From assembly GCF_000758165.1 (NCBI RefSeq), contig NZ_JNUP01000064.1, positions 186,001 through 250,000 of the forward strand: a stretch of 64,000 bases of DNA, written 5' to 3'. Positions 1-64,000 of the stretch are shown piece by piece. This stretch comes from Spirochaeta lutea. GTDB taxonomy: Bacteria > Spirochaetota > Spirochaetia > DSM-27196 > Salinispiraceae. Both the position numbers and the translations under genes were made by a program. Position 1 is the stretch's first letter, and the number at the start of each line of letters is the position of its first letter. The notes beneath the pieces were generated by a model. The model did not search any database. It was not told where the DNA came from and was given only the letters and a program-made list of their open reading frames with translations.

Positions 1-599
1 CGGGTTAGTAGATTCTGGCTGGCCGGGCTGTCATCGACGATAAGGATTTTTCCGATGATTCGTGCCTTCTCTCCGGCCAGATCCTCCCCGACCTCACCCT
101 CAAACTCTCTGAAACTTGGAATATCCTCGATACTGAGGGGTTTCTTTTCTTTCGGGGGATTTTTGAGCGCGGGGGGGCGTTGTCGGTTTCTGAGATCCTC
201 CAACTGCAGATCGATTATTTCTGCTTCTACAAGATCGAGCATCTGGTTAGCGACGGCCAACAGCTGTTCCATATCTCGGATAAAAATTGGCTCCTGACTT
301 CTAAACAGAACCAGGAGCCTACGGGCGTCGGAGATTATTTGTACCAGGGGAACATAAAAAGCCTTGCGGATGTCCTCGGGCGTTGCGATGGCTAATAGAT
401 CGGTATCATCATCAAAGAAAAAAGAGATAAGTTTTCGAACCTTCTCGGCCTTTTTCGCGATTTGTTCAAGGCCTGGGATGAACTCAACCTTCCCGTACTC
501 ACGAGCATCTGTCCGGATAATGTCGCTATACCCGGTAATGTGGTTTAGGTAGGTGCGTAGATCATGCCGAAGTTGCTCAAAATGACTAGTTCCGTGCAA
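1..599 (-). CDS. H-box/response-regulator signalling protein (3' end cut by window edge)
   Basis: This reading frame runs off the left edge, so only about 199 N-terminal residues are visible. The likely start is TTG at 599, preceded by GGGAGG at 5-7 bases; an in-frame TGA lies upstream. Residues about 10-30 read LRHDLRTYLNHITGYSDII, a histidine-kinase dimerisation H-box with the phosphorylatable His. A helical region follows, then a charged Pro/Lys linker at about 145-160. At about residue 183 the segment KILIVDDSPASQNLL begins a receiver domain with the acidic pair. Proteins with this H-box then receiver order often carry an output such as an adenylate cyclase further on; that part is outside the window. 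It is the last gene downstream of the RND operon on the same strand, separated by a hairpin. Confidence 0.8.
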   Translation of the reverse strand, partial: MHGTSHFEQLRHDLRTYLNHITGYSDIIRTDAREYGKVEFIPGLEQIAKKAEKVRKLISFFFDDDTDLLAIATPEDIRKAFYVPLVQIISDARRLLVLFRSQEPIFIRDMEQLLAVANQMLDLVEAEIIDLQLEDLRNRQRPPALKNPPKEKKPLSIEDIPSFREFEGEVGEDLAGEKARIIGKILIVDDSPASQNLLT

Positions 600-609
600 A
601 AATTCCTCC

Positions 610-666
610 CGGATTCCGAAGAATTGGGATGCCCTGGGTCAAGCGCCCTGTTATTCTTCGAATCCG
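610..666 (-). promoter_or_regulatory. 14-15 bp inverted repeat abutting a ribosome-binding site
   Basis: The arms CGGATTCCGAAGAAT (610-624) and ATTCTTCGAATCCG (653-666) pair with one bulged base across a 28-base loop that itself holds two GCCCTG repeats. On the minus strand the hairpin begins 5 bases after the tolC stop and ends next to the GGGAGG of the H-box gene, with a short T-run following. It could be a weak terminator or attenuator between the pump operon and the signalling gene, or a structure limiting ribosome access. The pairing is seen; the role is inferred. Confidence 0.6.
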
Positions 667-671
667 TGCTG

Positions 672-2117
672 TCATTCTATGTCTACGCCGAGTAAAAATT
701 CAAGGTCAGCAAGGGCATTTTGAATGGAGAAGCTGTGCCCTAACTGCTCTAGCCGGCGGTTTATTACCTGTATTTGAGCCCCTTGATACTGTTCCCGGGT
801 TATCAGCTGATTTTCGAAGCTGACCCGGGCGTTTTTTTCCTGCTCCAAGGCAAATTCCAGCTGGGCGGAACTGAGGGTATACTGCTCCCGGCTGCGGATG
901 AGTGCTTCCAGGGCTGTCATAACCTGGAGTTCCAAGCTCTGGTTCAACTGGGAAAGGGCGGCTGCGGCCTGATCCCGCTGCAGGCCTGCTTGTTTTACCT
1001 TAGCAGCCTGGGCGCCGCCGTCCAGCATACGGATGCTGGTACCTACCGATACGGTTAGGTTGGCATCCCAGGTGTTATACCAATTGGGAATTCCCGGAAA
1101 TCGCTGCCCTGTTAATTCAAGAGCTACCGATAGACCTAGGTCAGGGAACCAGGAATTTGTACGCTTCTGAATGGTGATTCCGGCCTCAGCCTGCTGAATT
1201 TGGTGTCCCAGGCTTGCAAAGAGGGGATTGTGGGTCTTGGCCCGGGCGACGAGATCTGGTAGATCCTCCACCCCAGGAAGCACCTCCGGATCGGGTATCG
1301 GGAGGGTAGGATCCCCAACCAGGATATCATCTAGGGTTAGTTGATCCGAACCGGAGAGGTAGGCCAGGCTCAGGCGGGACTGCTGAATGCCCGCCCGGGC
1401 GATGGCTGCCTGGGTTGTAATGGCCGCAAGATTCTGTCGGGCCTCGAGGAGCGATTCCCGGTTAATAGAACCCTGGGCGAAGGATTGTTCCCGGTCCTGT
1501 ACGATCTGGGTTAAGAGATCCTGGGCTTCCAAGAGGATTTCCCTGCTCTTCACGGTGCTAATTAATCCGTAGTAGGCCTTGGTAATGTCGCGCTTCAGTT
1601 CCTGCTGGGAACGGAGCTGGGATGAGGCCGCCGCAGCATATCCGTGTTCGGCTGCTGCTTTTCCGAGGTTGATCTTTCCCCAGGTGAAGATGGGCTGGGT
1701 TAGGTTGAGTTTCAACTGAAAGTAGGTAGACTCCGGATCGGGGACCAGCACAATATCCTGGTTCGGTACGGGAACCGGAAAGGTCGAGTTCGGCGCCGGG
1801 CTGGTGCCCAGCTGCCCCTGGGAAATAGTAACTCCCTCAGGAGGATTCGCCAGATAGCTTGCTGAACTGGAAAGCTCGATGGTCGGCCAGTAGCGGGCCC
1901 GGGCCTGGTCTACCGAAACGCCTGCCTGTTCCCGGGCAATGGCGGAGTCCTGCAGCACCGGGGAATGGTCCATGGCACGGACGGTCAGTTCCTCCAGGGT
2001 AATGCTCCACCCCGTCCAGGTCTGGGTAATCCACAGAATACCCCAGAGTAGACCGAAGGAAACTCTGGCTACAGCACGCCGGCTGACGGGATGCCGGCGC
2101 AGGGGGGGTGGGTTCAT
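672..2117 (-). CDS. TolC-family outer-membrane efflux protein
   Basis: This is the outer-membrane channel partner of the RND pump encoded upstream. It has an N-terminal signal segment (GLLWGILWITQTWTG) followed by ITLEELTVRAMDHSPVL, the usual TolC opening, and two repeats rich in long helices with Gln, Ala and Leu. The stop is TGA at 672-674. The chosen ATG at 2117 has GGAG five bases upstream and gives 481 residues, a normal length for the family. An ATG at 2138 overlaps the previous stop as TAATG but lacks a ribosome-binding site. It is the last gene of the five-gene pump operon. Assignment rests on sequence character and operon position. Confidence 0.9.
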   Translation of the reverse strand: MNPPPLRRHPVSRRAVARVSFGLLWGILWITQTWTGWSITLEELTVRAMDHSPVLQDSAIAREQAGVSVDQARARYWPTIELSSSASYLANPPEGVTISQGQLGTSPAPNSTFPVPVPNQDIVLVPDPESTYFQLKLNLTQPIFTWGKINLGKAAAEHGYAAAASSQLRSQQELKRDITKAYYGLISTVKSREILLEAQDLLTQIVQDREQSFAQGSINRESLLEARQNLAAITTQAAIARAGIQQSRLSLAYLSGSDQLTLDDILVGDPTLPIPDPEVLPGVEDLPDLVARAKTHNPLFASLGHQIQQAEAGITIQKRTNSWFPDLGLSVALELTGQRFPGIPNWYNTWDANLTVSVGTSIRMLDGGAQAAKVKQAGLQRDQAAAALSQLNQSLELQVMTALEALIRSREQYTLSSAQLEFALEQEKNARVSFENQLITREQYQGAQIQVINRRLEQLGHSFSIQNALADLEFLLGVDIE

Positions 2118-2137
2118 CGGTACTCCACGCATAATCA

Positions 2138-3295
2138 TTACGGAATCACGACCCGTAGATCGGGTAGGTAGTAGGGATCCTGGTGGGAGCTGATGTCAAA
2201 ATCCTGGGAGAAGGTGGTTTTCTGGATTCCGTCTGCCGGATCAATCAACTCGCTCGATCCCGGATTCGTGTAGGTGATGGTTACCGTCAGACCGTCCTCC
2301 CCCGCCGGGATTTCCGGGGCTGGGGTGTCATCCGCATCCTCGGCACCGTAGTCCCCGGGAGTGGAATCATGCCAAGATACCGTCAGTGAAAAGCGACCGT
2401 TCTGCCCGGTGGTCGTTTTCTGAACCGCGGTTCCGCCTCCGGCCTTCGTAAAGGATACCTGCACCTCGATACCCTGAACGGGCACCGCATCACCACTGGA
2501 GGTCTCCCGGTACGCGTACCCCGAAACACTGGTGGAAAAGCCGGTTACGGGTTTCCGGGTCAGCTCGATGGGAGAACCCGGCACGGGCAGCAGTTCATCG
2601 TCATCGGTGGATTCCTGGACCGTGATGGTCACCGTATCCGAGGATTCGTAGGTCTCGTCATCCACGGAAATGATAAACTCGGTTTCTTTACTCTCGTCTT
2701 CGGTAAGCCAGCTGACCTCCTCAAAGCGGTAGAATCCCCCTTCCCCCTGTTCATTATTCCCCGTCCGCACGGCGTATTCGTTATCCGGCACATCCGTCTG
2801 GGTTAACAGAACCCGGACGCCGTTGGTTCCCGAACCGGACTGGTTCACCACCTGGCCCTGGATTATCGGCGCCTTAAGACGCGCCCTGGGCATCAGGATG
2901 TCGGGAATGGTATTGGAACCGTCAGAAAGGACCCCCTTATGGGTCATGAAGGTGGTCTGGTAATCCTCATGGAGGACTATAAGGTAAATGGTTCCCGAGT
3001 CGGCATCGGGCCAGAACCGGCCCATGGAGGTTTCCCAGAATACCCGGGAAGTGAAGTAGCCGTCCTGGCCGTTCTGGGTAACCGAGGCAACGCTGGTAAT
3101 GGCGGAATCGGCATAGGCGTCTTCTGCCAGATCCGCCGGATCGCTATCAAAGAGATAGATGGTCGCCCCGTTTATTCCTCCGGAGGATTCGGCGTCCTTC
3201 ACGAAGCCCTGGACGGAAGCACCGTAGTAGTTGGTGCAGCCTGAGAACACCAGAATTATCAGGAGCAGTACGGCCGGGGGGATGAGGTTTTTCAT
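2138..3295 (-). CDS. lipoprotein with carboxypeptidase-regulatory-like repeats, in RND operon
   Basis: The 385-residue product begins with a lipoprotein signal (hydrophobic stretch then VFSGC, Cys about 20), so it should be a lipid-anchored envelope protein. Three stretches (about 27-100, 135-225, 255-350) share the pattern of a beta-rich regulatory or CarboxypepD_reg-like fold, for example VQGFVKDAESSGGINGATIY and SGYAYRETSSGDAVPVQGIE. Its ATG overlaps the pump stop as ATGA and its TAA touches the tolC region, so it is translationally coupled inside the operon. A lipoprotein in this slot is not a standard RND component. It might stabilise the adaptor-channel junction or be a surface factor; no function is assignable from sequence. 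Confidence 0.8.
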   Translation of the reverse strand: MKNLIPPAVLLLIILVFSGCTNYYGASVQGFVKDAESSGGINGATIYLFDSDPADLAEDAYADSAITSVASVTQNGQDGYFTSRVFWETSMGRFWPDADSGTIYLIVLHEDYQTTFMTHKGVLSDGSNTIPDILMPRARLKAPIIQGQVVNQSGSGTNGVRVLLTQTDVPDNEYAVRTGNNEQGEGGFYRFEEVSWLTEDESKETEFIISVDDETYESSDTVTITVQESTDDDELLPVPGSPIELTRKPVTGFSTSVSGYAYRETSSGDAVPVQGIEVQVSFTKAGGGTAVQKTTTGQNGRFSLTVSWHDSTPGDYGAEDADDTPAPEIPAGEDGLTVTITYTNPGSSELIDPADGIQKTTFSQDFDISSHQDPYYLPDLRVVIP

Positions 3296-6200
3296 GGATT
3301 GTCTCCTTCTTGGATAGGGTGATTCGAATGCCTGCGGATCCAGGGCTTAATTCTGGCTTCCACGAGCCAGTAGATGGTCGGAATGAGCACCAGGGTAATG
3401 AGGGTAGAGGTGGTCAGCCCTCCCACCACGGCGCGTGCCATGGGAGCCCTGAGCTCAGAGCCGATGCCGAATCCCAGGGACATGGGAAAGAGTCCGAGAA
3501 TGGTGGTGGTCGTGGTCATGAGAATGGGCTTCAAACGGGTTCTTCCCCCCTGGATAATAGCCTGCTCCAGGGGTACCCCCCGCTGCTGAAGAACCGACAT
3601 GTAGTCCAACAGCACGATGGCGTTGTTTACCACAATCCCCACCAGCAGAATGGCCCCGGTAAAGGACAGAATATTGAAGGTGGTGTTGGTAATAAGCAGG
3701 GCTGCCGTTAGGCCGATGATGGCGAAGGGAACGCTGAACATTACGATTATGGGCTTAACAAGGCTTTCAAACTGGCTTGCCATAACCATGTAAACCAGCA
3801 TGACGGCAAGAATCAGGGCGAAAAAGAGGCTCTCGAAGCTGCTGGTCATTTCCGCGCTGGCCCCTTCGATGCTTAAACTAACCCCCACTGGCGGCGGACC
3901 GAGATCGGCGATGGCTTGTTCAACATCCTCGGTGATCCGATTGAGGGGCCGTTCCCCCGTGGTTCCGGCCACGGCGGAAATAACCCGTACCCGGTCCTTC
4001 CGCTGAATAGACACAGGTCCCTGGTCTTCAACCAGTTCTACTACATTTTCTAGGGGGATGGCGGATCCAGCCTGGTTGTAAAAGGTAATCTCACGAATGC
4101 GTTCAACATCGTTGCGGTCCGCCTCGCGGAGTAATAGCAGCACATCGTAGTCCTGGCCGTCGGCCGTAAAGGTGGTGGCCGTATAGCCGTTGTAGGCAGT
4201 TCGGATGGTACCGGCGATCTGCAAAGGATTCAGTCCGAGGCTTACCGCTTCGCGGCGTCGAATTTTAAACTGTAGTTCCGGTTTTCCCAGGCTGTAGTCC
4301 AGCCGGGGACTGCGGATCCCCGGAATTTTCTCCATAGCCCCCACGATACGCGAGCCATAATCGTACATCGCATCGATGGAATCCCCGGAAAGCTCCATAG
4401 CAATGGGGGTATTCCCGGTTCCGCTGGCCATTCCTGCCAGGGATGCCATGCCGAGGATCTCGATGCTGTGTTTTATGTCCATTACTTCCTCGCTCACCCG
4501 CCGGTTAATAGCATTGGTGAGCTCCCAAATATCCACCGGACGCTTATCCTTGTCGAGGAGCTTAACGGAGATGGCCCCGAAATGGCTGCCGCCTTCACCG
4601 ACTCGGCTTGCCATGGTCTCGATGTACTCTCCGGCTTCAGCACGAATAATCTGTTCAATGGATGCGACCTTCCCGGCGGTAAAATCATGGGGAGATCCCA
4701 CCCGGGTTTCAATGGTTACCTGGAATGACCCCTCATCGGCCTCGGGTAAGAATTCCATTCCCAGTAGGAAGATGGAGCCCAGGCTCAACCCAAGGAGCAC
4801 CAGGGCGCTACCGAAGACCCATCCGGGGTTACGGATTGCTGTGGAAATGAGCCGTTCATATCCCGCATCCAGCCATTGAAGGATCTTCTGAATGGTGCCG
4901 CTGAGGGCAGTAATAATCCTGTTCTTACTGATAACCTCCACATCCGCCAGGGACAGCTCATGATGTTCGCCTTCGGCTTTCTGCCGCTGAGTCAGGCTTA
5001 CCTTGCCCACATGGAGAAAGCGGCTGCAGAGGACCGGAATCATCCCCAAGGCTGCAATTAGGGAAACCGCAAGACTGAAGCTGATCGTCAAGGAGAGGTC
5101 CTGGAACAGAGCGCCGGCTAATCCCTCCACAAATAACATCGGCAGGAATACCGCCATGGATGTGAGGGTGGATGCCGTAATAGCCTGGCTAACCTCCTCG
5201 GCGCCTTCAATGGCAGCATCATGGGGAGATAATCCCTGAAGCTGTTTCCGGTAGATCGATTCAAGGACGACAATAGCGTTATCAACAAACATACCGATGG
5301 CTAGGGTTATTCCCAGCAGGCTTGTAATGTTCAGGGTCATACCGCCGAAGTCAATCAGGGAAAAGGTAGCAATTACGGATACCGGAATCACCATGGAAAT
5401 GATGATGGTGGACCGGATATTCCGCAGGAAAAACAGCAGTACCAGGATCGCTAAAAGCCCTCCTTGCCAAGCAGAATCGGCTACACCCCCGATACTTGCC
5501 CGTACCTGAACTGCCTGATCTTCCTGAATCTCTATTTCAATAGAGGGCGGTAGATTTTTCTTGAGATCATCCAGCTTTTCCAGCACCGCCTCGTTCACCT
5601 GAACCGTGTTGTAGCCCGATTGTTTCTGGATATTAAGACGAAGCCCTTCGTAGCCCCCGGTATTGAGGTACTCTTCCTGGGGTTTATATCCCAGGGTGAT
5701 GGATGCAATGTCGCTGAGGAAGACGGGACTATTTCCGGCGGTGCCCACCAGCACATTACCGATATCATTCAGGGATAGAAACTCCCCGGTGGTACGGAGG
5801 ATGATGGTCTGATCATCCAGGCGAATCGTACCTCCGGGCAGACTGACGTTTTCTCCCTGGAACACCTGCATTACCTGGGTCACCGGAATTGCGAGCTTAT
5901 TCAGACTATCCAAATCCAATTCCACCAAAACGGCTTCTTCTTTTCCACCGAATAACGAGACCTGAGCTACCCCGGGAATCCGTTCCAATTGAGGAACAAT
6001 TGCATCCTCGGCAAGACTTCGGATATTTATACCCGGTGTTTTTGTGTATAAATTCAACCGCAGAGAGGGCAGTTGGTTGGCGCTGAACCGGAAAAGCTGG
6101 GGTCGCTCCGTTCCTTCGGGGAACTGCCCCTCAACAGCCGTCAGAGCCTCCCGTACCTCGGTAACCGCCAGGGTAAGGTCGGTTCCGCTGGCGAAGCCCA

Positions 6201-6477
6201 CCACCACCTGGCTGGCGCTATCCAGGCTGGTAGACGATATGGATTCCACTCCGCTGAGACCCGCCACAGCACCCTCTATGGGAATGCTGATCTGAGCCTC
6301 AACCTCCCGGGGACCCACACCCGGACTTACCGTAACAGCAACAATGGTGGGAAATTCCACATCGGGAAACAGCTCCTGGCCGATCCTTGTTAACGAGAGA
6401 AGTCCCAGGATAAAAAACCCCGAGAATACCATTGCAGCAGTAACCGGATGCTTAACGGATAAACTGGGAATACTCAC
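3292..6477 (-). CDS. RND multidrug-type efflux pump permease (AcrB/HAE family)
   Basis: This is a 1061-residue inner-membrane proton-driven pump, the family's usual size. It opens MSIPSLSVKHPVTAAMVFSG with the first transmembrane helix, then large periplasmic domains at about 35-330 and 560-860 with transmembrane clusters after each. The TM4 motif reads GMFVDNAIVVLES, so the proton-relay pair is Asp-Asn rather than Asp-Asp, a common variant outside proteobacteria. The second-half counterpart is GIVVNNAIVLLDY. It overlaps the adaptor gene upstream and the lipoprotein gene downstream by four bases each. The substrate is unknown; a TetR gene heading the operon suggests inducible export of amphipathic compounds. 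Confidence 0.95.
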   Translation of the reverse strand: MSIPSLSVKHPVTAAMVFSGFFILGLLSLTRIGQELFPDVEFPTIVAVTVSPGVGPREVEAQISIPIEGAVAGLSGVESISSTSLDSASQVVVGFASGTDLTLAVTEVREALTAVEGQFPEGTERPQLFRFSANQLPSLRLNLYTKTPGINIRSLAEDAIVPQLERIPGVAQVSLFGGKEEAVLVELDLDSLNKLAIPVTQVMQVFQGENVSLPGGTIRLDDQTIILRTTGEFLSLNDIGNVLVGTAGNSPVFLSDIASITLGYKPQEEYLNTGGYEGLRLNIQKQSGYNTVQVNEAVLEKLDDLKKNLPPSIEIEIQEDQAVQVRASIGGVADSAWQGGLLAILVLLFFLRNIRSTIIISMVIPVSVIATFSLIDFGGMTLNITSLLGITLAIGMFVDNAIVVLESIYRKQLQGLSPHDAAIEGAEEVSQAITASTLTSMAVFLPMLFVEGLAGALFQDLSLTISFSLAVSLIAALGMIPVLCSRFLHVGKVSLTQRQKAEGEHHELSLADVEVISKNRIITALSGTIQKILQWLDAGYERLISTAIRNPGWVFGSALVLLGLSLGSIFLLGMEFLPEADEGSFQVTIETRVGSPHDFTAGKVASIEQIIRAEAGEYIETMASRVGEGGSHFGAISVKLLDKDKRPVDIWELTNAINRRVSEEVMDIKHSIEILGMASLAGMASGTGNTPIAMELSGDSIDAMYDYGSRIVGAMEKIPGIRSPRLDYSLGKPELQFKIRRREAVSLGLNPLQIAGTIRTAYNGYTATTFTADGQDYDVLLLLREADRNDVERIREITFYNQAGSAIPLENVVELVEDQGPVSIQRKDRVRVISAVAGTTGERPLNRITEDVEQAIADLGPPPVGVSLSIEGASAEMTSSFESLFFALILAVMLVYMVMASQFESLVKPIIVMFSVPFAIIGLTAALLITNTTFNILSFTGAILLVGIVVNNAIVLLDYMSVLQQRGVPLEQAIIQGGRTRLKPILMTTTTTILGLFPMSLGFGIGSELRAPMARAVVGGLTTSTLITLVLIPTIYWLVEARIKPWIRRHSNHPIQEGDNP

Positions 6478-7754
6478 GAATTCCCCTCCTGAATCAGGGA
6501 GACCTCCTGGCCGTCTTCCAAGAAAGAATTCCCTTCGATAATTATTCTATCTTCCGGTGTAATTCCTTCCAGAATCTGGGTATACCCGTTGCTGGAGATC
6601 CCCGGAACCACGGGATGCATCCGGGCATTCCAGGAGCCGTCATCTTGTTCCTCCACGGAGAAGACAAGGTAACGGGTTTCCCGTTGTAACACCGCTGAGT
6701 CCGGTACAACCAAGGCATCTGGTATGGTATCCAATGTTAGCCGCGCATTTACATACATTCCGGGCCTCAACAGCTCCGACTGGTTGTCAACGGCAATCTC
6801 TACCTCAAAGGTACGGGTGGCGGGATTCAGGATGGTTCCTATGCGGCTTATCGTTCCCTGGAAGGGAGGTTCCTGGGGATAGGCAATGGGCTTTACCGCA
6901 ACCGAAATAGCCGAATCCGATAGGGCAACCCTGCCGTAGAGTCGTTCCGGAAGGTTTAGAGTGGCGAATATGACATCATCGCTGATTATGGTCATGACAG
7001 GTGATTGGGGTCCTACCAGGTTCCCCTCTTCCACATGAATGGACACAATACGCCCGGTTACCGGACTGTGTATCTGGGAATAGGACCGTTGTAGCTCGGC
7101 GAGTTCGTATTGCCGCTCAGCGGCTTCAGCATTGGCAAGTGCCGAGGCCAGATCCTCACTGCGTACCCCCTCTTCGAGCAGCTGCAGGCTGCGCTGGGCG
7201 TTTTCAACCTCGGTTTGTGCCGAGGAGAACCGTGTTTGTGCATCTTCATAGGCTGACCGGGATATGGCTCCGGCCTCGAAGAGGTTGGCGGTACGTTCGA
7301 GGTTGGTTCTCGCGTTTTGGAGATTTGACCGGGCTTGTTGAACGCTGGCCCGGGCGGACGCGATTTCTTCGGGACGGGCTCCTTGCTGGGCCTTCTCGTA
7401 CTGGGCCTGAGCCGCCAACCAGGCTGACCGTGCCTGGGCAGCCTGGAGCCGAACAACATCATCTTCCTGCTGTACCAAGAGCTGCCCTCGCTGCACGACA
7501 GCACCCTCGTTTACCGGAATATCAAGAATCCTGCCGGAAATTTTGGGGATAATGTTGGTGGTACGTTCCGGCTTCAGGTTACCCGAGTACTGAAGGCTTT
7601 CCTGAAGATCCATTACCTCCGGAAAACCGGTCAGGACGGGGGTCGGCCGGAACTGGATTTCCGGATCTCTGTTCTGGACGAGTTGGAAAATCACCAGACC
7701 TATGAAGGCCAGGGGAATAAGGGAGATAGCACCGATACGTAATGATCTTTTCAT
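6474..7754 (-). CDS. RND periplasmic adaptor (membrane fusion protein)
   Basis: The 426-residue adaptor would link the RND permease to TolC. A single N-terminal membrane segment (residues about 7-26) has no lipobox, so it is inner-membrane anchored. The lipoyl half-motif GRILDIPVNEGAVVQRGQLL is at about 72-92, a long Ala/Gln-rich coiled coil at about 100-225, and the second lipoyl half (IHSPVTGRIVSIHVEEGNLV) at about 230-250. Beta-barrel and membrane-proximal domains follow, ending with GITPEDRIIIEG. It overlaps tetR by four bases on the 5' side and the pump gene by four bases on the 3' side. Confidence 0.93.
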   Translation of the reverse strand: MKRSLRIGAISLIPLAFIGLVIFQLVQNRDPEIQFRPTPVLTGFPEVMDLQESLQYSGNLKPERTTNIIPKISGRILDIPVNEGAVVQRGQLLVQQEDDVVRLQAAQARSAWLAAQAQYEKAQQGARPEEIASARASVQQARSNLQNARTNLERTANLFEAGAISRSAYEDAQTRFSSAQTEVENAQRSLQLLEEGVRSEDLASALANAEAAERQYELAELQRSYSQIHSPVTGRIVSIHVEEGNLVGPQSPVMTIISDDVIFATLNLPERLYGRVALSDSAISVAVKPIAYPQEPPFQGTISRIGTILNPATRTFEVEIAVDNQSELLRPGMYVNARLTLDTIPDALVVPDSAVLQRETRYLVFSVEEQDDGSWNARMHPVVPGISSNGYTQILEGITPEDRIIIEGNSFLEDGQEVSLIQEGNS

Positions 7755-8329
7755 GGGGTGTGAACCAATAATGCCTTTCTGATAACGCTCTTCTGCCGTT
7801 CAATCTCCCCATCAATACGCTCGAAGGGGAGGGAGGATAGGGTGAATAACATGCCCGATATCCAAACCTTCAGGAGATACATCCGGTTACGTTTATCGAA
7901 CCGGGATAGGGTGTATTTATCCTCATCTGCCCGTTCAAAAAAGAAGGACAGCTGTTTGGCAAGTTTGACCAGGTTTTTGTGGAAGAGATTCAAACGGTTC
8001 GCTTCCTGGTACATTCCCCGGACCAAGGGGTGCAGTTCTTTCAGCAGATCAAAGCCGTAGTCCAACATGGCATCTAGTTGGCTGGAAAAGGTTTCCTGTT
8101 CCTTAAGAATAGCGGCCAACCCCTGGTGAAATTGCTTCCAAACGGTATCTACCGCAGAAATGAAGAGTACCTCTTTGTCCCGAAAGTAGGTGTATATCGA
8201 CCCCGGCGCAATATCAGCCTGTTCGGCGATATCTTTCATGGTGGTGGTGGTAAAACCCTTTTCACCGAAGGCTTGTATAGCCGATTGAAGGATTCTTGTC
8301 CTCTTTTCGTCATCCTGGTGGCGAGCCAT
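7751..8329 (-). CDS. TetR-family transcriptional regulator of the RND operon
   Basis: The 192-residue protein has a typical N-terminal TetR helix-turn-helix: ILQSAIQAFGEKGFTTTTMK then DIAEQADIAPGSIYTYFRDK at about residues 13-55. A divergent helical ligand-binding domain follows. It is the first gene of the operon and overlaps the adaptor gene by four bases, so it is expressed with the pump it probably represses. AAGGA lies about ten bases before the ATG. A dyad over the predicted promoter at 8362-8386 is a plausible operator, which would make the gene autoregulated. The inducer cannot be read from sequence. Confidence 0.93.
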   Translation of the reverse strand: MARHQDDEKRTRILQSAIQAFGEKGFTTTTMKDIAEQADIAPGSIYTYFRDKEVLFISAVDTVWKQFHQGLAAILKEQETFSSQLDAMLDYGFDLLKELHPLVRGMYQEANRLNLFHKNLVKLAKQLSFFFERADEDKYTLSRFDKRNRMYLLKVWISGMLFTLSSLPFERIDGEIERQKSVIRKALLVHTP

Positions 8330-8361
8330 ATCGTACGTATCCTTGATTTTTTGAATTAGTG

Positions 8362-8404
8362 TTCAGTAATATCTAAATATACTGAATGCCGTTTAAAAAA
8401 ACAA
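8362..8404 (-). promoter_or_regulatory. tetR-RND promoter with overlapping dyad operator
   Basis: On the minus strand TTGTTT (8404-8399) and TATATT (8381-8376) are 17 bases apart, a plausible sigma-70 promoter about 45 bases before tetR. The inverted repeat TTCAGTA (8362-8368) and TACTGAA (8380-8386), with an 11-base AT-rich spacer, covers the -10. A 7+7 dyad over a TetR-family promoter is the expected form of an autoregulatory operator. Binding is inferred. Confidence 0.65.
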
Positions 8405-8426
8405 CTGCCGCCCCTGAAAAATTTCC

Positions 8427-8531
8427 TAGTGCGCAAAAGGTTGTAACATTGCACCCCGGCGACACCACCCAAGGGTGAGATTAAAGGCTGTGCCGCTATA
8501 TCTGGTGTGGTTTACAGCCTTTTGCGCACTA
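8427..8531. repeat. interspersed palindromic element, copy A (105 bp)
   Basis: The best-preserved copy. The left end TAGTGCGCAAAAGGTTGTAA is matched at the right by TTACAGCCTTTTGCGCACTA, about 19 of 20 bases in inverted orientation. The inner right motif is TATCTGGTGTGGTTTACA. It lies between the 3' end of the gene at 8600 and the tetR promoter. No coding potential. The same ends and inner motif recur at 12273, 40985, 52283 and 61654. Confidence 0.85.
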
Positions 8532-8599
8532 CAGAACAGTTTGAACCAAGCGCCGGTGCCGCATCGGCACAGGGCGTAAAAGACCGGAGTTTCGGCGGG

Positions 8600-9691
8600 T
8601 TAAAAGGTGAGAGTCAGGTGGATGGTAACCTGTCCGTCGCTTTCCGACCGGTTTACGAAGCTTTCGAAGTTGATGTTCACCTTATTGCAGGCCTCGCTGA
8701 GGTACGACAGGTAATACAGCCCCAGATTCATGTTCTCCTGAAAGTCCGGGCTAGAGTCATAAAAATCTTTGAGGCTCTTGCCGGAAATATTGGTGGTGAT
8801 GCGGCTGTTAATCTTCTGTTTTAAATCATCAAAGCTGGATTTTTGATTTGAAAGCATGAGGTGCATTCGTGCGCGATCCCCGGCCTCGGGGCGTTTTTTA
8901 TTCATACGAAGCAAAACATAGATGTTGTCATCCTGGAGAAGCCGGGAATATTGGCTGGTGGCGTTAGTCATGCTCATGTTCATGAGCAGCTCGACTACCA
9001 TGAGGGCCAGGTATTCGGGTATGGAGGATCGATCCATGGCGGATACCAAGAACCGCTGGATTTCCCGGATTAATTGGAAATACCCTGTACTGCCCCGGTG
9101 AATGGTAAGAATAAAGAAGATGAGGGGGTTTAGATTATCCAGAAACTTTTCCGCAAGAAAGGTATTTATTCGTTTTTCGGTATCCTGAAGATGCTCGCTT
9201 TTCTGAATTCGCTGCACCACGGGTCGCAAGACAAGGTTTTTAATCTCGTTTATGGCTCCCTCGTTCTTTTCCAGAACATTCTTGAGTACTTGGCTGTTTA
9301 TCTTTGTTTTATAATCGATGGGGTTTTTTACATTATGCCGGTTCCAGGTTTTGATGAGATCTGATTCAACGACACAGCTAAAAACCGTGGTATCGTACTG
9401 CCGGTAGAGCATGCCGTAGGTCATCAGTTTTATCAGATCGATGATTTCCTTGCGTTTTGAAACAGTGTTGTTCAAGGGAAGTTCAATCTTGCTCAGGTAG
9501 CCGAGGAGCTGCATCCGCTGGATGGTTGCCGGTGAGAAGTCCACTACATGGATGCCGAACTCTTCCACCCCATCGGAAAGCCGAAACCGGCTGATACGCT
9601 TTCCCTGGTTGGTGAAATAATGCACGCCGTCTTCGGTAAAAATGAGGCGCATGGGAATGTCGATTATACCTTTGCGTGCTGACATATTCAT
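8600..9691 (-). CDS. conserved-looking hypothetical protein, 363 residues
   Basis: I do not recognise the family. The protein is soluble, has no signal peptide or membrane segment, and is rich in Leu, Ile, Asn and Lys. An N-terminal beta-like part (PMRLIFTEDGVHYFTNQGKR) is followed by a helical middle. The C-terminal third holds ALMVVELLMNMSMTNA and ends GQVTIHLTLTF, which faintly recalls the helix and last strand of GHKL-type ATPase folds; no ATP-binding Gly boxes are visible, so this is only a thought. The ATG at 9691 has no strong ribosome-binding site. It stands alone between element copy A and the NAD synthetase gene, on the same strand as both neighbours. The frame and length make it a confident gene. 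Confidence 0.8.
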   Translation of the reverse strand: MNMSARKGIIDIPMRLIFTEDGVHYFTNQGKRISRFRLSDGVEEFGIHVVDFSPATIQRMQLLGYLSKIELPLNNTVSKRKEIIDLIKLMTYGMLYRQYDTTVFSCVVESDLIKTWNRHNVKNPIDYKTKINSQVLKNVLEKNEGAINEIKNLVLRPVVQRIQKSEHLQDTEKRINTFLAEKFLDNLNPLIFFILTIHRGSTGYFQLIREIQRFLVSAMDRSSIPEYLALMVVELLMNMSMTNATSQYSRLLQDDNIYVLLRMNKKRPEAGDRARMHLMLSNQKSSFDDLKQKINSRITTNISGKSLKDFYDSSPDFQENMNLGLYYLSYLSEACNKVNINFESFVNRSESDGQVTIHLTLTF

Positions 9692-9783
9692 AGGATTGCT
9701 GTTATTTCATACTATCTCAGCCTTCTGGAGAGTGCAAGAAGCTCTTTGGAATTTCGAATAATTTGTCCAATCGTCCCGGTTTA

Positions 9784-11445
9784 TTAATCCTGACTTCGAA
9801 GCTCATAAAAACTCCGCGCGATGGGAATCCGCCGGCCGGCTCCGAAGGCTCGGGGACTTACTTTTAGAACCGGCGGCGCCTGTCGGCGTTTATACTCCGA
9901 TGCAGCCAGGAGCTTCAGAACCTGGTCAACCGCCTCCTCGGGGAGTCCCTGGGCAATGAGTTCAGTCCTGGTCCGGTGTTCGATGATGAATCCCTTGAGA
10001 ATCTCATCAAGAATTTCGTATGCCGGCAGGCTGTCCTGATCCCGTTGATCCGGTCGCAGTTCCGCGGAAGGGGCTTTGGTTATAATTGCTTCGGGGATGA
10101 TTTCAATGTCCCTGTTAAGATGGCGGCAGAGCTGGTACACCTCGGTCTTAAAAAGATCTCCGATGACCGCCAGACTACCGGCCATATCTCCATAGAGGGT
10201 GCAATACCCCACGGCCAACTCTGACTTGTTCCCGGTGGTTAATACCAGGGAGCCGAACTTATTGGAGTAGCCCATGAGAAGCAGACCGCGGATTCTCGCC
10301 TGGATATTTTCCTCGGCAAGATCGGGTTCCCGCCCCTGAAAATGAGGCTCCAGGGCCTGAGTAACACTGGAATACACCGGCTGAATCGGGATAGTTGCCG
10401 TTTCTATTCCCAGACGCCGGGCGAGTTCCAGGGAATCATCAATACTTCCCTGGGAGCTGTACTGGCTTGGCAGCAGGAAGGCCGAAACCCGTTCAGGTCC
10501 GAGGGCTTGAACTGCCAGGGTAAGCACCAAAGCTGAATCGATTCCGCCGGAAAGGCCAAGGTGAACCCGGGAAAAACCGGTCTTCTTTAGATAATCGGAT
10601 ATGCCTAATCGAAGGGCCTGGGCGATTTCCTCGTATCGGTCCACCCGGAGCTCCTGGGGTTGATTCTGGCGGAAGGGTTCAACAATAGAAACGTCCCATG
10701 CAAACCCCGGGCTTTGGTGAATGAGTCGTCCCGTCCCGTCGGTAGCCAGGGAATTGCCGTCAAAGATAAGACTATCGTTTGCACCCACGGTGTTAACATA
10801 CACCACCGGAACACCGGATCCTCGCCCGATCCGTTCCATGAGGGATAACCGAATCCGGGTTTTTTCCGCATAAAACGGGGATGCCGAAGGTACGACGATG
10901 AGCTGTGCGCCATTATCCAGAAGGTGCTTGACCGGATCGATGGGATACCGGGTAAGAACATTCGGCTCGGATTCCCACCACATATCCTCGCAGATGGCAA
11001 TGCCGATTCTGCAATCCTTGAATTCCACCGGTTGCCATCGATTTGCCGGCGCGAAATATCGAGCTTCATCGAATACATCGTAGGTTGGGAGAAGGGTTTT
11101 TGCCTGGCGGTGAATTATTCTGCCCTGGTGAATCAGGGCGCAAACGTTTTGTAATGACTTCCCAGCAAGTTCGGTGGCTGTGTCAACATAGCCCACGATT
11201 ACCCCCATGGTTTCGGGAAGCTGCGATTGGAGAACACGAAGATACCGAAGATTCTCCGACACAAACCCGGGATGATCCAAAAGATCCATGGGCGGGTATC
11301 CACATAGGCAGAGTTCGGGAAAAACAATCAAATCTGCACCCTTCTCTGATGCGAGTTTTGATTGAGCGATTATCTGCTGAGTGTTGCCTTCAAAGTCGGC
11401 AATTTTTGGATTGATTTGTCCGATGGCAATCTTTAGGTTGTTCAT
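9784..11445 (-). CDS. nadE: glutamine-dependent NAD+ synthetase
   Basis: Catalyses the last step of NAD+ formation, amidating deamido-NAD+ with ATP and glutamine. The N-terminal nitrilase-type glutaminase domain (residues about 1-250) shows the Glu in FPELCLCGYPP, the Lys in KTLLPTYDVFDE and the Cys in GIAICEDMWW. The C-terminal synthetase domain has the ATP-pyrophosphatase loop HLGLSGGIDSALV and TGNKSELAVGYCTLYGDMAG. I start at the ATG at 11445 (MNNLKIAIGQ), with AAGGAA nine bases upstream. This gives 553 residues, normal for the short two-domain form; the open frame continues upstream but that part is unlike the family. Divergent from the SDR-like gene at 11503. Confidence 0.95.
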   Translation of the reverse strand: MNNLKIAIGQINPKIADFEGNTQQIIAQSKLASEKGADLIVFPELCLCGYPPMDLLDHPGFVSENLRYLRVLQSQLPETMGVIVGYVDTATELAGKSLQNVCALIHQGRIIHRQAKTLLPTYDVFDEARYFAPANRWQPVEFKDCRIGIAICEDMWWESEPNVLTRYPIDPVKHLLDNGAQLIVVPSASPFYAEKTRIRLSLMERIGRGSGVPVVYVNTVGANDSLIFDGNSLATDGTGRLIHQSPGFAWDVSIVEPFRQNQPQELRVDRYEEIAQALRLGISDYLKKTGFSRVHLGLSGGIDSALVLTLAVQALGPERVSAFLLPSQYSSQGSIDDSLELARRLGIETATIPIQPVYSSVTQALEPHFQGREPDLAEENIQARIRGLLLMGYSNKFGSLVLTTGNKSELAVGYCTLYGDMAGSLAVIGDLFKTEVYQLCRHLNRDIEIIPEAIITKAPSAELRPDQRDQDSLPAYEILDEILKGFIIEHRTRTELIAQGLPEEAVDQVLKLLAASEYKRRQAPPVLKVSPRAFGAGRRIPIARSFYELRSQD

Positions 11446-11502
11446 CCGCGATAATTCCTTTCCCTTGACCGCTGGTTTTGGTACCGGTAGACTCACTGTA
11501 TC

Positions 11503-12159
11503 ATGAATCCCGTATACCTGATAACAGGATCCCAGGGTCCGTTTATGACCTTCCTCGTGAAGTATCTCCTGGAACAAAACGCGCAGGTTTGGGCTCCTCC
11601 GGGACAACCCGAAGCGCAGATTATACCCCCCAAGGGAACCGAGGAGGCCTTTCATCCCCTTGCTCAGATTCCCCGGACCCCCTTGGCCGCCCGGGCGTTG
11701 ATGCTGGATTTTAAGAATAATCAACGTACCCTGGATTACCATTTGCATATCTACAATCCAGCCGTCCAGGGAAAATCTCTCGGAGAGATTTCTGCAACGG
11801 TCATTGATCAGAACATTGATACGTCCATCAAGGGGCTGGTCTTTCCCTTACGAGAGTCCCTTACCTACATGCTCGCCCAGGAATCCGGAAGTGTAGCATT
11901 GGTGATTCTCGGTGGGATGAATACCATCTTCCCGCCTCTACAGAGCATCGGTTACGGAGCTGTACAGGAGGTTGGTCGGTCTCTCTTTTCCCTCTATCAG
12001 AATGAGGGAATTGCCGTCCGTGGTTTTCAAGCGCCGGCGGATGTTGATTATGGTCTGTATTTAGATTACATATCTTCGGTTCTTCGGGAAAATACCGGAA
12101 AGACCCGGGGAAGATGGAATAAGTTTAGTGGAAAAACAGGCCTGTTCGGCCTTCGGTAA
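11503..12159 (+). CDS. degenerate short-chain-dehydrogenase-like protein
   Basis: The 218-residue product begins NPVYLITGSQGPFMTFLV, a Rossmann-like first strand and turn in which the later glycines of the TGxxxGxG motif are lost. A later segment resembles the SDR core: VALVILGGMNTIFPPLQS followed by GYGAVQEVGRSL, where an active SDR would have Tyr-x3-Lys and this protein has Tyr-x3-Gln. The fold is therefore probably SDR-like but the dinucleotide and catalytic motifs are damaged, so it may be non-enzymatic or not bind NAD(P). It is transcribed away from nadE with 57 bases between starts. The family link is a pattern match by eye. Confidence 0.6.
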   Translation: MNPVYLITGSQGPFMTFLVKYLLEQNAQVWAPPGQPEAQIIPPKGTEEAFHPLAQIPRTPLAARALMLDFKNNQRTLDYHLHIYNPAVQGKSLGEISATVIDQNIDTSIKGLVFPLRESLTYMLAQESGSVALVILGGMNTIFPPLQSIGYGAVQEVGRSLFSLYQNEGIAVRGFQAPADVDYGLYLDYISSVLRENTGKTRGRWNKFSGKTGLFGLR

Positions 12160-12272
12160 ACCCGGGTCTTCTATGAGGAGATGGAGCCTGGTACACGATG
12201 AAAACGTATGAGGCTCAAAACAGGCCTGGTTCCCGGGCTGTATGCAGTATTTCCGGGCTTGAACAGGAAGCC

Positions 12273-12379
12273 TATGGCGCAAAGGGATGCAGCGGTATCT
12301 CTCGGGGCACTACCTCTGGAGTCAGACCCCCCAGGTAGCACCGCATTATCCGGTGTAGTGTACAAACCGTGGCGCGTTA
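12273..12379. repeat. interspersed palindromic element, degenerate copy E (107 bp)
   Basis: The left end TATGGCGCAAAGGGATGCA and the right end TGTACAAACCGTGGCGCGTTA are diverged forms of the family ends. The inner motif TATCCGGTGTAGTGTACA matches closely. It ends 19 bases before the symporter start, so it forms that gene's leader. Its length and the position of the inner motif agree with the other copies. Confidence 0.65.
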
Positions 12380-12398
12380 ATAACAGGAAGGATAGTCG

Positions 12399-13625
12399 AT
12401 GAAATTATGGATACGTCTTTTACTAGGAGCTGCTGCCGGGGTGATACTCGGATGGCTGCTGCCCCTTTCGGGAGGGGACACAGAGTCTTTTTTCCAGGGG
12501 ATTGCCGGCCTCACCATTAATATCGGCCGGTATATTGTGTTCCCCTTGGTGTTTTTCAGTGCGAGTATCGCAGTGTACGAGCTCTGGTTCGAGGGAAAAC
12601 TTCTCCGTCTTACTGCCTTTGTTCTTCCCGGGATAGTAATTTCCACCGGACTCACAGTGTTGTTCTCCGGGCTGTTCTTTCTCATCTTCCAACCCGAGCG
12701 AATTCCAATCATTATTAAAGAAGGGGATATCCTGGCCCTCCCTGACCCCTTGAGCTTACTTCAAGGTGTGTTCCCGGCGAATCTCTTCCAGGGCTTTGTT
12801 CAGAACAGCAACTATTTGTTACCGGTGTTCCTATTTGCGGTGATTCTCGGGTTTGCCTTCCATTACCATAAAGCCCATGCAGAGCCGAGCCTTGACGTGT
12901 TTGATTCCCTGAGCCGGGTGTTATTCAGGGTGAATTATTACATGGTTGAGTTCATGATACTTGGTTTTGCCATATTAGCCGGGTACAGGGTGCTGCAGAT
13001 TCGGGGATTTGGTGATGTGGAACTCTTTTCCCAGCTTTTTCTTTTGTTGGCTGTGCTGACGGTGTTTTTTGCTGTAATTGCGTATCCCCTGATCTTTTGG
13101 GCTGTTACTAGGATCGCAAAAAAGCCCGGAAACCCCTATAAGCTGCTGGTCAGCAGTCTCATTCCCGGCATTGCCGGTTTATTATCCGGGGATAATTATT
13201 TTACCTACGGATTTCTGGTGAGGACGGGAAAGGAGCAGTCGTTATTACCCCGCCGGGGAGGAGCGACCATCTATCCTCTATCGGTCATGTTTGCCAAAGC
13301 AGGAACGGCAGCGGTTATTGCCGTATCCTTTATGTTGATTCTTCGGTCCTACTCCAGCCTAGAGATTTCTACGGGTCAGTTTTTCTGGGTGATTGCTGCA
13401 AGTATCGGGGTATCCTTTCTTCTGGCTGGAGAACCGGGTACAGGGGTTATCGTGGGGTTGGCCCTGGTTTCATCCTGGTACGGTCAGGGACTTGAGGAAG
13501 GATACCTAATCCTCTTGCCTGCAGCGCCGATCCTTATCGCCTTCGGTGTCTTGTTGGATACCATGGCGGTTGGTTTAATAGCCGGACTCACCGCCAGAAT
13601 TCAGGAGATTGAGTTTAAAAACTAG
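12399..13625 (+). CDS. sodium:dicarboxylate symporter family (DAACS) transporter
   Basis: A 408-residue inner-membrane protein with about eight hydrophobic segments plus hairpin regions. It opens MKLWIRLLLGAAAGVILGWL, the usual first helix of glutamate/dicarboxylate symporters. The serine-rich hairpin and the NMDGT motif of classical GltP are not obvious. ISTGQFFWVIAASIGVSFLL and LLDTMAVGLIAGL sit at the equivalent C-terminal positions, so this is a divergent branch of the family. It would couple uptake of a carboxylate or amino acid to sodium or protons. Preceded by a degenerate palindromic element and followed by a short one. Confidence 0.82.
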   Translation: MKLWIRLLLGAAAGVILGWLLPLSGGDTESFFQGIAGLTINIGRYIVFPLVFFSASIAVYELWFEGKLLRLTAFVLPGIVISTGLTVLFSGLFFLIFQPERIPIIIKEGDILALPDPLSLLQGVFPANLFQGFVQNSNYLLPVFLFAVILGFAFHYHKAHAEPSLDVFDSLSRVLFRVNYYMVEFMILGFAILAGYRVLQIRGFGDVELFSQLFLLLAVLTVFFAVIAYPLIFWAVTRIAKKPGNPYKLLVSSLIPGIAGLLSGDNYFTYGFLVRTGKEQSLLPRRGGATIYPLSVMFAKAGTAAVIAVSFMLILRSYSSLEISTGQFFWVIAASIGVSFLLAGEPGTGVIVGLALVSSWYGQGLEEGYLILLPAAPILIAFGVLLDTMAVGLIAGLTARIQEIEFKN

Positions 13626-13627
13626 GG

Positions 13628-13684
13628 TAGCGCACAATAGGTTGTTCACTACATTGATACCGGTGTACAGCAACCATTGCTCCC
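13628..13684. repeat. short relative of the interspersed palindromic element, copy F
   Basis: Begins TAGCGCACAATAGGTTGTTC and carries GATACCGGTGTACAGCAACC, so both the outer end and the inner GGTGTA motif are recognisable, but the centre is missing and the unit is only about 57 bp. The arms form an imperfect hairpin. It lies between convergent genes (symporter stop 13625, barrel-protein stop 13695) and could act as their shared transcript end. Confidence 0.45.
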
Positions 13685-13694
13685 AAGGGTTAGC

Positions 13695-14447
13695 TTAGAG
13701 GCGGACTTCGAGGCCGAGGTTTACCCAGATAAACAGGGTATCGTAGAAGGGCATGGCCGCTTCATCCCAGGCATGCCAGATGGGGAATTCCGTTTTTATC
13801 ATCCCGATGAATGAAACGGCGGATCCAATGGCGACTCGGGAGCCAAGGCGTACTTCCGGAAAAAACCATCGCCCGCGGGTATGCAAGTCGGTCCAGATAA
13901 TGCCGATTTCATCCTGGGTTGTACCGTCGATGCCCCAGAGGGGGATCCGTAGAATCCCGCTGATTCCTGGACCGAAGAATAGATCAACCGACGGCCCCAA
14001 GCGCAGGGTTATTTCCAGAGGCAGGGTAATCCCTAACCCGAATACCTGGGCAATTGGTCCCAGATTACCCCCGCTTTCGATCTGGGTTGGTACGGCCCTT
14101 CCTACAGATTCAGAATACAGGTACTCATCAGTAAAAAAGTCTAAGGCGGGATTCAAGGCTAATACTGTGGAAAAGGGAAGGCGCAGAGAGATACCGAATG
14201 CACCCAGGATGGGTGAGGTTTCCGCTCCTTGTACGGTCCCCGGTACTGATTGCCCCTGCCAAAAGACCCCCCTGTGAAAGCCTAAGGCCACCCCCGGGGT
14301 ATCGTTTCCCCGGCTTTGAGGTTCCTGAGGCGCGGGGGATTGTTCCACGTCCGGGGATTCATGCTGGGAGAATCCGGCGGGTAGGAGAAGGGACAGGAGA
14401 ATAAGTGCTGTGACAGCCTTAAGACCTGTTTTTTTACCGCGTTTCAT
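13695..14447 (-). CDS. secreted, probably outer-membrane beta-barrel protein of unknown function
   Basis: The 250-residue product has a clear signal peptide (AVTALILLSLLLPAGFSQ, cleavage about residue 28) and a Pro/Gln-rich stretch to about residue 50. Alternating strands with many aromatic and Gly residues follow. It ends in WVNLGLEVRL, with the hydrophobic-alternating end typical of barrel proteins but a terminal Leu instead of Phe. GAGAGGG lies six bases before the ATG. I do not recognise the family. It sits upstream of element copy F and downstream of proS on the same strand. Confidence 0.72.
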   Translation of the reverse strand: MKRGKKTGLKAVTALILLSLLLPAGFSQHESPDVEQSPAPQEPQSRGNDTPGVALGFHRGVFWQGQSVPGTVQGAETSPILGAFGISLRLPFSTVLALNPALDFFTDEYLYSESVGRAVPTQIESGGNLGPIAQVFGLGITLPLEITLRLGPSVDLFFGPGISGILRIPLWGIDGTTQDEIGIIWTDLHTRGRWFFPEVRLGSRVAIGSAVSFIGMIKTEFPIWHAWDEAAMPFYDTLFIWVNLGLEVRL

Positions 14448-14519
14448 GGGGTACCCTCTCAGTGTCCCAGTATACTACAGGGCTGCAGGGATTGCCGGTC
14501 TCCGGTGCATTTTCATGGT

Positions 14520-15974
14520 CTAGTAGGCCTTTGCAAAGACAGCTGCGTACTTTGCCGGCTCCCCGGTAAAGATACAAGTGTTTCCCTGGGCGGTTTCCTC
14601 GTTTCCGAAGGGTAGAACCCGAATGGTGGCCTTTGTTTCTTCTTTCACCCTGGCTTCTACAGCGGGGTCTCCGTTCCAGTACGCTGTTACGAATCCGCCC
14701 CCGCCGTCGGAGTTGAAGTAGGCTTTAAACTCGTCGTAGGTGCTTGCTTGGAAGGTATTCTGATCCCTGAAGGTACGAGCCCGTTGGAGAAGGTTGGATT
14801 GAATTTCTTCCATGAGCTGCTGTACCCGGCCGGCCGCCTCGGCGGCTGGGACTATTTCTTTTTCCCCCGTATCCCGGCGTACAATTACGACCTTCTGATT
14901 TTCCATATCCCGGGGGCCAATTTCAATGCGAACCGGTACGCCAACCATCTCCCACTCGGCGAATTTCCACCCGGGGCTGTTGGAGTCATCCTCATCGATA
15001 ATGACGGTATTGAGTTCATTGCCCAGGGTCTCCTGGAGAGCTGCAAACACTGAGCGGGCATAGGTAAGAACCTGATCTTTATTTTTATTCCGGAAGATTG
15101 GAACAATCACTGCCTTGGTGGGTGCGATCCGAGGGGGAAGGACCAGGCCGTTGTCGTCCGAGTGTGCCATAATGAGTGCCCCGATGAGGCGGGTTGAAAC
15201 ACCCCAGCTGGATGCCCACACATAGTCGAGGGTTCCTTCAGGGGTTTGGTAGGTTACATCAAAGGCTTTGGCAAAGTTTTGACCAAGAAAATGGCTTGTT
15301 CCGGCCTGTAAGGCTTTTTTATCCTGCATGAGAGCTTCAATTGCATAGGTATTGACTGCCCCTGCAAATTTCTCGCTCTGGCTCTTGACCCCGGTTAGCA
15401 CCGGAAGGGCAAGGTAGTCTTCAGCGAAGGTTTTATACACCTCAAGCATCCGGAGGGTCTCTTCTTCGGCCTCCTGGGAACTCGCATGAGCTGTGTGGCC
15501 TTCCTGCCACAGGAATTCACTGGTCCGGAGGAACAAACGTGTTCTTTTTTCCCAGCGTAGAACATTTGCCCATTGGTTGATAAGCAGGGGAAGATCCCGG
15601 TAGCTTTGGATCCACTTTTTATACATGCTCCAGATGATGGTTTCCGAGGTCGGGCGGATTACCAGGGGTTCTTCCAGCTCTGAGCCGCCGCCATGGGTTA
15701 CCACTGCAAGCTCGGGGGCGAACCCTTCAACATGCTCCGCCTCCTTCTGTAGGTAACTCTGGGGAATAAGGAGGGGAAAGTAGGCGTTGACATGACCGGT
15801 TTCTTTAAACATCCGGTCGAGATTGCTCTGGATTTTTTCCCAGAGGGCATAGCCCCGAGGGCGGATGACCATGGAGCCCTTTACCGGGCTGTAGTCGGCT
15901 AGTTTTGCCTGGGTAACAATATCAATGTACCAATCGCTGTAATTTGTGTTTCGGGGTGTAATTCGTTCTGCCAT
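14520..15974 (-). CDS. proS: prolyl-tRNA synthetase, archaeal/eukaryotic-type
   Basis: Charges tRNA-Pro with proline. Class II motifs are visible: motif 1 region [13 protein letters not shown] (about 63-75), motif 2 with [15 protein letters not shown] and [17 protein letters not shown] (about 104-165), and motif 3 near [19 protein letters not shown]. The C-terminal anticodon-binding domain is followed by the extra domain ending in KAY, a Tyr end characteristic of the shorter ProS type without the bacterial editing insertion. At 484 residues it matches that type (about 480). The ribosome-binding site is weak. It appears monocistronic. Confidence 0.95.
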
Positions 15975-16028
15975 GGGAGCATAGTATTTTTTTTACTCTG
16001 TATTGTCCAGCAAGTTACCCCGGGAGAA

Positions 16029-16724
16029 TTACCACACTTTTACGGTTTCTACCATGTACCGTATGGAAGCACCATTGGTATCCTGTTGCATGACCTTCTC
16101 CACAACCATGATGACGGATTTTTCGTCGGGACTGAGGATCACTTGTTTGAGTCGGTAGCTGGAGACGCCTCTCCGGTAGAAGTCGGGAATGCCTACCGTG
16201 TAGGCTCGCACCTGGCCGTCTTTAGGGGTTGCAGTCAGCTGAATATGGAATGCCGCCTCGCTTTGAGGGGATTCTTCTGAGGTGGTTCGGGCTGTCTGTT
16301 TTAGGTGAAGATCGTACTGCGTCTCGGTATTAAAATCCCTGAACCGGATCTGTTCCTTGGGAATATCCCCGTTAATATACAGATACACCAGCCGGCCTTG
16401 GGCGGTATGATCGATGGACCATCGCTGTACCAAGGGAGTTACGGTATGCAGGAGATTATACAATGCGCCGCTTCCATCTTGACCGAGGCTGACAGGATGT
16501 TGGGGTTCATAGGAGTGTACACCCTGAGATGTAAATTCGTTTTGTGCAACATCGACAAAAAAGATGGAAGCAAAGGGGATGGAGGTGTTTTTATCGATCC
16601 CGTATTGGCCAAAAACAAAGGTTTTTGAATCCTGGGAGAATCCGAGATTTACGTAGTGGGCAATGTCGCCGCCAAAGAGAAGGCTCGGAACTATAAGTAG
16701 TGCAAAAAGTAAACATCGTTTCAT
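16029..16724 (-). CDS. secreted protein resembling DUF2259, function unknown
   Basis: I start at ATG 16724 (MKRCLLFALLIVPSLLFGG) because GGAGGAA sits at the right distance; the open frame extends five codons further into that site. The signal peptide should be cut near residue 19. The rest is a soluble beta-rich domain with FSQDSKTFVFGQYGIDK near the start and LSPDEKSVIMVVEKVMQQDT near the end. This recalls the DUF2259 predicted secreted proteins of treponemes; that link is from memory of the pattern and is moderate. Divergent from the membrane protein at 16827 with about 100 bases of promoter space. Confidence 0.7.
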   Translation of the reverse strand: MKRCLLFALLIVPSLLFGGDIAHYVNLGFSQDSKTFVFGQYGIDKNTSIPFASIFFVDVAQNEFTSQGVHSYEPQHPVSLGQDGSGALYNLLHTVTPLVQRWSIDHTAQGRLVYLYINGDIPKEQIRFRDFNTETQYDLHLKQTARTTSEESPQSEAAFHIQLTATPKDGQVRAYTVGIPDFYRRGVSSYRLKQVILSPDEKSVIMVVEKVMQQDTNGASIRYMVETVKVW

Positions 16725-16826
16725 GGATTGTTCCTCCAATTAGTTTATCGTATGCCCTGGCTGAATCTAAAGGGTTTTTTTACACCCGTACTAGCGAAAC
16801 CTGCCGTTTCTGATATAGTATGGGGT

Positions 16827-17657
16827 ATGACGCTCCGGGTTAGGAATACGATCCTCTATTGTATAGCTGCAGCAGTGTTTGGTGTAGCCGTTTCTTTGAT
16901 AGCCTTGGCTCCGAGGATTGTATCCTTGTTTCAGGTGTTGTCCCTGTCCGAGCGGGTGCTGCTGTTCTCCCGGAGCTTCGGGGAGTGGCGTGTTTACCAG
17001 ACTCAGCTGAGTGTGGTGTTATTGTCTATGGTTGCCCCTCTCCTGGTTAGCGTTCTGGGGTACCTGGGGTTCCTCCGGTTCTTTCGAAAGATTACTGGAC
17101 CGTTGATCTTTTTCTTCTTTATTTTCCTGGGGAGTTTGGTTTTTGAAACCCTGCCGATATGGACGCTTTTGGCGCGAATGAACCGTGAACCCCTGGGCCT
17201 TATCGCAGGCCTGACCAGGCTGCATACCTTCGGATTAATTCTCGGCGGAGCCGCCTTGTTTACAGCGGGGTTATACACTGCCGGTGTAAAATATCAGTAT
17301 CAAGGCGGGGCATTAATCATTACCCTCGGGGTAGCCGGCGGACTTTCCTATCTATTACCCGTGGATGTATCTGTGATGGCCAGCAATTTTTTGGCAAAGG
17401 CTGGATTATCATCAATCGTGTCTCTCGTCCTGGTCTTTTTAATGGCGGCAACCCTCCTGAACTTTTTTAAGAGCAGTTTGATGAACCAGTCGCCGGGAGA
17501 CATGGTATACGGATTTTCTGTGGTTGGTATGATGGCCGGGCGGTGGATGATCCACTCCAGTCCAAACGTGTGGATGCTGGTGGTCGGGGTGGTGCTGCTT
17601 ATTACTGGATCTGTGGTATATGCCCGCCGAGTGTTCCGAGCCTATCTTTGGTATTAG
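16827..17657 (+). CDS. multi-pass membrane protein of unknown function
   Basis: From the ATG at 16827 the product is 276 residues with about seven hydrophobic segments, including YCIAAAVFGVAVSLIALA near the N-terminus and VWMLVVGVVLLITGSVVY at the end. Short loops carry Arg/Lys. No transporter or enzyme motif is evident. I prefer this start because the upstream extension is not hydrophobic and begins within the neighbour's ribosome-binding region; the local GGGG is weak support. Convergent with the dolichol-kinase-like gene. Confidence 0.65.
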   Translation: MTLRVRNTILYCIAAAVFGVAVSLIALAPRIVSLFQVLSLSERVLLFSRSFGEWRVYQTQLSVVLLSMVAPLLVSVLGYLGFLRFFRKITGPLIFFFFIFLGSLVFETLPIWTLLARMNREPLGLIAGLTRLHTFGLILGGAALFTAGLYTAGVKYQYQGGALIITLGVAGGLSYLLPVDVSVMASNFLAKAGLSSIVSLVLVFLMAATLLNFFKSSLMNQSPGDMVYGFSVVGMMAGRWMIHSSPNVWMLVVGVVLLITGSVVYARRVFRAYLWY

Positions 17658-17788
17658 GTTGGTTTCTAGTGGGCAAGCAGTGTTCCCTGTTTTACCCGGC
17701 TTTAGGGATACGATAGTGTACCACCGGTTCAGCATCGCGTATCATCAGGACCGGGCTTTTAATTGCGGATTACAGAGAAAATCTGTGA

Positions 17789-18433
17789 TTACAGCACTAA
17801 AAGAGCGAAGGCGCCGGTGACTGTCGGCATCACAATGTTGTCAAAATCCCGGGTCGGCAGGGCTTCGATGAAGGCTGCAAAGGCGGCAATAACTATAGCC
17901 AGGGAGACCTGAGGTTCCACGAGGAGATATGTGGGGATGAAGACTGCAAGAAAACACCCCAGACTTCCTTCCAGGGACTTCCCGCCGGTCAGGGGGAGCT
18001 TAATGCGGCCGAATGCCTTACCAAAGAGACTTGCCATTCCGTCCCCGAATGCCAGGGCATAAATGGCGATGGAGGCAGCAGGCTCAGGATAGAGCATGAG
18101 AGCCAACATCGCACCTAGACCAAGGGTAACCGGGCCGAGTACAAAATGATTCTTATCCCGATCACGGGAGGCGAGTTCTGTAATTCGGCTAATGAGGGGA
18201 ACCCGGGTGCCCGTGTAGCGTAGGTATTCGGCGGAGGTATACAGGATAATACCCGCTCCAAGCAGCAGCAGGGTAGGAGGAACTCCTATGAGGGTGGCCA
18301 CCATAGGAACGAAACCAATTAATAAATGGATTGATTTTCTTACAACTTCTATTTGCAGCTCTGCTCGACGGCTTGGGACAGTCAGCCCCGCAGCTGCATG
18401 ACCATGAATATAATTCGTAGAAATCGTTGACAT
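17789..18433 (-). CDS. dolichol kinase/cytidylyltransferase-like membrane enzyme (SEC59/DGK1/VTE5 type)
   Basis: A CTP- or ATP-dependent prenol/diacylglycerol kinase-like membrane protein of about 214 residues. Family signatures are RKSIHLLIGFVP (about 32), LAFGDGMASLFGKAFGR (about 127-143), LTGGKSLEGSLGCF (about 148-161) and a late ALPTRDFDNIVMP with the conserved Asp-Asn. There are about six hydrophobic segments. I chose ATG 18433 because AAGG lies eight bases upstream; a GTG three codons earlier is possible. The substrate may be polyprenol, phytol or diacylglycerol; the sequence does not decide. Divergent from the NagZ-like gene. Confidence 0.82.
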   Translation of the reverse strand: MSTISTNYIHGHAAAGLTVPSRRAELQIEVVRKSIHLLIGFVPMVATLIGVPPTLLLLGAGIILYTSAEYLRYTGTRVPLISRITELASRDRDKNHFVLGPVTLGLGAMLALMLYPEPAASIAIYALAFGDGMASLFGKAFGRIKLPLTGGKSLEGSLGCFLAVFIPTYLLVEPQVSLAIVIAAFAAFIEALPTRDFDNIVMPTVTGAFALLVL

Positions 18434-18615
18434 CTTGTACACCTTGGCTACTGTACAAGCAATTCTTGTGCCAAGATTATACTAATAAGCAGATGGGGCT
18501 ATCTAGCTGTTTACAAACAAGTTAATATTGCCTCATGCCACAGCCTCTGGTAGGATCATTTTTGATTGTATACAAAAGAGTACAAATCTATTCATTTATT
18601 ACCACGGAGACAGAA

Positions 18616-19896
18616 GTGAAGGTTGTATCAGGGGGGATTGCAGTAATAGTACTACTGTTTAGCGCCTGCGGGCAAGGAAAATCGGCTTTGTACGACGGGT
18701 CTGCCGAACGGTATCGAGCCGCTACTGCTGCCGAAGCGGCTGCCTACACGGCACCCCGGATGGACCTTGAGCAGCTGGTTGGGCAGATGCTCATCCTCCA
18801 GCTGCGGTACACCCGGACCGGAGGTCCCAAACGGAGCCTGGAGCCCGAAGACAGGGCGTTGCTCAGGCAGATTGGCCCAGGTGGGGTTGTCTTTTTCGGA
18901 GAGAATATGGGGAACATTCCCCAGGTGGTCACCCTCGGCCGGGATATTCAGGAGGCTGCACAGGGCTCTGTTGCGGGAAGACCGTTTATTGCTATTGATC
19001 AAGAGGGTGGACTGGTAAGCCGATTGCATTCATCGGGGGGTATTCCGGCCACGAGGATTCCCAGTGCCCGCAGTATCGGAAGAACCGGGGACTACAGGGT
19101 TGCGGAGGGGGCCGGGGAGATCACCGGACGGGAGCTGAGTAGCCTGGGTATACAGTTGAATTTCGCCCCTGTGGCGGATCTTTCGGCCTGGCAGACTGAT
19201 TCCTTTATCGGAAGCCGTTCCTACGGCGGGGATCCCGAAACAACGGCAGGGTTCGTGGCAGCATTTATCCAGGGCCAGCGCTCCCAGGGGGTATGGTCGG
19301 TGATTAAACACTATCCAGGACATGGAGATACCACCCAGGACAGCCACCATCAGGTGGTGGAATTTGAGGCGGATATCGGGGAATTGATGGACGGGGCCCT
19401 GGTTCCGTTTATCCGGGGGATTGATGCCGGGGCTGCAGGGATTATGGCCGCGCATATTGCCTACCCTCGGGTGGATGAAACAGGGCTGCCTGCTTCGGTT
19501 TCGCCGGTGTTGTTAGGGGGACTTCTGCGGGAACGCCTGGGGTTTGATGGGTTAATAGTGACCGATGCCCTGGAGATGCGCGGATTATCCCGGGTGATGT
19601 CCCCTGAGCAAGCCGCCGTTCAGGCTGTATTAGCCGGGGCGGACTGTATTCTGACCACCGAAGATCCTCTACCGACGAGAGATGCCATCGTTGCGGCGGT
19701 ACGGACCGGGGTTATTTCCAGAGATCGAATCGTTCAATCGGTCAGGAGAATTCTGGGGATGAAAGGGGAGATGGGTCTGCTGGGAGGCATTGGAATCACC
19801 CTGGAAGAGGCTGTAACTAAGGCTGAGGGAATAATCGGTCGTCCGGAACATAAAATGCGGTTAGAATCCCTGATTTCCGGGGCTGGCGGGATTTGA
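18616..19896 (+). CDS. GH3 beta-N-acetylhexosaminidase-like lipoprotein (NagZ type)
   Basis: A likely envelope lipoprotein removing terminal beta-N-acetylglucosamine, for example from peptidoglycan fragments. GTG 18616 is chosen because GGAGA precedes it and the product then begins with a lipoprotein signal (IAVIVLLFSAC, Cys about 18); the open frame continues upstream. It is a single GH3 barrel of 426 residues with AIDQEGGLVSRL, LNFAPVADL, the NagZ loop KHYPGHGDTTQDSHH with its His, and the nucleophile Asp317 in VTDALEMRGL. There is no second GH3 domain, as expected when the His serves as acid/base. An exported lipidated form differs from the cytoplasmic NagZ of enteric bacteria. Confidence 0.88.
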   Translation: MKVVSGGIAVIVLLFSACGQGKSALYDGSAERYRAATAAEAAAYTAPRMDLEQLVGQMLILQLRYTRTGGPKRSLEPEDRALLRQIGPGGVVFFGENMGNIPQVVTLGRDIQEAAQGSVAGRPFIAIDQEGGLVSRLHSSGGIPATRIPSARSIGRTGDYRVAEGAGEITGRELSSLGIQLNFAPVADLSAWQTDSFIGSRSYGGDPETTAGFVAAFIQGQRSQGVWSVIKHYPGHGDTTQDSHHQVVEFEADIGELMDGALVPFIRGIDAGAAGIMAAHIAYPRVDETGLPASVSPVLLGGLLRERLGFDGLIVTDALEMRGLSRVMSPEQAAVQAVLAGADCILTTEDPLPTRDAIVAAVRTGVISRDRIVQSVRRILGMKGEMGLLGGIGITLEEAVTKAEGIIGRPEHKMRLESLISGAGGI

Positions 19897-19920
19897 CAGC
19901 TTTAGAATTCTGGTTAAGAT
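19893..19920 (+). promoter_or_regulatory. candidate promoter of the pnt operon
   Basis: TTGACA (19893-19898) and TAAGAT (19915-19920) are separated by 16 bases, about 90 bases before pntAA. A second pair, TTGAAT and TATATT with a 17-base gap, lies nearer the gene in AT-rich sequence. Either may serve. Confidence 0.45.
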
Positions 19921-20008
19921 GACTAAACCAGGCAGGTATATTGAATGCTTGTCTGTTTTTATATATATTAAAATGAATATATAAGCCAATTGAAAAGGAG
20001 TTGGACGC

Positions 20009-21160
20009 ATGATTATAGGTGTACCAAAGGAGTTGCATCCCGATGAACTGCGGGTTGCCCTGGTGCCTGTTCAGGTTCCTCGGTTAAAAAAAGCTGGTCA
20101 CGAGGTGCTTATTGAAACGGGGGCGGGTGAAGCTGCGGGGTATCCCGACCAGGAGTACCAGGAAAAAGGTGCTCAGCTGGTTGGCCGTGGGGATGTTTTT
20201 GCCAAATCAGATTTTCTGGTTACCCTTCGCGGGGGGGCGAATGCCGATGAACAGTTTGTAAAGGATGCCCAGGGCCTACAGGACGGCGCTTCGGTTATCG
20301 GAATGTTGGATCCCTATGAGCCCCATGATCTGTTTACCCTCTACGGGAAGAAAAAAATTACCGCGTATTCCTTGGAGTTGATTCCCCGTATTACCCGAGC
20401 CCAGAGTATGGATGTACTATCGTCCATGGCAAACCTGGCGGGTTACAAGGCAGCCTTGTTGGCTGCGGATAATTTGAAGAAGATGTTTCCAATGATGATG
20501 ACCGCAGCGGGGACGATTGTGCCTGCTAAGGCGTTTATTCTAGGGGTCGGGGTGGCCGGGCTCCAGGCCATTGCAACCACCAAACGGTTGGGTGCTGTGG
20601 TGAGTGCATACGATGTACGGCCGGCGGTTAAGGATCAGGTGTTAAGTCTGGGGGCGAAGTTTGTGGAAATGGAGCTGGATACCGCAGACAGCGAGTCCTC
20701 AGGCGGATATGCCAAGGCCATGGATGAAGAGTTCTACCGAAAACAACGGGAGCTTCTGACCGGTGTCTTAAAGGAAACGGATGTTGTTATTACAACGGCG
20801 GCCATTCCCGGGAAAAAGTCGCCGGTGTTGATCACCGAGGAAATGGTCAAAGAGATGCAGCCAGGTTCGGTTGTTGTGGACCTGGCGGTGGAACGCGGGG
20901 GCAACTGTGAATTATCCGAGGCTGGGAAGACCGTCGTGAAACACGGGGTCACCATTATCGGTCCGGTAAATGTTCCTGCTGCATTGGCCTACCATGCCAG
21001 CCAGCTCTTTTCCAAGAACCTGGAGACCTTCTTCCTGAATCTCTTTTCAAAGGAGGGGGATTTAAAGTCCCCAGGTGAGGATGAGATCGTGGATACTACC
21101 CGTATTCTGGCTGACGGCGGTGCTGTGCATGAGGACCGTCGGAAGATTCTGGGGCTGTAG
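20009..21160 (+). CDS. pntAA: NAD(P) transhydrogenase subunit alpha 1 (NAD-binding)
   Basis: The soluble NAD(H)-binding component of the proton-translocating transhydrogenase, which drives NADP+ reduction by NADH. It begins MIIGVPKELHPDELRVALVP, the alanine-dehydrogenase/PNT N-terminal signature. The Rossmann region is FILGVGVAGLQAIATTKRLG (about 176-195), and VVVDLAVERGGNCELSE follows at about 289. Length is 383, normal for the separate alpha-1 subunit. The ribosome-binding site AAAAGGAG is strong. First of three genes; the alpha chain is split into two as in Rhodospirillum-type enzymes. Confidence 0.95.
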   Translation: MIIGVPKELHPDELRVALVPVQVPRLKKAGHEVLIETGAGEAAGYPDQEYQEKGAQLVGRGDVFAKSDFLVTLRGGANADEQFVKDAQGLQDGASVIGMLDPYEPHDLFTLYGKKKITAYSLELIPRITRAQSMDVLSSMANLAGYKAALLAADNLKKMFPMMMTAAGTIVPAKAFILGVGVAGLQAIATTKRLGAVVSAYDVRPAVKDQVLSLGAKFVEMELDTADSESSGGYAKAMDEEFYRKQRELLTGVLKETDVVITTAAIPGKKSPVLITEEMVKEMQPGSVVVDLAVERGGNCELSEAGKTVVKHGVTIIGPVNVPAALAYHASQLFSKNLETFFLNLFSKEGDLKSPGEDEIVDTTRILADGGAVHEDRRKILGL

Positions 21161-21204
21161 ACCCGACCCAGGGTTCTTGTTGTTCTTAAATTGAAGGAGT
21201 TGAT

Positions 21205-21483
21205 ATGGATTTAGTGAGCTTGATTACCGTATTTGTGCTTGCGGTTTTTCTAGGATTTGAGGTGATAACTAAGGTGCCGCCGATTCTGCACACTCCCCTA
21301 ATGTCGGGTTCGAATGCTATATCCGGCATAGCGATTATCGGTGCGTTAATTGCTACCGGGGCGGAGAATAGTACGGTTAGTACGGTATTGGGTGTGATCG
21401 CTCTGGTGGCCGCTACCATCAATGTTGTTGGGGGTTTTTTAGTGACCCATCGTATGCTGGACAAGTTTAAAAAGAAGGATTAG
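21205..21483 (+). CDS. pntAB: NAD(P) transhydrogenase subunit alpha 2 (membrane)
   Basis: A 92-residue membrane subunit carrying the C-terminal helices of the alpha chain, with three hydrophobic segments including SLITVFVLAVFLGFEVIT and VLGVIALVAATINVVGGFLV. The motif TPLMSGSNAISGI is the characteristic alpha-2 loop. GAAGGAG precedes the ATG, 44 bases after pntAA and three bases before pntB. It forms the proton channel with PntB. Confidence 0.93.
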   Translation: MDLVSLITVFVLAVFLGFEVITKVPPILHTPLMSGSNAISGIAIIGALIATGAENSTVSTVLGVIALVAATINVVGGFLVTHRMLDKFKKKD

Positions 21484-21486
21484 GCC

Positions 21487-22923
21487 ATGGAATTAACGGT
21501 TATTACGAATCTTGTGTACCTTCTGGCCGCGGTTCTGTTTATTTTGGGTCTGAAGGGGCTCGGACATCCTCGGACTGCGGTGCGGGGTAATCTGCTGGGG
21601 GCTGTTGCCATGCTTATGGCTATTGTGGTGACCCTGGTGGCTAATGAAATTGTAAAAGTAGAATGGGTTATTGCAGGTATTGTTCTGGGAAGTTTAATTG
21701 GCGGAGTGTTGGCCCTCAAGATAAAGATGACTGCCATGCCTCAGCTGGTTGGATTATTCAATGGTTTCGGGGGGTTGGCATCGGTTCTGGTGGCAACGGT
21801 TGCAATTATTGACGCGGTTACGGGTTTTTCCATGGGCAAGGCGGTTACCGGTCTTGTGCAGCGTCTCGGGGGTGTGGCATTTGATCCCCAATTCGTGGTT
21901 GCAACAGCCTTTTCAGCCTTCGTTGGAGGGGTTACGTTCTGGGGATCGTTGATTGCCTTCGGGAAATTGCAAGGGATCGTCTCTGAAAAGTCGGTTCGGT
22001 ACCCTGGAGACCAGATCGTAAAGGCCTTGGTTTTTGTTGCATCCCTGGTAATGGGCGTTTTAGTGGTGATTGAGCCCTCGAATCTGACCTATTACTGGAT
22101 ACTGCTGGGATTATCCTCACTTCTTGGTCTCTTGCTGACCGTACCCATCGGCGGCGCGGATATGCCAATTGTTATTGCCCTGCTGAATTCCTACTCGGGA
22201 ATCGCTGCAGCCGCTACAGGATTTGTGCTTAATAATACCATTTTGATTATTGCCGGATCCTTGGTGGGGGCCAGCGGGATTATTCTGACTCAGATTATGT
22301 GTAAGGCCATGAACCGGTCCTTGGCGAATGTACTGTTCGGCGGACTGGGGGGAGCCCAGGTCCAGGAGGATCTTGGGGATATCTATACGGGTAAGATCAA
22401 ATCCACCAGCGCCGATGAGGTTGCCATGATTCTGAAGAGCGCCCAGCGGGTGGTGTTCGTTCCCGGTTACGGGATGGCGGTGGCCCGGGCCCAGACTGCT
22501 GTTCGTCAGCTTACCGAGGCACTGGAAAAAGACGGAATCCAGGTGGAATTCGGTATACACCCCGTTGCCGGCCGGATGCCGGGTCACATGAATGTTCTGC
22601 TCGCTGAGGAGAATATCAGCTACGATAAACTGCGTGAAATGGATGCGATCAATCCGAGTTTTCCAAACACTGATGTGGCCATTGTGATCGGAGCGAACGA
22701 TGTAGTGAACCCTCTGGCCAGAGATAGCCAGGGCTCACCAATTTCGGGCATGCCCATTTTAGACGTCGATAAGGCTCGGACCGTGGTGGTTATTAAGCGG
22801 TCCTTGAGTCCGGGATTTGCAGGGATTGATAATCCCCTTTTCGCTGCTGATAATACCTTGATGCTCTTTGGCGACGGGAAACAGGCGGTTGAAGATATGA
22901 TATCTGCCTATAAGGACGCTTAA
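21487..22923 (+). CDS. pntB: NAD(P) transhydrogenase subunit beta
   Basis: The 478-residue NADP(H)-binding and membrane subunit. The N-terminal half has about nine membrane helices (for example VIAGIVLGSLIGGVLALKIK). From about residue 300 the soluble domain shows VVFVPGYGMAVARAQ, FGIHPVAGRMPGHMNVLLAE and VIVIGANDVVNP, all hallmarks of the NADP-binding dIII domain. It ends shortly before a strong terminator. It completes a full three-subunit enzyme supplying NADPH from NADH and the proton gradient. Confidence 0.95.
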   Translation: MELTVITNLVYLLAAVLFILGLKGLGHPRTAVRGNLLGAVAMLMAIVVTLVANEIVKVEWVIAGIVLGSLIGGVLALKIKMTAMPQLVGLFNGFGGLASVLVATVAIIDAVTGFSMGKAVTGLVQRLGGVAFDPQFVVATAFSAFVGGVTFWGSLIAFGKLQGIVSEKSVRYPGDQIVKALVFVASLVMGVLVVIEPSNLTYYWILLGLSSLLGLLLTVPIGGADMPIVIALLNSYSGIAAAATGFVLNNTILIIAGSLVGASGIILTQIMCKAMNRSLANVLFGGLGGAQVQEDLGDIYTGKIKSTSADEVAMILKSAQRVVFVPGYGMAVARAQTAVRQLTEALEKDGIQVEFGIHPVAGRMPGHMNVLLAEENISYDKLREMDAINPSFPNTDVAIVIGANDVVNPLARDSQGSPISGMPILDVDKARTVVVIKRSLSPGFAGIDNPLFAADNTLMLFGDGKQAVEDMISAYKDA

Positions 22924-22955
22924 GAGACGACAATCGATAGTTTTCGGATTGTAGG

Positions 22956-22991
22956 GGGGTATGTACGGGTTTCCGTACATACCCCTTTTTT
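22956..22991 (+). terminator. rho-independent terminator of the pnt operon
   Basis: A 13-base-pair stem GGGGTATGTACGG / CCGTACATACCCC with a 4-base loop is followed directly by six T, 33 bases after the pntB stop. The reverse orientation has no T-run, so it serves the plus strand only. Confidence 0.92.
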
Positions 22992-23047
22992 GCGGACATT
23001 TACATGGACGGTGGGGCGGATGGCGGATCGAGGTCTGGAACGTGGAC

Positions 23048-24283
23048 CTATTGGGCCTCTTGATCCTGGTACCGCTGCGCGACTTGCTGGAGTTGGGGAT
23101 AGACCTCAAAGAAGCATTCCACGACCTCCGGGTCGAACTTGGAGCCGGACAGGGATCGGAGTTCTTCCAGGACATCTTCTTCTTTCCAGGCCTCCTTATA
23201 GGAGCGTTTGGACCTCAAAGCATCGTACACATCGGCGATAGCGACTATGCGGCCGAAGATGGGGATTTCTTTGCCTTTTCTACCTAGTACCTGTCCGTCT
23301 GCGTCGGTTTTTTCCGGTAACCCTGTTTCCAGATTGATGTATCCGGGGTAGCCGGTGCCATCCCAGTTTTCATGGTGGGTTAGGGCGACCAGCCGGGCAA
23401 GTTTATCGAATTCGCTCTGTTCATCGAGGAAGAGTTTGGCACCGAATATGGTATGGTGCTGCATGATTTTATATTCCTCCGGGGTGAAGCGGGCGGGTTT
23501 TTTAAGAATGATATCGCTGATAGCCACCTTTCCGGCATCGTGGAGCATGGCGGCCATACGAAGATTATCCCGGTCCTTCTGAATTTTGTGGTCAGGGATG
23601 CCCTTTTTTGAGGCCCAGCGCTCGTAAATCTCCACGGAGTACCCTGCTACGCGGTTTACATGGGCTCCGGTTTCTTTAGGGTCGCGGAGCTCGGCCATTT
23701 GAATCATCCTGAGTAATAAGGCTCGGGTCATTTGGGCCCGCTCGAGAGTAATGACTACATTGTTTGCGAAATGGTTAATTAGCAGTTCGTCCTCCCGCGT
23801 AAAGGGTTCGTAGCCCTCGGAACCCGCTCGTTTGTTGATGACCTGCAATACGCCCAGGAGGTTTCCCATGTTCGAGAGCATGGGCACGGCCAGCATGGAC
23901 TGGCTATGGTATTCACTCACCTTGTCATAGAAGGGGTCGAAGGTGTAGGGAGCGGACTCGGGGATGGAGTATACATCCTCTATATTGACGATCCGCCGGG
24001 TTTTCGCACAGTAGCCGGAGATGGTTTTTTTGTTTATGGGGATTTTGAAGATGTTGTATATCAGCTTTTGGCCTTCAGGCAGCTTTGCTTGAAGGCTGTC
24101 GTTCTGACTGTAGCTGATTTCCAGTTTTCCGTCGTTTACAATATATATTGAGCCGGCTTCGGCATTAACTAACCGTCGCGCAACCTGGAGGATTCGTTCC
24201 AGCAGGATGTCCTGGTCTTGAATTTTATTCAAATCGGAATCTATGGTGATGATCTCTTGAAGTTTATCGCTGTCGCTTATCAT
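23048..24283 (-). CDS. GAF plus HD-GYP cyclic-di-GMP phosphodiesterase
   Basis: A 411-residue cytoplasmic signalling enzyme. The GAF sensor domain spans about 15-185 (AEAGSIYIVNDGKL, SMLAVPMLSNMGNLLGVLQV). The HD-GYP domain spans about 200-395 with MAAMLHDAGKVAISDIIL supplying the His-Asp metal pair and THHENWDGTGYPG containing the GYP motif, so hydrolysis of c-di-GMP is expected. There is no membrane segment. The ligand of the GAF domain is unknown. AAGGAAG precedes the ATG. It stands alone between the pnt terminator and the L28 operon terminator. Confidence 0.94.
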   Translation of the reverse strand: MISDSDKLQEIITIDSDLNKIQDQDILLERILQVARRLVNAEAGSIYIVNDGKLEISYSQNDSLQAKLPEGQKLIYNIFKIPINKKTISGYCAKTRRIVNIEDVYSIPESAPYTFDPFYDKVSEYHSQSMLAVPMLSNMGNLLGVLQVINKRAGSEGYEPFTREDELLINHFANNVVITLERAQMTRALLLRMIQMAELRDPKETGAHVNRVAGYSVEIYERWASKKGIPDHKIQKDRDNLRMAAMLHDAGKVAISDIILKKPARFTPEEYKIMQHHTIFGAKLFLDEQSEFDKLARLVALTHHENWDGTGYPGYINLETGLPEKTDADGQVLGRKGKEIPIFGRIVAIADVYDALRSKRSYKEAWKEEDVLEELRSLSGSKFDPEVVECFFEVYPQLQQVAQRYQDQEAQ

Positions 24284-24434
24284 ATGCTTCCTTATTGTTC
24301 CATTATGAATTCATAATCGGGGTTTTACAAGGATGGCTGAAGAATATATAGCTGTGAGGTGGCTCCTTGATGCGGTCGCTTGGCGCCAACCAGGGGCTCC
24401 GGGTGGGGTTGAGTAGCCGGGCAGGAACGTTGGG

Positions 24435-24461
24435 AAAAAAAAACAGCTCCCTGGGGAGCTG
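24435..24461 (-). terminator. terminator of the rpmG-rpmB operon
   Basis: On the minus strand the stem CAGCTCC / GGAGCTG with a short loop is followed by nine T (24443-24435). It lies about 25 bases past the rpmB stop. Confidence 0.9.
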
Positions 24462-24486
24462 CTTCTATTACTGCAGGTGGATGGGT

Positions 24487-24726
24487 TTACATAACATCCT
24501 TTAGTGTCAGTCCCTTTTTTCGAAGGAATGCTGACAGGCCTACCTTGGTAATGCTGCGGATAGCACTGGTTGAAAGACGCAGCCGAACCTCACGGCCCAG
24601 TTCAGGGTCATAAAAACGCTTGTACTGGATGTTTGGCTTCTGCCAGCGCTTATTCTTGTTGTTGGCGTGAGAAACATTGTTTCCCGCCATGGGTTTCTTA
24701 CCGCTTATAACACACTTTCTTGACAC
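24487..24726 (-). CDS. rpmB: 50S ribosomal protein L28
   Basis: A 79-residue ribosomal protein. The start is GTG at 24726 with GGAGG five bases upstream, giving SRKCVISGKKPMAGNNVSHA, the standard L28 opening. Later features are RLRLSTSAIRSITKVGL and a Lys-rich end. It is 43 bases downstream of rpmG and ends before a strong terminator, so the two form a small ribosomal operon. Confidence 0.95.
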   Translation of the reverse strand: MSRKCVISGKKPMAGNNVSHANNKNKRWQKPNIQYKRFYDPELGREVRLRLSTSAIRSITKVGLSAFLRKKGLTLKDVM

Positions 24727-24769
24727 GGGATCCTCCAAATACGGTTTTCTTACTGGTTAGGCGCTGCTC

Positions 24770-24940
24770 TTAGAACTTGCTTGTTTCTTTATAGAGAACG
24801 TGCTTCCGAACCACCGGATCGTATTTTTTGAGCTCCATCTTGTTTGGAAGATTGCGCTTGTTCTTGGTGGTATAGTAGCAGTGACCGCTCTCTGTACTCT
24901 GAAGACGTACCTTTGCAGCACCTTTATTTGCTTTTGCCAT
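24770..24940 (-). CDS. rpmG: 50S ribosomal protein L33 (zinc-free type)
   Basis: Read directly from the reverse strand: 56 residues starting [20 protein letters not shown], then [20 protein letters not shown] and ending [15 protein letters not shown] and KLEL-like KYDP segments are the L33 core. Only one Cys (residue 21) is present, so the four-Cys zinc ribbon is absent and this is the zinc-independent form. GAGGTG lies nine bases before the ATG. First gene of the pair with rpmB. Confidence 0.93.
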
Positions 24941-24972
24941 AGTTCTTCACCTCATCATGCTGATAGGGGCAC

Positions 24973-25002
24973 ACATTACTATTATTTCCTTGGAGGTGTC
25001 AA
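24973..25002 (-). promoter_or_regulatory. promoter of rpmG-rpmB
   Basis: On the minus strand a perfect TTGACA (25002-24997) and TAATGT (24978-24973) are 18 bases apart, with about 32 bases to the rpmG start. Confidence 0.65.
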
Positions 25003-25087
25003 CAGAAAGTGGGGATAGTTATGGGCTTAACTCTAGATATAATCAAAGATTAGGCGATTTGTCTAGATGTAGGGGCGGGAGTGGACT

Positions 25088-25125
25088 TGCATAATATTTA
25101 AAACCTTCCTATTATTATGCATAAT
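25088..25125. promoter_or_regulatory. palindromic AT-rich site before the DUF4914-like gene
   Basis: A perfect 12-base palindrome ATTATGCATAAT (25114-25125) has an extra half-site TGCATAAT at 25088-25095, giving an 8+8 inverted repeat over an 18-base spacer. It sits 27 bases before the start of the gene at 25152, where a regulator would block or activate transcription. It may be an operator; no regulator gene is adjacent. Confidence 0.5.
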
Positions 25126-25151
25126 TATACAATAAAAGAAGCGGAGATACC

Positions 25152-27020
25152 ATGGATAAACAACTACTATCAAAACTGCGGATCTCAGAAGAGCTGAAAA
25201 GCGTTCTTGAGTCTGCCCAGAACATTATCGTTCCCGAATCCCGGCAGCAGCTGTTGGATCTCACATTCATGGGAAGCGATGTTCACGAGGTTGCATATGA
25301 GGTGCCCGGCAAGGGGCGCGTGGTGGAAGCAACGGTAACCCGCTGTAAAAACGGAGCATCAGTAAACTATATTGAACCCTATATGCGGCGCCGTGATCCC
25401 GAAGCAATGGTGATTGCCGATGAGCTTCCCACGGATAAAACAAAGTACCAAGACCGGTTCGGTAGCGGCTTTACCCAGACCCGGAAGGAGGCCCTCCAGT
25501 GGCTGGCCCAGCAGAAGGACCTGGTTGTTATGCCCTTTTTATCCGGGGATGATGCTGAGGGGTACCCCTCCCTGCTCATTTGTCCTGCCAATGCAGGATT
25601 TTTCGTAACCGGCTTGGCGGATCTCCAGGGGTTCATCCCGAAGGCCGAGCTGAAAGACGGGTTCGAGCCCATCGGAATGCTCTTCATCGTGCCTCCCTTT
25701 AGGCATACCCACTTTAAGGGCCGCCAGGTTGTGGTGCATAACCGGACCCCCAAGGTTCATGAGGAGTTCTGTTTTAATCTCTACCCCGGTCCGAGCGCAA
25801 AAAAGGGTGTGTACAGTATCCTTCTCCACCAGGGCGAGAAGGAGGGTTGGGTTACCCTGCATAGCTCAGCGGTCCGCCTGATAACCCCCTACGATAATGA
25901 GTTTGTGATTCTCCATGAAGGGGCCAGCGGCGGCGGAAAGTCCGAGATGACCCAGGCAATTCATCGCATGCCCGACGGCCGGATAATGCTGGCGGAGAAT
26001 ACCTTGACGAAGGATAGAATTTTCCTGGAGATGCACGATACCTGCGAGCTTCATCCGGTGGCCGACGATATGGCTATTGCCCATCCGAGCCCGACAGGGG
26101 ACGGGAAGCTAGCTATTACCGATGCAGAGAATGGTTGGTTTTTGCGGGTCGACCATCTGGATGAGTACGGCAGAGAGCCGAGCCTGGAAAAACTCTGTAT
26201 TAATCCGCCGGAACCCCTGATCTTCTTGAACATTGATGGAAAGCCCAATGCCACTGCGCTTATTTGGGAACATACCATGGATGAGCCGGGTAAACCCTGC
26301 CCAAATCCCCGGGTGGTAATGCCCCGACGCCACGTGGAAAACATTGTGAGCGGCAAGGTTGAGGTGGATGTACGATCCTTTGGGGTTCGGACTCCGCCCA
26401 CCACCAAGGAAAAACCCAATTACGGCATCCTGGGTATGCTCCATATTCTGCCTCCCGCCCTCGGCTGGCTCTGGAGGCTGGTTGCTCCCCGGGGACACGC
26501 AAACCCGAGTATTGTGAGTTCCAAGGGGCTGACCAGCGAGGGCGTCGGCTCTTACTGGCCTTTTGCAACGGGGAAGATGGTGACCCAGGCCAACCTGCTG
26601 CTGGAGCTTATTATGAAGACTCCCAATACACGCTACGTGCTAATTCCGAACCAGTATGTCGGTGCCTACCATGTGGGATTTAAGCCTGAATGGATTGCCC
26701 GGGAGTACATCGCCAGGCGCGGAAGCGTAAAATTCCGGGACGGTCAACTCCTAGCCAGCCGGTGTCCGCTCCTAGGGTATACCCTGCCGGGGTTCCGGGT
26801 GAACGGCCAGGATATTCCCCATACCCTGCTGCAGGTTCACGACCAGGTTGAGGTGGGTCTTGAGGGCTACGATGCCGGGGCGAAGATTTTGTATGACTTC
26901 TTCAAAGACGAGCTGAAAAAATACGATACCCCGGAACTGCATCCCCTGGGCCGGAAGATAATTGATACTGTGCTGAACGAGGGCAACGTAGATGCCTTTA
27001 ATGCAGTAATGCCGGGGTGA
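25152..27020 (+). CDS. PEPCK-like P-loop protein resembling DUF4914
   Basis: A 622-residue soluble protein. The central motif LHEGASGGGKSEMTQAIHR (about residues 255-273) is a P-loop with a Gly-rich turn and Lys-Ser, similar in place and spacing to the kinase loop of phosphoenolpyruvate carboxykinase. Nearby are LHSSAVRLITPYDNEFVILH and WFLRVDHLDEYGREPS. The whole recalls the DUF4914 family, whose members are of this length; I know no proven reaction for it. It probably binds ATP or GTP and phosphorylates or decarboxylates a small acid. GCGGAG precedes the ATG, a palindromic site lies upstream and a terminator downstream, so it is a single-gene unit. Confidence 0.7.
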   Translation: MDKQLLSKLRISEELKSVLESAQNIIVPESRQQLLDLTFMGSDVHEVAYEVPGKGRVVEATVTRCKNGASVNYIEPYMRRRDPEAMVIADELPTDKTKYQDRFGSGFTQTRKEALQWLAQQKDLVVMPFLSGDDAEGYPSLLICPANAGFFVTGLADLQGFIPKAELKDGFEPIGMLFIVPPFRHTHFKGRQVVVHNRTPKVHEEFCFNLYPGPSAKKGVYSILLHQGEKEGWVTLHSSAVRLITPYDNEFVILHEGASGGGKSEMTQAIHRMPDGRIMLAENTLTKDRIFLEMHDTCELHPVADDMAIAHPSPTGDGKLAITDAENGWFLRVDHLDEYGREPSLEKLCINPPEPLIFLNIDGKPNATALIWEHTMDEPGKPCPNPRVVMPRRHVENIVSGKVEVDVRSFGVRTPPTTKEKPNYGILGMLHILPPALGWLWRLVAPRGHANPSIVSSKGLTSEGVGSYWPFATGKMVTQANLLLELIMKTPNTRYVLIPNQYVGAYHVGFKPEWIAREYIARRGSVKFRDGQLLASRCPLLGYTLPGFRVNGQDIPHTLLQVHDQVEVGLEGYDAGAKILYDFFKDELKKYDTPELHPLGRKIIDTVLNEGNVDAFNAVMPG

Positions 27021-27100
27021 TCCACCGGGGTTGCTTCAGATGACCATGCCACGGTAGGTGGCTGAAACCCAGGGCGCCTGTGCAGGGCGCCGGGAACTGA

Positions 27101-27139
27101 GCCGGGCCGATCTCGCTGATGCGGGGGCCCGGCTTTTTT
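27101..27139 (+). terminator. rho-independent terminator after the DUF4914-like gene
   Basis: The stem GCCGGGCC (27101-27108) and GGCCCGGC (27126-27133) is followed by six T. It lies 81 bases after the stop at 27020. Confidence 0.88.
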
Positions 27140-27330
27140 ATTGCCTTGGGCGCACTAGTAATTAGGGACTGGGCAAGGGGCCGGAAGCGGGTGCCGCCGG
27201 GGGGATGGGTGCCGAGATCGGCTCCGAGGCGGTACCGCAGAGGGGGGAAGGGCTTGAGGAGCGGTCTCCGGAATGCTGGGGCATGGGAATCACCCTGTAA
27301 TACCGAGGAGGAAACCCAGAGGCCGGGAAA

Positions 27331-27358
27331 TTGCAATTTGCCGAAAGCTTAGTATACT
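27331..27358 (+). promoter_or_regulatory. candidate promoter of lnt
   Basis: TTGCAA (27331-27336) and TATACT (27353-27358) are 16 bases apart, 22 bases before the chosen lnt start. The rest of the 27140-27330 gap is GC-rich and shows nothing else recognisable apart from a lone CCTTGGGCGCACTA at about 27143-27156. Confidence 0.55.
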
Positions 27359-27380
27359 GGTGGGACCTGGAGGACAGAGT

Positions 27381-29507
27381 ATGAAGGCAAGCCTAGGGAT
27401 CGGGATGGGATATGTGGCAGCGGCCTGGTGGGCGGTCATCGCCCTGGGGCAGCGGGTGGTACTGAATGACCTTTTTCTGCTGGGAGTAATCCTCCTGCAT
27501 GCCCTGTACGGAATTTACCGGGTAATGCGGAGCCTGGGGGAGCCCATGGGGCAGGACGGGAGGGAGAGCCGGCTGGGAATGGACGCCTTGATGGGGGCTG
27601 CCCTGGTCAGTTTTCTGTTCAGCTATTTCTTCGCCCTGACGGCGAATCTCGATTATGTACAACGATTTCAGCTTGGGTCGGATGCGTTAAATCTTGCCGT
27701 GGATAGTGGTGAGGAACAACGGATCGTCATATTCCGGTACCTGCCCCTGGGTGTTGCCTACCTGTGGGGATTGCTGTTTCGCCACGGGGGGCGGTGGTGG
27801 GCGTTTCCCCTGCTGCTGGCCAGCACGGTGGTGCATGCCCTGGCCTTTCCGAGCAGGTTTTTCCCCCAGGGGATCGGACCCTTAATTTTTATCGCCTATG
27901 TTCCGCTATTTTTCCTGTTGAGCCGGGTAAAGCGCTTCGGGCAATGGTGGGTGTACGGGATGTTCTGGGGGCTGGTTTCCACCATGCTGCGGAACTACTG
28001 GCTGGGGACCTATAGTTTGGTGACCCTCCAGGGGGTGGTGCTGGTTTTCATTGTCCGGTTTGGGCTGTTCTTTTTGGTGGGATGGCCGGTGTTCCGGGCT
28101 GTGGCGGGGTTGGCAAAGCGGCGGCCCTGGGCTGCAGCCCTCCCCTGGTTATTCTGGGCGATGGCCATCACCCTTTTCGAGTATTGGGCAAGTCATAGCT
28201 GGGTGGGGTATCCCTGGACCTTGACGGCCCACGCCTTGTACCGCTGGCCGGAGGCGATCCAGTTTGCGGGAGCGGCGGGGGTTTGGGGGGTTAGTTTCTT
28301 GGTGCTGGTGGTGAACGCTGGGCTTGCTTGGGCGATTCAGTCCAGGGACTGGCGGCCCGGGGCGGCGGTGCTGGGAATATTCGGCATTAATGTTTTAATT
28401 GGGGTGATTCTCATGCCCCCGGTTCATCCTGCGGAGGGCGAGGTAGCAACCTATTATATCGATCCGGATTCCGGTTCATCCCGACCCCGGGTGCAGAACA
28501 GCGGCAGAGAGAGGCATCCTGAGGCGGTGCGCTTGGCCCTGGTACAGCAGAATACCGATCCGCGCAAGAATGATTACGATGTGACCTTGGATACCCTCAT
28601 AACCCTGTCGGATATCGGGTTGCGCTACGATCCCGACCTGGTTGCCTGGTCGGAGACCGCCTTCGTACCGAATATCCGGCGCTGGAGCCAGGTTCCCCCA
28701 AGCGAAAACCGGCTGGCACGCACGGTGGACCGGTTCCTGAAGTACCAGGAGGGTATGGGCACCTACCTGATAACCGGCAATGACGATTACCAGGTGGTCC
28801 GGAATGACCAGGGGCAGGAGATTGACCGGATAAACTACAACGCCACCATCATGTTCTCCGACGCTGGGGAGCGGCTCCAGACCTACCATAAGATGGTGTT
28901 GGTGCCCCTGACCGAGACCTTTCCCTACGAGGACTTTTTTCCTGGCTGGTTCTATGACTTGTTTCCAGGAGTAGAAGGTTGGTTTGCTGGTCTCCTGGAT
29001 CTGCTGGAACGGTTGGATGTAAACCTCTGGGGCGAGGGGGTTGAGTATGTTCAGTTTGAACATCCGGACTTCCGGTTTTCGACGCCCATCTGTTTTGAGG
29101 ATGCCTTCGCCTACCATGTGCGGGACTTTGTTCTGGCCGGAAGCGATATGATTGTGAATCTCTCCAATGATTATTGGTCCTTGGATGAGGTGGAGGCCCA
29201 GCAGCACTTCGCTACCGGACTGTTCAGGACGGTGGAAAACCGCGTTCCCATGGCCAGAGCGACGGCCAGTGGTGTTACGGGTTACATTGATGCCTACGGC
29301 CGGCTGTTAACCCGGATTCCGAACTACGTCGAGGGGGTTGTGGTGGTGGATACCCTGCCGGGAAGGCAGGGAGGCATGACCCTCTATACCCGGTGGGGTG
29401 ACTGGTTTCCCATCCTATTGGCATGGTTGATTCTTATTCAGGTCGGCGGATACGTCGGGGCCGGTCTTTGGCGCTGGATAGAGTCCGGCCGGGGTGAGAA
29501 GGAATGA
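27381..29507 (+). CDS. lnt: apolipoprotein N-acyltransferase
   Basis: Adds the third acyl chain to the N-terminal Cys of lipoproteins in the inner membrane. The first part has about eight hydrophobic segments (residues about 5-340), including WLFWAMAITLFEYWASHSW. The nitrilase-like domain follows with LALVQQNTDP, Glu in VAWSETAFVP, Lys in TYHKMVLVPLTETFPYE and Cys in FSTPICFEDAF: the Glu-Lys-Cys triad is intact. Start ATG 27381 follows GGAGGA; an earlier in-frame ATG has no such site. At 708 residues it is longer than the usual 500-540 because of extra N-terminal membrane sequence and a long insert at about 360-390. It overlaps the TRIC-type gene by four bases. Confidence 0.92.
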   Translation: MKASLGIGMGYVAAAWWAVIALGQRVVLNDLFLLGVILLHALYGIYRVMRSLGEPMGQDGRESRLGMDALMGAALVSFLFSYFFALTANLDYVQRFQLGSDALNLAVDSGEEQRIVIFRYLPLGVAYLWGLLFRHGGRWWAFPLLLASTVVHALAFPSRFFPQGIGPLIFIAYVPLFFLLSRVKRFGQWWVYGMFWGLVSTMLRNYWLGTYSLVTLQGVVLVFIVRFGLFFLVGWPVFRAVAGLAKRRPWAAALPWLFWAMAITLFEYWASHSWVGYPWTLTAHALYRWPEAIQFAGAAGVWGVSFLVLVVNAGLAWAIQSRDWRPGAAVLGIFGINVLIGVILMPPVHPAEGEVATYYIDPDSGSSRPRVQNSGRERHPEAVRLALVQQNTDPRKNDYDVTLDTLITLSDIGLRYDPDLVAWSETAFVPNIRRWSQVPPSENRLARTVDRFLKYQEGMGTYLITGNDDYQVVRNDQGQEIDRINYNATIMFSDAGERLQTYHKMVLVPLTETFPYEDFFPGWFYDLFPGVEGWFAGLLDLLERLDVNLWGEGVEYVQFEHPDFRFSTPICFEDAFAYHVRDFVLAGSDMIVNLSNDYWSLDEVEAQQHFATGLFRTVENRVPMARATASGVTGYIDAYGRLLTRIPNYVEGVVVVDTLPGRQGGMTLYTRWGDWFPILLAWLILIQVGGYVGAGLWRWIESGRGEKE

Positions 29508-30133
29508 ATCTTGGACCGGTGTTCCCGGTGTTGGATTTTGCCGGGACCTTCGTATTTGCCCTTTCCGGGTCTATTGCCGCTGCGCGGAAGAACATGGATG
29601 TGTATGGGTCTGTTATTCTTGCCATTGTGACTGCCCTGGGGGGCGGGATGATCCGGGATGTGCTTCTGGGCAGGACGCCTCCCGGAGCCTTCCAGGATAT
29701 CGGCTACCTGGTGGTAGCCTTCGCAGGGTCGCTCTCGGTGTTTTTTCTCTACGATACCATCAGCCGGCTACACCACCCCCTGCGGGTTCTGGATGCCCTG
29801 GGGCTCGGAGCATTTACGGTGATTGGGGTGACCATCGCGGTGGAACAGGGGGCGACCTGGTTCGGGGCGATTCTTTTAGGGATTATGTCTGGGACCGGAG
29901 GCGGTATGATTCGGGATGTGCTGAGTCAGGAGGTGCCTTTGGTGCTGCAGCGGGAGGTGTATGCCGTAGCCAGTCTGGTGGGAGCCCTGCTTAATGTGGT
30001 GCTTTTGAGGATTGGGCTGGCGCCGGCAGCCTCTGCACTGATCTCGGCGGGTGTTATTTCGGGGATTCGGATACTCTCGGTGGAGTATGACTGGCATCTT
30101 CCCCGGGCTGCCTGGCAGAAGCCCAAGGAATAG
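29504..30133 (+). CDS. TRIC-type cation channel family membrane protein (UPF0126)
   Basis: The 209-residue product has two copies of the UPF0126/TRIC repeat. Each carries the glycine motif: TALGGGMIRDVLLGRTPP at about 44-61 and SGTGGGMIRDVLSQEVPL at about 130-147. There are six to seven membrane helices, as in bacterial TRIC homologues, which form trimeric potassium-permeable channels. The start overlaps lnt as ATGA, so it is translationally coupled; a functional link to lipoprotein acylation is not evident. It ends next to a GC-rich hairpin facing the lgt gene. Confidence 0.9.
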   Translation: MNLGPVFPVLDFAGTFVFALSGSIAAARKNMDVYGSVILAIVTALGGGMIRDVLLGRTPPGAFQDIGYLVVAFAGSLSVFFLYDTISRLHHPLRVLDALGLGAFTVIGVTIAVEQGATWFGAILLGIMSGTGGGMIRDVLSQEVPLVLQREVYAVASLVGALLNVVLLRIGLAPAASALISAGVISGIRILSVEYDWHLPRAAWQKPKE

Positions 30134-30135
30134 GC

Positions 30136-30161
30136 TGTAACCGTCAACATCGACGGTTACA
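30136..30161. terminator. hairpin between convergent TRIC and lgt genes
   Basis: A perfect 10-base-pair stem TGTAACCGTC / GACGGTTACA with a 6-base loop sits two bases after one stop and 18 before the other. It has no T-run, so it may stabilise 3' ends or aid factor-dependent termination rather than act as a classic terminator. Confidence 0.5.
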
Positions 30162-30178
30162 ACCCCTTGGCTCGCAGT

Positions 30179-31174
30179 CTAATCTTTATTCGATTTGCTC
30201 TCTGTATGATCAGTGAATCCCTGCACTGTGGGACGGCGGTTATGGATCAGCTTGAGGACTACCAGCAGGGCCACACCGCTGAGAGCCATTACCAGAGACA
30301 AAATTTGCCCCATACTGATATCCAGCAGGGAAGTAAAGAGCTGGGGCGGGTTGTTTTGACCACCCAGGGAGATGATGAAGCCAAGGCCCGCATCGGGTTC
30401 GCGGAAGTATTCCACGATAAACCGGGCGAGACCGTATCCGATGATGTAGATGCCTATGCTGAATCCCCTGAAGGTTTTCCGGGGACGTACCAGGAACCAA
30501 AGGATGGCCCAAAGCAGGATTCCCTCGAGGAAGGCCTCGTAGAGTTGGCTTGGGTGGCGGGGAAGGTTGATAAGCAGGGCTGAATCCGGGATCTGCATCC
30601 CCGCTTGCTGGGCAGTCTCCTGAACCCAATCCAGATTGGTGGGAAGGGGCCGCGCCGAGGGGAATACCATGGACCAGGGAGCGGGACTGACCCTGCCGTA
30701 GAGTTCGCCGTTGATGAAGTTTCCCAACCGGCCGAAGGTGTATCCCAGGGGGGCTCCGTTGGCGATCATATCGCCCCACTGGAGCAGATCAATTTTCTTG
30801 ATCTTGGCGTAAATAGCAAAGCCCGTCAGCAGACCGACAAACCCGCCATGGTAGCTCATGCCCTGGAGCCCCACAAACTGCCCGTTATCGAAGGGCCAGA
30901 TGATGCGCCAGGGTTCTCGGGCAAACTGGCCCGTGGGATCGTAGAAGATCACTGAGAAAAGCCGTGCGCCTACGAGAAGCCCTAAAATCCCCCAGAAGAA
31001 GAAATTAAGCACATCGTCCGAGGAGATGTCGAGTTTCTGTTGTTTTATTTGGCGCATGAAGAGAAGGTAGGTGACACCGAAGGCGACCAGGTACATGAGT
31101 CCATACCACCGAAAGGGTAGTCCGGGGATGATCTCCGGGGAAATCCATGATGGAAACTGAAGGTAGAGGGGCAT
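30179..31174 (-). CDS. lgt: prolipoprotein diacylglyceryl transferase
   Basis: Transfers diacylglycerol from phosphatidylglycerol to the lipobox Cys, the first step of lipoprotein maturation. Signatures are YHGGFVGLLTGF (about 99), GRLGNFINGELYGRVS (about 136-151, the Lgt signature), RHPSQLYEAFLEG (about 206) and GLARFIVEYFREPD (about 248). There are seven predicted membrane helices. ATG 31174 is chosen because AAGGAGG precedes it directly; an upstream ATG lies within that site. At 331 residues it is slightly longer than average because of a polar tail. Lnt is encoded only 0.7 kb away, so both ends of the lipoprotein pathway cluster here. Confidence 0.95.
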   Translation of the reverse strand: MPLYLQFPSWISPEIIPGLPFRWYGLMYLVAFGVTYLLFMRQIKQQKLDISSDDVLNFFFWGILGLLVGARLFSVIFYDPTGQFAREPWRIIWPFDNGQFVGLQGMSYHGGFVGLLTGFAIYAKIKKIDLLQWGDMIANGAPLGYTFGRLGNFINGELYGRVSPAPWSMVFPSARPLPTNLDWVQETAQQAGMQIPDSALLINLPRHPSQLYEAFLEGILLWAILWFLVRPRKTFRGFSIGIYIIGYGLARFIVEYFREPDAGLGFIISLGGQNNPPQLFTSLLDISMGQILSLVMALSGVALLVVLKLIHNRRPTVQGFTDHTESKSNKD

Positions 31175-31260
31175 GATGCCTCCTTTCATGATATTTGGCT
31201 CCGGTAGCGCACCCGTGGATACGTTCCGGGCTGCCTGCCTCAGGGCAGGGACCAGGGGCT

Positions 31261-34200
31261 CTAGGGCTCTTCAGCAGGGACGTTCTGCGGTTTCTCCGGA
31301 GCATCTGAATCGTTGTCCGGGGATGTTCGTTTTTTCTTCGCTGCCTCGACCTCGGCAATGTCTTTTTCTACAATCCGGCCTAAATCGGTATCGAAGACGT
31401 AGGCTACTGATTTTTTTTCTCCGGGAATCTCGTATATACGCCCGTGGCTTTCCAGAACGACGCCGGGATAGGCGGTGCCGCGGACAATAATAGCGGAATC
31501 AAAATGCTGTTCAAACCTCTCCTTGAGCATAAACAACCGGAGATTCCTTTTTTCCAGGAGCTTAATCATTTTTGTCTTCTGGTTGAACATCTGCTGAAGC
31601 TCCTGCTTGTTGGAGAGCTTGTCTTTCTGCTTCATGGCCCTGTCCAGGGCGGCCATTTGGCCTTGAATCTTCTTTATTTCCTTTTCTTCCACACTGATCT
31701 GGTCCTCCACCAGGTAGTCCTGGCCGAAATGGATCTGGGTAGTAATCCCGCGGTCCGAACCGAGGTTTCCGGTTTCAAGACCGAACTTAACCTTCAGAGT
31801 GCCGCCAATTACCCGGCCCTTTTCCGGGAGAAGCAGCCTGCCGTTTGCCTTGATATTGGAACGCATGACCGCTTTGGAAAACTTGATATCCTGGACCGCC
31901 AGGACCGTAGCCTGTTCTACGAAGGCGGCAAAAATATTCTGTTTGGCCCGGAGAACCCCCCGGCGGCCTCCCTTGACGCCTCCCTTGATCAGGATGTCTC
32001 CGGCCGCCGAGAGCAGCGCCGCATCTACCCCTCCGGCAATCTTTATATCTCCTCCGCTCATGACCACAAAACCGCTTTCCACATCCCCGGTTACCTGAAC
32101 CGTACCCGGGAATTTGATGTTGCCGGTTTTTAGGTTGACGTTCCCCTGGACAGTGTGGGTGGCAAGGACCTGGATAGTGTTTTTTTCGTACTGGATCTCT
32201 CCATCCGCGGTGGCCACCAGGAGTTTGATTCCCTCCTCCTCTTCCTGGGCTTCAATGTTTTCACCGATTTCAATAGTCCGGTTTTTGTTGGTGAAGGGTT
32301 TTATCTCCTTACCGGTGATGTCCCAGCCGCTTTGGGGTTCGGAAAGGGGCGGCAGCAGTTTTGCGATTTGGGTTCCGGCTTTTACCCGGGTTATCTGGTC
32401 CTTGTTCCGGTAATCTGCCCGTCCGTCAGCCAGGATCGTGACGTTCTTACCGCTGGCCATGGCGATAAGGAACTGAAGCTTTTCTTGGCCTCCCTCTTCA
32501 GCGGATTGCCCCTGAGCAAAATGCAGCCCCGAGACAGGTTCTTCCTGTTCCACCGCCTGCTGGATGGTCTCCATGGCTTCCGGAATGATGCCCTTGGTGA
32601 TTCCCTGGGCTTCTATGGCTTGATGTATCCGGTCCATGGTGATTTTACGGCCCGTGCCCTCGCTCCGGGAAAAGCTGATAAAAGCAGCCATTTTATCCGG
32701 ATCCATCTGAATGGTGATGTCGGCATCCCGGTGGGGTCGGACACGGAGGTGGAACTCGTCCCCTACTATGGACCGCTCCATAAGACCTTCCATAACGGAA
32801 ATAACCAGGTTGTCCTTGTGTTCTAAGCCCTCGTAGAGCCGGAGTTTAACTGCTTCCCCGGGCAACCCTTCAATGGCGGATCCGAACACGTCAACTCCGG
32901 GCTCCCCCTTTACCAAGGGGCCGAGGGTTAGAATACGTTGCTCGTTTTCCACATCTGCCAGTCCTTCCAGATCGTTGATGGGGAAGGTTTCCGCTGATTC
33001 TAGGTCCTGAAGCTGGTCGAGGCTTGAGAGGATCTGCTCCTTCGTTTCCAGGAATTCCTTTTCATCGTAGAAGCGTACCGACCAATCTACGGCCTGTTTC
33101 GGTCCCTCCTGGGGTTCTTTTCCGAAGGCGATTTCATATCCAATGAGCTCGTGGTCCGGAGATTTGTAGAAGTCCAGTATATCCTGGCGCAGAATGTCCA
33201 TATCGGGAATCTTTACCTTGCTTTCCCGGATGGCCTTGCCGACCTCCTTGAGCACCAGGGGGCGGCCCTCGCCCCGTCCTTTTCTCATGTTAAGCACTGC
33301 GGTGAGCCTGTCCTCGCTGATGACCACCTCGAAATAGGCGTCGTCCTGGGGGGTCAGGGGGATCTGTTCCAGGGGGCTTTGTTCCCGGATGGCGCGTTCG
33401 ATGAGCAGCCGGATATCCTGCTCGGGCATGAGGTGTTCGGTAGAAAACTGGAGTTCCTCGGCCTTGGAATGTATCTCGGCGCAATCGGGCGGGGGGATGA
33501 TGGAATCCCCGGGGGTGAAGGTGAGTAGGCAGGTTGCCTTGTCCTCGCTGAGCTCGAGCTGCCACCGGTGGGCTTGGAAGGGGATGATGTCGGCCCAGTT
33601 CTTGCCCACCCGGAGGATGCCGGAGGTTTGCGCCATGGCTTCATGGCCTTTTTTTTGGATGTTCTCTCCCAGGTAGAAGCGGGGGTCCGGCAGGGCTACG
33701 GGGGGGATGGGGTCGCCCTTTAGGTTTTTACCGGGTTTCCCCTGGGTAATGGGGTAGAGGGTAGCAAGGACGGCTCCCTCCGGGGCGTAGAGGACTTCCT
33801 CCACGGTGGGATCAATGTAAACCCTGTCCCGTTTAACCTCGGTTTCCGTGTAGGTGACTGTCTCTTTCTTTACCGGGACGAAGGGCAGGGGAGATTTTTT
33901 TTCTACTTCCCGTTCTTTTTTTACCTTGATGGAGGTTTCTGTGTAGATGGTGGGGGCGGGGCTGGAGTCAACCTTTTTCTGGATGTATTCCTCGAGCTCC
34001 TGGGGGATGTCCAGGGGCTTCCAGTCCGGTGTCTCGGGCTGCATAGGTTCCGGCGGCTGGCCCTGGGCGATGGTTAGGGTAACGGGGTTTTCGGATTTCT
34101 CGCCGGCGATCTTAAGCTGTCGGCGGATTTCGTCGGCTGAATACCCATAGGTTATACCCCGGTTACGCAGCTCGGTGAGGATGGTGTCCGTATTGAAGCC

Positions 34201-34302
34201 CGGTCCTTCCTGAGATTTGGTAATTGCAAGCCGGGCAATCAGGTAGGTGCTGTCGATGGACAGTTCAAAACTGCCCTGGAGTGTTGCCTCTTTTTTTGCC
34301 AT
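31261..34302 (-). CDS. large FapA/DUF342-family protein
   Basis: A 1013-residue cytoplasmic protein. The C-terminal half contains the FapA beta-helix: DGEIQYEKNTIQVLATHTVQ, GNVNLKTGNIKFPGTVQVTG and repeated short strands such as GGDIKIAGGVDAALLSAAGD (about 695-790). A coiled coil follows at about 850-910 and an acidic-Lys tail closes it. The N-terminal half (1-560) has repeated blocks (PLVKGEPGVDVFGSAIEGLP, PITQGKPGKNLKGDPIPP) matching the DUF342 N-terminal lead-in twice over, so the protein looks internally duplicated and longer than the usual 450-680. The family is linked to polar localisation and flagellar or cell-shape control. It is 12 bases after the MinD-like gene. Confidence 0.85.
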   Translation of the reverse strand: MAKKEATLQGSFELSIDSTYLIARLAITKSQEGPGFNTDTILTELRNRGITYGYSADEIRRQLKIAGEKSENPVTLTIAQGQPPEPMQPETPDWKPLDIPQELEEYIQKKVDSSPAPTIYTETSIKVKKEREVEKKSPLPFVPVKKETVTYTETEVKRDRVYIDPTVEEVLYAPEGAVLATLYPITQGKPGKNLKGDPIPPVALPDPRFYLGENIQKKGHEAMAQTSGILRVGKNWADIIPFQAHRWQLELSEDKATCLLTFTPGDSIIPPPDCAEIHSKAEELQFSTEHLMPEQDIRLLIERAIREQSPLEQIPLTPQDDAYFEVVISEDRLTAVLNMRKGRGEGRPLVLKEVGKAIRESKVKIPDMDILRQDILDFYKSPDHELIGYEIAFGKEPQEGPKQAVDWSVRFYDEKEFLETKEQILSSLDQLQDLESAETFPINDLEGLADVENEQRILTLGPLVKGEPGVDVFGSAIEGLPGEAVKLRLYEGLEHKDNLVISVMEGLMERSIVGDEFHLRVRPHRDADITIQMDPDKMAAFISFSRSEGTGRKITMDRIHQAIEAQGITKGIIPEAMETIQQAVEQEEPVSGLHFAQGQSAEEGGQEKLQFLIAMASGKNVTILADGRADYRNKDQITRVKAGTQIAKLLPPLSEPQSGWDITGKEIKPFTNKNRTIEIGENIEAQEEEEGIKLLVATADGEIQYEKNTIQVLATHTVQGNVNLKTGNIKFPGTVQVTGDVESGFVVMSGGDIKIAGGVDAALLSAAGDILIKGGVKGGRRGVLRAKQNIFAAFVEQATVLAVQDIKFSKAVMRSNIKANGRLLLPEKGRVIGGTLKVKFGLETGNLGSDRGITTQIHFGQDYLVEDQISVEEKEIKKIQGQMAALDRAMKQKDKLSNKQELQQMFNQKTKMIKLLEKRNLRLFMLKERFEQHFDSAIIVRGTAYPGVVLESHGRIYEIPGEKKSVAYVFDTDLGRIVEKDIAEVEAAKKKRTSPDNDSDAPEKPQNVPAEEP

Positions 34303-34314
34303 TGAAATGGATCC

Positions 34315-35466
34315 CTAGAGCTTATAACCCTGGTGGGCAGCCTTTACGAGTTTACTTTTATACAACATATTTTCTTTTTTCAGCTGATTTATTTCAAGCT
34401 GTTGGTTCTTCACCGTTTCTAGAAGATCTCCGGTACTTAACGCCCCGGTATGAAGAAGATCTTCAAGATACTCAATCCGGGTCTGAAAGTCGATCTGCGC
34501 CTCCAGGTTAGCCGTCTCAAAACTCTCATCAGAGGTCTCTTGGGAGTTTATCAGGCCCTGCTGGTCGTCTTCTAATTCGAACTGTAGAAGCTTATCGGCG
34601 ATGCGGTAGACTGCCTGGGAGAGCACAGCCTTGGGTTTGTAGATAATGATGGGCAGTCCCGAGGATAGGGCCGTATCTTGGAGGTCGTCACGGTACATGA
34701 TCCCGAGATGTTCCAGATCGAAGCCCAGGTATTCTCGGCAGCTGCGCCGGAGCTTTCCCGCCCGCTCGCTGTCCTTGGGGTCCTCGAGCATATTCATGAT
34801 CAACCTGGGGTGGAACCGTCCGGCGGTTTGCATATGGGTTTGATAACTTTGAGGATCTATCTCTTTAATTTTTTCAAGGAGTTCCATCATATACACCCGC
34901 TGGAGGCTGGCGCTGTTTTTTTCAAGGCTGCGTAAATACTGATCTGCCGGGGATCCTTTTTTACAGGATGAATTAAGAATTCGGAACATGGAATTTTTCA
35001 GGAAGACATAGGCGTTGACCAATGCGGTGGGGGTGGGCGTCGTTACGATCGTTCCGGCTCCTGAGAGCAGAAAGAAGTCGATGGTATTGTAGTTGCTTCC
35101 CGCGCCGAGATCGAGAATCAGGTAATCCGCTGCGAGGTTCCCTAATTGGTTGATGAGTTTGCGTTTTTGTGCGGCGGTGAGGTTCGCGATGCCCGGGATC
35201 TCAGAATCTCCCGGGAGGAAGGAGAGATTCTCATACTGGGTGGGAATGATGTAGTCCCCGAGATTGGGTCGTGATTCGTTGAGGAAGATTCCTACACCGC
35301 TGAGGGATTTCCGGATCCCCAGGATGAGATGCAGGTTGGACCCGCCGAGATCAAGATCGGCCAGAACGACCGACTTGCCCGCCTGGCCAAGGGCAATGGC
35401 GAGATTCGCAGCAAACAGGGATTTTCCTACACCGCCCTTTCCACTGGCGATTGGAATGATGTGCAT
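34315..35466 (-). CDS. MinD/FlhG-like P-loop ATPase with coiled-coil tail
   Basis: A 383-residue ParA/MinD-type ATPase. The deviant Walker A is IASGKGGVGKSLFAANLA (residues 6-23) with both lysines; VLADLDLGGSNLHLILG and DYLILDLGAGSNYNTID are the switch motifs. After the ATPase core (about 280 residues) there is an acidic linker and a coiled coil (TRIEYLEDLLHTGAL, NQQLEINQLKKENML). There is no obvious amphipathic MinD membrane helix at the extreme end. AGAAGGAG precedes the ATG. Together with the FapA-like protein it probably forms a polarity or flagellar-placement module; partner identity is inferred from adjacency. Confidence 0.88.
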   Translation of the reverse strand: MHIIPIASGKGGVGKSLFAANLAIALGQAGKSVVLADLDLGGSNLHLILGIRKSLSGVGIFLNESRPNLGDYIIPTQYENLSFLPGDSEIPGIANLTAAQKRKLINQLGNLAADYLILDLGAGSNYNTIDFFLLSGAGTIVTTPTPTALVNAYVFLKNSMFRILNSSCKKGSPADQYLRSLEKNSASLQRVYMMELLEKIKEIDPQSYQTHMQTAGRFHPRLIMNMLEDPKDSERAGKLRRSCREYLGFDLEHLGIMYRDDLQDTALSSGLPIIIYKPKAVLSQAVYRIADKLLQFELEDDQQGLINSQETSDESFETANLEAQIDFQTRIEYLEDLLHTGALSTGDLLETVKNQQLEINQLKKENMLYKSKLVKAAHQGYKL

Positions 35467-35505
35467 TTACATGCTCCTTCTACGGATCAGGCTCGGAATC
35501 TGAAT

Positions 35506-35964
35506 TCACCGGTTAGCCTGGGGCTCAGTCCTGCCGCGGGATGCAGCCAGGGGTAAAGCGACTAGAATTATAAGATCAAAACCAAGCAAACCGAGACTCC
35601 GGAACAGAAATAACGCAGATTCGGAATCCGGTACTACCGTTCCGGTTCGTAAGCCTTGTACCCATAATAGTACAAGAACTGCCAAGGAAGCGGTAGTGGC
35701 GAGTTTACCAATTATGAAGATGGGAAAAAAGTGCCTTCCTGTTCTTGATGTAGATCGGGATTCTTGACGGCTTGATGTTGGAACCAGGCCGTAGAAAAAG
35801 GCGCCGGCAAGAAGCCCTGCTTGAGGGGCGGCGAACACAGCTAGGACGACCGGTGATAGGGTACCGTAGATAAGGTTGGCAGTTAACACTACGTACCAGA
35901 GCAGCAAAATACGAAGGGTCTCCCAGATGCCGAGGAGAATCCAGATTGGTTTTGGTAGGTTCAT
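35506..35964 (-). CDS. small four-helix membrane protein of unknown function
   Basis: A 152-residue protein with four hydrophobic segments (about 8-28, 33-58, 80-103, 118-140) and an Arg/Ser-rich cytoplasmic loop (SSRQESRSTSRTGR). I do not recognise it. It is the first gene of a likely operon with the MinD-like and FapA-like genes, with 39 bases to the next start, so it could be the membrane anchor of that module; this is inference from position only. Confidence 0.65.
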   Translation of the reverse strand: MNLPKPIWILLGIWETLRILLLWYVVLTANLIYGTLSPVVLAVFAAPQAGLLAGAFFYGLVPTSSRQESRSTSRTGRHFFPIFIIGKLATTASLAVLVLLWVQGLRTGTVVPDSESALFLFRSLGLLGFDLIILVALPLAASRGRTEPQANR

Positions 35965-36059
35965 TGGTTTGAAGTGTATGGGCCTTAACCTGGCCAGTCA
36001 AGGGAAGCAGGCGTTGCCTAGACAAGGTGAATGGGGTAGCCTGAATCCGGAGGATGACT

Positions 36060-37037
36060 ATGAAGAAAAAATTATTGATTAGCCTGTTTCTGGCAGTGGT
36101 TCTTGCCGGGGCAGGTGCAGATACCTTTGTGTTGGGAACGCTAAAGGGTCCCAGCGGGGTGGGGTTAGCGCCGATGATTGTTGAGCCTGTTACCCTGGAC
36201 AACGGAATACCGGTTGAGGTTGTGGCTCTGGGGGCGCCGGATGTCATGGTTTCCCGGATTATTAATCGGGAGGTGGATGCGGCGGTATTGCCGGTTAATC
36301 TTGCTGCGAAGTTATACAACGCCGGTCAGCCCATCCGCCTGGCAGCCATTGTCGGCAACGGTATGCTGAGTCTGGTCAGCCGGGATACCGGGGTTGGCAA
36401 TCTGGCTGACTTAGGGGGAGACGGGGTGTATGTGGCCGGCCAGGGCAGCACCCCGGAGTTTGTCTTTCGATTCCTCCTTGATAAAGCGGGACTTTCGGGG
36501 GTGCAGGATCGGAGCAGCGGGTTGGCGAGTACTGAGGTCGGGTTGAATTTTTCCATGCCCTACCCGGAGATTACTGCCTCGATTATCGCTGGACGGATTG
36601 ACCACGCTGTCCTGCCCGAGCCGTTCGCTACTATGGCGGTGTTGCGGGGCCAGGGTGCTATTCGCAAGGCGGCAGATTTACAGGAATTGTGGGCTCGGGT
36701 TCCCGGGAATGAGGAAGATTATCCCATGACCGCCTTGGTGGTCCGCAGGGATGTCGTTGAGGATGAACCCGAAACCCTCGAACTGGTACTTGAGGCGTAC
36801 CGGGAAAGTTTGGAGACGGTCCTGGCCGATCCCCAGGCTGCAGGTCCGGTGGTTGAGCGGTCCGGTCTGGGTTTGCAGGCTCCGGTGGCAGCCCAAGCGA
36901 TTCCGGTGACCAACTATGTGTATATTCCGGCCGTGGAAAGCCGACAGAAGGTTGAAGGACTGTTACGGGTGTTTCTGGATTTTGCTCCACCGTCCATCGG
37001 CGGCAAACTGCCGGATGACGGATTCTATCTGAGGTAA
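36060..37037 (+). CDS. ABC transporter substrate-binding protein (NitT/TauT type)
   Basis: A secreted or membrane-tethered periplasmic binding protein of 325 residues. The start ATG 36060 follows GGAGG; an ATG two codons earlier lies too close. The signal peptide is LLISLFLAVVLAGAGA, without a lipobox Cys. SMPYPEITASIIAGRIDHAV and VLPEPFATMAVLRGQGAI match the SsuA/ThiY-like fold that reads out planar or sulfonated small molecules. It heads a three-gene importer operon. Substrate classes in this family include nitrate, taurine, alkanesulfonates and thiamine precursors; nothing upstream (35965-36059) looks like a TPP or other riboswitch I know. Confidence 0.85.
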   Translation: MKKKLLISLFLAVVLAGAGADTFVLGTLKGPSGVGLAPMIVEPVTLDNGIPVEVVALGAPDVMVSRIINREVDAAVLPVNLAAKLYNAGQPIRLAAIVGNGMLSLVSRDTGVGNLADLGGDGVYVAGQGSTPEFVFRFLLDKAGLSGVQDRSSGLASTEVGLNFSMPYPEITASIIAGRIDHAVLPEPFATMAVLRGQGAIRKAADLQELWARVPGNEEDYPMTALVVRRDVVEDEPETLELVLEAYRESLETVLADPQAAGPVVERSGLGLQAPVAAQAIPVTNYVYIPAVESRQKVEGLLRVFLDFAPPSIGGKLPDDGFYLR

Positions 37038-37044
37038 CCGTGAT

Positions 37045-37881
37045 ATGAAGCCCCAACAGCCGGAAATCCCCCGGCGTCCAAGGAAGCATCTGCCCCCCGG
37101 GCAGGAATACTCGGGCTTAATCCGCTTGTTTCGGATGCTCAAACCCTGGGCCTGGTACCTTCTGGGTGTCGGTGCTCTGGCGGTGGGCTGGGTGATAGCA
37201 GCCTGGGTTATTGATGCGTCAATCATTCTGCCCGGTCCTGAATTGGTTCTCAGGAGACTCGGCAATTACATGGGGCAGACAAGGTTTTGGTCTGCCCTCG
37301 GGGGTACTGTTCTCCGGGTTTTAGCGGGTTTCGGATTGTCCCTCGCTGTAGCGACGGTTCTCGGCGGGTTGGCCGGGGTGTTTCCCGGGGTGCGGTGGGC
37401 TATTACTCCCCTGCTGAGGTTAGTGCAGGCTGTGCCGGTGTTAGCGGTCATTCTGATTGCCCTCATCTGGTTCGGTAGTGAACAGGTACCGGTGTTTACG
37501 GCTGTGTTGATGGGGATGCCGGTGATGACCGAGGGGGTAATTCAGGGGGTTCGGGGGGCTGATCCGGGGCTGGTGGAAATGGCCCGGGCGTACCGGGTTC
37601 CAGGGTTGCGGATTTTTACGGGGATTCAGCTGCCCTCGGCCCTGCCCTTTCTTGCCGCTGCTGCCAGGGCCTCATTAGGGTTGACCTGGAAGGTGGTTGT
37701 GGCGGCGGAGGTGCTGGCCCAGCCGATTCATGGAATCGGAACGGGGATGCAGGGGGACAAGATTATCTTGGAAACCCCGGGTGTGTTGGCGTGGACCGCA
37801 GCGGCAGTAGTGCTTAGTGCGGTGAGCCAAGGGGTGTTTTCTCTCGTGCTCCGCGGATGGAGGCGTTATGGACGCGGTTAA
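37045..37881 (+). CDS. ABC transporter permease (SsuC/TauC type)
   Basis: A 278-residue inner-membrane permease with six helices. A characteristic start region IIAAWVIDASIILPGPELVL-like run precedes VLRVLAGFGLSLAVATVLGG. The EAA loop is VEMARAYRVPGLRIFTGIQL (about 177-196), which contacts the ATPase. Seven bases separate it from the binding-protein gene and its 3' end overlaps the ATPase gene by 14 bases. It forms a homodimeric channel with the ATPase dimer. Confidence 0.9.
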   Translation: MKPQQPEIPRRPRKHLPPGQEYSGLIRLFRMLKPWAWYLLGVGALAVGWVIAAWVIDASIILPGPELVLRRLGNYMGQTRFWSALGGTVLRVLAGFGLSLAVATVLGGLAGVFPGVRWAITPLLRLVQAVPVLAVILIALIWFGSEQVPVFTAVLMGMPVMTEGVIQGVRGADPGLVEMARAYRVPGLRIFTGIQLPSALPFLAAAARASLGLTWKVVVAAEVLAQPIHGIGTGMQGDKIILETPGVLAWTAAAVVLSAVSQGVFSLVLRGWRRYGRG

Positions 37882-38638
37882 GAACCGGGATGCGGACTGG
37901 GGATTGTCTGGGGTACGTTTTACGTACCCGGACACCGGGATTGAGATTGCCAGGAACCTGGAGCTGGCGCTTCCGGGCGGCAAGATTACCGCCGTGCTCG
38001 GTCCTTCGGGCTGCGGAAAATCGACTCTTCTGCATGTATTATCCGGGGAGCTGGATCCCCAGGAGGGGGAGGCTGATATACCCGGTGACGGGAATGTTTC
38101 GATGATTTACCAAGATCCGCGGCTGATCCCCTGGAAGAGTGTGGAGGGGAATCTGGAATTTGTGCTCAGGGGTTGGTTTGAGGCTCAGGAGCGCCGGAGG
38201 CGGATCGCCCAAGGCCTTGATCTGGTGGGGCTAGGTGGCCGGGCCAGGGACCTGCCCGATCAGCTGAGCGGCGGACAGCGGCAGCGGGTAAATATGCTCC
38301 GGGCCTTTTTGGTGCCCGGGGATGTGCTGCTGATGGATGAGCCCTTCCAGGGGCTGGATGTGGTACTGCGGATACAGTTGCTGGAGGTATTCGCCCGGTT
38401 ATGGCTGGAGCGTCCCCGGAGTGTCTTGGCGGTGACCCATGAGCCCCGGGATGCGGCGTTACTGGGTCACCAGTGTCTGATCGTATCCGGACCGCCGGTG
38501 CGGATTGAGGGCAGAATTACCGGACTTGGACCCCGGTTGGATGTGGGTGCAGGGGATGATGGGACCGCAGGGGTAGAAACCAGAATTATTGCTCAGTTGA
38601 TGGCGTCGGGGCGCAGGGGCACTGGGTCATCGGGATAG
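37868..38638 (+). CDS. ABC transporter ATP-binding protein (SsuB/TauB type)
   Basis: A 256-residue ATPase powering the importer. Walker A is LGPSGCGKSTLLHVLSG (about 43-59), the Q-loop is SMIYQDPRLIPWKSVEGNL, the ABC signature is LSGGQRQRVNMLRAF (about 137-151), Walker B is VLLMDEPFQGLD and the switch His is in VTHEPRDAALL. The Q-loop with PW is typical of the nitrate/sulfonate/taurine branch. The start overlaps the permease gene by 14 bases. Last gene of the importer operon. Confidence 0.92.
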   Translation: MDAVKNRDADWGLSGVRFTYPDTGIEIARNLELALPGGKITAVLGPSGCGKSTLLHVLSGELDPQEGEADIPGDGNVSMIYQDPRLIPWKSVEGNLEFVLRGWFEAQERRRRIAQGLDLVGLGGRARDLPDQLSGGQRQRVNMLRAFLVPGDVLLMDEPFQGLDVVLRIQLLEVFARLWLERPRSVLAVTHEPRDAALLGHQCLIVSGPPVRIEGRITGLGPRLDVGAGDDGTAGVETRIIAQLMASGRRGTGSSG

Positions 38639-38691
38639 AGGGTATCTCATGATCGCCATGGTAATGCGACGAACAATGTATGTTCCTTTCA

Positions 38692-38720
38692 TTGCCTCTC
38701 CGGGGCAGTCTTTGTATATT
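38692..38720 (+). promoter_or_regulatory. candidate promoter of htpG
   Basis: TTGCCT (38692-38697) and TATATT (38715-38720) are exactly 17 bases apart, about 107 bases before the htpG start. No CIRCE-type inverted repeat is visible in the 38639-38826 gap. Confidence 0.55.
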
Positions 38721-38826
38721 ATTGCCCATCGGAGAGCGTCTTAGTCGGGGTGTAGTCCCCAGGCAGGGATGCTGTGTACGGGCGTTAGAATCCCCCTATC
38801 AAATAAAACCACAAGGAGATTGCCAC

Positions 38827-40707
38827 ATGGCAAAGCACAGTTTTCAGACCGAGGTGGGGCAGCTGCTCCAGCTCATTACCCACAGTCTCTATTCCCACAA
38901 GGAGATTTTCATCCGGGAGCTGGTTTCTAATTCGTCGGATGCCCTGGATAAGCTCAAGTACCTGACATTGACGGATGATCAATTTAAAGAGCTGTCCTTT
39001 GAGCCCAGGATTGATATTTCGTTTACCGATGATGGTATTACCATCCAGGATAACGGCATCGGGATGAATGAGGCAGATTTGACTGAGCATCTTGGAACCA
39101 TCGCAAAATCGGGAACCAAGGCGTTTCTGGGGCAGCTAACCGGGGATACCAAGAAGGATTCCAACCTGATCGGCCAGTTCGGGGTAGGGTTTTATTCTGC
39201 CTTTATGGTGGCGGATACCATTGATGTGTTTAGCCGGCGGGCAGGAGAGGATCAAGCCTACCAGTGGTCCAGTGACGGGAAGGGTGAATTCGAGACTGCC
39301 CCGGTATCCTCTGAACAGGCGGGTTTTGAAGGCCAGGGAACACGAATTATCCTGCATATAAACGAAGAAGGTAAGGAGTACGCGAACCGCTGGCAGATTG
39401 AACAGGTGGTGAAGAAGTATTCTAATCATATTGCCTTCCCGATTTTCCTGCATTACGACGAGAAGCAGTATGATGATAAGGGAAAGGAAAAGGGTACCGA
39501 GGCAAAGGTTAGCCAGATTAATAGTGCTAATGCTCTTTGGAAGCGGCCGAAATCCGAGTTGGCTGAGTCAGACTACCATGAGTTTTATAAGACCATCGGT
39601 CATGATACCGAGGATCCGTTGTTTTACCTGCATACCCAGGCTGAGGGTACCCTGGAATATACCACCTTGTTTTATGTTCCGAAGAAGGCGCCCTTTGATT
39701 TGTTCCATGCTGATTACAAGCCCGGGGTCAAGCTGTATGTGAAGCGGGTGTTTATTACCGATGATGATAAGGAGTTGTTACCCTCCTATCTGCGCTTTGT
39801 ACGCGGGGTAATTGACAGTGAGGATCTTCCCTTGAATGTGAGCAGGGAGATTCTTCAGCAGAACCGGGTGATGGTTAATATCCGCAATGCTTCGGTTAAA
39901 AAACTGCTGGGAGAGTTCACCCGGATTGCCCTGGAGGATAAGGAGACCTACAAGAGCTTTATTGACGAGTTCAACCGGCCCCTGAAGGAGGGGTTGTACA
40001 GCGACTACGCCAATAAAGAGCAGCTTTTGGAGCTGGTACGGTTTAAATCCACCAAAGAAGAGGGCTGGGTGAGTCTGGAAGAGTATAAGAGCCGGATGCT
40101 GCCCGACCAGAAGGCTATTTATTACATTACCGGCGAAAAAGAGCATGTTCTGAGAAACAGTCCCCTCCTGGAAGCCTATAAGAAGAAGGACATTGAGGTG
40201 CTGATCATGGACGACGAGATTGATGAGATCGTTGTTCCCGGCATCGGTACCTATAAAGAGGTGGAGCTGAAGGCGGTAAACCGGAGTGATGCCGGTGAAG
40301 ACCTGAAAGAGAAGAAGGATAAAAAGAAGGAAAAAGAAACCCAACCGGTGGTAGAGAAGATAAAAAAGGCTCTCGGTGACCGGATTAAGGATGTGCGGGT
40401 TTCGGTACGCCTGGCTGACAGCCCCAGCTGTATTGTGATGGATGAGAGTGATCCCAGCTTCCAGATGCAGGCCATGTTGAAGGCTATGGGCCAGAATGCC
40501 GGGCTGGGTGAGGTGAAGCCGATTCTTGAGGTGAATCCTGACCATGCAATTGTTCAGAGCCTTAAGTCCGTGGAGGATGAGCAGCGGATTGCTGACCTGA
40601 GCTTTTTACTGTTTGAGCAGGCTATGCTGATTGAGGGGGCTGAACTGAAGGACCCGGCGGAGTTTGTAAAACGGCTGAACAGGGTTCTGGAACGCAGTAT
40701 TTCCTAA
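38827..40707 (+). CDS. htpG: Hsp90-family chaperone HtpG
   Basis: An ATP-dependent cytosolic chaperone of 626 residues, the usual bacterial size. ATG 38827 follows AAGGAGA and gives MAKHSFQTEVGQLLQLITHS, the standard opening; longer open frame upstream is not part of the family. The N-terminal GHKL ATPase shows ELVSNSSDALDKLKY, DNGIGMNEADLTEHLGTIAK and GQFGVGFYSAFMVAD. The middle domain contains RGVIDSEDLPLNVSREIL with the catalytic-loop Arg. A charged Lys/Glu stretch (EDLKEKKDKKKEKET, about 490-510) separates it from the C-terminal dimerisation domain. Probably monocistronic. Confidence 0.97.
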   Translation: MAKHSFQTEVGQLLQLITHSLYSHKEIFIRELVSNSSDALDKLKYLTLTDDQFKELSFEPRIDISFTDDGITIQDNGIGMNEADLTEHLGTIAKSGTKAFLGQLTGDTKKDSNLIGQFGVGFYSAFMVADTIDVFSRRAGEDQAYQWSSDGKGEFETAPVSSEQAGFEGQGTRIILHINEEGKEYANRWQIEQVVKKYSNHIAFPIFLHYDEKQYDDKGKEKGTEAKVSQINSANALWKRPKSELAESDYHEFYKTIGHDTEDPLFYLHTQAEGTLEYTTLFYVPKKAPFDLFHADYKPGVKLYVKRVFITDDDKELLPSYLRFVRGVIDSEDLPLNVSREILQQNRVMVNIRNASVKKLLGEFTRIALEDKETYKSFIDEFNRPLKEGLYSDYANKEQLLELVRFKSTKEEGWVSLEEYKSRMLPDQKAIYYITGEKEHVLRNSPLLEAYKKKDIEVLIMDDEIDEIVVPGIGTYKEVELKAVNRSDAGEDLKEKKDKKKEKETQPVVEKIKKALGDRIKDVRVSVRLADSPSCIVMDESDPSFQMQAMLKAMGQNAGLGEVKPILEVNPDHAIVQSLKSVEDEQRIADLSFLLFEQAMLIEGAELKDPAEFVKRLNRVLERSIS

Positions 40708-40712
40708 GCGCT

Positions 40713-40879
40713 GACTTGTGGGTAGTTGGTTGTAAGGGTGCGCCTGGGAGCAGGTGCTCCAGGAGGTAAGATTGCTCCCGGGCAAGGGATGTCTCCGGGA
40801 GACGGTGTTGCCCCTCGGGCCGGCCACCTGATGGTACTATCCTACCTGGTGTAGCCTACAGTTGTTTGCCCACCAAGTC
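40713..40879. repeat. longer palindromic relative of the interspersed element, copy G (167 bp)
   Basis: The ends GACTTGTGGGTAGTTGG and CAACTGTAG-type right end (GTTTGCCCACCAAGTC) form an imperfect inverted repeat. The inner motif TATCCTACCTGGTGTAGCCT retains GGTGTAG followed by CTACAG. The centre is GC-rich with nested hairpins (CCTGGGAGCAGGTGCTCCAGG-like pairing). It starts six bases after the htpG stop. It may be a diverged family member with an insert. Confidence 0.45.
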
Positions 40880-40950
40880 TCACATACCAAGATAGCCCAC
40901 CGTGGCCGGTTTCAGTTCCGGCGGATGGTGGATGGTGAATGATGATACGG

Positions 40951-40983
40951 CTGCCTGGGAGGCGATCCCAGGCAGTTTTTTTT
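40951..40983 (+). terminator. strong terminator 244 bases after htpG
   Basis: A perfect stem CTGCCTGGGA / TCCCAGGCAG with a 5-base loop is followed by eight T. The T-run ends where element copy B begins. Either htpG has a long structured 3' region or a separate untranslated RNA ends here. Confidence 0.92.
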
Positions 40984-40984
40984 A

Positions 40985-41087
40985 TAGTGCGCAAAAGGTT
41001 GTACCTTTTCACCTTGCCACACTACCCGTGGATAAAAAATAGGATGGTTCTGCTATATATGGTGTAGTTTCCACCCTTTTGCGCACA
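40985..41087. repeat. interspersed palindromic element, copy B (103 bp)
   Basis: Ends TAGTGCGCAAAAGGTTGTA and CCACCCTTTTGCGCACA; inner motif TATATATGGTGTAGTTTC. It lies between the plus-strand terminator and the stop of the ArsP-like permease, ten bases from that stop. Same length and layout as copy A. Confidence 0.85.
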
Positions 41088-41096
41088 ATGAATACC

Positions 41097-42287
41097 CTAG
41101 AGTCCGCCGGTGAGTTGGTAGAGCAGGGCTGTTAAGAGGGCACCGAGAACCGTATATCCCAGGTACAGGGCGAATACCCGTTTTTTCGCAACACCCCATA
41201 CGGCTGTCATCGCAGGTATGGTTGTAGTGGCACCCGCCACGAGAAACGCCAGGGCCGCTCCCCCGCTCATGCCCTTGGTGAGGAGTCCGCCCACAATACC
41301 CAGGGCTGATAGGGAGGTGGTGTAGAGGGGCAGTCCCAGTCCGAGCCCAATAAATATCGAGTAGGGGCTTTGGGTACCCAGGGGTCCGGTGACCCAGGTG
41401 CTGGGGAGGTATAGGGTGATGAGGGCTTCGAGGAAAAAGGCGATGAGCATGAATTTGCCTATCCACCACAGAATCTCCACGCTCTCCTTACCCAGGCGGG
41501 TTAAAAAGTCCCGGTTCAGATAGCGGTAGCGCCATTTGGTCAGGATGGAGGCCGAGGCTCCGAGATGAACCTCCGGTCCGGATGAGGGTGCAGTCCGGCA
41601 GGCACAGGCTTCCGGGGGGGCCTCGGAGGTGTTGGCCAGGATGGGGTTCACTGATAGAGAACCGACCTCCCTGGGGAGGATTCTCAGGGGAATCCCCGTG
41701 GGAGCTCCGAGCTTCCCGGGTGCTGCCGGTGTGAGCCCCTCGGGGGCAGGGGAGATCTTGGCGGATTCGGGGTGGGTTGGCGCGGTCCGGGGGTTCAGGG
41801 TGCCGGGGCTGGGACCGGTGCTGAGTGTTGGGTGCTGTTGATGGCGTTTGAGGACCGATGCGGGGAGCCATCCGCGAAGGGAAAGGAGGTGGGTGATAAA
41901 TCCCGCCCCAAGGCTCATTAGGAAGGTCCCGGAAAGCCGCCATACGGCAAGATTCCAGCCGATGGTTGACACCGAGAGAAAGAAGATTTCCGGGTCCATG
42001 GACGGGCTGGCAAGCCAGAAGCTCATGACCGGAGCCAAGGGAACCCCGCTTATGAGCAATCCGGTGACGACGGGAATAACCGAACAGCTGCAGAGGGGGC
42101 TAAGAGCGCCGATGGCGGTTCCTAAGAGAATGGCCGGTATCGGTCTGCGCCGCATCACTGAACCTAAGACCTCTCCGGCTCCGCTCAGGCGGACCGCCGC
42201 CGCCAAGGGAATGGTTACCAGGAACAGGGGCCAGGAATGAAGGATCTTTTCCAAGACGAATCCTAGAATATCGAGAATATAGTTCAT
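41097..42287 (-). CDS. permease of the UPF0718/ArsP family
   Basis: A 396-residue membrane protein with about eight to ten helices in two halves. The hallmark ALSPLCSCSVIPVVTGLL (about 61-78) with its Cys-Ser-Cys is the signature of the DUF318/ArsP group, and the second half repeats the fold around GIVGGLLTKGMSGGAALAFL. Members export organoarsenicals or other thiol-reactive compounds. The halves are joined by an unusually long Pro/Ser-rich loop (about 145-255) holding a CAC pair. AAGGAG precedes the ATG, which overlaps the arsR stop, so the two genes are coupled. Confidence 0.88.
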   Translation of the reverse strand: MNYILDILGFVLEKILHSWPLFLVTIPLAAAVRLSGAGEVLGSVMRRRPIPAILLGTAIGALSPLCSCSVIPVVTGLLISGVPLAPVMSFWLASPSMDPEIFFLSVSTIGWNLAVWRLSGTFLMSLGAGFITHLLSLRGWLPASVLKRHQQHPTLSTGPSPGTLNPRTAPTHPESAKISPAPEGLTPAAPGKLGAPTGIPLRILPREVGSLSVNPILANTSEAPPEACACRTAPSSGPEVHLGASASILTKWRYRYLNRDFLTRLGKESVEILWWIGKFMLIAFFLEALITLYLPSTWVTGPLGTQSPYSIFIGLGLGLPLYTTSLSALGIVGGLLTKGMSGGAALAFLVAGATTTIPAMTAVWGVAKKRVFALYLGYTVLGALLTALLYQLTGGL

Positions 42288-42658
42288 CGGGGGGCTCCTT
42301 GGGGGTTGGGCTGGGGGGTTACTCCTGGGGCTGAGCTGCCGCCGAAGGCGTCCTGTACCATCCGGCTGTACCAGTGGATGGTATCCTTATTCAGACAGTA
42401 GCGGATGGCGGTGCCCTCTATGGTTCCTTGGATTATTCCTGCCTCCTTCAGGGCCTTGAGGTGCTGGCTGACCGTGGCCTGGGAGAGGGGAAGTTGGTGT
42501 ACAATGGATCCGGTGATACAGCTGCTGGTCCGGCTTAATAACCGGATAATCTCCAGCCGGGCGGGATTGCCCAGGGCTCGGCTTATTTTCCAGAACTGCT
42601 CCCGGTCCCTGGGGTTGTCGAGAATACTGTTTTCACAACAGGGTGGAATTTCTTTCAT
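42284..42658 (-). CDS. ArsR-family metalloregulator-like repressor
   Basis: A 124-residue winged-helix protein. WKISRALGNPARLEIIRLLS and QLPLSQATVSQHLKALKEAG (about 50-70) form the ArsR DNA-binding core. Cysteines are at positions 7-8 (CC near the N-terminus) and in SSCITGSIV and RYCLNK, candidates for metal or metalloid sensing, but the classical CVC box in the recognition helix is absent. It overlaps the permease gene by four bases and very likely represses it. The inducer is inferred to be arsenical or another soft metal. Confidence 0.92.
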   Translation of the reverse strand: MKEIPPCCENSILDNPRDREQFWKISRALGNPARLEIIRLLSRTSSCITGSIVHQLPLSQATVSQHLKALKEAGIIQGTIEGTAIRYCLNKDTIHWYSRMVQDAFGGSSAPGVTPQPNPQGAPR

Positions 42659-42665
42659 CGTAAAA

Positions 42666-42696
42666 ATACGATATACTGTATGGGAGGCTGCGTCAA
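42666..42696 (-). promoter_or_regulatory. arsR promoter with overlapping imperfect dyad
   Basis: On the minus strand TTGACG (42696-42691) and TATCGT (42673-42668) are 17 bases apart. The dyad ATACGATATACTGTAT (42666-42681; 12 of 16 positions symmetric) covers the -10, eight bases before the arsR start, a fitting place for an autoregulatory ArsR site. Confidence 0.55.
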
Positions 42697-42749
42697 GGAC
42701 TGAATGCAGGGATATTGGAAGGTCCAGGAATCTATGCTATGCATTCATC

Positions 42750-43565
42750 ATGAATACATCGCACGATCCCTGGTTTGCCAGGGTTATTGAAGGGCTGAAG
42801 GATCTTCCCGGGGTGGAGGCTATTGCCCTCGGGGGTTCCCGGGGAGCTGGCACCTCCGATGCCGGGAGTGACTACGATTTATACGTGTATGTCCGGGAGA
42901 TGGTTGATCCCTCCCGGAGAGAGGCGATTTTGGCGCCTTTATGCTCCTATCTTGAGGTAAATAATCAATTCTGGGAGACCGAGGATGACGGGATTTTACG
43001 CAGCGGGATTCCTGTGGATGTGGTGTACCGGAGCCTGGATTGGCTTACTGAACATCTTGAGTCCCTTTTGGGGGCGGGGCAGGCTGCTACGGGATACACA
43101 ACCTGTTTTTGGTATAATCTTCTGAATTCCCGGGTGCTGTACGATCCCAGGGGCGGGTACGCGGCTCTCCAGGAAAAGTGGCGCATTGCCTACCCCCGGA
43201 AATTGCAAGAAAACATCCTCTCAAAAAACCTGCCCCTCCTCCGGGGAAAGCTACCCTCCTACCTGGGCCAGGTGGAAAAGGCCGTAGGCCGTAACGATTG
43301 GGTCAGCGTACACCACCGAGTTACGGCTCTCATGGAGAGTGTGTTTGATATTCTTTTTGCCCTGGGGGAGATGCCCCACCCCGGGGAAAAACGCCAGGTT
43401 CAATTTCTCCTGGATGCCGGCACCCCGGTGCCTGAGAATTTTGAGGATCAGGTAGAGAACATTATGGAGAACACCGGACCGGCAGGGGCTGCTGTACTTC
43501 CGGGGTTATTGAACACCCTCATTGACGGGGTGTATTCCCTGGCGGGATGGATAGAGCATGAGTGA
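42750..43565 (+). CDS. nucleotidyltransferase-domain protein (DUF4037-like)
   Basis: The 271-residue protein has an N-terminal nucleotidyltransferase core: IALGGSRGAGTSDAGSDYDL (about 26-45) with the GS and DxD metal motifs, and VDVVYRSLDWL supplying the third acidic residue. The remainder is helical and resembles the DUF4037 or aminoglycoside-adenylyltransferase layout, including YTTCFWYNLLNSRVLYDPRG. It may nucleotidylate a small molecule or protein. The ATG at 42750 is the first that keeps the motif at a normal distance; the ribosome-binding site is weak. Overlaps the GNAT gene by eight bases. Confidence 0.75.
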   Translation: MNTSHDPWFARVIEGLKDLPGVEAIALGGSRGAGTSDAGSDYDLYVYVREMVDPSRREAILAPLCSYLEVNNQFWETEDDGILRSGIPVDVVYRSLDWLTEHLESLLGAGQAATGYTTCFWYNLLNSRVLYDPRGGYAALQEKWRIAYPRKLQENILSKNLPLLRGKLPSYLGQVEKAVGRNDWVSVHHRVTALMESVFDILFALGEMPHPGEKRQVQFLLDAGTPVPENFEDQVENIMENTGPAGAAVLPGLLNTLIDGVYSLAGWIEHE

Positions 43566-44079
43566 GCTATCGACCCCACGGCTGCTGCTGCGCCGCTTCA
43601 GCCCTCGGGATGGGGATGATTTATTTGACTACCTCGGGCTGCCGGAGACCTATACCTTCGAACCGGGTAAGCCCTTAACCAGAGAGCAGTCCCGGCAGGT
43701 CGCAGCGGAGCGGGCAGCTTTGGATATGTTTTGGGCGGTGGTATTACAGGAAACGGGTAAGGTAATCGGTCATCTCTATTTCGAGGAAAAGAATCCCCGG
43801 GGAGACCGGATTTGGACTCTGGGGTACATCTTCAATCCGGCATTCCAGCGCCGGGGATACTGTACCGAGGCCAGCCGGGGCTTAATCGGCCATGCCTTTG
43901 AGAACCTCGGGGCGAGTAAAATCACGGCCTCCTGCAATTCTAGGAATACTGCCTCCTGGAAAACCCTTGAGTCCCTGGGATTTACCCGAGACGAAATACG
44001 GCTAAACGACGACGGGACCCATGGGTCGTACACCTACGGATTGCTGGCAGAGGATTTTTCAAGGGGCCGGGGTGAATGA
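43558..44079 (+). CDS. GNAT acetyltransferase (RimJ/RimL-like)
   Basis: A 173-residue acetyl-CoA-dependent transferase. STPRLLLRRFSPRDGDDLFD is the usual RimJ-like opening, LGYIFNPAFQRRGYCTEASR contains the acetyl-CoA loop (RRGYCTEA at the Q/RxxGxG position) and NTASWKTLESLGF is the standard C-terminal motif. The substrate could be a protein N-terminus, an amino acid or a drug. It overlaps and is coupled to the nucleotidyltransferase gene, an arrangement sometimes seen in resistance or tailoring pairs. Confidence 0.88.
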   Translation: MSELSTPRLLLRRFSPRDGDDLFDYLGLPETYTFEPGKPLTREQSRQVAAERAALDMFWAVVLQETGKVIGHLYFEEKNPRGDRIWTLGYIFNPAFQRRGYCTEASRGLIGHAFENLGASKITASCNSRNTASWKTLESLGFTRDEIRLNDDGTHGSYTYGLLAEDFSRGRGE

Positions 44080-44121
44080 GTGGTACTTCGGAATTATCAA
44101 TAGCCGGCAGGCCCGGGCTCT

Positions 44122-45915
44122 CTAGGCCTGTCGGGGTTCGGAGAGCTTAAACCGGCCGATGTTCTGGTCGGCGGCTTCTAGGGATTGGTCCAACCCGGCG
44201 GAGAGGGCGTTTAGGGACTCCATACTGTCTGCGATGGCCTGCATACCCTGGTTTATTTCGCCGATGGATTGATCCACAAAACTGCTGATGTTTCCCAGGT
44301 GTTCCATGATGGCGGTGATCTTCTGGTTCGATGAGCCGAGGTTTTGGGCTTGTTCGGTCAGGGTTTGGCTATGGTGATTTAGCTGCTCCATTGCCTGTAA
44401 AACTTGGCTGCCGCCCTGGTTCATTTCTTGGGTGTTGTCGGTGATGTCCTGAAATGCTGAAGTGAGGGTGTGCACCTCTGATTGGATACCCTCATACACA
44501 CGGGAGGTGAACTGAGTGGCGTCCAGGGCGCTTTTGATTTTCTCGACAATCCCTGATAGTACGGTGCTGATGGACTGGCTCTGTTGACTCGAGGTCTCGG
44601 CAAGTTTTCGGATCTCGTCCGCCACCACGGCAAAACCCCGGCCGGCGTCTCCGGCGTGAGCAGCTTCAATGGCTGCGTTCATTGCCAGAAGGTTGGTTTG
44701 AGATGCAATACCGGAGATGAGTTTTACCATGGACAGAATTGAATCGATGTCGTCATGCATGGTCTGTACGGCCTCTAGGGATCCCTGTACCTTTTCTTCC
44801 CCCTCTCTAAGGGTTGTACTTAGGCGTGATGTTCCCTGCTGCCGATCCTGGGCGATCCGGGAAAGGCGCTGGATGGATTCTATCATCTGCCCCACCGAAG
44901 CGGTGGATTCCTGGGCCATGGCTGCTTGGTTAATGATTTGCTCTTCGATGATTGTTACACCTTGGTGTACATCCTGGGCGGCTTGGGTGGCCTGGGTTAC
45001 CACCCGTTCCATGGTGGTGATTTGATCGGCGATGGATGCGATGTTGGCAGAGATTTGAACCGCAGAACTGCTGTTCTGCCTGATGGATTCCATGATTCCC
45101 GATTTTACCTGGTTGGCCTCCAGGAGGGCATTCCGGAGTACCAGGAGGATTGTCTCTGTTTTATCAATAAAGCTGTTGAGATTGCCGGCCAGTTGGGTCA
45201 TCTCATCCCGGCGTTGGATGGGCAGCCGCATGGTCAGGTCGCCTTCGGAGGAGGAGAGTTGGGTAACCCGGGTGGTGACCTGTCTTATGGGCTTTAAAAC
45301 CGTGGTATGAACGGTCCACAGGATTAACAGTCCCAGGACGATGCCGATACCGGCGTAAATATTGTAGAACACGAGTAGAGTCCAACCGTAGTGTCGAACC
45401 TGGGTGTAATTGTTCTGGGCGCTCTGGGCGGTCTGTTCCGATAGACCGGAGAGCAGGGCCAGTAGGCTCAGGTGCGCGGCGTTATAATCACCTTGAAATA
45501 CAGACAGGGCCTGATCCTTCTGCTCCCGGGTGAGTAGTGCCCGGATGTCCTCCAGGAGCCCCTGCCACCGCTGAAATGCAGGCTCAAAGCCGGCCAGGCT
45601 GGTGGATTCTTCTGCCGGCAGATTTACGGCATCCTCGTATCCTTGAAAAAACTCCAGAGCCTTTCGTGTGTCCCCAGGGGATTGGGGGAGGGGGGAACCG
45701 GGATCTGCAAGCAGGGAATCGGTTACAGACAGATGGAGGGAGGTAATCTGCCGCTCACTCTGGCCTAATAATGCGAGACCCCGGAGCTGCTCTTCGTAGA
45801 TGTGTTCGCTTTTCGAGAGAATGTCCATGGTAATGAAGAGGGCGAAATAGCTTATCCCCAGGAGCATTACCGTTAGCAGGCTGACGAAGGTATAGAGTTT
45901 ACCCCGAATGGTCAT
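44122..45915 (-). CDS. methyl-accepting chemotaxis protein
   Basis: A transmembrane chemoreceptor of 597 residues from ATG 45915 (AAAGGA upstream); the open frame extends 31 codons further without a site. TM1 is [19 protein letters not shown] (about 8-26). A four-helix-bundle sensor of about 140 residues follows, then TM2 near [18 protein letters not shown], a HAMP region and the coiled signalling domain. The conserved tip reads [20 protein letters not shown] and [19 protein letters not shown]. The sensor ligand is unknown. Downstream of GH3-A on the same strand, beyond a terminator, so it has its own promoter. Confidence 0.93.
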
Positions 45916-46011
45916 GGCGGCCGTCCTTTCGCTGATTGTAGATTGGGATGTGTGACCAGGTATTGGTGTCTGAGATCTTCCATCTTCCCCGGCATCTCCC
46001 AGCTTCAAGGG

Positions 46012-46042
46012 AAAAAGCCCCCCCGGGTTTGAGCCCGGGGAG
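46012..46042 (-). terminator. terminator of GH3-A
   Basis: On the minus strand CCCCGGGCTC / the matching GGG-rich arm with an AAA loop is followed by CTTTTT. It lies about 30 bases past the GH3-A stop. Confidence 0.8.
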
Positions 46043-46070
46043 GCAGGGGGGTAGAATAGGAGGTCCGAGG

Positions 46071-48371
46071 TTAGTTGCCGTATCCTGATCCGGTGTTGTA
46101 CTCCAGCCCGTATCCGATTTCATAGGTCGGGTCTTGGGTGTCTCCGGGGATGTCTTCCAGCTGGTTTCGTACCGATTCCATGGATGAGGGGATTTCCACG
46201 GGCAGGGTGCCCTTCGGCGCCGCCCCTTCCTGCCAGAATACAACATCCAGGAAGGCCCGGTCGGTGGCTGCGAAGTCGATGAATACACCGTCCACATCTT
46301 TCAGGAAGGGTTCGATGATTCCCGGGCGGGATGCTGTCATACCAAGGATGATTTTCAGATCCGGGTTCGCCTGTTTGGCCTGAATAGCACGAGTGATGGC
46401 GGCGAGACTCTCTTGGTAACCGAGGTAGGACCGGTATCCCTGGCCGACCATGCCGGCACCGGATCCGTTACTCCAGTCACCGAACTGCCACCCCCCGAAA
46501 TCCACGTAGTTCGGGATGGTTTCATCGGTGTACTGGTCTGAATCGTGGTCGAAGACCCGGGTCGGACTCTGGAAGTCCAGGGGGACGCCGCCTTGGGTTC
46601 CGAAGTAGGTGCCGCCCCGGGCATTGATTCGGATTATGGCTATGTCTGCTTCGGCAATGCTATCGACAAAGTTGGCTTCCAGGTACTGGCTGTCCGAGGA
46701 GAAGGCGTAGGTCTTCTCCTGGCCGCTGTCGGCGTCGGGGAAGGGGCTGTCAAAGTATACATCCACCCGGTTGTTTCCGTTGGTGTCTACAGCACTGACG
46801 TAATCGGGGTTTGTGGCGGTTATGGGCAGAAGCTGGATGTAGGGGGCTACCTCCGGGTTTTCTGTCAGAACCATCGCCTTTCTCATGGCGTCAAATCCCT
46901 TCGCCATCCGGTCTTGCATAGCCTTCCCCTCGGGGTTCCAGAACTCCCGAGCTTCCGCCAGGTTTACATAGGGGTTTTCGAAGAGCCCCAGCTTGAACTG
47001 CAGTTCCAGGGTGCGGATTGCTGCTGCGTTGATGGTTTCATCGGTAATGAGCCCGTCTTCGTAGGCGGTGAGCCACCAGCCGTCGTTGTCTCCGGGCATA
47101 TTCTGATAGGTGCCGGCGTTTAACATTTTTGCCAGACGCTCGGGTTCGCTTAGGTCTTCAACTCCCCAGGCTGCATTGGTAGCGATACTATGGTCGGATA
47201 CCACGGTTCCGTCGAATCCCAATTGATTCTTAAGAAGCTCGGTGGCAATCTGATATTCGTAGGCGGAACCTACTGCCTCGTAGCCGGTCTGATCGGGATC
47301 TATGATGCTGTAGGCCATCATGATGGCTCCCACCTCGGCCTTTTCGATGGCGGCTTCAAAGGGTTTCAGGTGTTCTTCCAGGTTTCCTCCGGGAAAGGCC
47401 GCATACCGGCCGGCCCGGGTATGGCTGTCCATTCCTTCCTGGTTTGAACCGGCTCCAGGAAAATGCTTGAGTACGGTGATGATTCCGTCCACCCCAACAC
47501 TGTTTTTGTCCAGGTCGTATCCCTGCATGGATTTAACCAGTACTTCGATGTGCCGGGCTACGATGTCGCCGTCGGCATGGAGGAGGTGCTGGATTCGGGC
47601 CCAGCGGGGTTCGGTGGCCAGGTCTGCTTGGGGGCCCAGGAGCACGTGGTAACCGCTCATCCGTAGTTCATCCCGGACTATTTCTCCGAACCGCTTGGTC
47701 AGGCCAAGGTCGTTGATGGCCCCGAGACCCATCATGAAGGGCCAGGTTGAATACTGGTAGTCGGGGATTTCGTTTCCGAACCAGTAGTCATGGGTTGGGT
47801 CCTGGGAAAGGATCATGGGGATTCCCCAGTTCAGACGTTCAACGTAGCCTTGGACATTGTTAAAATAGGTCAGCACATCCAGGGGCGCCACCGGGGCCTG
47901 CAGCGCATAGCGGTTCCCCGCGGCAAGCTGAGCTGCCGGTGTACCTTCCTCCGTCTCTCCTCCGGCACCTAAGCCCGGTATACCGAATCCTTCATCTTCG
48001 CCGCCTAAATTCAGGCTGCGCCAGTTGAGCAGGGCGAGTTTTTCTTCCACCGCCATGCGTTCCACCAGATCGCCTGCCCGGTCCCGGGGGGTTAGGCGCC
48101 AATCCTCATAGGGCTCGAGTTTTCCGTTTCCGTTGGAATCCTTAAACTCCAGACCGCGGCTGGTGATGACGCCTTTGTCATTACCCGCTGACAGGATGGG
48201 TTCGGTCCCCTGGGAAGGAATGCCTGGGTTCGCTTCCAGGTATTCTTGATAGGTGGTAATCTCGGGCTGCTCGCTGTAGATGCTCACCTCGAAGGGGTCC
48301 CCTCCTCCGCAGGCGGCCAGAGCAAGGGCTATAAGCACCGCGCTTACGGCGATAAACGCTTTTTTTATCAT
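46071..48371 (-). CDS. GH3-A: family-3 glycoside hydrolase lipoprotein with EF-hand-like loop
   Basis: A 766-residue lipoprotein (lipobox LALAACGG, Cys21) predicted to cleave beta-glucosides or similar in the envelope. After a linker, [12 protein letters not shown] (78-89) matches a calcium-binding EF-hand loop in spacing. The GH3 barrel follows with [48 protein letters not shown] and the nucleophile Asp393 in [11 protein letters not shown]. In the second domain the usual SxEGxDR acid/base motif is not visible; the equivalent region reads [14 protein letters not shown]. Closely related to GH3-E at the right edge. Divergent from the LysR gene. Confidence 0.88.
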
Positions 48372-48435
48372 ACAATCCTCCTAAAACTGCTGTATGTGTT
48401 GAGAACACGGCCTCCGGCTACAGCCGGACTGCACC

Positions 48436-48529
48436 GGAAGGGATCTTGGGGTTATGTCCTGAGCCCGGGGTCTGATTTCCGGGCCTCTGATTGCCCGGGC
48501 TTCAAAACTGCGGGAAAGACATCCCTTCC
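48436..48529. promoter_or_regulatory. inverted repeats in the GH3-A/LysR divergent gap
   Basis: GGAAGGGAT (48436-48444) and ATCCCTTCC (48521-48529) face each other across 76 bases that contain further GCCCGGG-type palindromes. The site lies between divergent promoters of GH3-A and the LysR gene, where a LysR-family protein would be expected to bind. The whole gap (48372-48667) has no coding potential. Confidence 0.4.
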
Positions 48530-48667
48530 AGTGTTAGGAAAAGGGTAGCACGGTAATTTTTCTCCAGGCTATCAACGATCGGTTACAGGGCGGCAACGAA
48601 ATGTGATGTCTACCGGGTGGGGAACCGGTTTCTTTTTGGGATAAAACCGGTAATACTACTAGGTAGA

Positions 48668-49546
48668 ATGAATACCCGGGCCCTGAAGTGTTTTATCGAA
48701 GTATATGAAAAGAAGAGCGTTGCCGCCGCAGCTCGGGAGATCTACATCTCTCCCCAGGGCCTGAGCAAAATCATTAAACAGTTAGAGTATGACTTGGAGA
48801 CAGAGTTGTTTTTCCGCGGCGCCCAGGGTATGGAGGCGACCGAAGCCGGGGAGCTGTTGTATGCCCGGGCACGCCATATCTGCTATCTTCTGGACGATAT
48901 AAAGAAAGAAATAAGCATAATCGGGGGAAGCAAGGGCACCCTTAACGTCGTGGTTACCTATTCCACCTCGGCAATCGTTCCCTACGAAATGCTTCACCGG
49001 TTTTCCAACCTGAACCCGAACCTCCAGATTAAAATTGACGAGTATCCCGACGAGTTTGCCGTGAACGACCTCTTCCAAGACGAGGCCGACGTGGGGATAG
49101 TCCTGGGCCACGAGGGTATACCCAATTGCAGTTATGAATTGCTCGTTCCCGGTCGGACGGTAATTATCGTCGGACCCGATCACCCCTTGGCGTCCCGGAA
49201 TGAAATCTCCTTGGACGATTTGAAGAACCATCAATTGGTGGTAAAGACCATGGAGCCCGGGCGAGACAGCCATCTGGTAGAGGAGTGTAAATCCCGGGGC
49301 TTCGATCCCGGGGTACTCTACTCCACTGGGAATCTGACGGCCCTCCGCAACAGCTGTATCCGCACCGGAGTGGCCGCTGAATCGGTTGACTTTGTGGAGC
49401 AGGCCTTCCCCTCTGACCAGGTCCGGGTCCTTCCCCTAAAAGAGCGGATACCCCAGAACATCTATGTGATCAGCCGGGACCGTGATATTCAAAACCGGGC
49501 CGTAACCCTATTTCAAACCTTTCTGAGAGAGAATTTTAGATCATGA
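48668..49546 (+). CDS. LysR-family transcriptional regulator
   Basis: A 292-residue regulator from ATG 48668 (AGGTAG upstream). The winged helix-turn-helix is MNTRALKCFIEVYEKKSVAA and AREIYISPQGLSKIIKQLE (about 1-45), followed by the periplasmic-binding-like effector domain (about 90-290). Its stop overlaps the GH3-B start as ATGA, so it is co-translated with GH3-B rather than divergent from its target, which is unusual for LysR. It probably controls this island, responding to a sugar or a metabolite; the effector is not evident. Confidence 0.92.
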   Translation: MNTRALKCFIEVYEKKSVAAAAREIYISPQGLSKIIKQLEYDLETELFFRGAQGMEATEAGELLYARARHICYLLDDIKKEISIIGGSKGTLNVVVTYSTSAIVPYEMLHRFSNLNPNLQIKIDEYPDEFAVNDLFQDEADVGIVLGHEGIPNCSYELLVPGRTVIIVGPDHPLASRNEISLDDLKNHQLVVKTMEPGRDSHLVEECKSRGFDPGVLYSTGNLTALRNSCIRTGVAAESVDFVEQAFPSDQVRVLPLKERIPQNIYVISRDRDIQNRAVTLFQTFLRENFRS

Positions 49547-51978
49547 GCACTCCTAAGCATTCCGACATACTGAGCCGCATGACCCTGGAAGAAAAGGTTT
49601 CTCTGCTTTCCGGCAGAGATTTCTGGCAGACCAAAGAGATTCCCCGGTTGGATATTCCCAGCATTTACCTGGCCGACGGTCCCCATGGAATCCGCCGTCA
49701 GGCCGTGGACGCCCAGCAGATCGGGTTGAACATCGGAATTCCGGCGACCTGTTTTCCCACCGAGGCCACGGTGGCCAATAGCTGGAATGTGGAATTAGGA
49801 GAGAAGGTGGGCTCGTTTTTGGGCAACGAGGCCGTGGCCCAGCGGGTGAATGTCCTGTTAGGCCCGGGGATCAACATGAAACGGAATCCTCTGGGGGGTC
49901 GGAATTTTGAGTACTTTAGTGAAGACCCGTATCTGGCGGGAAAGATGGCTGCAGCCTATATCCGGGGAATCCAGTCCCAGGGAATCGCCGCCTGCGTGAA
50001 ACACTTCGCCGCGTCCAACCAGGAGTGGCGTGTTATGACCATAGATGCGGTCATAGATGAGCGCACCCTGCGGGAAATCTACCTCACTGCCTTCGAGATT
50101 GCGGTTACCGAGGGCAGGGTTAAGTCTCTCATGTCCGCCTACAACCGGGTGAACGGTACCTACGTTAACGAACACCCCTATTTTATGAACAAGGTTCTCC
50201 GGGGCGAATGGAATTACCAAGGCTGTGTAATTACAAACTGGGGGGGCAGTAACGACCGGGTGGAGGGTCTGAAGGCCGGCAACGAACTGGAAATGCCCGG
50301 AAGCGAGGGCGAAACAGACCGGCAGATAGTACGGGCCCTTGAACAGGGGATCATCACCGAGGACCTCATTGACGAAAATGTTGACCGCCTGCTGGATCTG
50401 ATTCTATCCACCAGTGCGGTGCTCCAGTATCCCAAAATCGATTTTAACATTCCCCAGCACCACCGGGTGAGCCAGCGGGTGGCTGAGGAATCCATTGTTC
50501 TGCTTAAAAACCACGGCGGCATTCTGCCTCTGAGCCACACCACGAAGGTGGCCGTTATCGGGGATTTTGCCCGGAATGCCCGCTATCAAGGTGCCGGATC
50601 ATCCCTGGTGAATCCTACGGTGCTGGACAATACCATGGACTGCTTTGATGAATCAGGTATTTCCAGTATCGGTTTTGAACGGGGATTCGAACGCTACGGT
50701 AAAGAATCGTCCAGGCTGATCGACCGGGCCTGCGCCCTGGCTCGGAAGGCTGATACGGTGCTGCTCTACCTCGGCCTCGACGAGGATAGCGAGAGTCAGG
50801 GGGTGGACCGGAGCACTATGCGCCTACCGGATAACCAGATTCAGCTCCTGGAGGCATTAAGCCGGGTAAACCCGAACATCGTGGTGATACTTTCCTGCGG
50901 CTGTGCGGTAGAGATGCCCTGGATCGATACGGTCCGGGGATTGCTCCATGCCTATCTTGGCGGCCAGGCCGGGGCCCGGGCGATCTTGCGGGTTATCTCC
51001 GGGGATGTGAATCCCTCGGGGAAACTGGCCGAGAGCCTACCCCGGCGGTACGAGGACACCCCGGCCTCCCGGTACTATCCCGGAAAGGATCTAACCGTGG
51101 AGTACCGGGAGGGTCCCTTCATCGGCTACCGCTACTACGATACCGCCGGGGTAGAGCCTCTGTTTCCCTTCGGTTTCGGCCTGAGCTACACCCGCTTCGG
51201 ATACTCGGATATTTCCGTGGACCGTGAGGGGGTGGAGTTTTTCCTGGAGAATCAGGGCCCGGTTGCGGGGATGGAGGTCGCCCAACTCTATGTTGGTAAA
51301 TCCGAGAGCAGGATTTACCGGCCCCGGAAGGAGCTGAAAGGCTTTGTGAAGGTGCTGATTAATCCGGGGCAACGTAAACGCATTCGAATCCCCTTCGATG
51401 ATAAAACCTTCCGGTTCTTTAATCCCCGGGCAGGGGAATGGCAGATTGAGGGGGGCAGCTATGAGATTATGGTGGGCTCATCCAGCCGGGATATTCATTT
51501 AACGGCGAGTTTGGAGGTGGAGGGTACCGCCGGGCCCCTGCCGGGGATGTGGAGCCCTGAAAGTCTACCCTCCTATTACACCGGGGGAGTGGGGGATGTT
51601 TCCGAACAGGAATTTTCCCGGCTTCTGGGTCGCCCGGTTCCCCAGGGCTACCGTGACCGGTCTAAACCCCTGGGCTACAACGATGCCCTGGCGGAAACAC
51701 GGTATGCCCAGGGCTGGGCTGCCAGGCTCTTTTTCTGGTCCATGGAGGCCTTGTTGGGTATGTTGCACCGTACCGGCCGGCGAAAACAGGCAAATCTCAT
51801 CATGATGTCGGTTTACCACCTGCCCTTCAGGGGAATAGCCCGGCTGACCGGCGGCCGGGTTTCCATGGAGATGGTGGACGGCCTGCTGCTGATCAGTAAC
51901 GGCCGGTTTCTTGCCGGTGCCGGAAAGGTGGTGGCGGGCTGGTACCGGAAGCGACGCAGAAACCTGGTTCGCCGGTAA
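49543..51978 (+). CDS. GH3-B: family-3 glycoside hydrolase homologue with both catalytic residues substituted
   Basis: An 811-residue two-domain GH3 protein with fibronectin-like third domain, no signal peptide, so probably cytoplasmic. It is full length and well conserved (ADGPHGIRR, GPGINMKRNPLGGRNFEYFS, KHFAASNQEW), but the nucleophile position reads ITNWGGSND, with Asn232 (codon AAC) where GH3-C has Asp243. The acid/base motif reads SESQGVDR, with Gln419 (CAG) where GH3-C has Glu429. Both are amide replacements, so hydrolysis should be lost while sugar binding may remain. The C-terminal extension (about 720-811) is amphipathic and ends WYRKRRRNLVRR, fitting the inner face of the membrane. 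Translationally coupled to the LysR gene. Confidence 0.88.
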   Translation: MSTPKHSDILSRMTLEEKVSLLSGRDFWQTKEIPRLDIPSIYLADGPHGIRRQAVDAQQIGLNIGIPATCFPTEATVANSWNVELGEKVGSFLGNEAVAQRVNVLLGPGINMKRNPLGGRNFEYFSEDPYLAGKMAAAYIRGIQSQGIAACVKHFAASNQEWRVMTIDAVIDERTLREIYLTAFEIAVTEGRVKSLMSAYNRVNGTYVNEHPYFMNKVLRGEWNYQGCVITNWGGSNDRVEGLKAGNELEMPGSEGETDRQIVRALEQGIITEDLIDENVDRLLDLILSTSAVLQYPKIDFNIPQHHRVSQRVAEESIVLLKNHGGILPLSHTTKVAVIGDFARNARYQGAGSSLVNPTVLDNTMDCFDESGISSIGFERGFERYGKESSRLIDRACALARKADTVLLYLGLDEDSESQGVDRSTMRLPDNQIQLLEALSRVNPNIVVILSCGCAVEMPWIDTVRGLLHAYLGGQAGARAILRVISGDVNPSGKLAESLPRRYEDTPASRYYPGKDLTVEYREGPFIGYRYYDTAGVEPLFPFGFGLSYTRFGYSDISVDREGVEFFLENQGPVAGMEVAQLYVGKSESRIYRPRKELKGFVKVLINPGQRKRIRIPFDDKTFRFFNPRAGEWQIEGGSYEIMVGSSSRDIHLTASLEVEGTAGPLPGMWSPESLPSYYTGGVGDVSEQEFSRLLGRPVPQGYRDRSKPLGYNDALAETRYAQGWAARLFFWSMEALLGMLHRTGRRKQANLIMMSVYHLPFRGIARLTGGRVSMEMVDGLLLISNGRFLAGAGKVVAGWYRKRRRNLVRR

Positions 51979-52282
51979 CCCAACAAATCCGATTTTCGAA
52001 TGTCCCTGGCTGGAGCCGGTGACCGCACCTCCGGTATCCCAGCCCGCTTATCCACTGAGTAGAACCGATTGTACCCGTACAGCGCAACCCCGCCCCCGGA
52101 GACGATGGAAGTCTGATCGCCCGGGGAACCTAGATGATGTTCTATACCCCCTCAACTTCCCCGAAACAAACTGTTGCCACCTCGCAACCATTAGCTGTTG
52201 GACGGTAAAAAAATCACCATGGTATGCTTTGTCAACGTTGGAGATCCCCTCATCCGGTGAACTCCGGCTCAGATACGATTGA
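51979..52282. other. intergenic stretch between GH3-B and GH3-C without a gene
   Basis: About 300 bases with no convincing reading frame, terminator or promoter. Small GC-rich inverted pairs occur but nothing beyond chance. The stretch ends where element copy C begins. Confidence 0.5.
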
Positions 52283-52387
52283 TAGTGCGCAAAGGTTTGT
52301 AAACGACACCGGTTACAGTGGGGTATGAGTGGTCCTGCTCCACGGGCAGTGCCGCCGGTAGGTGAGGTTACAGCCTTTCGTGCGCTA
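52283..52387. repeat. interspersed palindromic element, copy C (105 bp)
   Basis: Ends TAGTGCGCAAAGGTTTGTAA and TTACAGCCTTTCGTGCGCTA; the inner motif is GCCGGTAGGTGAGGTTACAG. The right end is 24 bases before the GH3-C start, so the element forms most of that gene's leader, just upstream of AAGGAA. Confidence 0.82.
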
Positions 52388-52411
52388 CCGATAGGATAAA
52401 AAGGAATTACT

Positions 52412-54874
52412 ATGGATTATAAGCATGTAATAAAACAGATGACCCTGGAAGAGAAGGTGTCTCTGCTTTCCGGAAAAAACTTCTGGGAGAGTCAAGAGTT
52501 GGAGCGCCTTAATGTGCCGGGGATGTTTCTGGCTGACGGTCCTCACGGAATCCGGCGCCAGGCTGCGGCAGCCGATCATCTGGGGTTGAACGAGAGCATA
52601 CCCGCTACCTGTTATCCCACGGCGGCTACGGTGGCCAACAGCTGGGATGTGGAATTAGCCCAGGAGGTCGGAACCCATTTGGGACGGGAGGCGGCCAGTC
52701 AGCAGGTAAACGTCCTTTTAGGGCCGGGAATGAATATCAAGCGGAATCCCCTATGCGGCCGGAATTTTGAATACTTCAGCGAGGATCCATACCTGACGGG
52801 AAAGATGGCGGCGGCCTACGTCCGGGGAATCCAGGCCGGGGGAATCGGGGCCCATGTGAGCGGCGCTCCGTCCACGAGCCGGGGCATTGCAGCGTGTATT
52901 AAACACTTCGCGGTGAACAACCAAGAAACCCGGCGGATGTCCATCGATGTGGTGGTGGATGAACGGACCCTCAGGGAAATCTACCTGACCGGTTTTGAGA
53001 TCGCCGTTCGGGAGGGAAGGCCCCGGGTGGTGATGTCCTCCTACAACAAGGTCAACGGTGAATATACCAACGAGAATATGCATCTGCTCCGGGAGATTCT
53101 TCGGGAGGAATGGGGATTCCAAGGCTGCGTGGTAACCGATTGGGGGGGCGGAAACGAGCGTGTCCGGGGGCTGCTGGCCGGAAACGAGCTGGAGATGCCC
53201 GGAACCGGTGGAGAGTCCAACCGGGAGGTGCTTGAGGCTGTCCGCCGGGGAGAACTTGAGGAGGCGGTGGTCGACGAGGCCCTGGAACGGTTGCTGGCCC
53301 TGGCTGATGAGACCTCCCAAGCCCTGGTGTGGAAGAACCAGAAAATCCCCCGGGATCACCATCAAACAGCCTGTAAGGCCGCGGAGGAATCCATCGTTCT
53401 GTTAAAGAACCAGGATACCATCCTGCCCCTGGATACCTCGAAGACCCTTGCAGTGATCGGCGATTTCGCCCAAACACCGCGCTACCAGGGTGCCGGCTCC
53501 TCCCGGGTCAATCCCACCCAGCTGGAATCCGCCCTGGACCGGTTGGAGTCCTCGGAGTTGAGGATTATCGGCTACGAGCCGGGGTTCCACCGGTTTGGCA
53601 AGAAGAGCAGCGATCTGGTGGAACGGGCCTGCGGCCTGGCAGCCCAGGCTGATACGGTTCTCCTGTACCTGGGACTGGATGAGGTCAGCGAGGCAGAGGG
53701 GGTGGACCGGACGAGTCTGGCCCTGCCGGAGAACCAGCTGGACCTGCTGGAAGCCCTGGTAGGGGTGCATTCCCGCATCGTGGTGATACTATCCTGCGGA
53801 TCTGTGATCGAAATGCCCTGGATCGACGGGGTTTCTGCAGTGGTTCACGGCTATCTGGGCGGCCAGGCCGGTGCCCAGGCCATGGTCCGGGTACTCTTGG
53901 GGCTTGTGAATCCCTCGGGTAAGCTGGCGGAGACCTATCCCAAGACCTACCTGGATGTTCCTTCCGGGGCGAATTTCCCCGGGGGACAGGCTACCGTGGA
54001 GTATCGGGAAGGGCCGTATGTGGGCTACCGCTATTTTGACCGTCAGCCCGGGGGTATTCAATTTCCCTTCGGGTTCGGCCTGAGTTATACCAGCTTCGAA
54101 TACCATGACCTCCGGGTAGACAGCCGAGGCGCGCGGTTCACCCTGAGGAACACCGGGGCTCTGGCGGGAAAAGAGGTGGTACAGCTTTACATTCAGGGGC
54201 CGGGTCAAGCAGTGTACCGGCCGGAAAAGGAACTGAAGGGTTTTACGAAGGTGCATCTGGAGCCCGGAGAAAGCCGGGAGGTACACCTGGCCTTCGATGC
54301 CTACAGCTTCCGATTTTTTAATCTGAAAAAGAATGCCTGGGATGTGGAAAGCGGGATGTATACTATCTTTATCGGGGCATCCAGCCGGGATATCCGGCTG
54401 CAGGCCTCCCTGTCCGTGCAGGGTTCGGATTGCGGGAACCTCTACGACCTCCGGAGCCTGGAGCCCTACTTTACCGGCGAGGTGGAGAACATCGAAGAAC
54501 CAACCTTCGCCGCTCTGGTCGGCCGGCCCCTTCCGGAGACCCATTGGGGGAACAGGATCCCCATGGGGTACAACGATCCCCTCGCCCGGACCAAGTATGC
54601 CCGGGGCTGGTTCGGCCGCCTTACCCATAGCCTGATAATCTTTACCCATTGGCTGCTCTGGAAGATCGGTCAGCGGGACACCGCTAACCTCATCATGATG
54701 TCCTTTTATAACATGCCCTTCCGGGGGATCGCTAAAATGATGGGCGGCATGGTGTCCCGGCGCATGGCCGAGGGGTTTCTCATGATGGTTAACGGTCATT
54801 TTTTTAAGGGATTTACACGTCTGATTACAAAAGAAAAACAAGAAAAGGAAGTTGAGTATGAATACCGCACATAG
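52412..54874 (+). CDS. GH3-C: family-3 beta-glycosidase with intact catalytic residues
   Basis: An 820-residue paralogue of GH3-B with the same three domains and extension. Nucleophile Asp243 is in VVTDWGGGNE and acid/base Glu429 in SEAEGVDRTSL, so it should be an active beta-glucosidase-like enzyme. It has GPGMNIKRNPLCGRNFEYFS and KHFAVNNQETRR, plus an insert of about 11 residues (GAHVSGAPSTSRG, about 150-162) missing from GH3-B. No signal peptide; the C-terminal helices (THSLIIFTHWLLWKIG, ANLIMMSFYNMPFRGIAKMM) suggest cytoplasmic membrane association. The 3' end overlaps the GtrA gene by 17 bases. Its own leader holds element copy C. Confidence 0.92.
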   Translation: MDYKHVIKQMTLEEKVSLLSGKNFWESQELERLNVPGMFLADGPHGIRRQAAAADHLGLNESIPATCYPTAATVANSWDVELAQEVGTHLGREAASQQVNVLLGPGMNIKRNPLCGRNFEYFSEDPYLTGKMAAAYVRGIQAGGIGAHVSGAPSTSRGIAACIKHFAVNNQETRRMSIDVVVDERTLREIYLTGFEIAVREGRPRVVMSSYNKVNGEYTNENMHLLREILREEWGFQGCVVTDWGGGNERVRGLLAGNELEMPGTGGESNREVLEAVRRGELEEAVVDEALERLLALADETSQALVWKNQKIPRDHHQTACKAAEESIVLLKNQDTILPLDTSKTLAVIGDFAQTPRYQGAGSSRVNPTQLESALDRLESSELRIIGYEPGFHRFGKKSSDLVERACGLAAQADTVLLYLGLDEVSEAEGVDRTSLALPENQLDLLEALVGVHSRIVVILSCGSVIEMPWIDGVSAVVHGYLGGQAGAQAMVRVLLGLVNPSGKLAETYPKTYLDVPSGANFPGGQATVEYREGPYVGYRYFDRQPGGIQFPFGFGLSYTSFEYHDLRVDSRGARFTLRNTGALAGKEVVQLYIQGPGQAVYRPEKELKGFTKVHLEPGESREVHLAFDAYSFRFFNLKKNAWDVESGMYTIFIGASSRDIRLQASLSVQGSDCGNLYDLRSLEPYFTGEVENIEEPTFAALVGRPLPETHWGNRIPMGYNDPLARTKYARGWFGRLTHSLIIFTHWLLWKIGQRDTANLIMMSFYNMPFRGIAKMMGGMVSRRMAEGFLMMVNGHFFKGFTRLITKEKQEKEVEYEYRT

Positions 54875-55559
54875 CCCCGAGGAAGCGAAATTAAAACCAA
54901 AACGGGATATTCCCGTAATCAGCAATCTGGCGGCCTGGTGGAATCGGTTTGTGGAAAAACACCCCACCGTAGCCCAATTTGTGGTGTTTTTTATCCTGAG
55001 CAACGGGGTAACCCTGCTGCAAATGGTTCTGATGCCCGTGCTCAAGGAGGTGTTCGAACAGACTGCCCTGATCCACCGGGATTTTATCATCTGGCCGGTG
55101 GGACAGAACCTGGACGGATCTACCTACTATATTTTTAATTATCCCGGGGGAACCATCGCCAGCGGCGGCGGCGGGGGCTTAGCCTATTTCTTGGCCGTTC
55201 AAATCACCATAGGAATTGCCCAGGTAATCAACTTCTTTGCCCAGCGGAATATAACCTTCAAATCCAACGGTAACCCTTGGTGGTCCGCTCTGTGGTACCT
55301 CATTGCGTACATCATTATTACCATCGGCGCGGCGGCGGCCCAGGGGCTCTACAAGGCGCCGATTTACACCCTGCTGATGGATACCCTGGGGATGGGTGCC
55401 GCCGGGGAGGCCACAGCGGACGCCATTACGATGATTATTAATGCAACCATCTCCTTCTGGGTGTTTTTCCCGATATTCAAACTCATTTTTCGGAGGACTC
55501 CCGAAGAGCCCGGCGTATCACCCGAGCACGCCGGCGGTCAGGAAGGAGGCGGGGAATGA
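54858..55559 (+). CDS. GtrA-family membrane protein (putative lipid-linked sugar flippase)
   Basis: A 233-residue membrane protein. The ATG at 54858 is preceded by AAGGAAG inside the GH3-C end; a TTG two codons earlier is less likely. Four helices follow the GtrA pattern: AQFVVFFILSNGVTLLQMVL, then VINFFAQRNITFKSNGNPWW, where Asn-Arg-x-x-Thr-Phe is the family motif. GtrA proteins are thought to flip polyprenyl-phosphate-linked sugars. An insert between the first two helices (about 75-110) with GGTIASGGGGGLAY is unusual. Overlaps GH3-C and the GT2 gene on either side, so it is firmly part of that operon. Confidence 0.9.
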   Translation: MNTAHSPEEAKLKPKRDIPVISNLAAWWNRFVEKHPTVAQFVVFFILSNGVTLLQMVLMPVLKEVFEQTALIHRDFIIWPVGQNLDGSTYYIFNYPGGTIASGGGGGLAYFLAVQITIGIAQVINFFAQRNITFKSNGNPWWSALWYLIAYIIITIGAAAAQGLYKAPIYTLLMDTLGMGAAGEATADAITMIINATISFWVFFPIFKLIFRRTPEEPGVSPEHAGGQEGGGE

Positions 55560-56590
55560 CCAGGACGGAGGGGTTCTGCTTGACGGTGGTTGTGCCCTGT
55601 TATAACGCAGAATCCTATATGGCCAGGGCTGTGGATTCTGTTTTGAGTCCCGGTTTCGGGGATGTGGAGCTCATCCTGGTGAATGACGGCTCCCGGGATC
55701 GGACTGAGGCTCTGGCGGAAGGGTATGCCCGGGCGAATCCCGGCAGGGTACGGGCGGTCCATCAGGAGAACCGCGGTCACGGCGGGGCGGTGAATACAGG
55801 AATTGCCCTGGCCCGGGGTGCCTACCTGAAGGTCTTGGACAGCGATGATTGGTTTGATCTCCCGGCCTTCCGGCGGTTGGTGGAAACCCTGCGGATGCTG
55901 CTGTTCCGGGAAACCCCCGTGGACGCCCTGGTGAGCAACTATGTCTATGAAAAGCAGGGAGCCCGGCGGAAAAAAACCATGCATTACCGCAGGATTCTGT
56001 CTCGAAACAAGATTCTGACCTGGGACCAGGTGGGGCGGTTTCCAGCAGGGAAGTACCTGATGATGCACTCCCTCACTTACCGTACCCAGGTTCTTCGGGA
56101 GTCGGGTCTGAGGCTGCCGGAACATACCTACTATGTGGACAATCTGTTCGTCTGTGTGCCCATGCGCCGGGTACACTCCCTCTATTACCTGGATGAGGAT
56201 CTGTACCGCTACTACATCGGACGGGATGACCAGTCGGTGAATGAATCGGTGATGATCCGCCGGATCGACCAGCAGCTGCGGGTTAATACCCTGGTAATTG
56301 AGAACTTCCTGAGGGATCCCACGGGACGCAGGCGGCTGGAAGAGTACCTGTTTCATCATCTGGAGATTGTTACGGCAATATCCAGTGTTCTTCTCATCAA
56401 GGCGGGAACCCCGGAGCATACAGAGCTGAAGGATACCCTCTGGCAGGGTATCGCCGCCATGGACCCGGGATTGTATAAGCGTCTGCATCGCCGGGGGTTA
56501 GGGGTTCTGGTTAACCTTCCCGGCCTGGCTGGCAAACTAGCAGCAGCTACTGCCTACGGTATGACCCGTCTGCTTTTCGGCTTCAATTAA
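55556..56590 (+). CDS. family-2 glycosyltransferase
   Basis: A 344-residue inverting glycosyltransferase. The GT-A core shows LTVVVPCYNAESYMARAVDS (about 9-28), ELILVNDGSRDRT, ENRGHGGAVNTGIALARGAY and the metal-binding KVLDSDDWFD (about 97-106). The C-terminal part is helical with a weakly hydrophobic end (LAAATAYGMTRLLFGF) that may touch the membrane; there are no full transmembrane helices as in GtrB. It is coupled to the GtrA gene by a four-base overlap and probably supplies the glycosyl transfer whose product is flipped. Donor and acceptor are unknown. Confidence 0.9.
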   Translation: MTRTEGFCLTVVVPCYNAESYMARAVDSVLSPGFGDVELILVNDGSRDRTEALAEGYARANPGRVRAVHQENRGHGGAVNTGIALARGAYLKVLDSDDWFDLPAFRRLVETLRMLLFRETPVDALVSNYVYEKQGARRKKTMHYRRILSRNKILTWDQVGRFPAGKYLMMHSLTYRTQVLRESGLRLPEHTYYVDNLFVCVPMRRVHSLYYLDEDLYRYYIGRDDQSVNESVMIRRIDQQLRVNTLVIENFLRDPTGRRRLEEYLFHHLEIVTAISSVLLIKAGTPEHTELKDTLWQGIAAMDPGLYKRLHRRGLGVLVNLPGLAGKLAAATAYGMTRLLFGFN

Positions 56591-56677
56591 CGGGAGTGGG
56601 CGAGATTCTGGGGCTATGTACACAGATACATCATGTTCCTCAGCACTTGAGGAAAAATCAACAAGGAGATAAAGGCC

Positions 56678-59578
56678 ATGAGTATGACAAAAAAAAGCAG
56701 GAGACGGTGGATTATCGGACTATCCATCCTCGGTGTGTTTACCATCGCAGTAACCGTGGCACTGAATATATTCAGCGCCCACGCGGATATCTACCTGGGC
56801 CGCGGCAAGGCCGTGGTCACCCAGGCAGAAGGCACCGAAAATCTCCCCAGCATCTATTATGAAATGGATTACCCGTCCTATGAGGCCCTGAAAGAGGCCT
56901 CCGACGCCCTGGTTCAGGAAATCGAGGCCGAGGGAATGGTTCTTCTCAAGAATAACGGCGCCCTGCCCCTGGCAGAAACCGGCAGCCGGGTTACCCTCCT
57001 AGGCCGCAGCGCTGCTGATCCGGTTTACGGGGGATCCGGATCCGGCTCGGTGGATGTCTCCCTGGCGGTGGATCTGAGAACCGCCCTGGAGGACCGGGGT
57101 TTCACCGTAAACCCCGTGGCGTACCGGGAGATTGAGGAATTTGCCTCCTACGAGATGCGGCGAAACCAGGTGGGAGAAAGCATCCGGGCCTACAAGAACC
57201 CCCGGGGCCACATCGCCATGGACCGCCCCAGCCAATCCACCTACGACATCGGTGAAATGCCGGCTGACCAGTATTCCCCCCAGGCCCTGGAGAGTTTCTC
57301 CGATTACGGAGATGCAGCGGTGATCGTTCTCGGCCGACCCGGAGGGGAAGGCGGAGACCTGACCCAGGATATGAAGGGATTCGACGAAAATTACCAGCCC
57401 GGGCAGCATCAGTTGGAATTGAACCAGGATGAGAAAGATTTGATCACCCTGGCAAAACAGAATTTTGACCGGGTTGTGGTGGTGATCAACTCCAGCGCCG
57501 CCATGGAGCTGGGAATTCTGGAGGATGATCCCGGAGTGGATGCCATCCTTTGGGCGGGATCGCCGGGGCAAAGCGGATTTTATGCAGTAGCTGATGCCCT
57601 CCGGGGGGCGGTGAACCCCTCCGGCCGGACCGTGGACATTTATGCCAGGGATTTTACCGCCGATCCGACCTTCAACAATTTCGGGCACTTTCAGTATGAG
57701 AATATTCACGGTGGAAACGCATCCGGGGAAGGGTTCTTTGTCCAGTACCGGGAAGGAATTTACTACGGCTACCGCTACTATGAAACCGCTGCCGCTGAGG
57801 GATTTATCGACTATGACCGAGCCGTGGTGTATCCTTTTGGATACGGTCTGAGTTACACCGACTTTGCATGGCAGATCACCGGATCGCGGATGGGCGATAC
57901 CGAAGGGTTCATTGAGGTGGACGTTCAGGTAACCAATACAGGGGACCGTTTTGCCGGGAAGGATGTGGTGCAGCTCTATGTATCGCCCCCCTATTACCCG
58001 GGTGGCATTGAAAAACCCGAGGTAGTACTGGCGGACTTTGCGAAAACCGGGCTGCTTGCCCCTGGAGACTCCGAGGTGGTAACCCTATCGGTCCGAGTGG
58101 AGGATCTTGCATCCTACGATTACGAGGATGAACGGGCCTATGTTCTGGAAGAGGGCGACTACGGGATCCGGATTCAAGACAACTCCCATGACCTAAAAGA
58201 GGGTATCCAAGAGCTTAGCTACCGGGTAGACCGGACAGTGGTATACAACGGAAATAATCACCGGACCTCGGATCAACAGGAGGTTACCAACCAGTTTGAT
58301 GACGTATCCGCCCTCTTTTCCGACAGCCCTGAGAAGGGCAGGGTCGTTAACCTGAGCCGGGCGGATTTTGCCGGTACCTTCCCCCAGGCGCCCTCGGGAG
58401 ACGATTTTGAGGCAAGTGAGCAGGTTATTCAGGCCTTCCAAGCCTATGTAGCCTCGGAACATGCGGATCCCGATGATGAAATGCCCACCATCAAAGCAGA
58501 AAACGGACTCTACCTCATTGATATGCGGGGTGTGGACTACGATGATGCCCTCTGGGAGGTGTTCCTAGACCAGATTGACCCTGCGGACATTGCACGGATT
58601 GTAATCAGCTCCGCCTACACCACCGCACCCATCGAGGATCTGGGTAAACCCATGACGGTGGATCTGGACGGTCCTGCGGGAATCTCCGCATTCATGGGGG
58701 ATATCCACGGATCGGCCTTTCCCTCGGCGGTGGTCATTGCATCCACCTACAATACCGATCTTGCCTCCGAGATGGGCCGAATGGTCGGTAACGAAGGGCT
58801 GGCATACGGGGTGAACGGCTGGTATGCCCCGGCGGTAAACATCCACCGATCTCCCTTCGCGGGCCGAAACTTTGAGTACTACTCCGAGGATCCGGTACTA
58901 TCCGGCCGGATGGCCACCGGGGTTGTGGAGGGTGCTGCCGATAAGGGTATGTACACCTTCTTGAAGCACTTTGCCTTGAACGACCAAGAGACCAACCGGG
59001 TGAACAACGGAGTCGCCGTCTGGGCCAACGAACAGGCCATCCGAGAGATATACCTGAAGCCCTTTGAGATGGTGGTAAAGAATGCCGCTACAACCCTGCC
59101 GTACCTGGATGCGGAATCGGGAGAGCTCAGGGAAAAACCCGCAAAGGCCTCCACCGCATTCATGAGTTCCTTCAACCGGATCGGCGGGGTCTGGGCAGGG
59201 GGATCAGAACCCCTTCTTCAGACCGTCCTGCGGGATGAATGGGGATTCGAAGGTACGGTCATCAGCGACTTCAATCTGTACAGCCACATGTACGTCAACC
59301 AGGGTCTGGCGGCCGGGACCGACATCAACATAACCTTCGACTCCATGAAGTCCATCGAAGACAGCTCCAGCCCAACAGCAGTCCAGCATCTCCGGCGCAG
59401 CGCCCACCGGCTGTTCTACACCGTGGCAAACAGCAGCGCCATGAACGGCTTTGTGTCGGGTACCACCATCCACTACACCATGGCACCCTGGCGCATCTGG
59501 CTCATCGTGGCCGATGTTCTTATCGGATTGTTCATTCTTTTCGGGGTGATTCGACTGATCCTAAAAAGCAGATCCTAA
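56678..59578 (+). CDS. GH3-D: domain-swapped GH3 enzyme with a membrane segment at each end
   Basis: A 966-residue protein in which the usual GH3 order is reversed. Residues about 11-31 form a membrane anchor (RRRWIIGLSILGVFTIAVTV). The GH3 C-terminal domain comes first (about 80-330; EGMVLLKNNGALPL, acid/base Glu224 in RPGGEGGDL). A fibronectin-like domain follows (about 400-510), then a linker and the barrel (about 600-920; DLDGPAGIS, HRSPFAGRNFEYYSEDPVLS, LKHFALNDQETNR, nucleophile Asp864 in VISDFNLYS). A second helix lies at about 940-962 (WLIVADVLIGLFILFGVIRL). Both carboxylates are present. With a Lys/Arg-rich start the catalytic part should face outward. Reversed GH3s are known, for example from Ruminococcus. 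Confidence 0.9.
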   Translation: MSMTKKSRRRWIIGLSILGVFTIAVTVALNIFSAHADIYLGRGKAVVTQAEGTENLPSIYYEMDYPSYEALKEASDALVQEIEAEGMVLLKNNGALPLAETGSRVTLLGRSAADPVYGGSGSGSVDVSLAVDLRTALEDRGFTVNPVAYREIEEFASYEMRRNQVGESIRAYKNPRGHIAMDRPSQSTYDIGEMPADQYSPQALESFSDYGDAAVIVLGRPGGEGGDLTQDMKGFDENYQPGQHQLELNQDEKDLITLAKQNFDRVVVVINSSAAMELGILEDDPGVDAILWAGSPGQSGFYAVADALRGAVNPSGRTVDIYARDFTADPTFNNFGHFQYENIHGGNASGEGFFVQYREGIYYGYRYYETAAAEGFIDYDRAVVYPFGYGLSYTDFAWQITGSRMGDTEGFIEVDVQVTNTGDRFAGKDVVQLYVSPPYYPGGIEKPEVVLADFAKTGLLAPGDSEVVTLSVRVEDLASYDYEDERAYVLEEGDYGIRIQDNSHDLKEGIQELSYRVDRTVVYNGNNHRTSDQQEVTNQFDDVSALFSDSPEKGRVVNLSRADFAGTFPQAPSGDDFEASEQVIQAFQAYVASEHADPDDEMPTIKAENGLYLIDMRGVDYDDALWEVFLDQIDPADIARIVISSAYTTAPIEDLGKPMTVDLDGPAGISAFMGDIHGSAFPSAVVIASTYNTDLASEMGRMVGNEGLAYGVNGWYAPAVNIHRSPFAGRNFEYYSEDPVLSGRMATGVVEGAADKGMYTFLKHFALNDQETNRVNNGVAVWANEQAIREIYLKPFEMVVKNAATTLPYLDAESGELREKPAKASTAFMSSFNRIGGVWAGGSEPLLQTVLRDEWGFEGTVISDFNLYSHMYVNQGLAAGTDINITFDSMKSIEDSSSPTAVQHLRRSAHRLFYTVANSSAMNGFVSGTTIHYTMAPWRIWLIVADVLIGLFILFGVIRLILKSRS

Positions 59579-59590
59579 GGGAGGACCGAC

Positions 59591-60928
59591 ATGATCCAAG
59601 ATGTACAACTACCAACCCGGACCGGAACGATTCTCACGCCTCTTTCGGTCCTGAGCCTTGCTGCTGCGGCCCTGCTTCTTGCTGGCTGCGGCAGTACTGG
59701 GAACTCGAACAGCACCGACGGCGCCGACAATGCTTCTGGGCGTAGTCCGGGCAGCGGAGCATCCGCCGAAACCGGCAATACCGGAGACCGGAAATACTCC
59801 GTAACATTGGACACCGTGCTCCACGGCAGCCTGCAAACCGAACCGGAAATTACCCACGGCCAGACCCTGCCCGAGGGGACCCGGATAACCCTGAACGCCC
59901 AGGCGGACCCGGGGTACGCCCTGGACTCGGTCTACTACTCCGTAGCCGGTCCCTGGGGGCCCATGTATTTCGAATCCACCGAGGCTACCATGGAGGTAAC
60001 CCTCACCCAGGATATTAGTCTGGGGGCATCCTTCCTGCCCGAAAAGGACGTGGCGGGATTTTCGGAGCGGCAGGACATCCTGTACGCCCAACCCGGGGTC
60101 AAACCCCTGAAGTACGATGTGTTTATACCCGAGGGAGCCCAAGACTTACCCCTGGTCATCATCACCCACGGGGGCGGCTGGTCCAGCAATGACGAGAACA
60201 TCATGCGCGGCATGGCCCGGGAAATGGTCCGTACGGGCCGTTACGTGGTGGCCAGCATCGATTACCGCTGGGTCGGGACCCTGGACGGCGATGCCCGGGA
60301 AAACACCGTGGCTGATCTGATCGAAGATGTATACGGAGCGGTTCTGCATATCCAGGAGCATGCCCGGGATTACGGTGCGGATCCTGAACGTATCGCCCTT
60401 ACAGGTGACAGCGCCGGGGGGCATCTTACCGCTGCCATGGCCACCATGGTGGAGCGAATCGGTTCAGGGGGATTTGAATCCGGGAACTACCGGTACGAGC
60501 CCTCCTACCTGCCCAGGGGTATGAGCCTGGAGCAGGCCCGGCAATCCCTGGCACAGGCCATCCGGGTGGTCGCGCCGAGCTACGGGGTATTCGGAGGAAC
60601 GCATCTGGCACAGTTCACCCGGGGCGGTACAGGCTCCGAAGAGCTTGCGGCCATATCTCCGGTGGCTCAGATACCCCCGGCGGAGCAACGCCGGCTGCCC
60701 CACTACCTGATCCGCGGCGGATCGGATCCCCTGATCACCCCGGACATGGTGGATGAGTACGCCGAGGCCCTGGAGGCAGCGGGGCATCCGGTTAAGCGGG
60801 TGGAGGTCCCGGGGGCCGGCCACGCCTTCTTCGACTGGAAACCCGATGCTCAAACCCGGCGGACCTTCCAGAGGTTCGGCGTCCCCTATATCCGGGATAT
60901 GCTGGAGTTTTTCGACCAGTATTTGTAG
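59591..60928 (+). CDS. alpha/beta-hydrolase esterase lipoprotein
   Basis: A 445-residue exported lipoprotein (LAAAALLLAGCG, Cys about 33) followed by a Ser/Gly-rich linker and a small beta repeat of the InlB/Listeria-Bacteroides kind (about 65-145; PEGTRITLNAQADPGYALDS). The catalytic domain resembles BD-FAE/carboxylesterases: oxyanion THGGGWSSNDEN, nucleophile Ser in LTGDSAGGHLT, acid in IRGGSDPLITPDM and His in PGAGHAFFDW. It would remove acyl or acetyl groups from a glycan, complementing GH3-D, whose gene ends 12 bases upstream. GGGAGG precedes the ATG. A strong terminator follows. Confidence 0.9.
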   Translation: MIQDVQLPTRTGTILTPLSVLSLAAAALLLAGCGSTGNSNSTDGADNASGRSPGSGASAETGNTGDRKYSVTLDTVLHGSLQTEPEITHGQTLPEGTRITLNAQADPGYALDSVYYSVAGPWGPMYFESTEATMEVTLTQDISLGASFLPEKDVAGFSERQDILYAQPGVKPLKYDVFIPEGAQDLPLVIITHGGGWSSNDENIMRGMAREMVRTGRYVVASIDYRWVGTLDGDARENTVADLIEDVYGAVLHIQEHARDYGADPERIALTGDSAGGHLTAAMATMVERIGSGGFESGNYRYEPSYLPRGMSLEQARQSLAQAIRVVAPSYGVFGGTHLAQFTRGGTGSEELAAISPVAQIPPAEQRRLPHYLIRGGSDPLITPDMVDEYAEALEAAGHPVKRVEVPGAGHAFFDWKPDAQTRRTFQRFGVPYIRDMLEFFDQYL

Positions 60929-60949
60929 ACGGGCCTGAGTATATTCCTT

Positions 60950-61000
60950 CCCCGGCCGCCCGCGGTGTGGTCTAACCTTCTCAAGGGGCGGCCGGGGCTT
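60950..61000 (+). terminator. terminator after the esterase gene
   Basis: A 12-base-pair stem CCCCGGCCGCCC / GGGCGGCCGGGG encloses 24 bases, followed by CTTTATAAT. The T-run is short, but the stem is very strong. It separates the GH3-C to esterase operon from mgsA. Confidence 0.75.
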
Positions 61001-61026
61001 TATAATCACCCTAAAAAGGAAGTCCC

Positions 61027-61506
61027 ATGAATATACGCAAAACTATTGCCCTGGTAGCCCATGATAACCGCAAGTCCGATCTTGTCGAATGGGTGCAGTA
61101 CAACTGGAAGAGGCTGCAAGGTCATAGGCTGGTCTGCACCGGGACCACCGGCAAGCTGGTGTCCCAGGCCTTCGCGGCGAAGTCCCAGGCTACCGGGGAT
61201 GTTATTCCCGAGATTCTTCGGATGAAGAGCGGCCCCCTGGGAGGGGATCAGCAGCTTGGGGCGATGATCGCCGAGGGTAAGGTGGATATTATGGTGTTTC
61301 TCTGGGACCCCATGGAGCCCCAGCCTCACGACGTCGATGTCCGGGCCCTGGAACGAATCGCCGTACTCTACAATATTCCCTACGCTTCCAACCGGGCCAC
61401 TGCTGATTTTTTAATCTCCTCGGAACTGTTCCTGGCGGATTACCACCCGGTGCGGAAGGATTACGAGGAATACATTCACCGCTCGATTCAACATCTGGGA
61501 CGGTAG
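61027..61506 (+). CDS. mgsA: methylglyoxal synthase
   Basis: Converts dihydroxyacetone phosphate to methylglyoxal and phosphate, a bypass used when sugar phosphates build up. The 159-residue protein begins MNIRKTIALVAHDNRKSDLV and carries the catalytic-Asp motif RMKSGPLGGDQQLGAMIAEG (about 66-85), TGTTGKLV for phosphate binding and FLWDPMEPQPHDVDVRAL. Length is normal. AAAAGGAAG precedes the ATG. Its place in a sugar-hydrolase island suits overflow control when hydrolysis releases much sugar; that link is inference. Confidence 0.95.
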   Translation: MNIRKTIALVAHDNRKSDLVEWVQYNWKRLQGHRLVCTGTTGKLVSQAFAAKSQATGDVIPEILRMKSGPLGGDQQLGAMIAEGKVDIMVFLWDPMEPQPHDVDVRALERIAVLYNIPYASNRATADFLISSELFLADYHPVRKDYEEYIHRSIQHLGR

Positions 61507-61554
61507 CGTCCTCAGGGGGCATCTGAACCGCTCGGCTCAATGCGGCCGGCATGG

Positions 61555-61608
61555 CTCAGCCCGGTGTGACTCAGCTCGGTGTGACTCAGCTCGGTGTGAC
61601 TCAGCTCA
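61555..61608. repeat. 15-bp tandem repeat, about 3.6 units
   Basis: The unit CTCAGCTCGGTGTGA occurs at 61555 (one mismatch), 61570 and 61585, with a partial unit at 61600. It lies in the gap between mgsA and glf. Read in one frame it would give GVTQL repeats, but no ribosome-binding site supports translation. Confidence 0.85.
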
Positions 61609-61653
61609 ATATTGCCCGGCTAACCCGCCTCCCTCGCGCCCGGGCACTAACCC

Positions 61654-61764
61654 TAGTACTGCGCGCAAAGGGTTGTAGATTGACCCTGGGACGAGGCTGC
61701 CCCTGGATCAGGACCGCTGGCAACACCGCTGTATCCGGCGTAGGTTACAACCGTTTGCGCACTA
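61654..61764. repeat. interspersed palindromic element, copy D (111 bp)
   Basis: The left end is TAGTACTGCGCGCAAAGGG, slightly expanded, and the right end is TTACAACCGTTTGCGCACTA. The inner motif TATCCGGCGTAGGTTACA is clear. The last three bases (61762-61764) are the stop codon of glf read on the minus strand. Confidence 0.82.
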
Positions 61765-62874
61765 CCGAATTCTATCGGTAAGGGCCAGGGCGTTTGCAAA
61801 GGCCTGGTCCATATTGAAGTATTTGTACTCCGCGAGTCTTCCCACAAAGAAGACTCCTTTTTTTTGCTCCGATGCAGCCAGGCTCCGGTACTGTTCAAAG
61901 AGCTGGAGGTTCCCGGGGCTGAATACCGGGTAGTAGGGTTCGCCCTGGCTGCGGGGGAACTCCTTAATGATGGTGGTTTTCGGGGATTCTTGCCCCGTGG
62001 CGAGCTTGGGTTCGGTTATCCGGGTCCAGGGTACCTCCGGGGAGGGATAGTTGATGGTGGCTGCCTCTTGGAGCCGGGGGGTGTCCAGGGTTTCGTGGAG
62101 GAATTCCAGGGATCGGTATTGAAGGTCGCCGATGTTTCGGTCGTGGAAGTACCGGTCGATCCGGCCGGTAAAAAAGATCCGGGAGGGGTTCCGGGCCGGG
62201 GAGGAGGAGGGGCGGGAAGCCAGCTGACGGTAATCCCGGTTCAGCTCCAGGGAAATCAGGGGGTGATCCAGCATGGTTTGGAAGAGGGCGGTGTATCCCC
62301 GGGTCGGCATGGCTTGGTAGGTATCGGTGAAATACCGGTCTTCCCGGGTCGTGCGGACGGGAATCCGATTCATCACCTCGGGAGCCAGCTCCGCCGGTTC
62401 CATCTCCCACTGCTTTTTCGTATAGTTCCTGAACATTTTTTCATACAGGACCCGGCCGACCCGGGCGAGGGCTGCCTGCTCGGAGTTTTGCGGGTGGGTA
62501 ATGGGTTCGGTGTTTTCCCCTAGCCAGGTGCGCATCTGGTCCTCGGTGCGGATGTCCGTGCCGAAGAGCCGGTTGACTGTGGTCGGATTCACCGGAACCG
62601 GAACCAGCCGGCCGTCCACCAGGCTGAGTACCCGGTGCTCATAGGGCCGCCAGGAGGAAAAACCCTGGACATACTCCCATACCCGGGAGTCGTTGGTGTG
62701 GAAGAAATGGGGTCCGTACTTCGGTACCAGGATGCCGGCGTCATCGTAATAGTCATAACAGTTTCCGCCGATATGATCCCGTTTATCAATAACCAGCACC
62801 TCTTCCCCGAGCCGCTCTGCCAGCTCCCGGGCAATGGTGCAACCGCTGATTCCCGCCCCTACTACCAGATTCAT
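61762..62874 (-). CDS. glf: UDP-galactopyranose mutase
   Basis: Interconverts UDP-galactopyranose and UDP-galactofuranose, the donor for galactofuranose-containing glycans. A 370-residue flavoprotein with the FAD-binding NLVVGAGISGCTIARELAER at the N-terminus, DKRDHIGGNCYDYYDD and KYGPHFFHTNDSRVWEYV. The C-terminal part has GVFFVGRLAEYKYFNMDQAF. Length is typical. The stop codon TAG is the first three bases of element copy D. Convergent with mgsA and divergent from GH3-E. It suggests the local glycan contains galactofuranose. Confidence 0.95.
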   Translation of the reverse strand: MNLVVGAGISGCTIARELAERLGEEVLVIDKRDHIGGNCYDYYDDAGILVPKYGPHFFHTNDSRVWEYVQGFSSWRPYEHRVLSLVDGRLVPVPVNPTTVNRLFGTDIRTEDQMRTWLGENTEPITHPQNSEQAALARVGRVLYEKMFRNYTKKQWEMEPAELAPEVMNRIPVRTTREDRYFTDTYQAMPTRGYTALFQTMLDHPLISLELNRDYRQLASRPSSSPARNPSRIFFTGRIDRYFHDRNIGDLQYRSLEFLHETLDTPRLQEAATINYPSPEVPWTRITEPKLATGQESPKTTIIKEFPRSQGEPYYPVFSPGNLQLFEQYRSLAASEQKKGVFFVGRLAEYKYFNMDQAFANALALTDRIR

Positions 62875-63137
62875 GTATGCCTCCCTCTCATGGTGCGCCC
62901 GGGTAGGTTCCTAGGCGGGACATTGAAATCCCCTTGCCCATAATCCGCCAGCCCTGTAATTCCCGGGGCCTGTCTCGTTCCTATTGTTAGGGTGATTCGA
63001 CGGTCCGGCGCAACCAAAATACCGTTGATACCCCGCAACCATCTGTTTCTATGCAGCTGACCGGAGGGCTTGTACCATTAAGTATCGGTGATAGGAAGCG
63101 CGCCCCTGGATCGAAATTGTAAGGAGGATAAATTACA

Positions 63138-64000
63138 ATGAAACGTTTTCTCATACCGGCCCTGATAGCGGCCGGTCTATTCCTGTTTGTGTCCGCAGGG
63201 CAGCAGGAGGGGGTTGCGCCGGGTCAGTCTCAGCTCGATACCCCCATTTACAGCAGTCAGCCCGAAATCGGCACGGATTCCAAACCGGTAATCACTGTTA
63301 GCCGGCTGCAGTTCAAGGATTCCAACGGAAACGGCAGCCTGGACACCTACGAAGACTGGCGTCTGTCTCCCCGGGAACGCGCCGCAGCTCTGGTGGGCCT
63401 TATGAGCAACGAGCAGAAGGCAGGGTTGATGGTCCATAGCAGCCCGGGATCGGTGAATTCCGACGGTCCCAACGACACCACTGTGGGAAGAATCCAGTAC
63501 GAGCATATCCGCTTCGGTGTGGCACGCCTGGGTGAGGACAAACCCTCTGAGATCGCATCGTATTTCAACGAGGTACAGAAGCTGGCTGAGGCCCAGGAGC
63601 TGGGAATCCCCTTCCTGGTGAGTGTGGATCCGGTACACGGCATCGACGGCACCAGCAATACATCGGTATTTACCCAGTTTCCCATGCCGCTGGGATTCGG
63701 GGCGATAGATGATCCGGAGATGATCAGAGCCTTTGGCCAGGTTCTGAACGAGGAGTACCGGGCTGTTGGAATTCGAATGCAGCTCGGCCCCATGGCGGAT
63801 ATCGCCACCGAACCCCGTTGGCAACGAGTACAGAACACCATATCCGAAAATCCCGATGTTGTATATCGGAACATCGGCGCCCTGGTTCAGGGTATGCAGG
63901 ACGGCACCCGGGTGGGCCCCAGCTCTGTTGCGGCGGTGATCAAACACTTCCCCGGAACCGGTGCCAATCAGATGGGCATGGACAGCCACACCGAGTGGGG
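63138..64000 (+). CDS. GH3-E: family-3 glycoside hydrolase with EF-hand-like loop (3' end cut by window edge)
   Basis: Read directly from 63138 to the right edge, about 287 residues visible. AAGGAGG lies about nine bases before the ATG. A signal peptide (FLIPALIAAGLFLFVSAG) has no lipobox Cys, unlike GH3-A. DSNGNGSLDTYE (61-72) repeats the EF-hand-like loop of GH3-A, and SSQPEI and YEDWRLSPRERAA also match it. The GH3 barrel follows with GIPFLVSVDPVHGIDG, LGPMADIATEPRWQRVQ and VIKHFPGTGANQMGMDSHTE. The nucleophile region is beyond the window, so activity cannot be judged. Confidence 0.88.
   Translation, partial: MKRFLIPALIAAGLFLFVSAGQQEGVAPGQSQLDTPIYSSQPEIGTDSKPVITVSRLQFKDSNGNGSLDTYEDWRLSPRERAAALVGLMSNEQKAGLMVHSSPGSVNSDGPNDTTVGRIQYEHIRFGVARLGEDKPSEIASYFNEVQKLAEAQELGIPFLVSVDPVHGIDGTSNTSVFTQFPMPLGFGAIDDPEMIRAFGQVLNEEYRAVGIRMQLGPMADIATEPRWQRVQNTISENPDVVYRNIGALVQGMQDGTRVGPSSVAAVIKHFPGTGANQMGMDSHTEW

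Follow-up and report, generated by a model that had tools for sequence, protein, structure and literature searches.

The window, a 64,000-nucleotide stretch of a Spirochaeta lutea contig, encodes at 56678–59578 (plus strand) a permuted GH3 (P0001) with a membrane helix at each end. The permuted GH3 topology itself is already known (GlyA1, PDB codes 5k6l/5k6m; the Paenibacillus enzyme, 5wug). What appears to be new here is a dual-anchored clade within the permuted GH3s, with a remodelled pocket and a conserved locus. On balance, we favor a reading in which the protein is a membrane-stapled, retaining GH3 exo-glycosidase that stands on a two-helix foot, acts on a lipid-linked or membrane-proximal glycan and is of Bacillota origin.

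Domain order, fold and catalytic residues

The gene is a single open reading frame of 966 codons that runs from an ATG to a stop. Pfam assigns an (alpha/beta)6-sandwich (GH3_C, residues 87–393; 56936–57856; E 1.3e-30), an Fn3-like domain (residues 429–503; 57962–58186; E 5.6e-15) and the (alpha/beta)8 barrel that forms the GH3 N-terminal domain (residues 653–885; 58634–59332; E 2.2e-30), all on the plus strand. A long arm (residues 504–640; 58187–58597, plus strand), as in the permuted GlyA1 fold, connects the FnIII domain to the barrel. From these Pfam positions it follows that the GH3 domain order is reversed. This agrees with the sequence-only reading, which had placed E224 ahead of D864, and the domain search did not recover the motifs in the standard order. 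The barrel and GH3_C scored 106.6 and 107.4 bits, respectively, against Pfam cut-offs of 27 and 31, so the protein belongs to the GH3 family.

The top PDB sequence match is Thermotoga neapolitana Bgl3B (TnBgl3B; 2x40–2x42), which has the canonical order; its alignment with P0001 (2x40/2x42) consists of two swapped blocks, with query residues 643–883 on residues 37–259 and query residues 77–507 on residues 326–706. The predicted nucleophile D864 (59267–59269, plus strand; motif VISDFN) aligns with the nucleophile position of TnBgl3B (Ala in 2x42), and the predicted acid/base E224 (57347–57349, plus strand; motif GGEGGD) falls in the acid/base loop. Catalytic residues and most −1 subsite residues are common to the two proteins. 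Conservation was assessed in a family set obtained by scanning GTDB genomes with five aligned permuted proteins as the query. The scan loci, of which the 80 closest were listed, come from Bacillota, Actinomycetota and Spirochaetota; adding the window copy, three orthologues from spirochaetes and a copy on a Niallia plasmid brought the set to 84 usable proteins. Among these 84, which include the closest relatives listed, D864 is kept in all and E224 in 83 (with one gap), and R724, K763 and H764 are invariant. P0001 is confirmed as a permuted GH3 with intact predicted catalytic residues and, with the Asp on the barrel and the Glu on the sandwich as in GH3, is predicted from its family to be a retaining enzyme.

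The AlphaFold2 model, computed with 59 sequences, has a mean pLDDT of 94.1 and a pTM of 0.93. A Foldseek search returned permuted GH3s at the top (GlyA1, 5k6m, E 4.9e-61, followed by the Paenibacillus barengoltzii beta-glucosidase, 5wvp, E 1.4e-59, as the second-best group), with canonical GH3s ranked below; the superposition is loose, with an rmsd of about 6 Å and a TM-score of 0.67 by query. The rumen enzyme GlyA1 shares the sandwich-FnIII-barrel order, the long FnIII-barrel arm and the catalytic residues, but is only 26–27% identical by structural alignment and has another C-terminal domain. The P. barengoltzii enzyme (5wug/5wvp) is likewise permuted and 26–27% identical; dual anchoring characterizes the clade of the window enzyme. 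No solved relative with more than 30% identity to the anchored clade was found. The paper on GlyA1 named the permuted topology and proposed that it arose in Bacillota and spread by horizontal transfer (PMC5104943); a word search of that paper returned neither "transmembrane" nor "signal peptide".

Membrane helices and topology

The hydrophobic helix proposed earlier for each terminus was recovered both in 19-residue Kyte-Doolittle maxima (2.34 for the N-terminal and 2.76 for the C-terminal region) and as helices in the AlphaFold2 model (residues 3–31 and 33–40 at the N-terminus, 937–965 at the C-terminus). Based on hydropathy, the family and AlphaFold2, TM1 covers approximately residues 11–32 (56708–56773, plus strand) and is preceded by KKSRRR, with the N-terminus inside, and TM2 covers approximately residues 938–961 (59489–59560, plus strand) and is followed by LKSRS, also inside. 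Among the closest relatives listed, the N-terminal helix is present in 80 of 84 proteins and the C-terminal helix in 82 of 84, a frequency that refers to the closest-relative clade represented by the 80 closest loci. The exceptions are truncated open reading frames, the Niallia taxi protein, which lacks TM2, and a single weak case. In a separate sample, both helices are also found in all three permuted open reading frames from IMG/VR contigs (29–36% identical); neither helix is present in the soluble permuted GH3s of spirochaetes. Because it is kept in about 80 relatives, the dual-helix architecture is not a product of chance.

A K/R-rich flank follows TM2 in 81 of 82 proteins. These positive charges place the C-terminus inside and therefore, in a two-helix protein, the N-terminus as well; the charge of the N-terminal flank taken alone is less clear (46 versus 34). 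Sequence analysis thus establishes a predicted N-in/C-in topology, with the catalytic body facing the periplasm or the cell exterior. Each helix contains a polar position surrounded mostly by hydrophobic residues: at T26 in TM1 (56753–56755, plus strand), 95% of the family have a polar residue (Asn in 61 sequences), and at D946 in TM2 (59513–59515, plus strand) 93% do (Asp in 47 sequences). An interfacial Trp before TM2 (W938; 59489–59491, plus strand) is present in all 82 sequences with that column. One protein without the TM2 polar residue also lacks that of TM1; several proteins keep one of the two, and cases of joint loss are few. TM1 and TM2 may pack against each other via residues 26 and 946.

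We also considered an ordinary secreted GH3 in which TM1 is a cleaved signal peptide and TM2 a simple tail anchor, and regard it as quite improbable. A possible signal peptidase site does follow TM1 in P0001 (between SAHA and D), and the Niallia taxi protein lacks the C-terminal helix. However, only 14 of 80 proteins have A-x-A close to where TM1 ends, the motif is broken (AHM) in the closest orthologue, the possible site in P0001 falls within model helix 33–40, and the hydrophobic core of TM1 is long, with a conserved polar position that is unexpected of a cleaved signal peptide. Moreover, the Niallia protein has Gly at position 26, and so is without the TM1 polar residue as well as TM2. The signal-peptide-secreted enzyme was rejected because the cleavage motif is not conserved in the family and the polar residue of TM1 is, and TM1 is best regarded as a retained anchor.

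Double anchoring had originally been taken to pin opposite ends of the catalytic body to the membrane. The two helices stand, but this geometry probably does not. In the model of the canonical sibling GH3 encoded in this locus, nine residues (306–314) separate the last barrel helix (284–305) from the first sandwich helix (315–327). Since the permutation cut this short barrel-sandwich linker, both helices should leave the body from neighboring points, which disfavors a two-sided clamp. The two ends are probably adjacent in the fold, with the helices forming a single two-helix foot. Adjacent new chain ends would suit such a foot and suggest a reason for the permutation.

Clade, sugar pocket and origin

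A tree was calculated from re-ordered barrel and sandwich domains of 39 anchored, 13 soluble permuted and 30 canonical GH3 rows. The anchored rows cluster together (SH-aLRT 100, stem 0.5), separately from both the soluble permuted and the canonical GH3s, and the earlier suggestion of a distinct subfamily therefore holds. A branch (90) has all canonical GH3s to one side, the anchored group is set apart by its long stem, and none of the soluble permuted GH3s in the tree, which does not include GlyA1, groups with the anchored clade. A single permutation, after which the anchors were gained, would fit this arrangement.

The anchored group also differs in its sugar pocket. The Arg that follows DGPxG (R64 in TnBgl3B), present in 40 of the 43 other rows, is mostly replaced by Asn or Ser, and the Trp that follows the nucleophile (W243 in TnBgl3B), present in all 43, mostly by Phe or Tyr. 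We take R64 and W243 of TnBgl3B to be sugar-binding residues. In addition, an Arg is replaced by Gln (Q786), which makes up a signature with S670 and F865, and G714, Y716, W782, Y379, Y439 and H504 are specific to the anchored group. The natural reading of this remodelled pocket is a changed substrate.

Within the phylogeny, the window copy and those of two other genomes (G315 and G428) form a clade (96/87) nested in Bacillota and sister to Fusibacter (100/98), and the copy of a further genome (G408) belongs with a second Spirochaetaceae copy to another lineage. No full-length copy was found in the 60 relatives searched, which included same-family and same-order genomes, and a search of the phylum returned four copies in 393 genomes, the window included. 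For this limited taxon sample, the data support acquisition of the gene by Spirochaeta lutea from Bacillota. The transfer from Firmicutes put forward by the sequence-only reading is upheld to that extent; an Fn3-like domain is common in GH3s and does not by itself point to transfer.

Conserved locus and proposed function

The locus in the window contains a BglX-type GH3 with a lipobox-like N-terminus (ALAAC; 46071–48371, minus strand), which recurs in loci elsewhere, and a LysR regulator (48617–49546, plus strand), in whose place most loci of other phyla have LytTR and a histidine kinase. Also on the plus strand are two canonical-order GH3s without signal peptides (49543–51978 and 52412–54874, the latter with an AlphaFold2 pLDDT of 87.8), a GtrA-like protein with four TM segments (54852–55559) and a GT2 glycosyltransferase that lacks a TM helix (55556–56590). 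The anchored GH3 is followed by a lipoprotein-like alpha/beta hydrolase (esterase; 59591–60928, plus strand), an MGS-like domain protein (61027–61506, plus strand) and UDP-galactopyranose mutase (UGM; 61762–62874, minus strand). The GtrA-like protein is the only PF04138 match in the genome, which is 96% complete, and scored 24.5 bits as a protein and 26.6 bits in the whole-genome search, where its neighbors shared the frame, against a cut-off of 26.1. UGM is likewise the only PF03275 match.

The two canonical GH3s end in an all-helical tail of about 110 residues (NLIMMSxYxMPFRGIAKMxGG...NGHFFKG), which is conserved in the 33 aligned locus homologues and may bind the inner membrane face. A homologue of the MGS-like protein (246 bits) is encoded in the G428 locus. 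In the closest spirochaete locus, that of G315, the GtrA gene (L067:10269–10921) is split by a frameshift, either natural or an assembly error.

Gene content was counted in the 47 loci that have 6.5 kb or more of flanking sequence on each side, with representatives checked by Pfam. Canonical GH3s are found in 38 of these, GtrA-like proteins in 37, LytTR in 35, histidine kinases in 32, GT2 in 28, UGM in 19, BglX-type GH3s in 16 and LysR in 10. Eight loci contain none of canonical GH3, GtrA, GT2 and UGM, and some of these have tandem anchored GH3s only. Two or three anchored GH3s in tandem, without GtrA, GT2 or UGM, are seen in four loci (L121, L128, L140 and L144), which suggests a second locus type. 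On a contig from a viral collection (L168:1230–13363), LytTR-like and sensor-kinase-like genes precede a tandem pair of anchored permuted GH3s, and a multi-TM protein of roughly 150 residues comes after each of the two. At L167:168–8778, an anchored permuted GH3 directly follows apparent phage tail and lysin genes and may lie at a prophage edge.

PF04138 was detected in the GtrA-like locus proteins, most of those checked having four TM segments. The GT2 proteins, including that of the window, are not GtrB-like: five of the six checked have no TM segment and the sixth has one, and their PDB matches are chondroitin synthase and GalT1. No multi-TM GT-C transferase was recognized among the recurring open reading frame clusters of the loci. 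Window-type loci thus resemble the GtrABX and CsbB-GtcA-YfhO systems in having a GtrA-family flippase with GT2 beside the gene, but differ in their TM-less, non-GtrB-like GT2, the lack of a conserved GT-C, the two GH3 types and the UGM found in part of the loci. A GtrABX-type system was rejected because the GT2 is not GtrB-like and no GT-C was recognized. As a precedent, a GtrA-GtrB pair can be required to make a polymer even where no further transferase is known (PMC7117936).

The anchored enzyme is most likely an extracytoplasmic retaining glycosidase, perhaps a transglycosidase, whose substrate would be a lipid-linked or membrane-proximal glycan; it probably targets a sugar of the envelope, not a nutrient. 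The lipid-linked substrate proposed at the outset is plausible and is backed by the linkage to GtrA, GT2 and UGM. A glycan would be made inside the cell by the co-encoded GT2, with UDP-Galf supplied by UGM in part of the loci, and flipped by GtrA. The permuted GH3, its active site held near the outer leaflet by the two-helix foot, would then trim or transfer the sugar outside, and the cytosolic GH3s would act on the inner side. Several observations count against this reading: the GT2 is unlike GtrB/DPMS-type polyprenyl-phosphate sugar synthases, so that a monosaccharide-phospho-lipid donor is at most putative, eight of the 47 loci lack all four of these partner types, UGM is found in less than half of the loci, and the Foldseek superposition is loose.

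GH3s are generally classed as digestive. We consider it rather unlikely that P0001 is a membrane-tethered, nutrient-scavenging beta-glycosidase that trims plant or host oligosaccharides before uptake, with GtrA, GT2 and UGM nearby for another purpose. Such a role would fit the exported-looking BglX-type GH3 and the esterase of the locus, the LysR or LytTR regulators alongside, and the published association of permuted GH3s with digestive-tract bacteria and plant polymers (PMC5104943). On the other hand, transporter families are not among the core genes of the locus (an ABC ATPase-like cluster occurs in 15 loci), the GtrA linkage extends across three phyla and the single GtrA of the genome lies here, the partner GH3s have no signal peptides, and the anchored group departs from other GH3s at conserved pocket residues.

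It is very unlikely that the enzyme recycles undecaprenyl phosphate by hydrolyzing the sugar off lipid carriers once they are flipped. The linkage to GtrA and a body held outside on TM feet would be consistent with it, and UshA, which frees undecaprenyl phosphate from linked sugars (PMC11898649), provides a functional precedent. However, UshA resembles alpha-beta hydrolases and is unrelated to GH3, and UGM and the cytosolic GH3s would be superfluous.

The favored glycosidase reading has a more specific variant, in which the anchored GH3 is an outer-leaflet transglycosylase that replaces GT-C in a GtrA-type pathway and decorates an envelope glycan from a lipid-linked sugar donor. We consider this variant unlikely; if true, it would represent a transglycosylase system common to Bacillota, Actinomycetota and Spirochaetota. 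No published description of the dual-anchored GH3 branch or of its locus was found in the open-access literature. This large branch is an indication of an envelope-glycan pathway yet to be described, in bacteria such as Streptococcus, Enterococcus, Bifidobacterium, Cellulomonas and gut clostridia.
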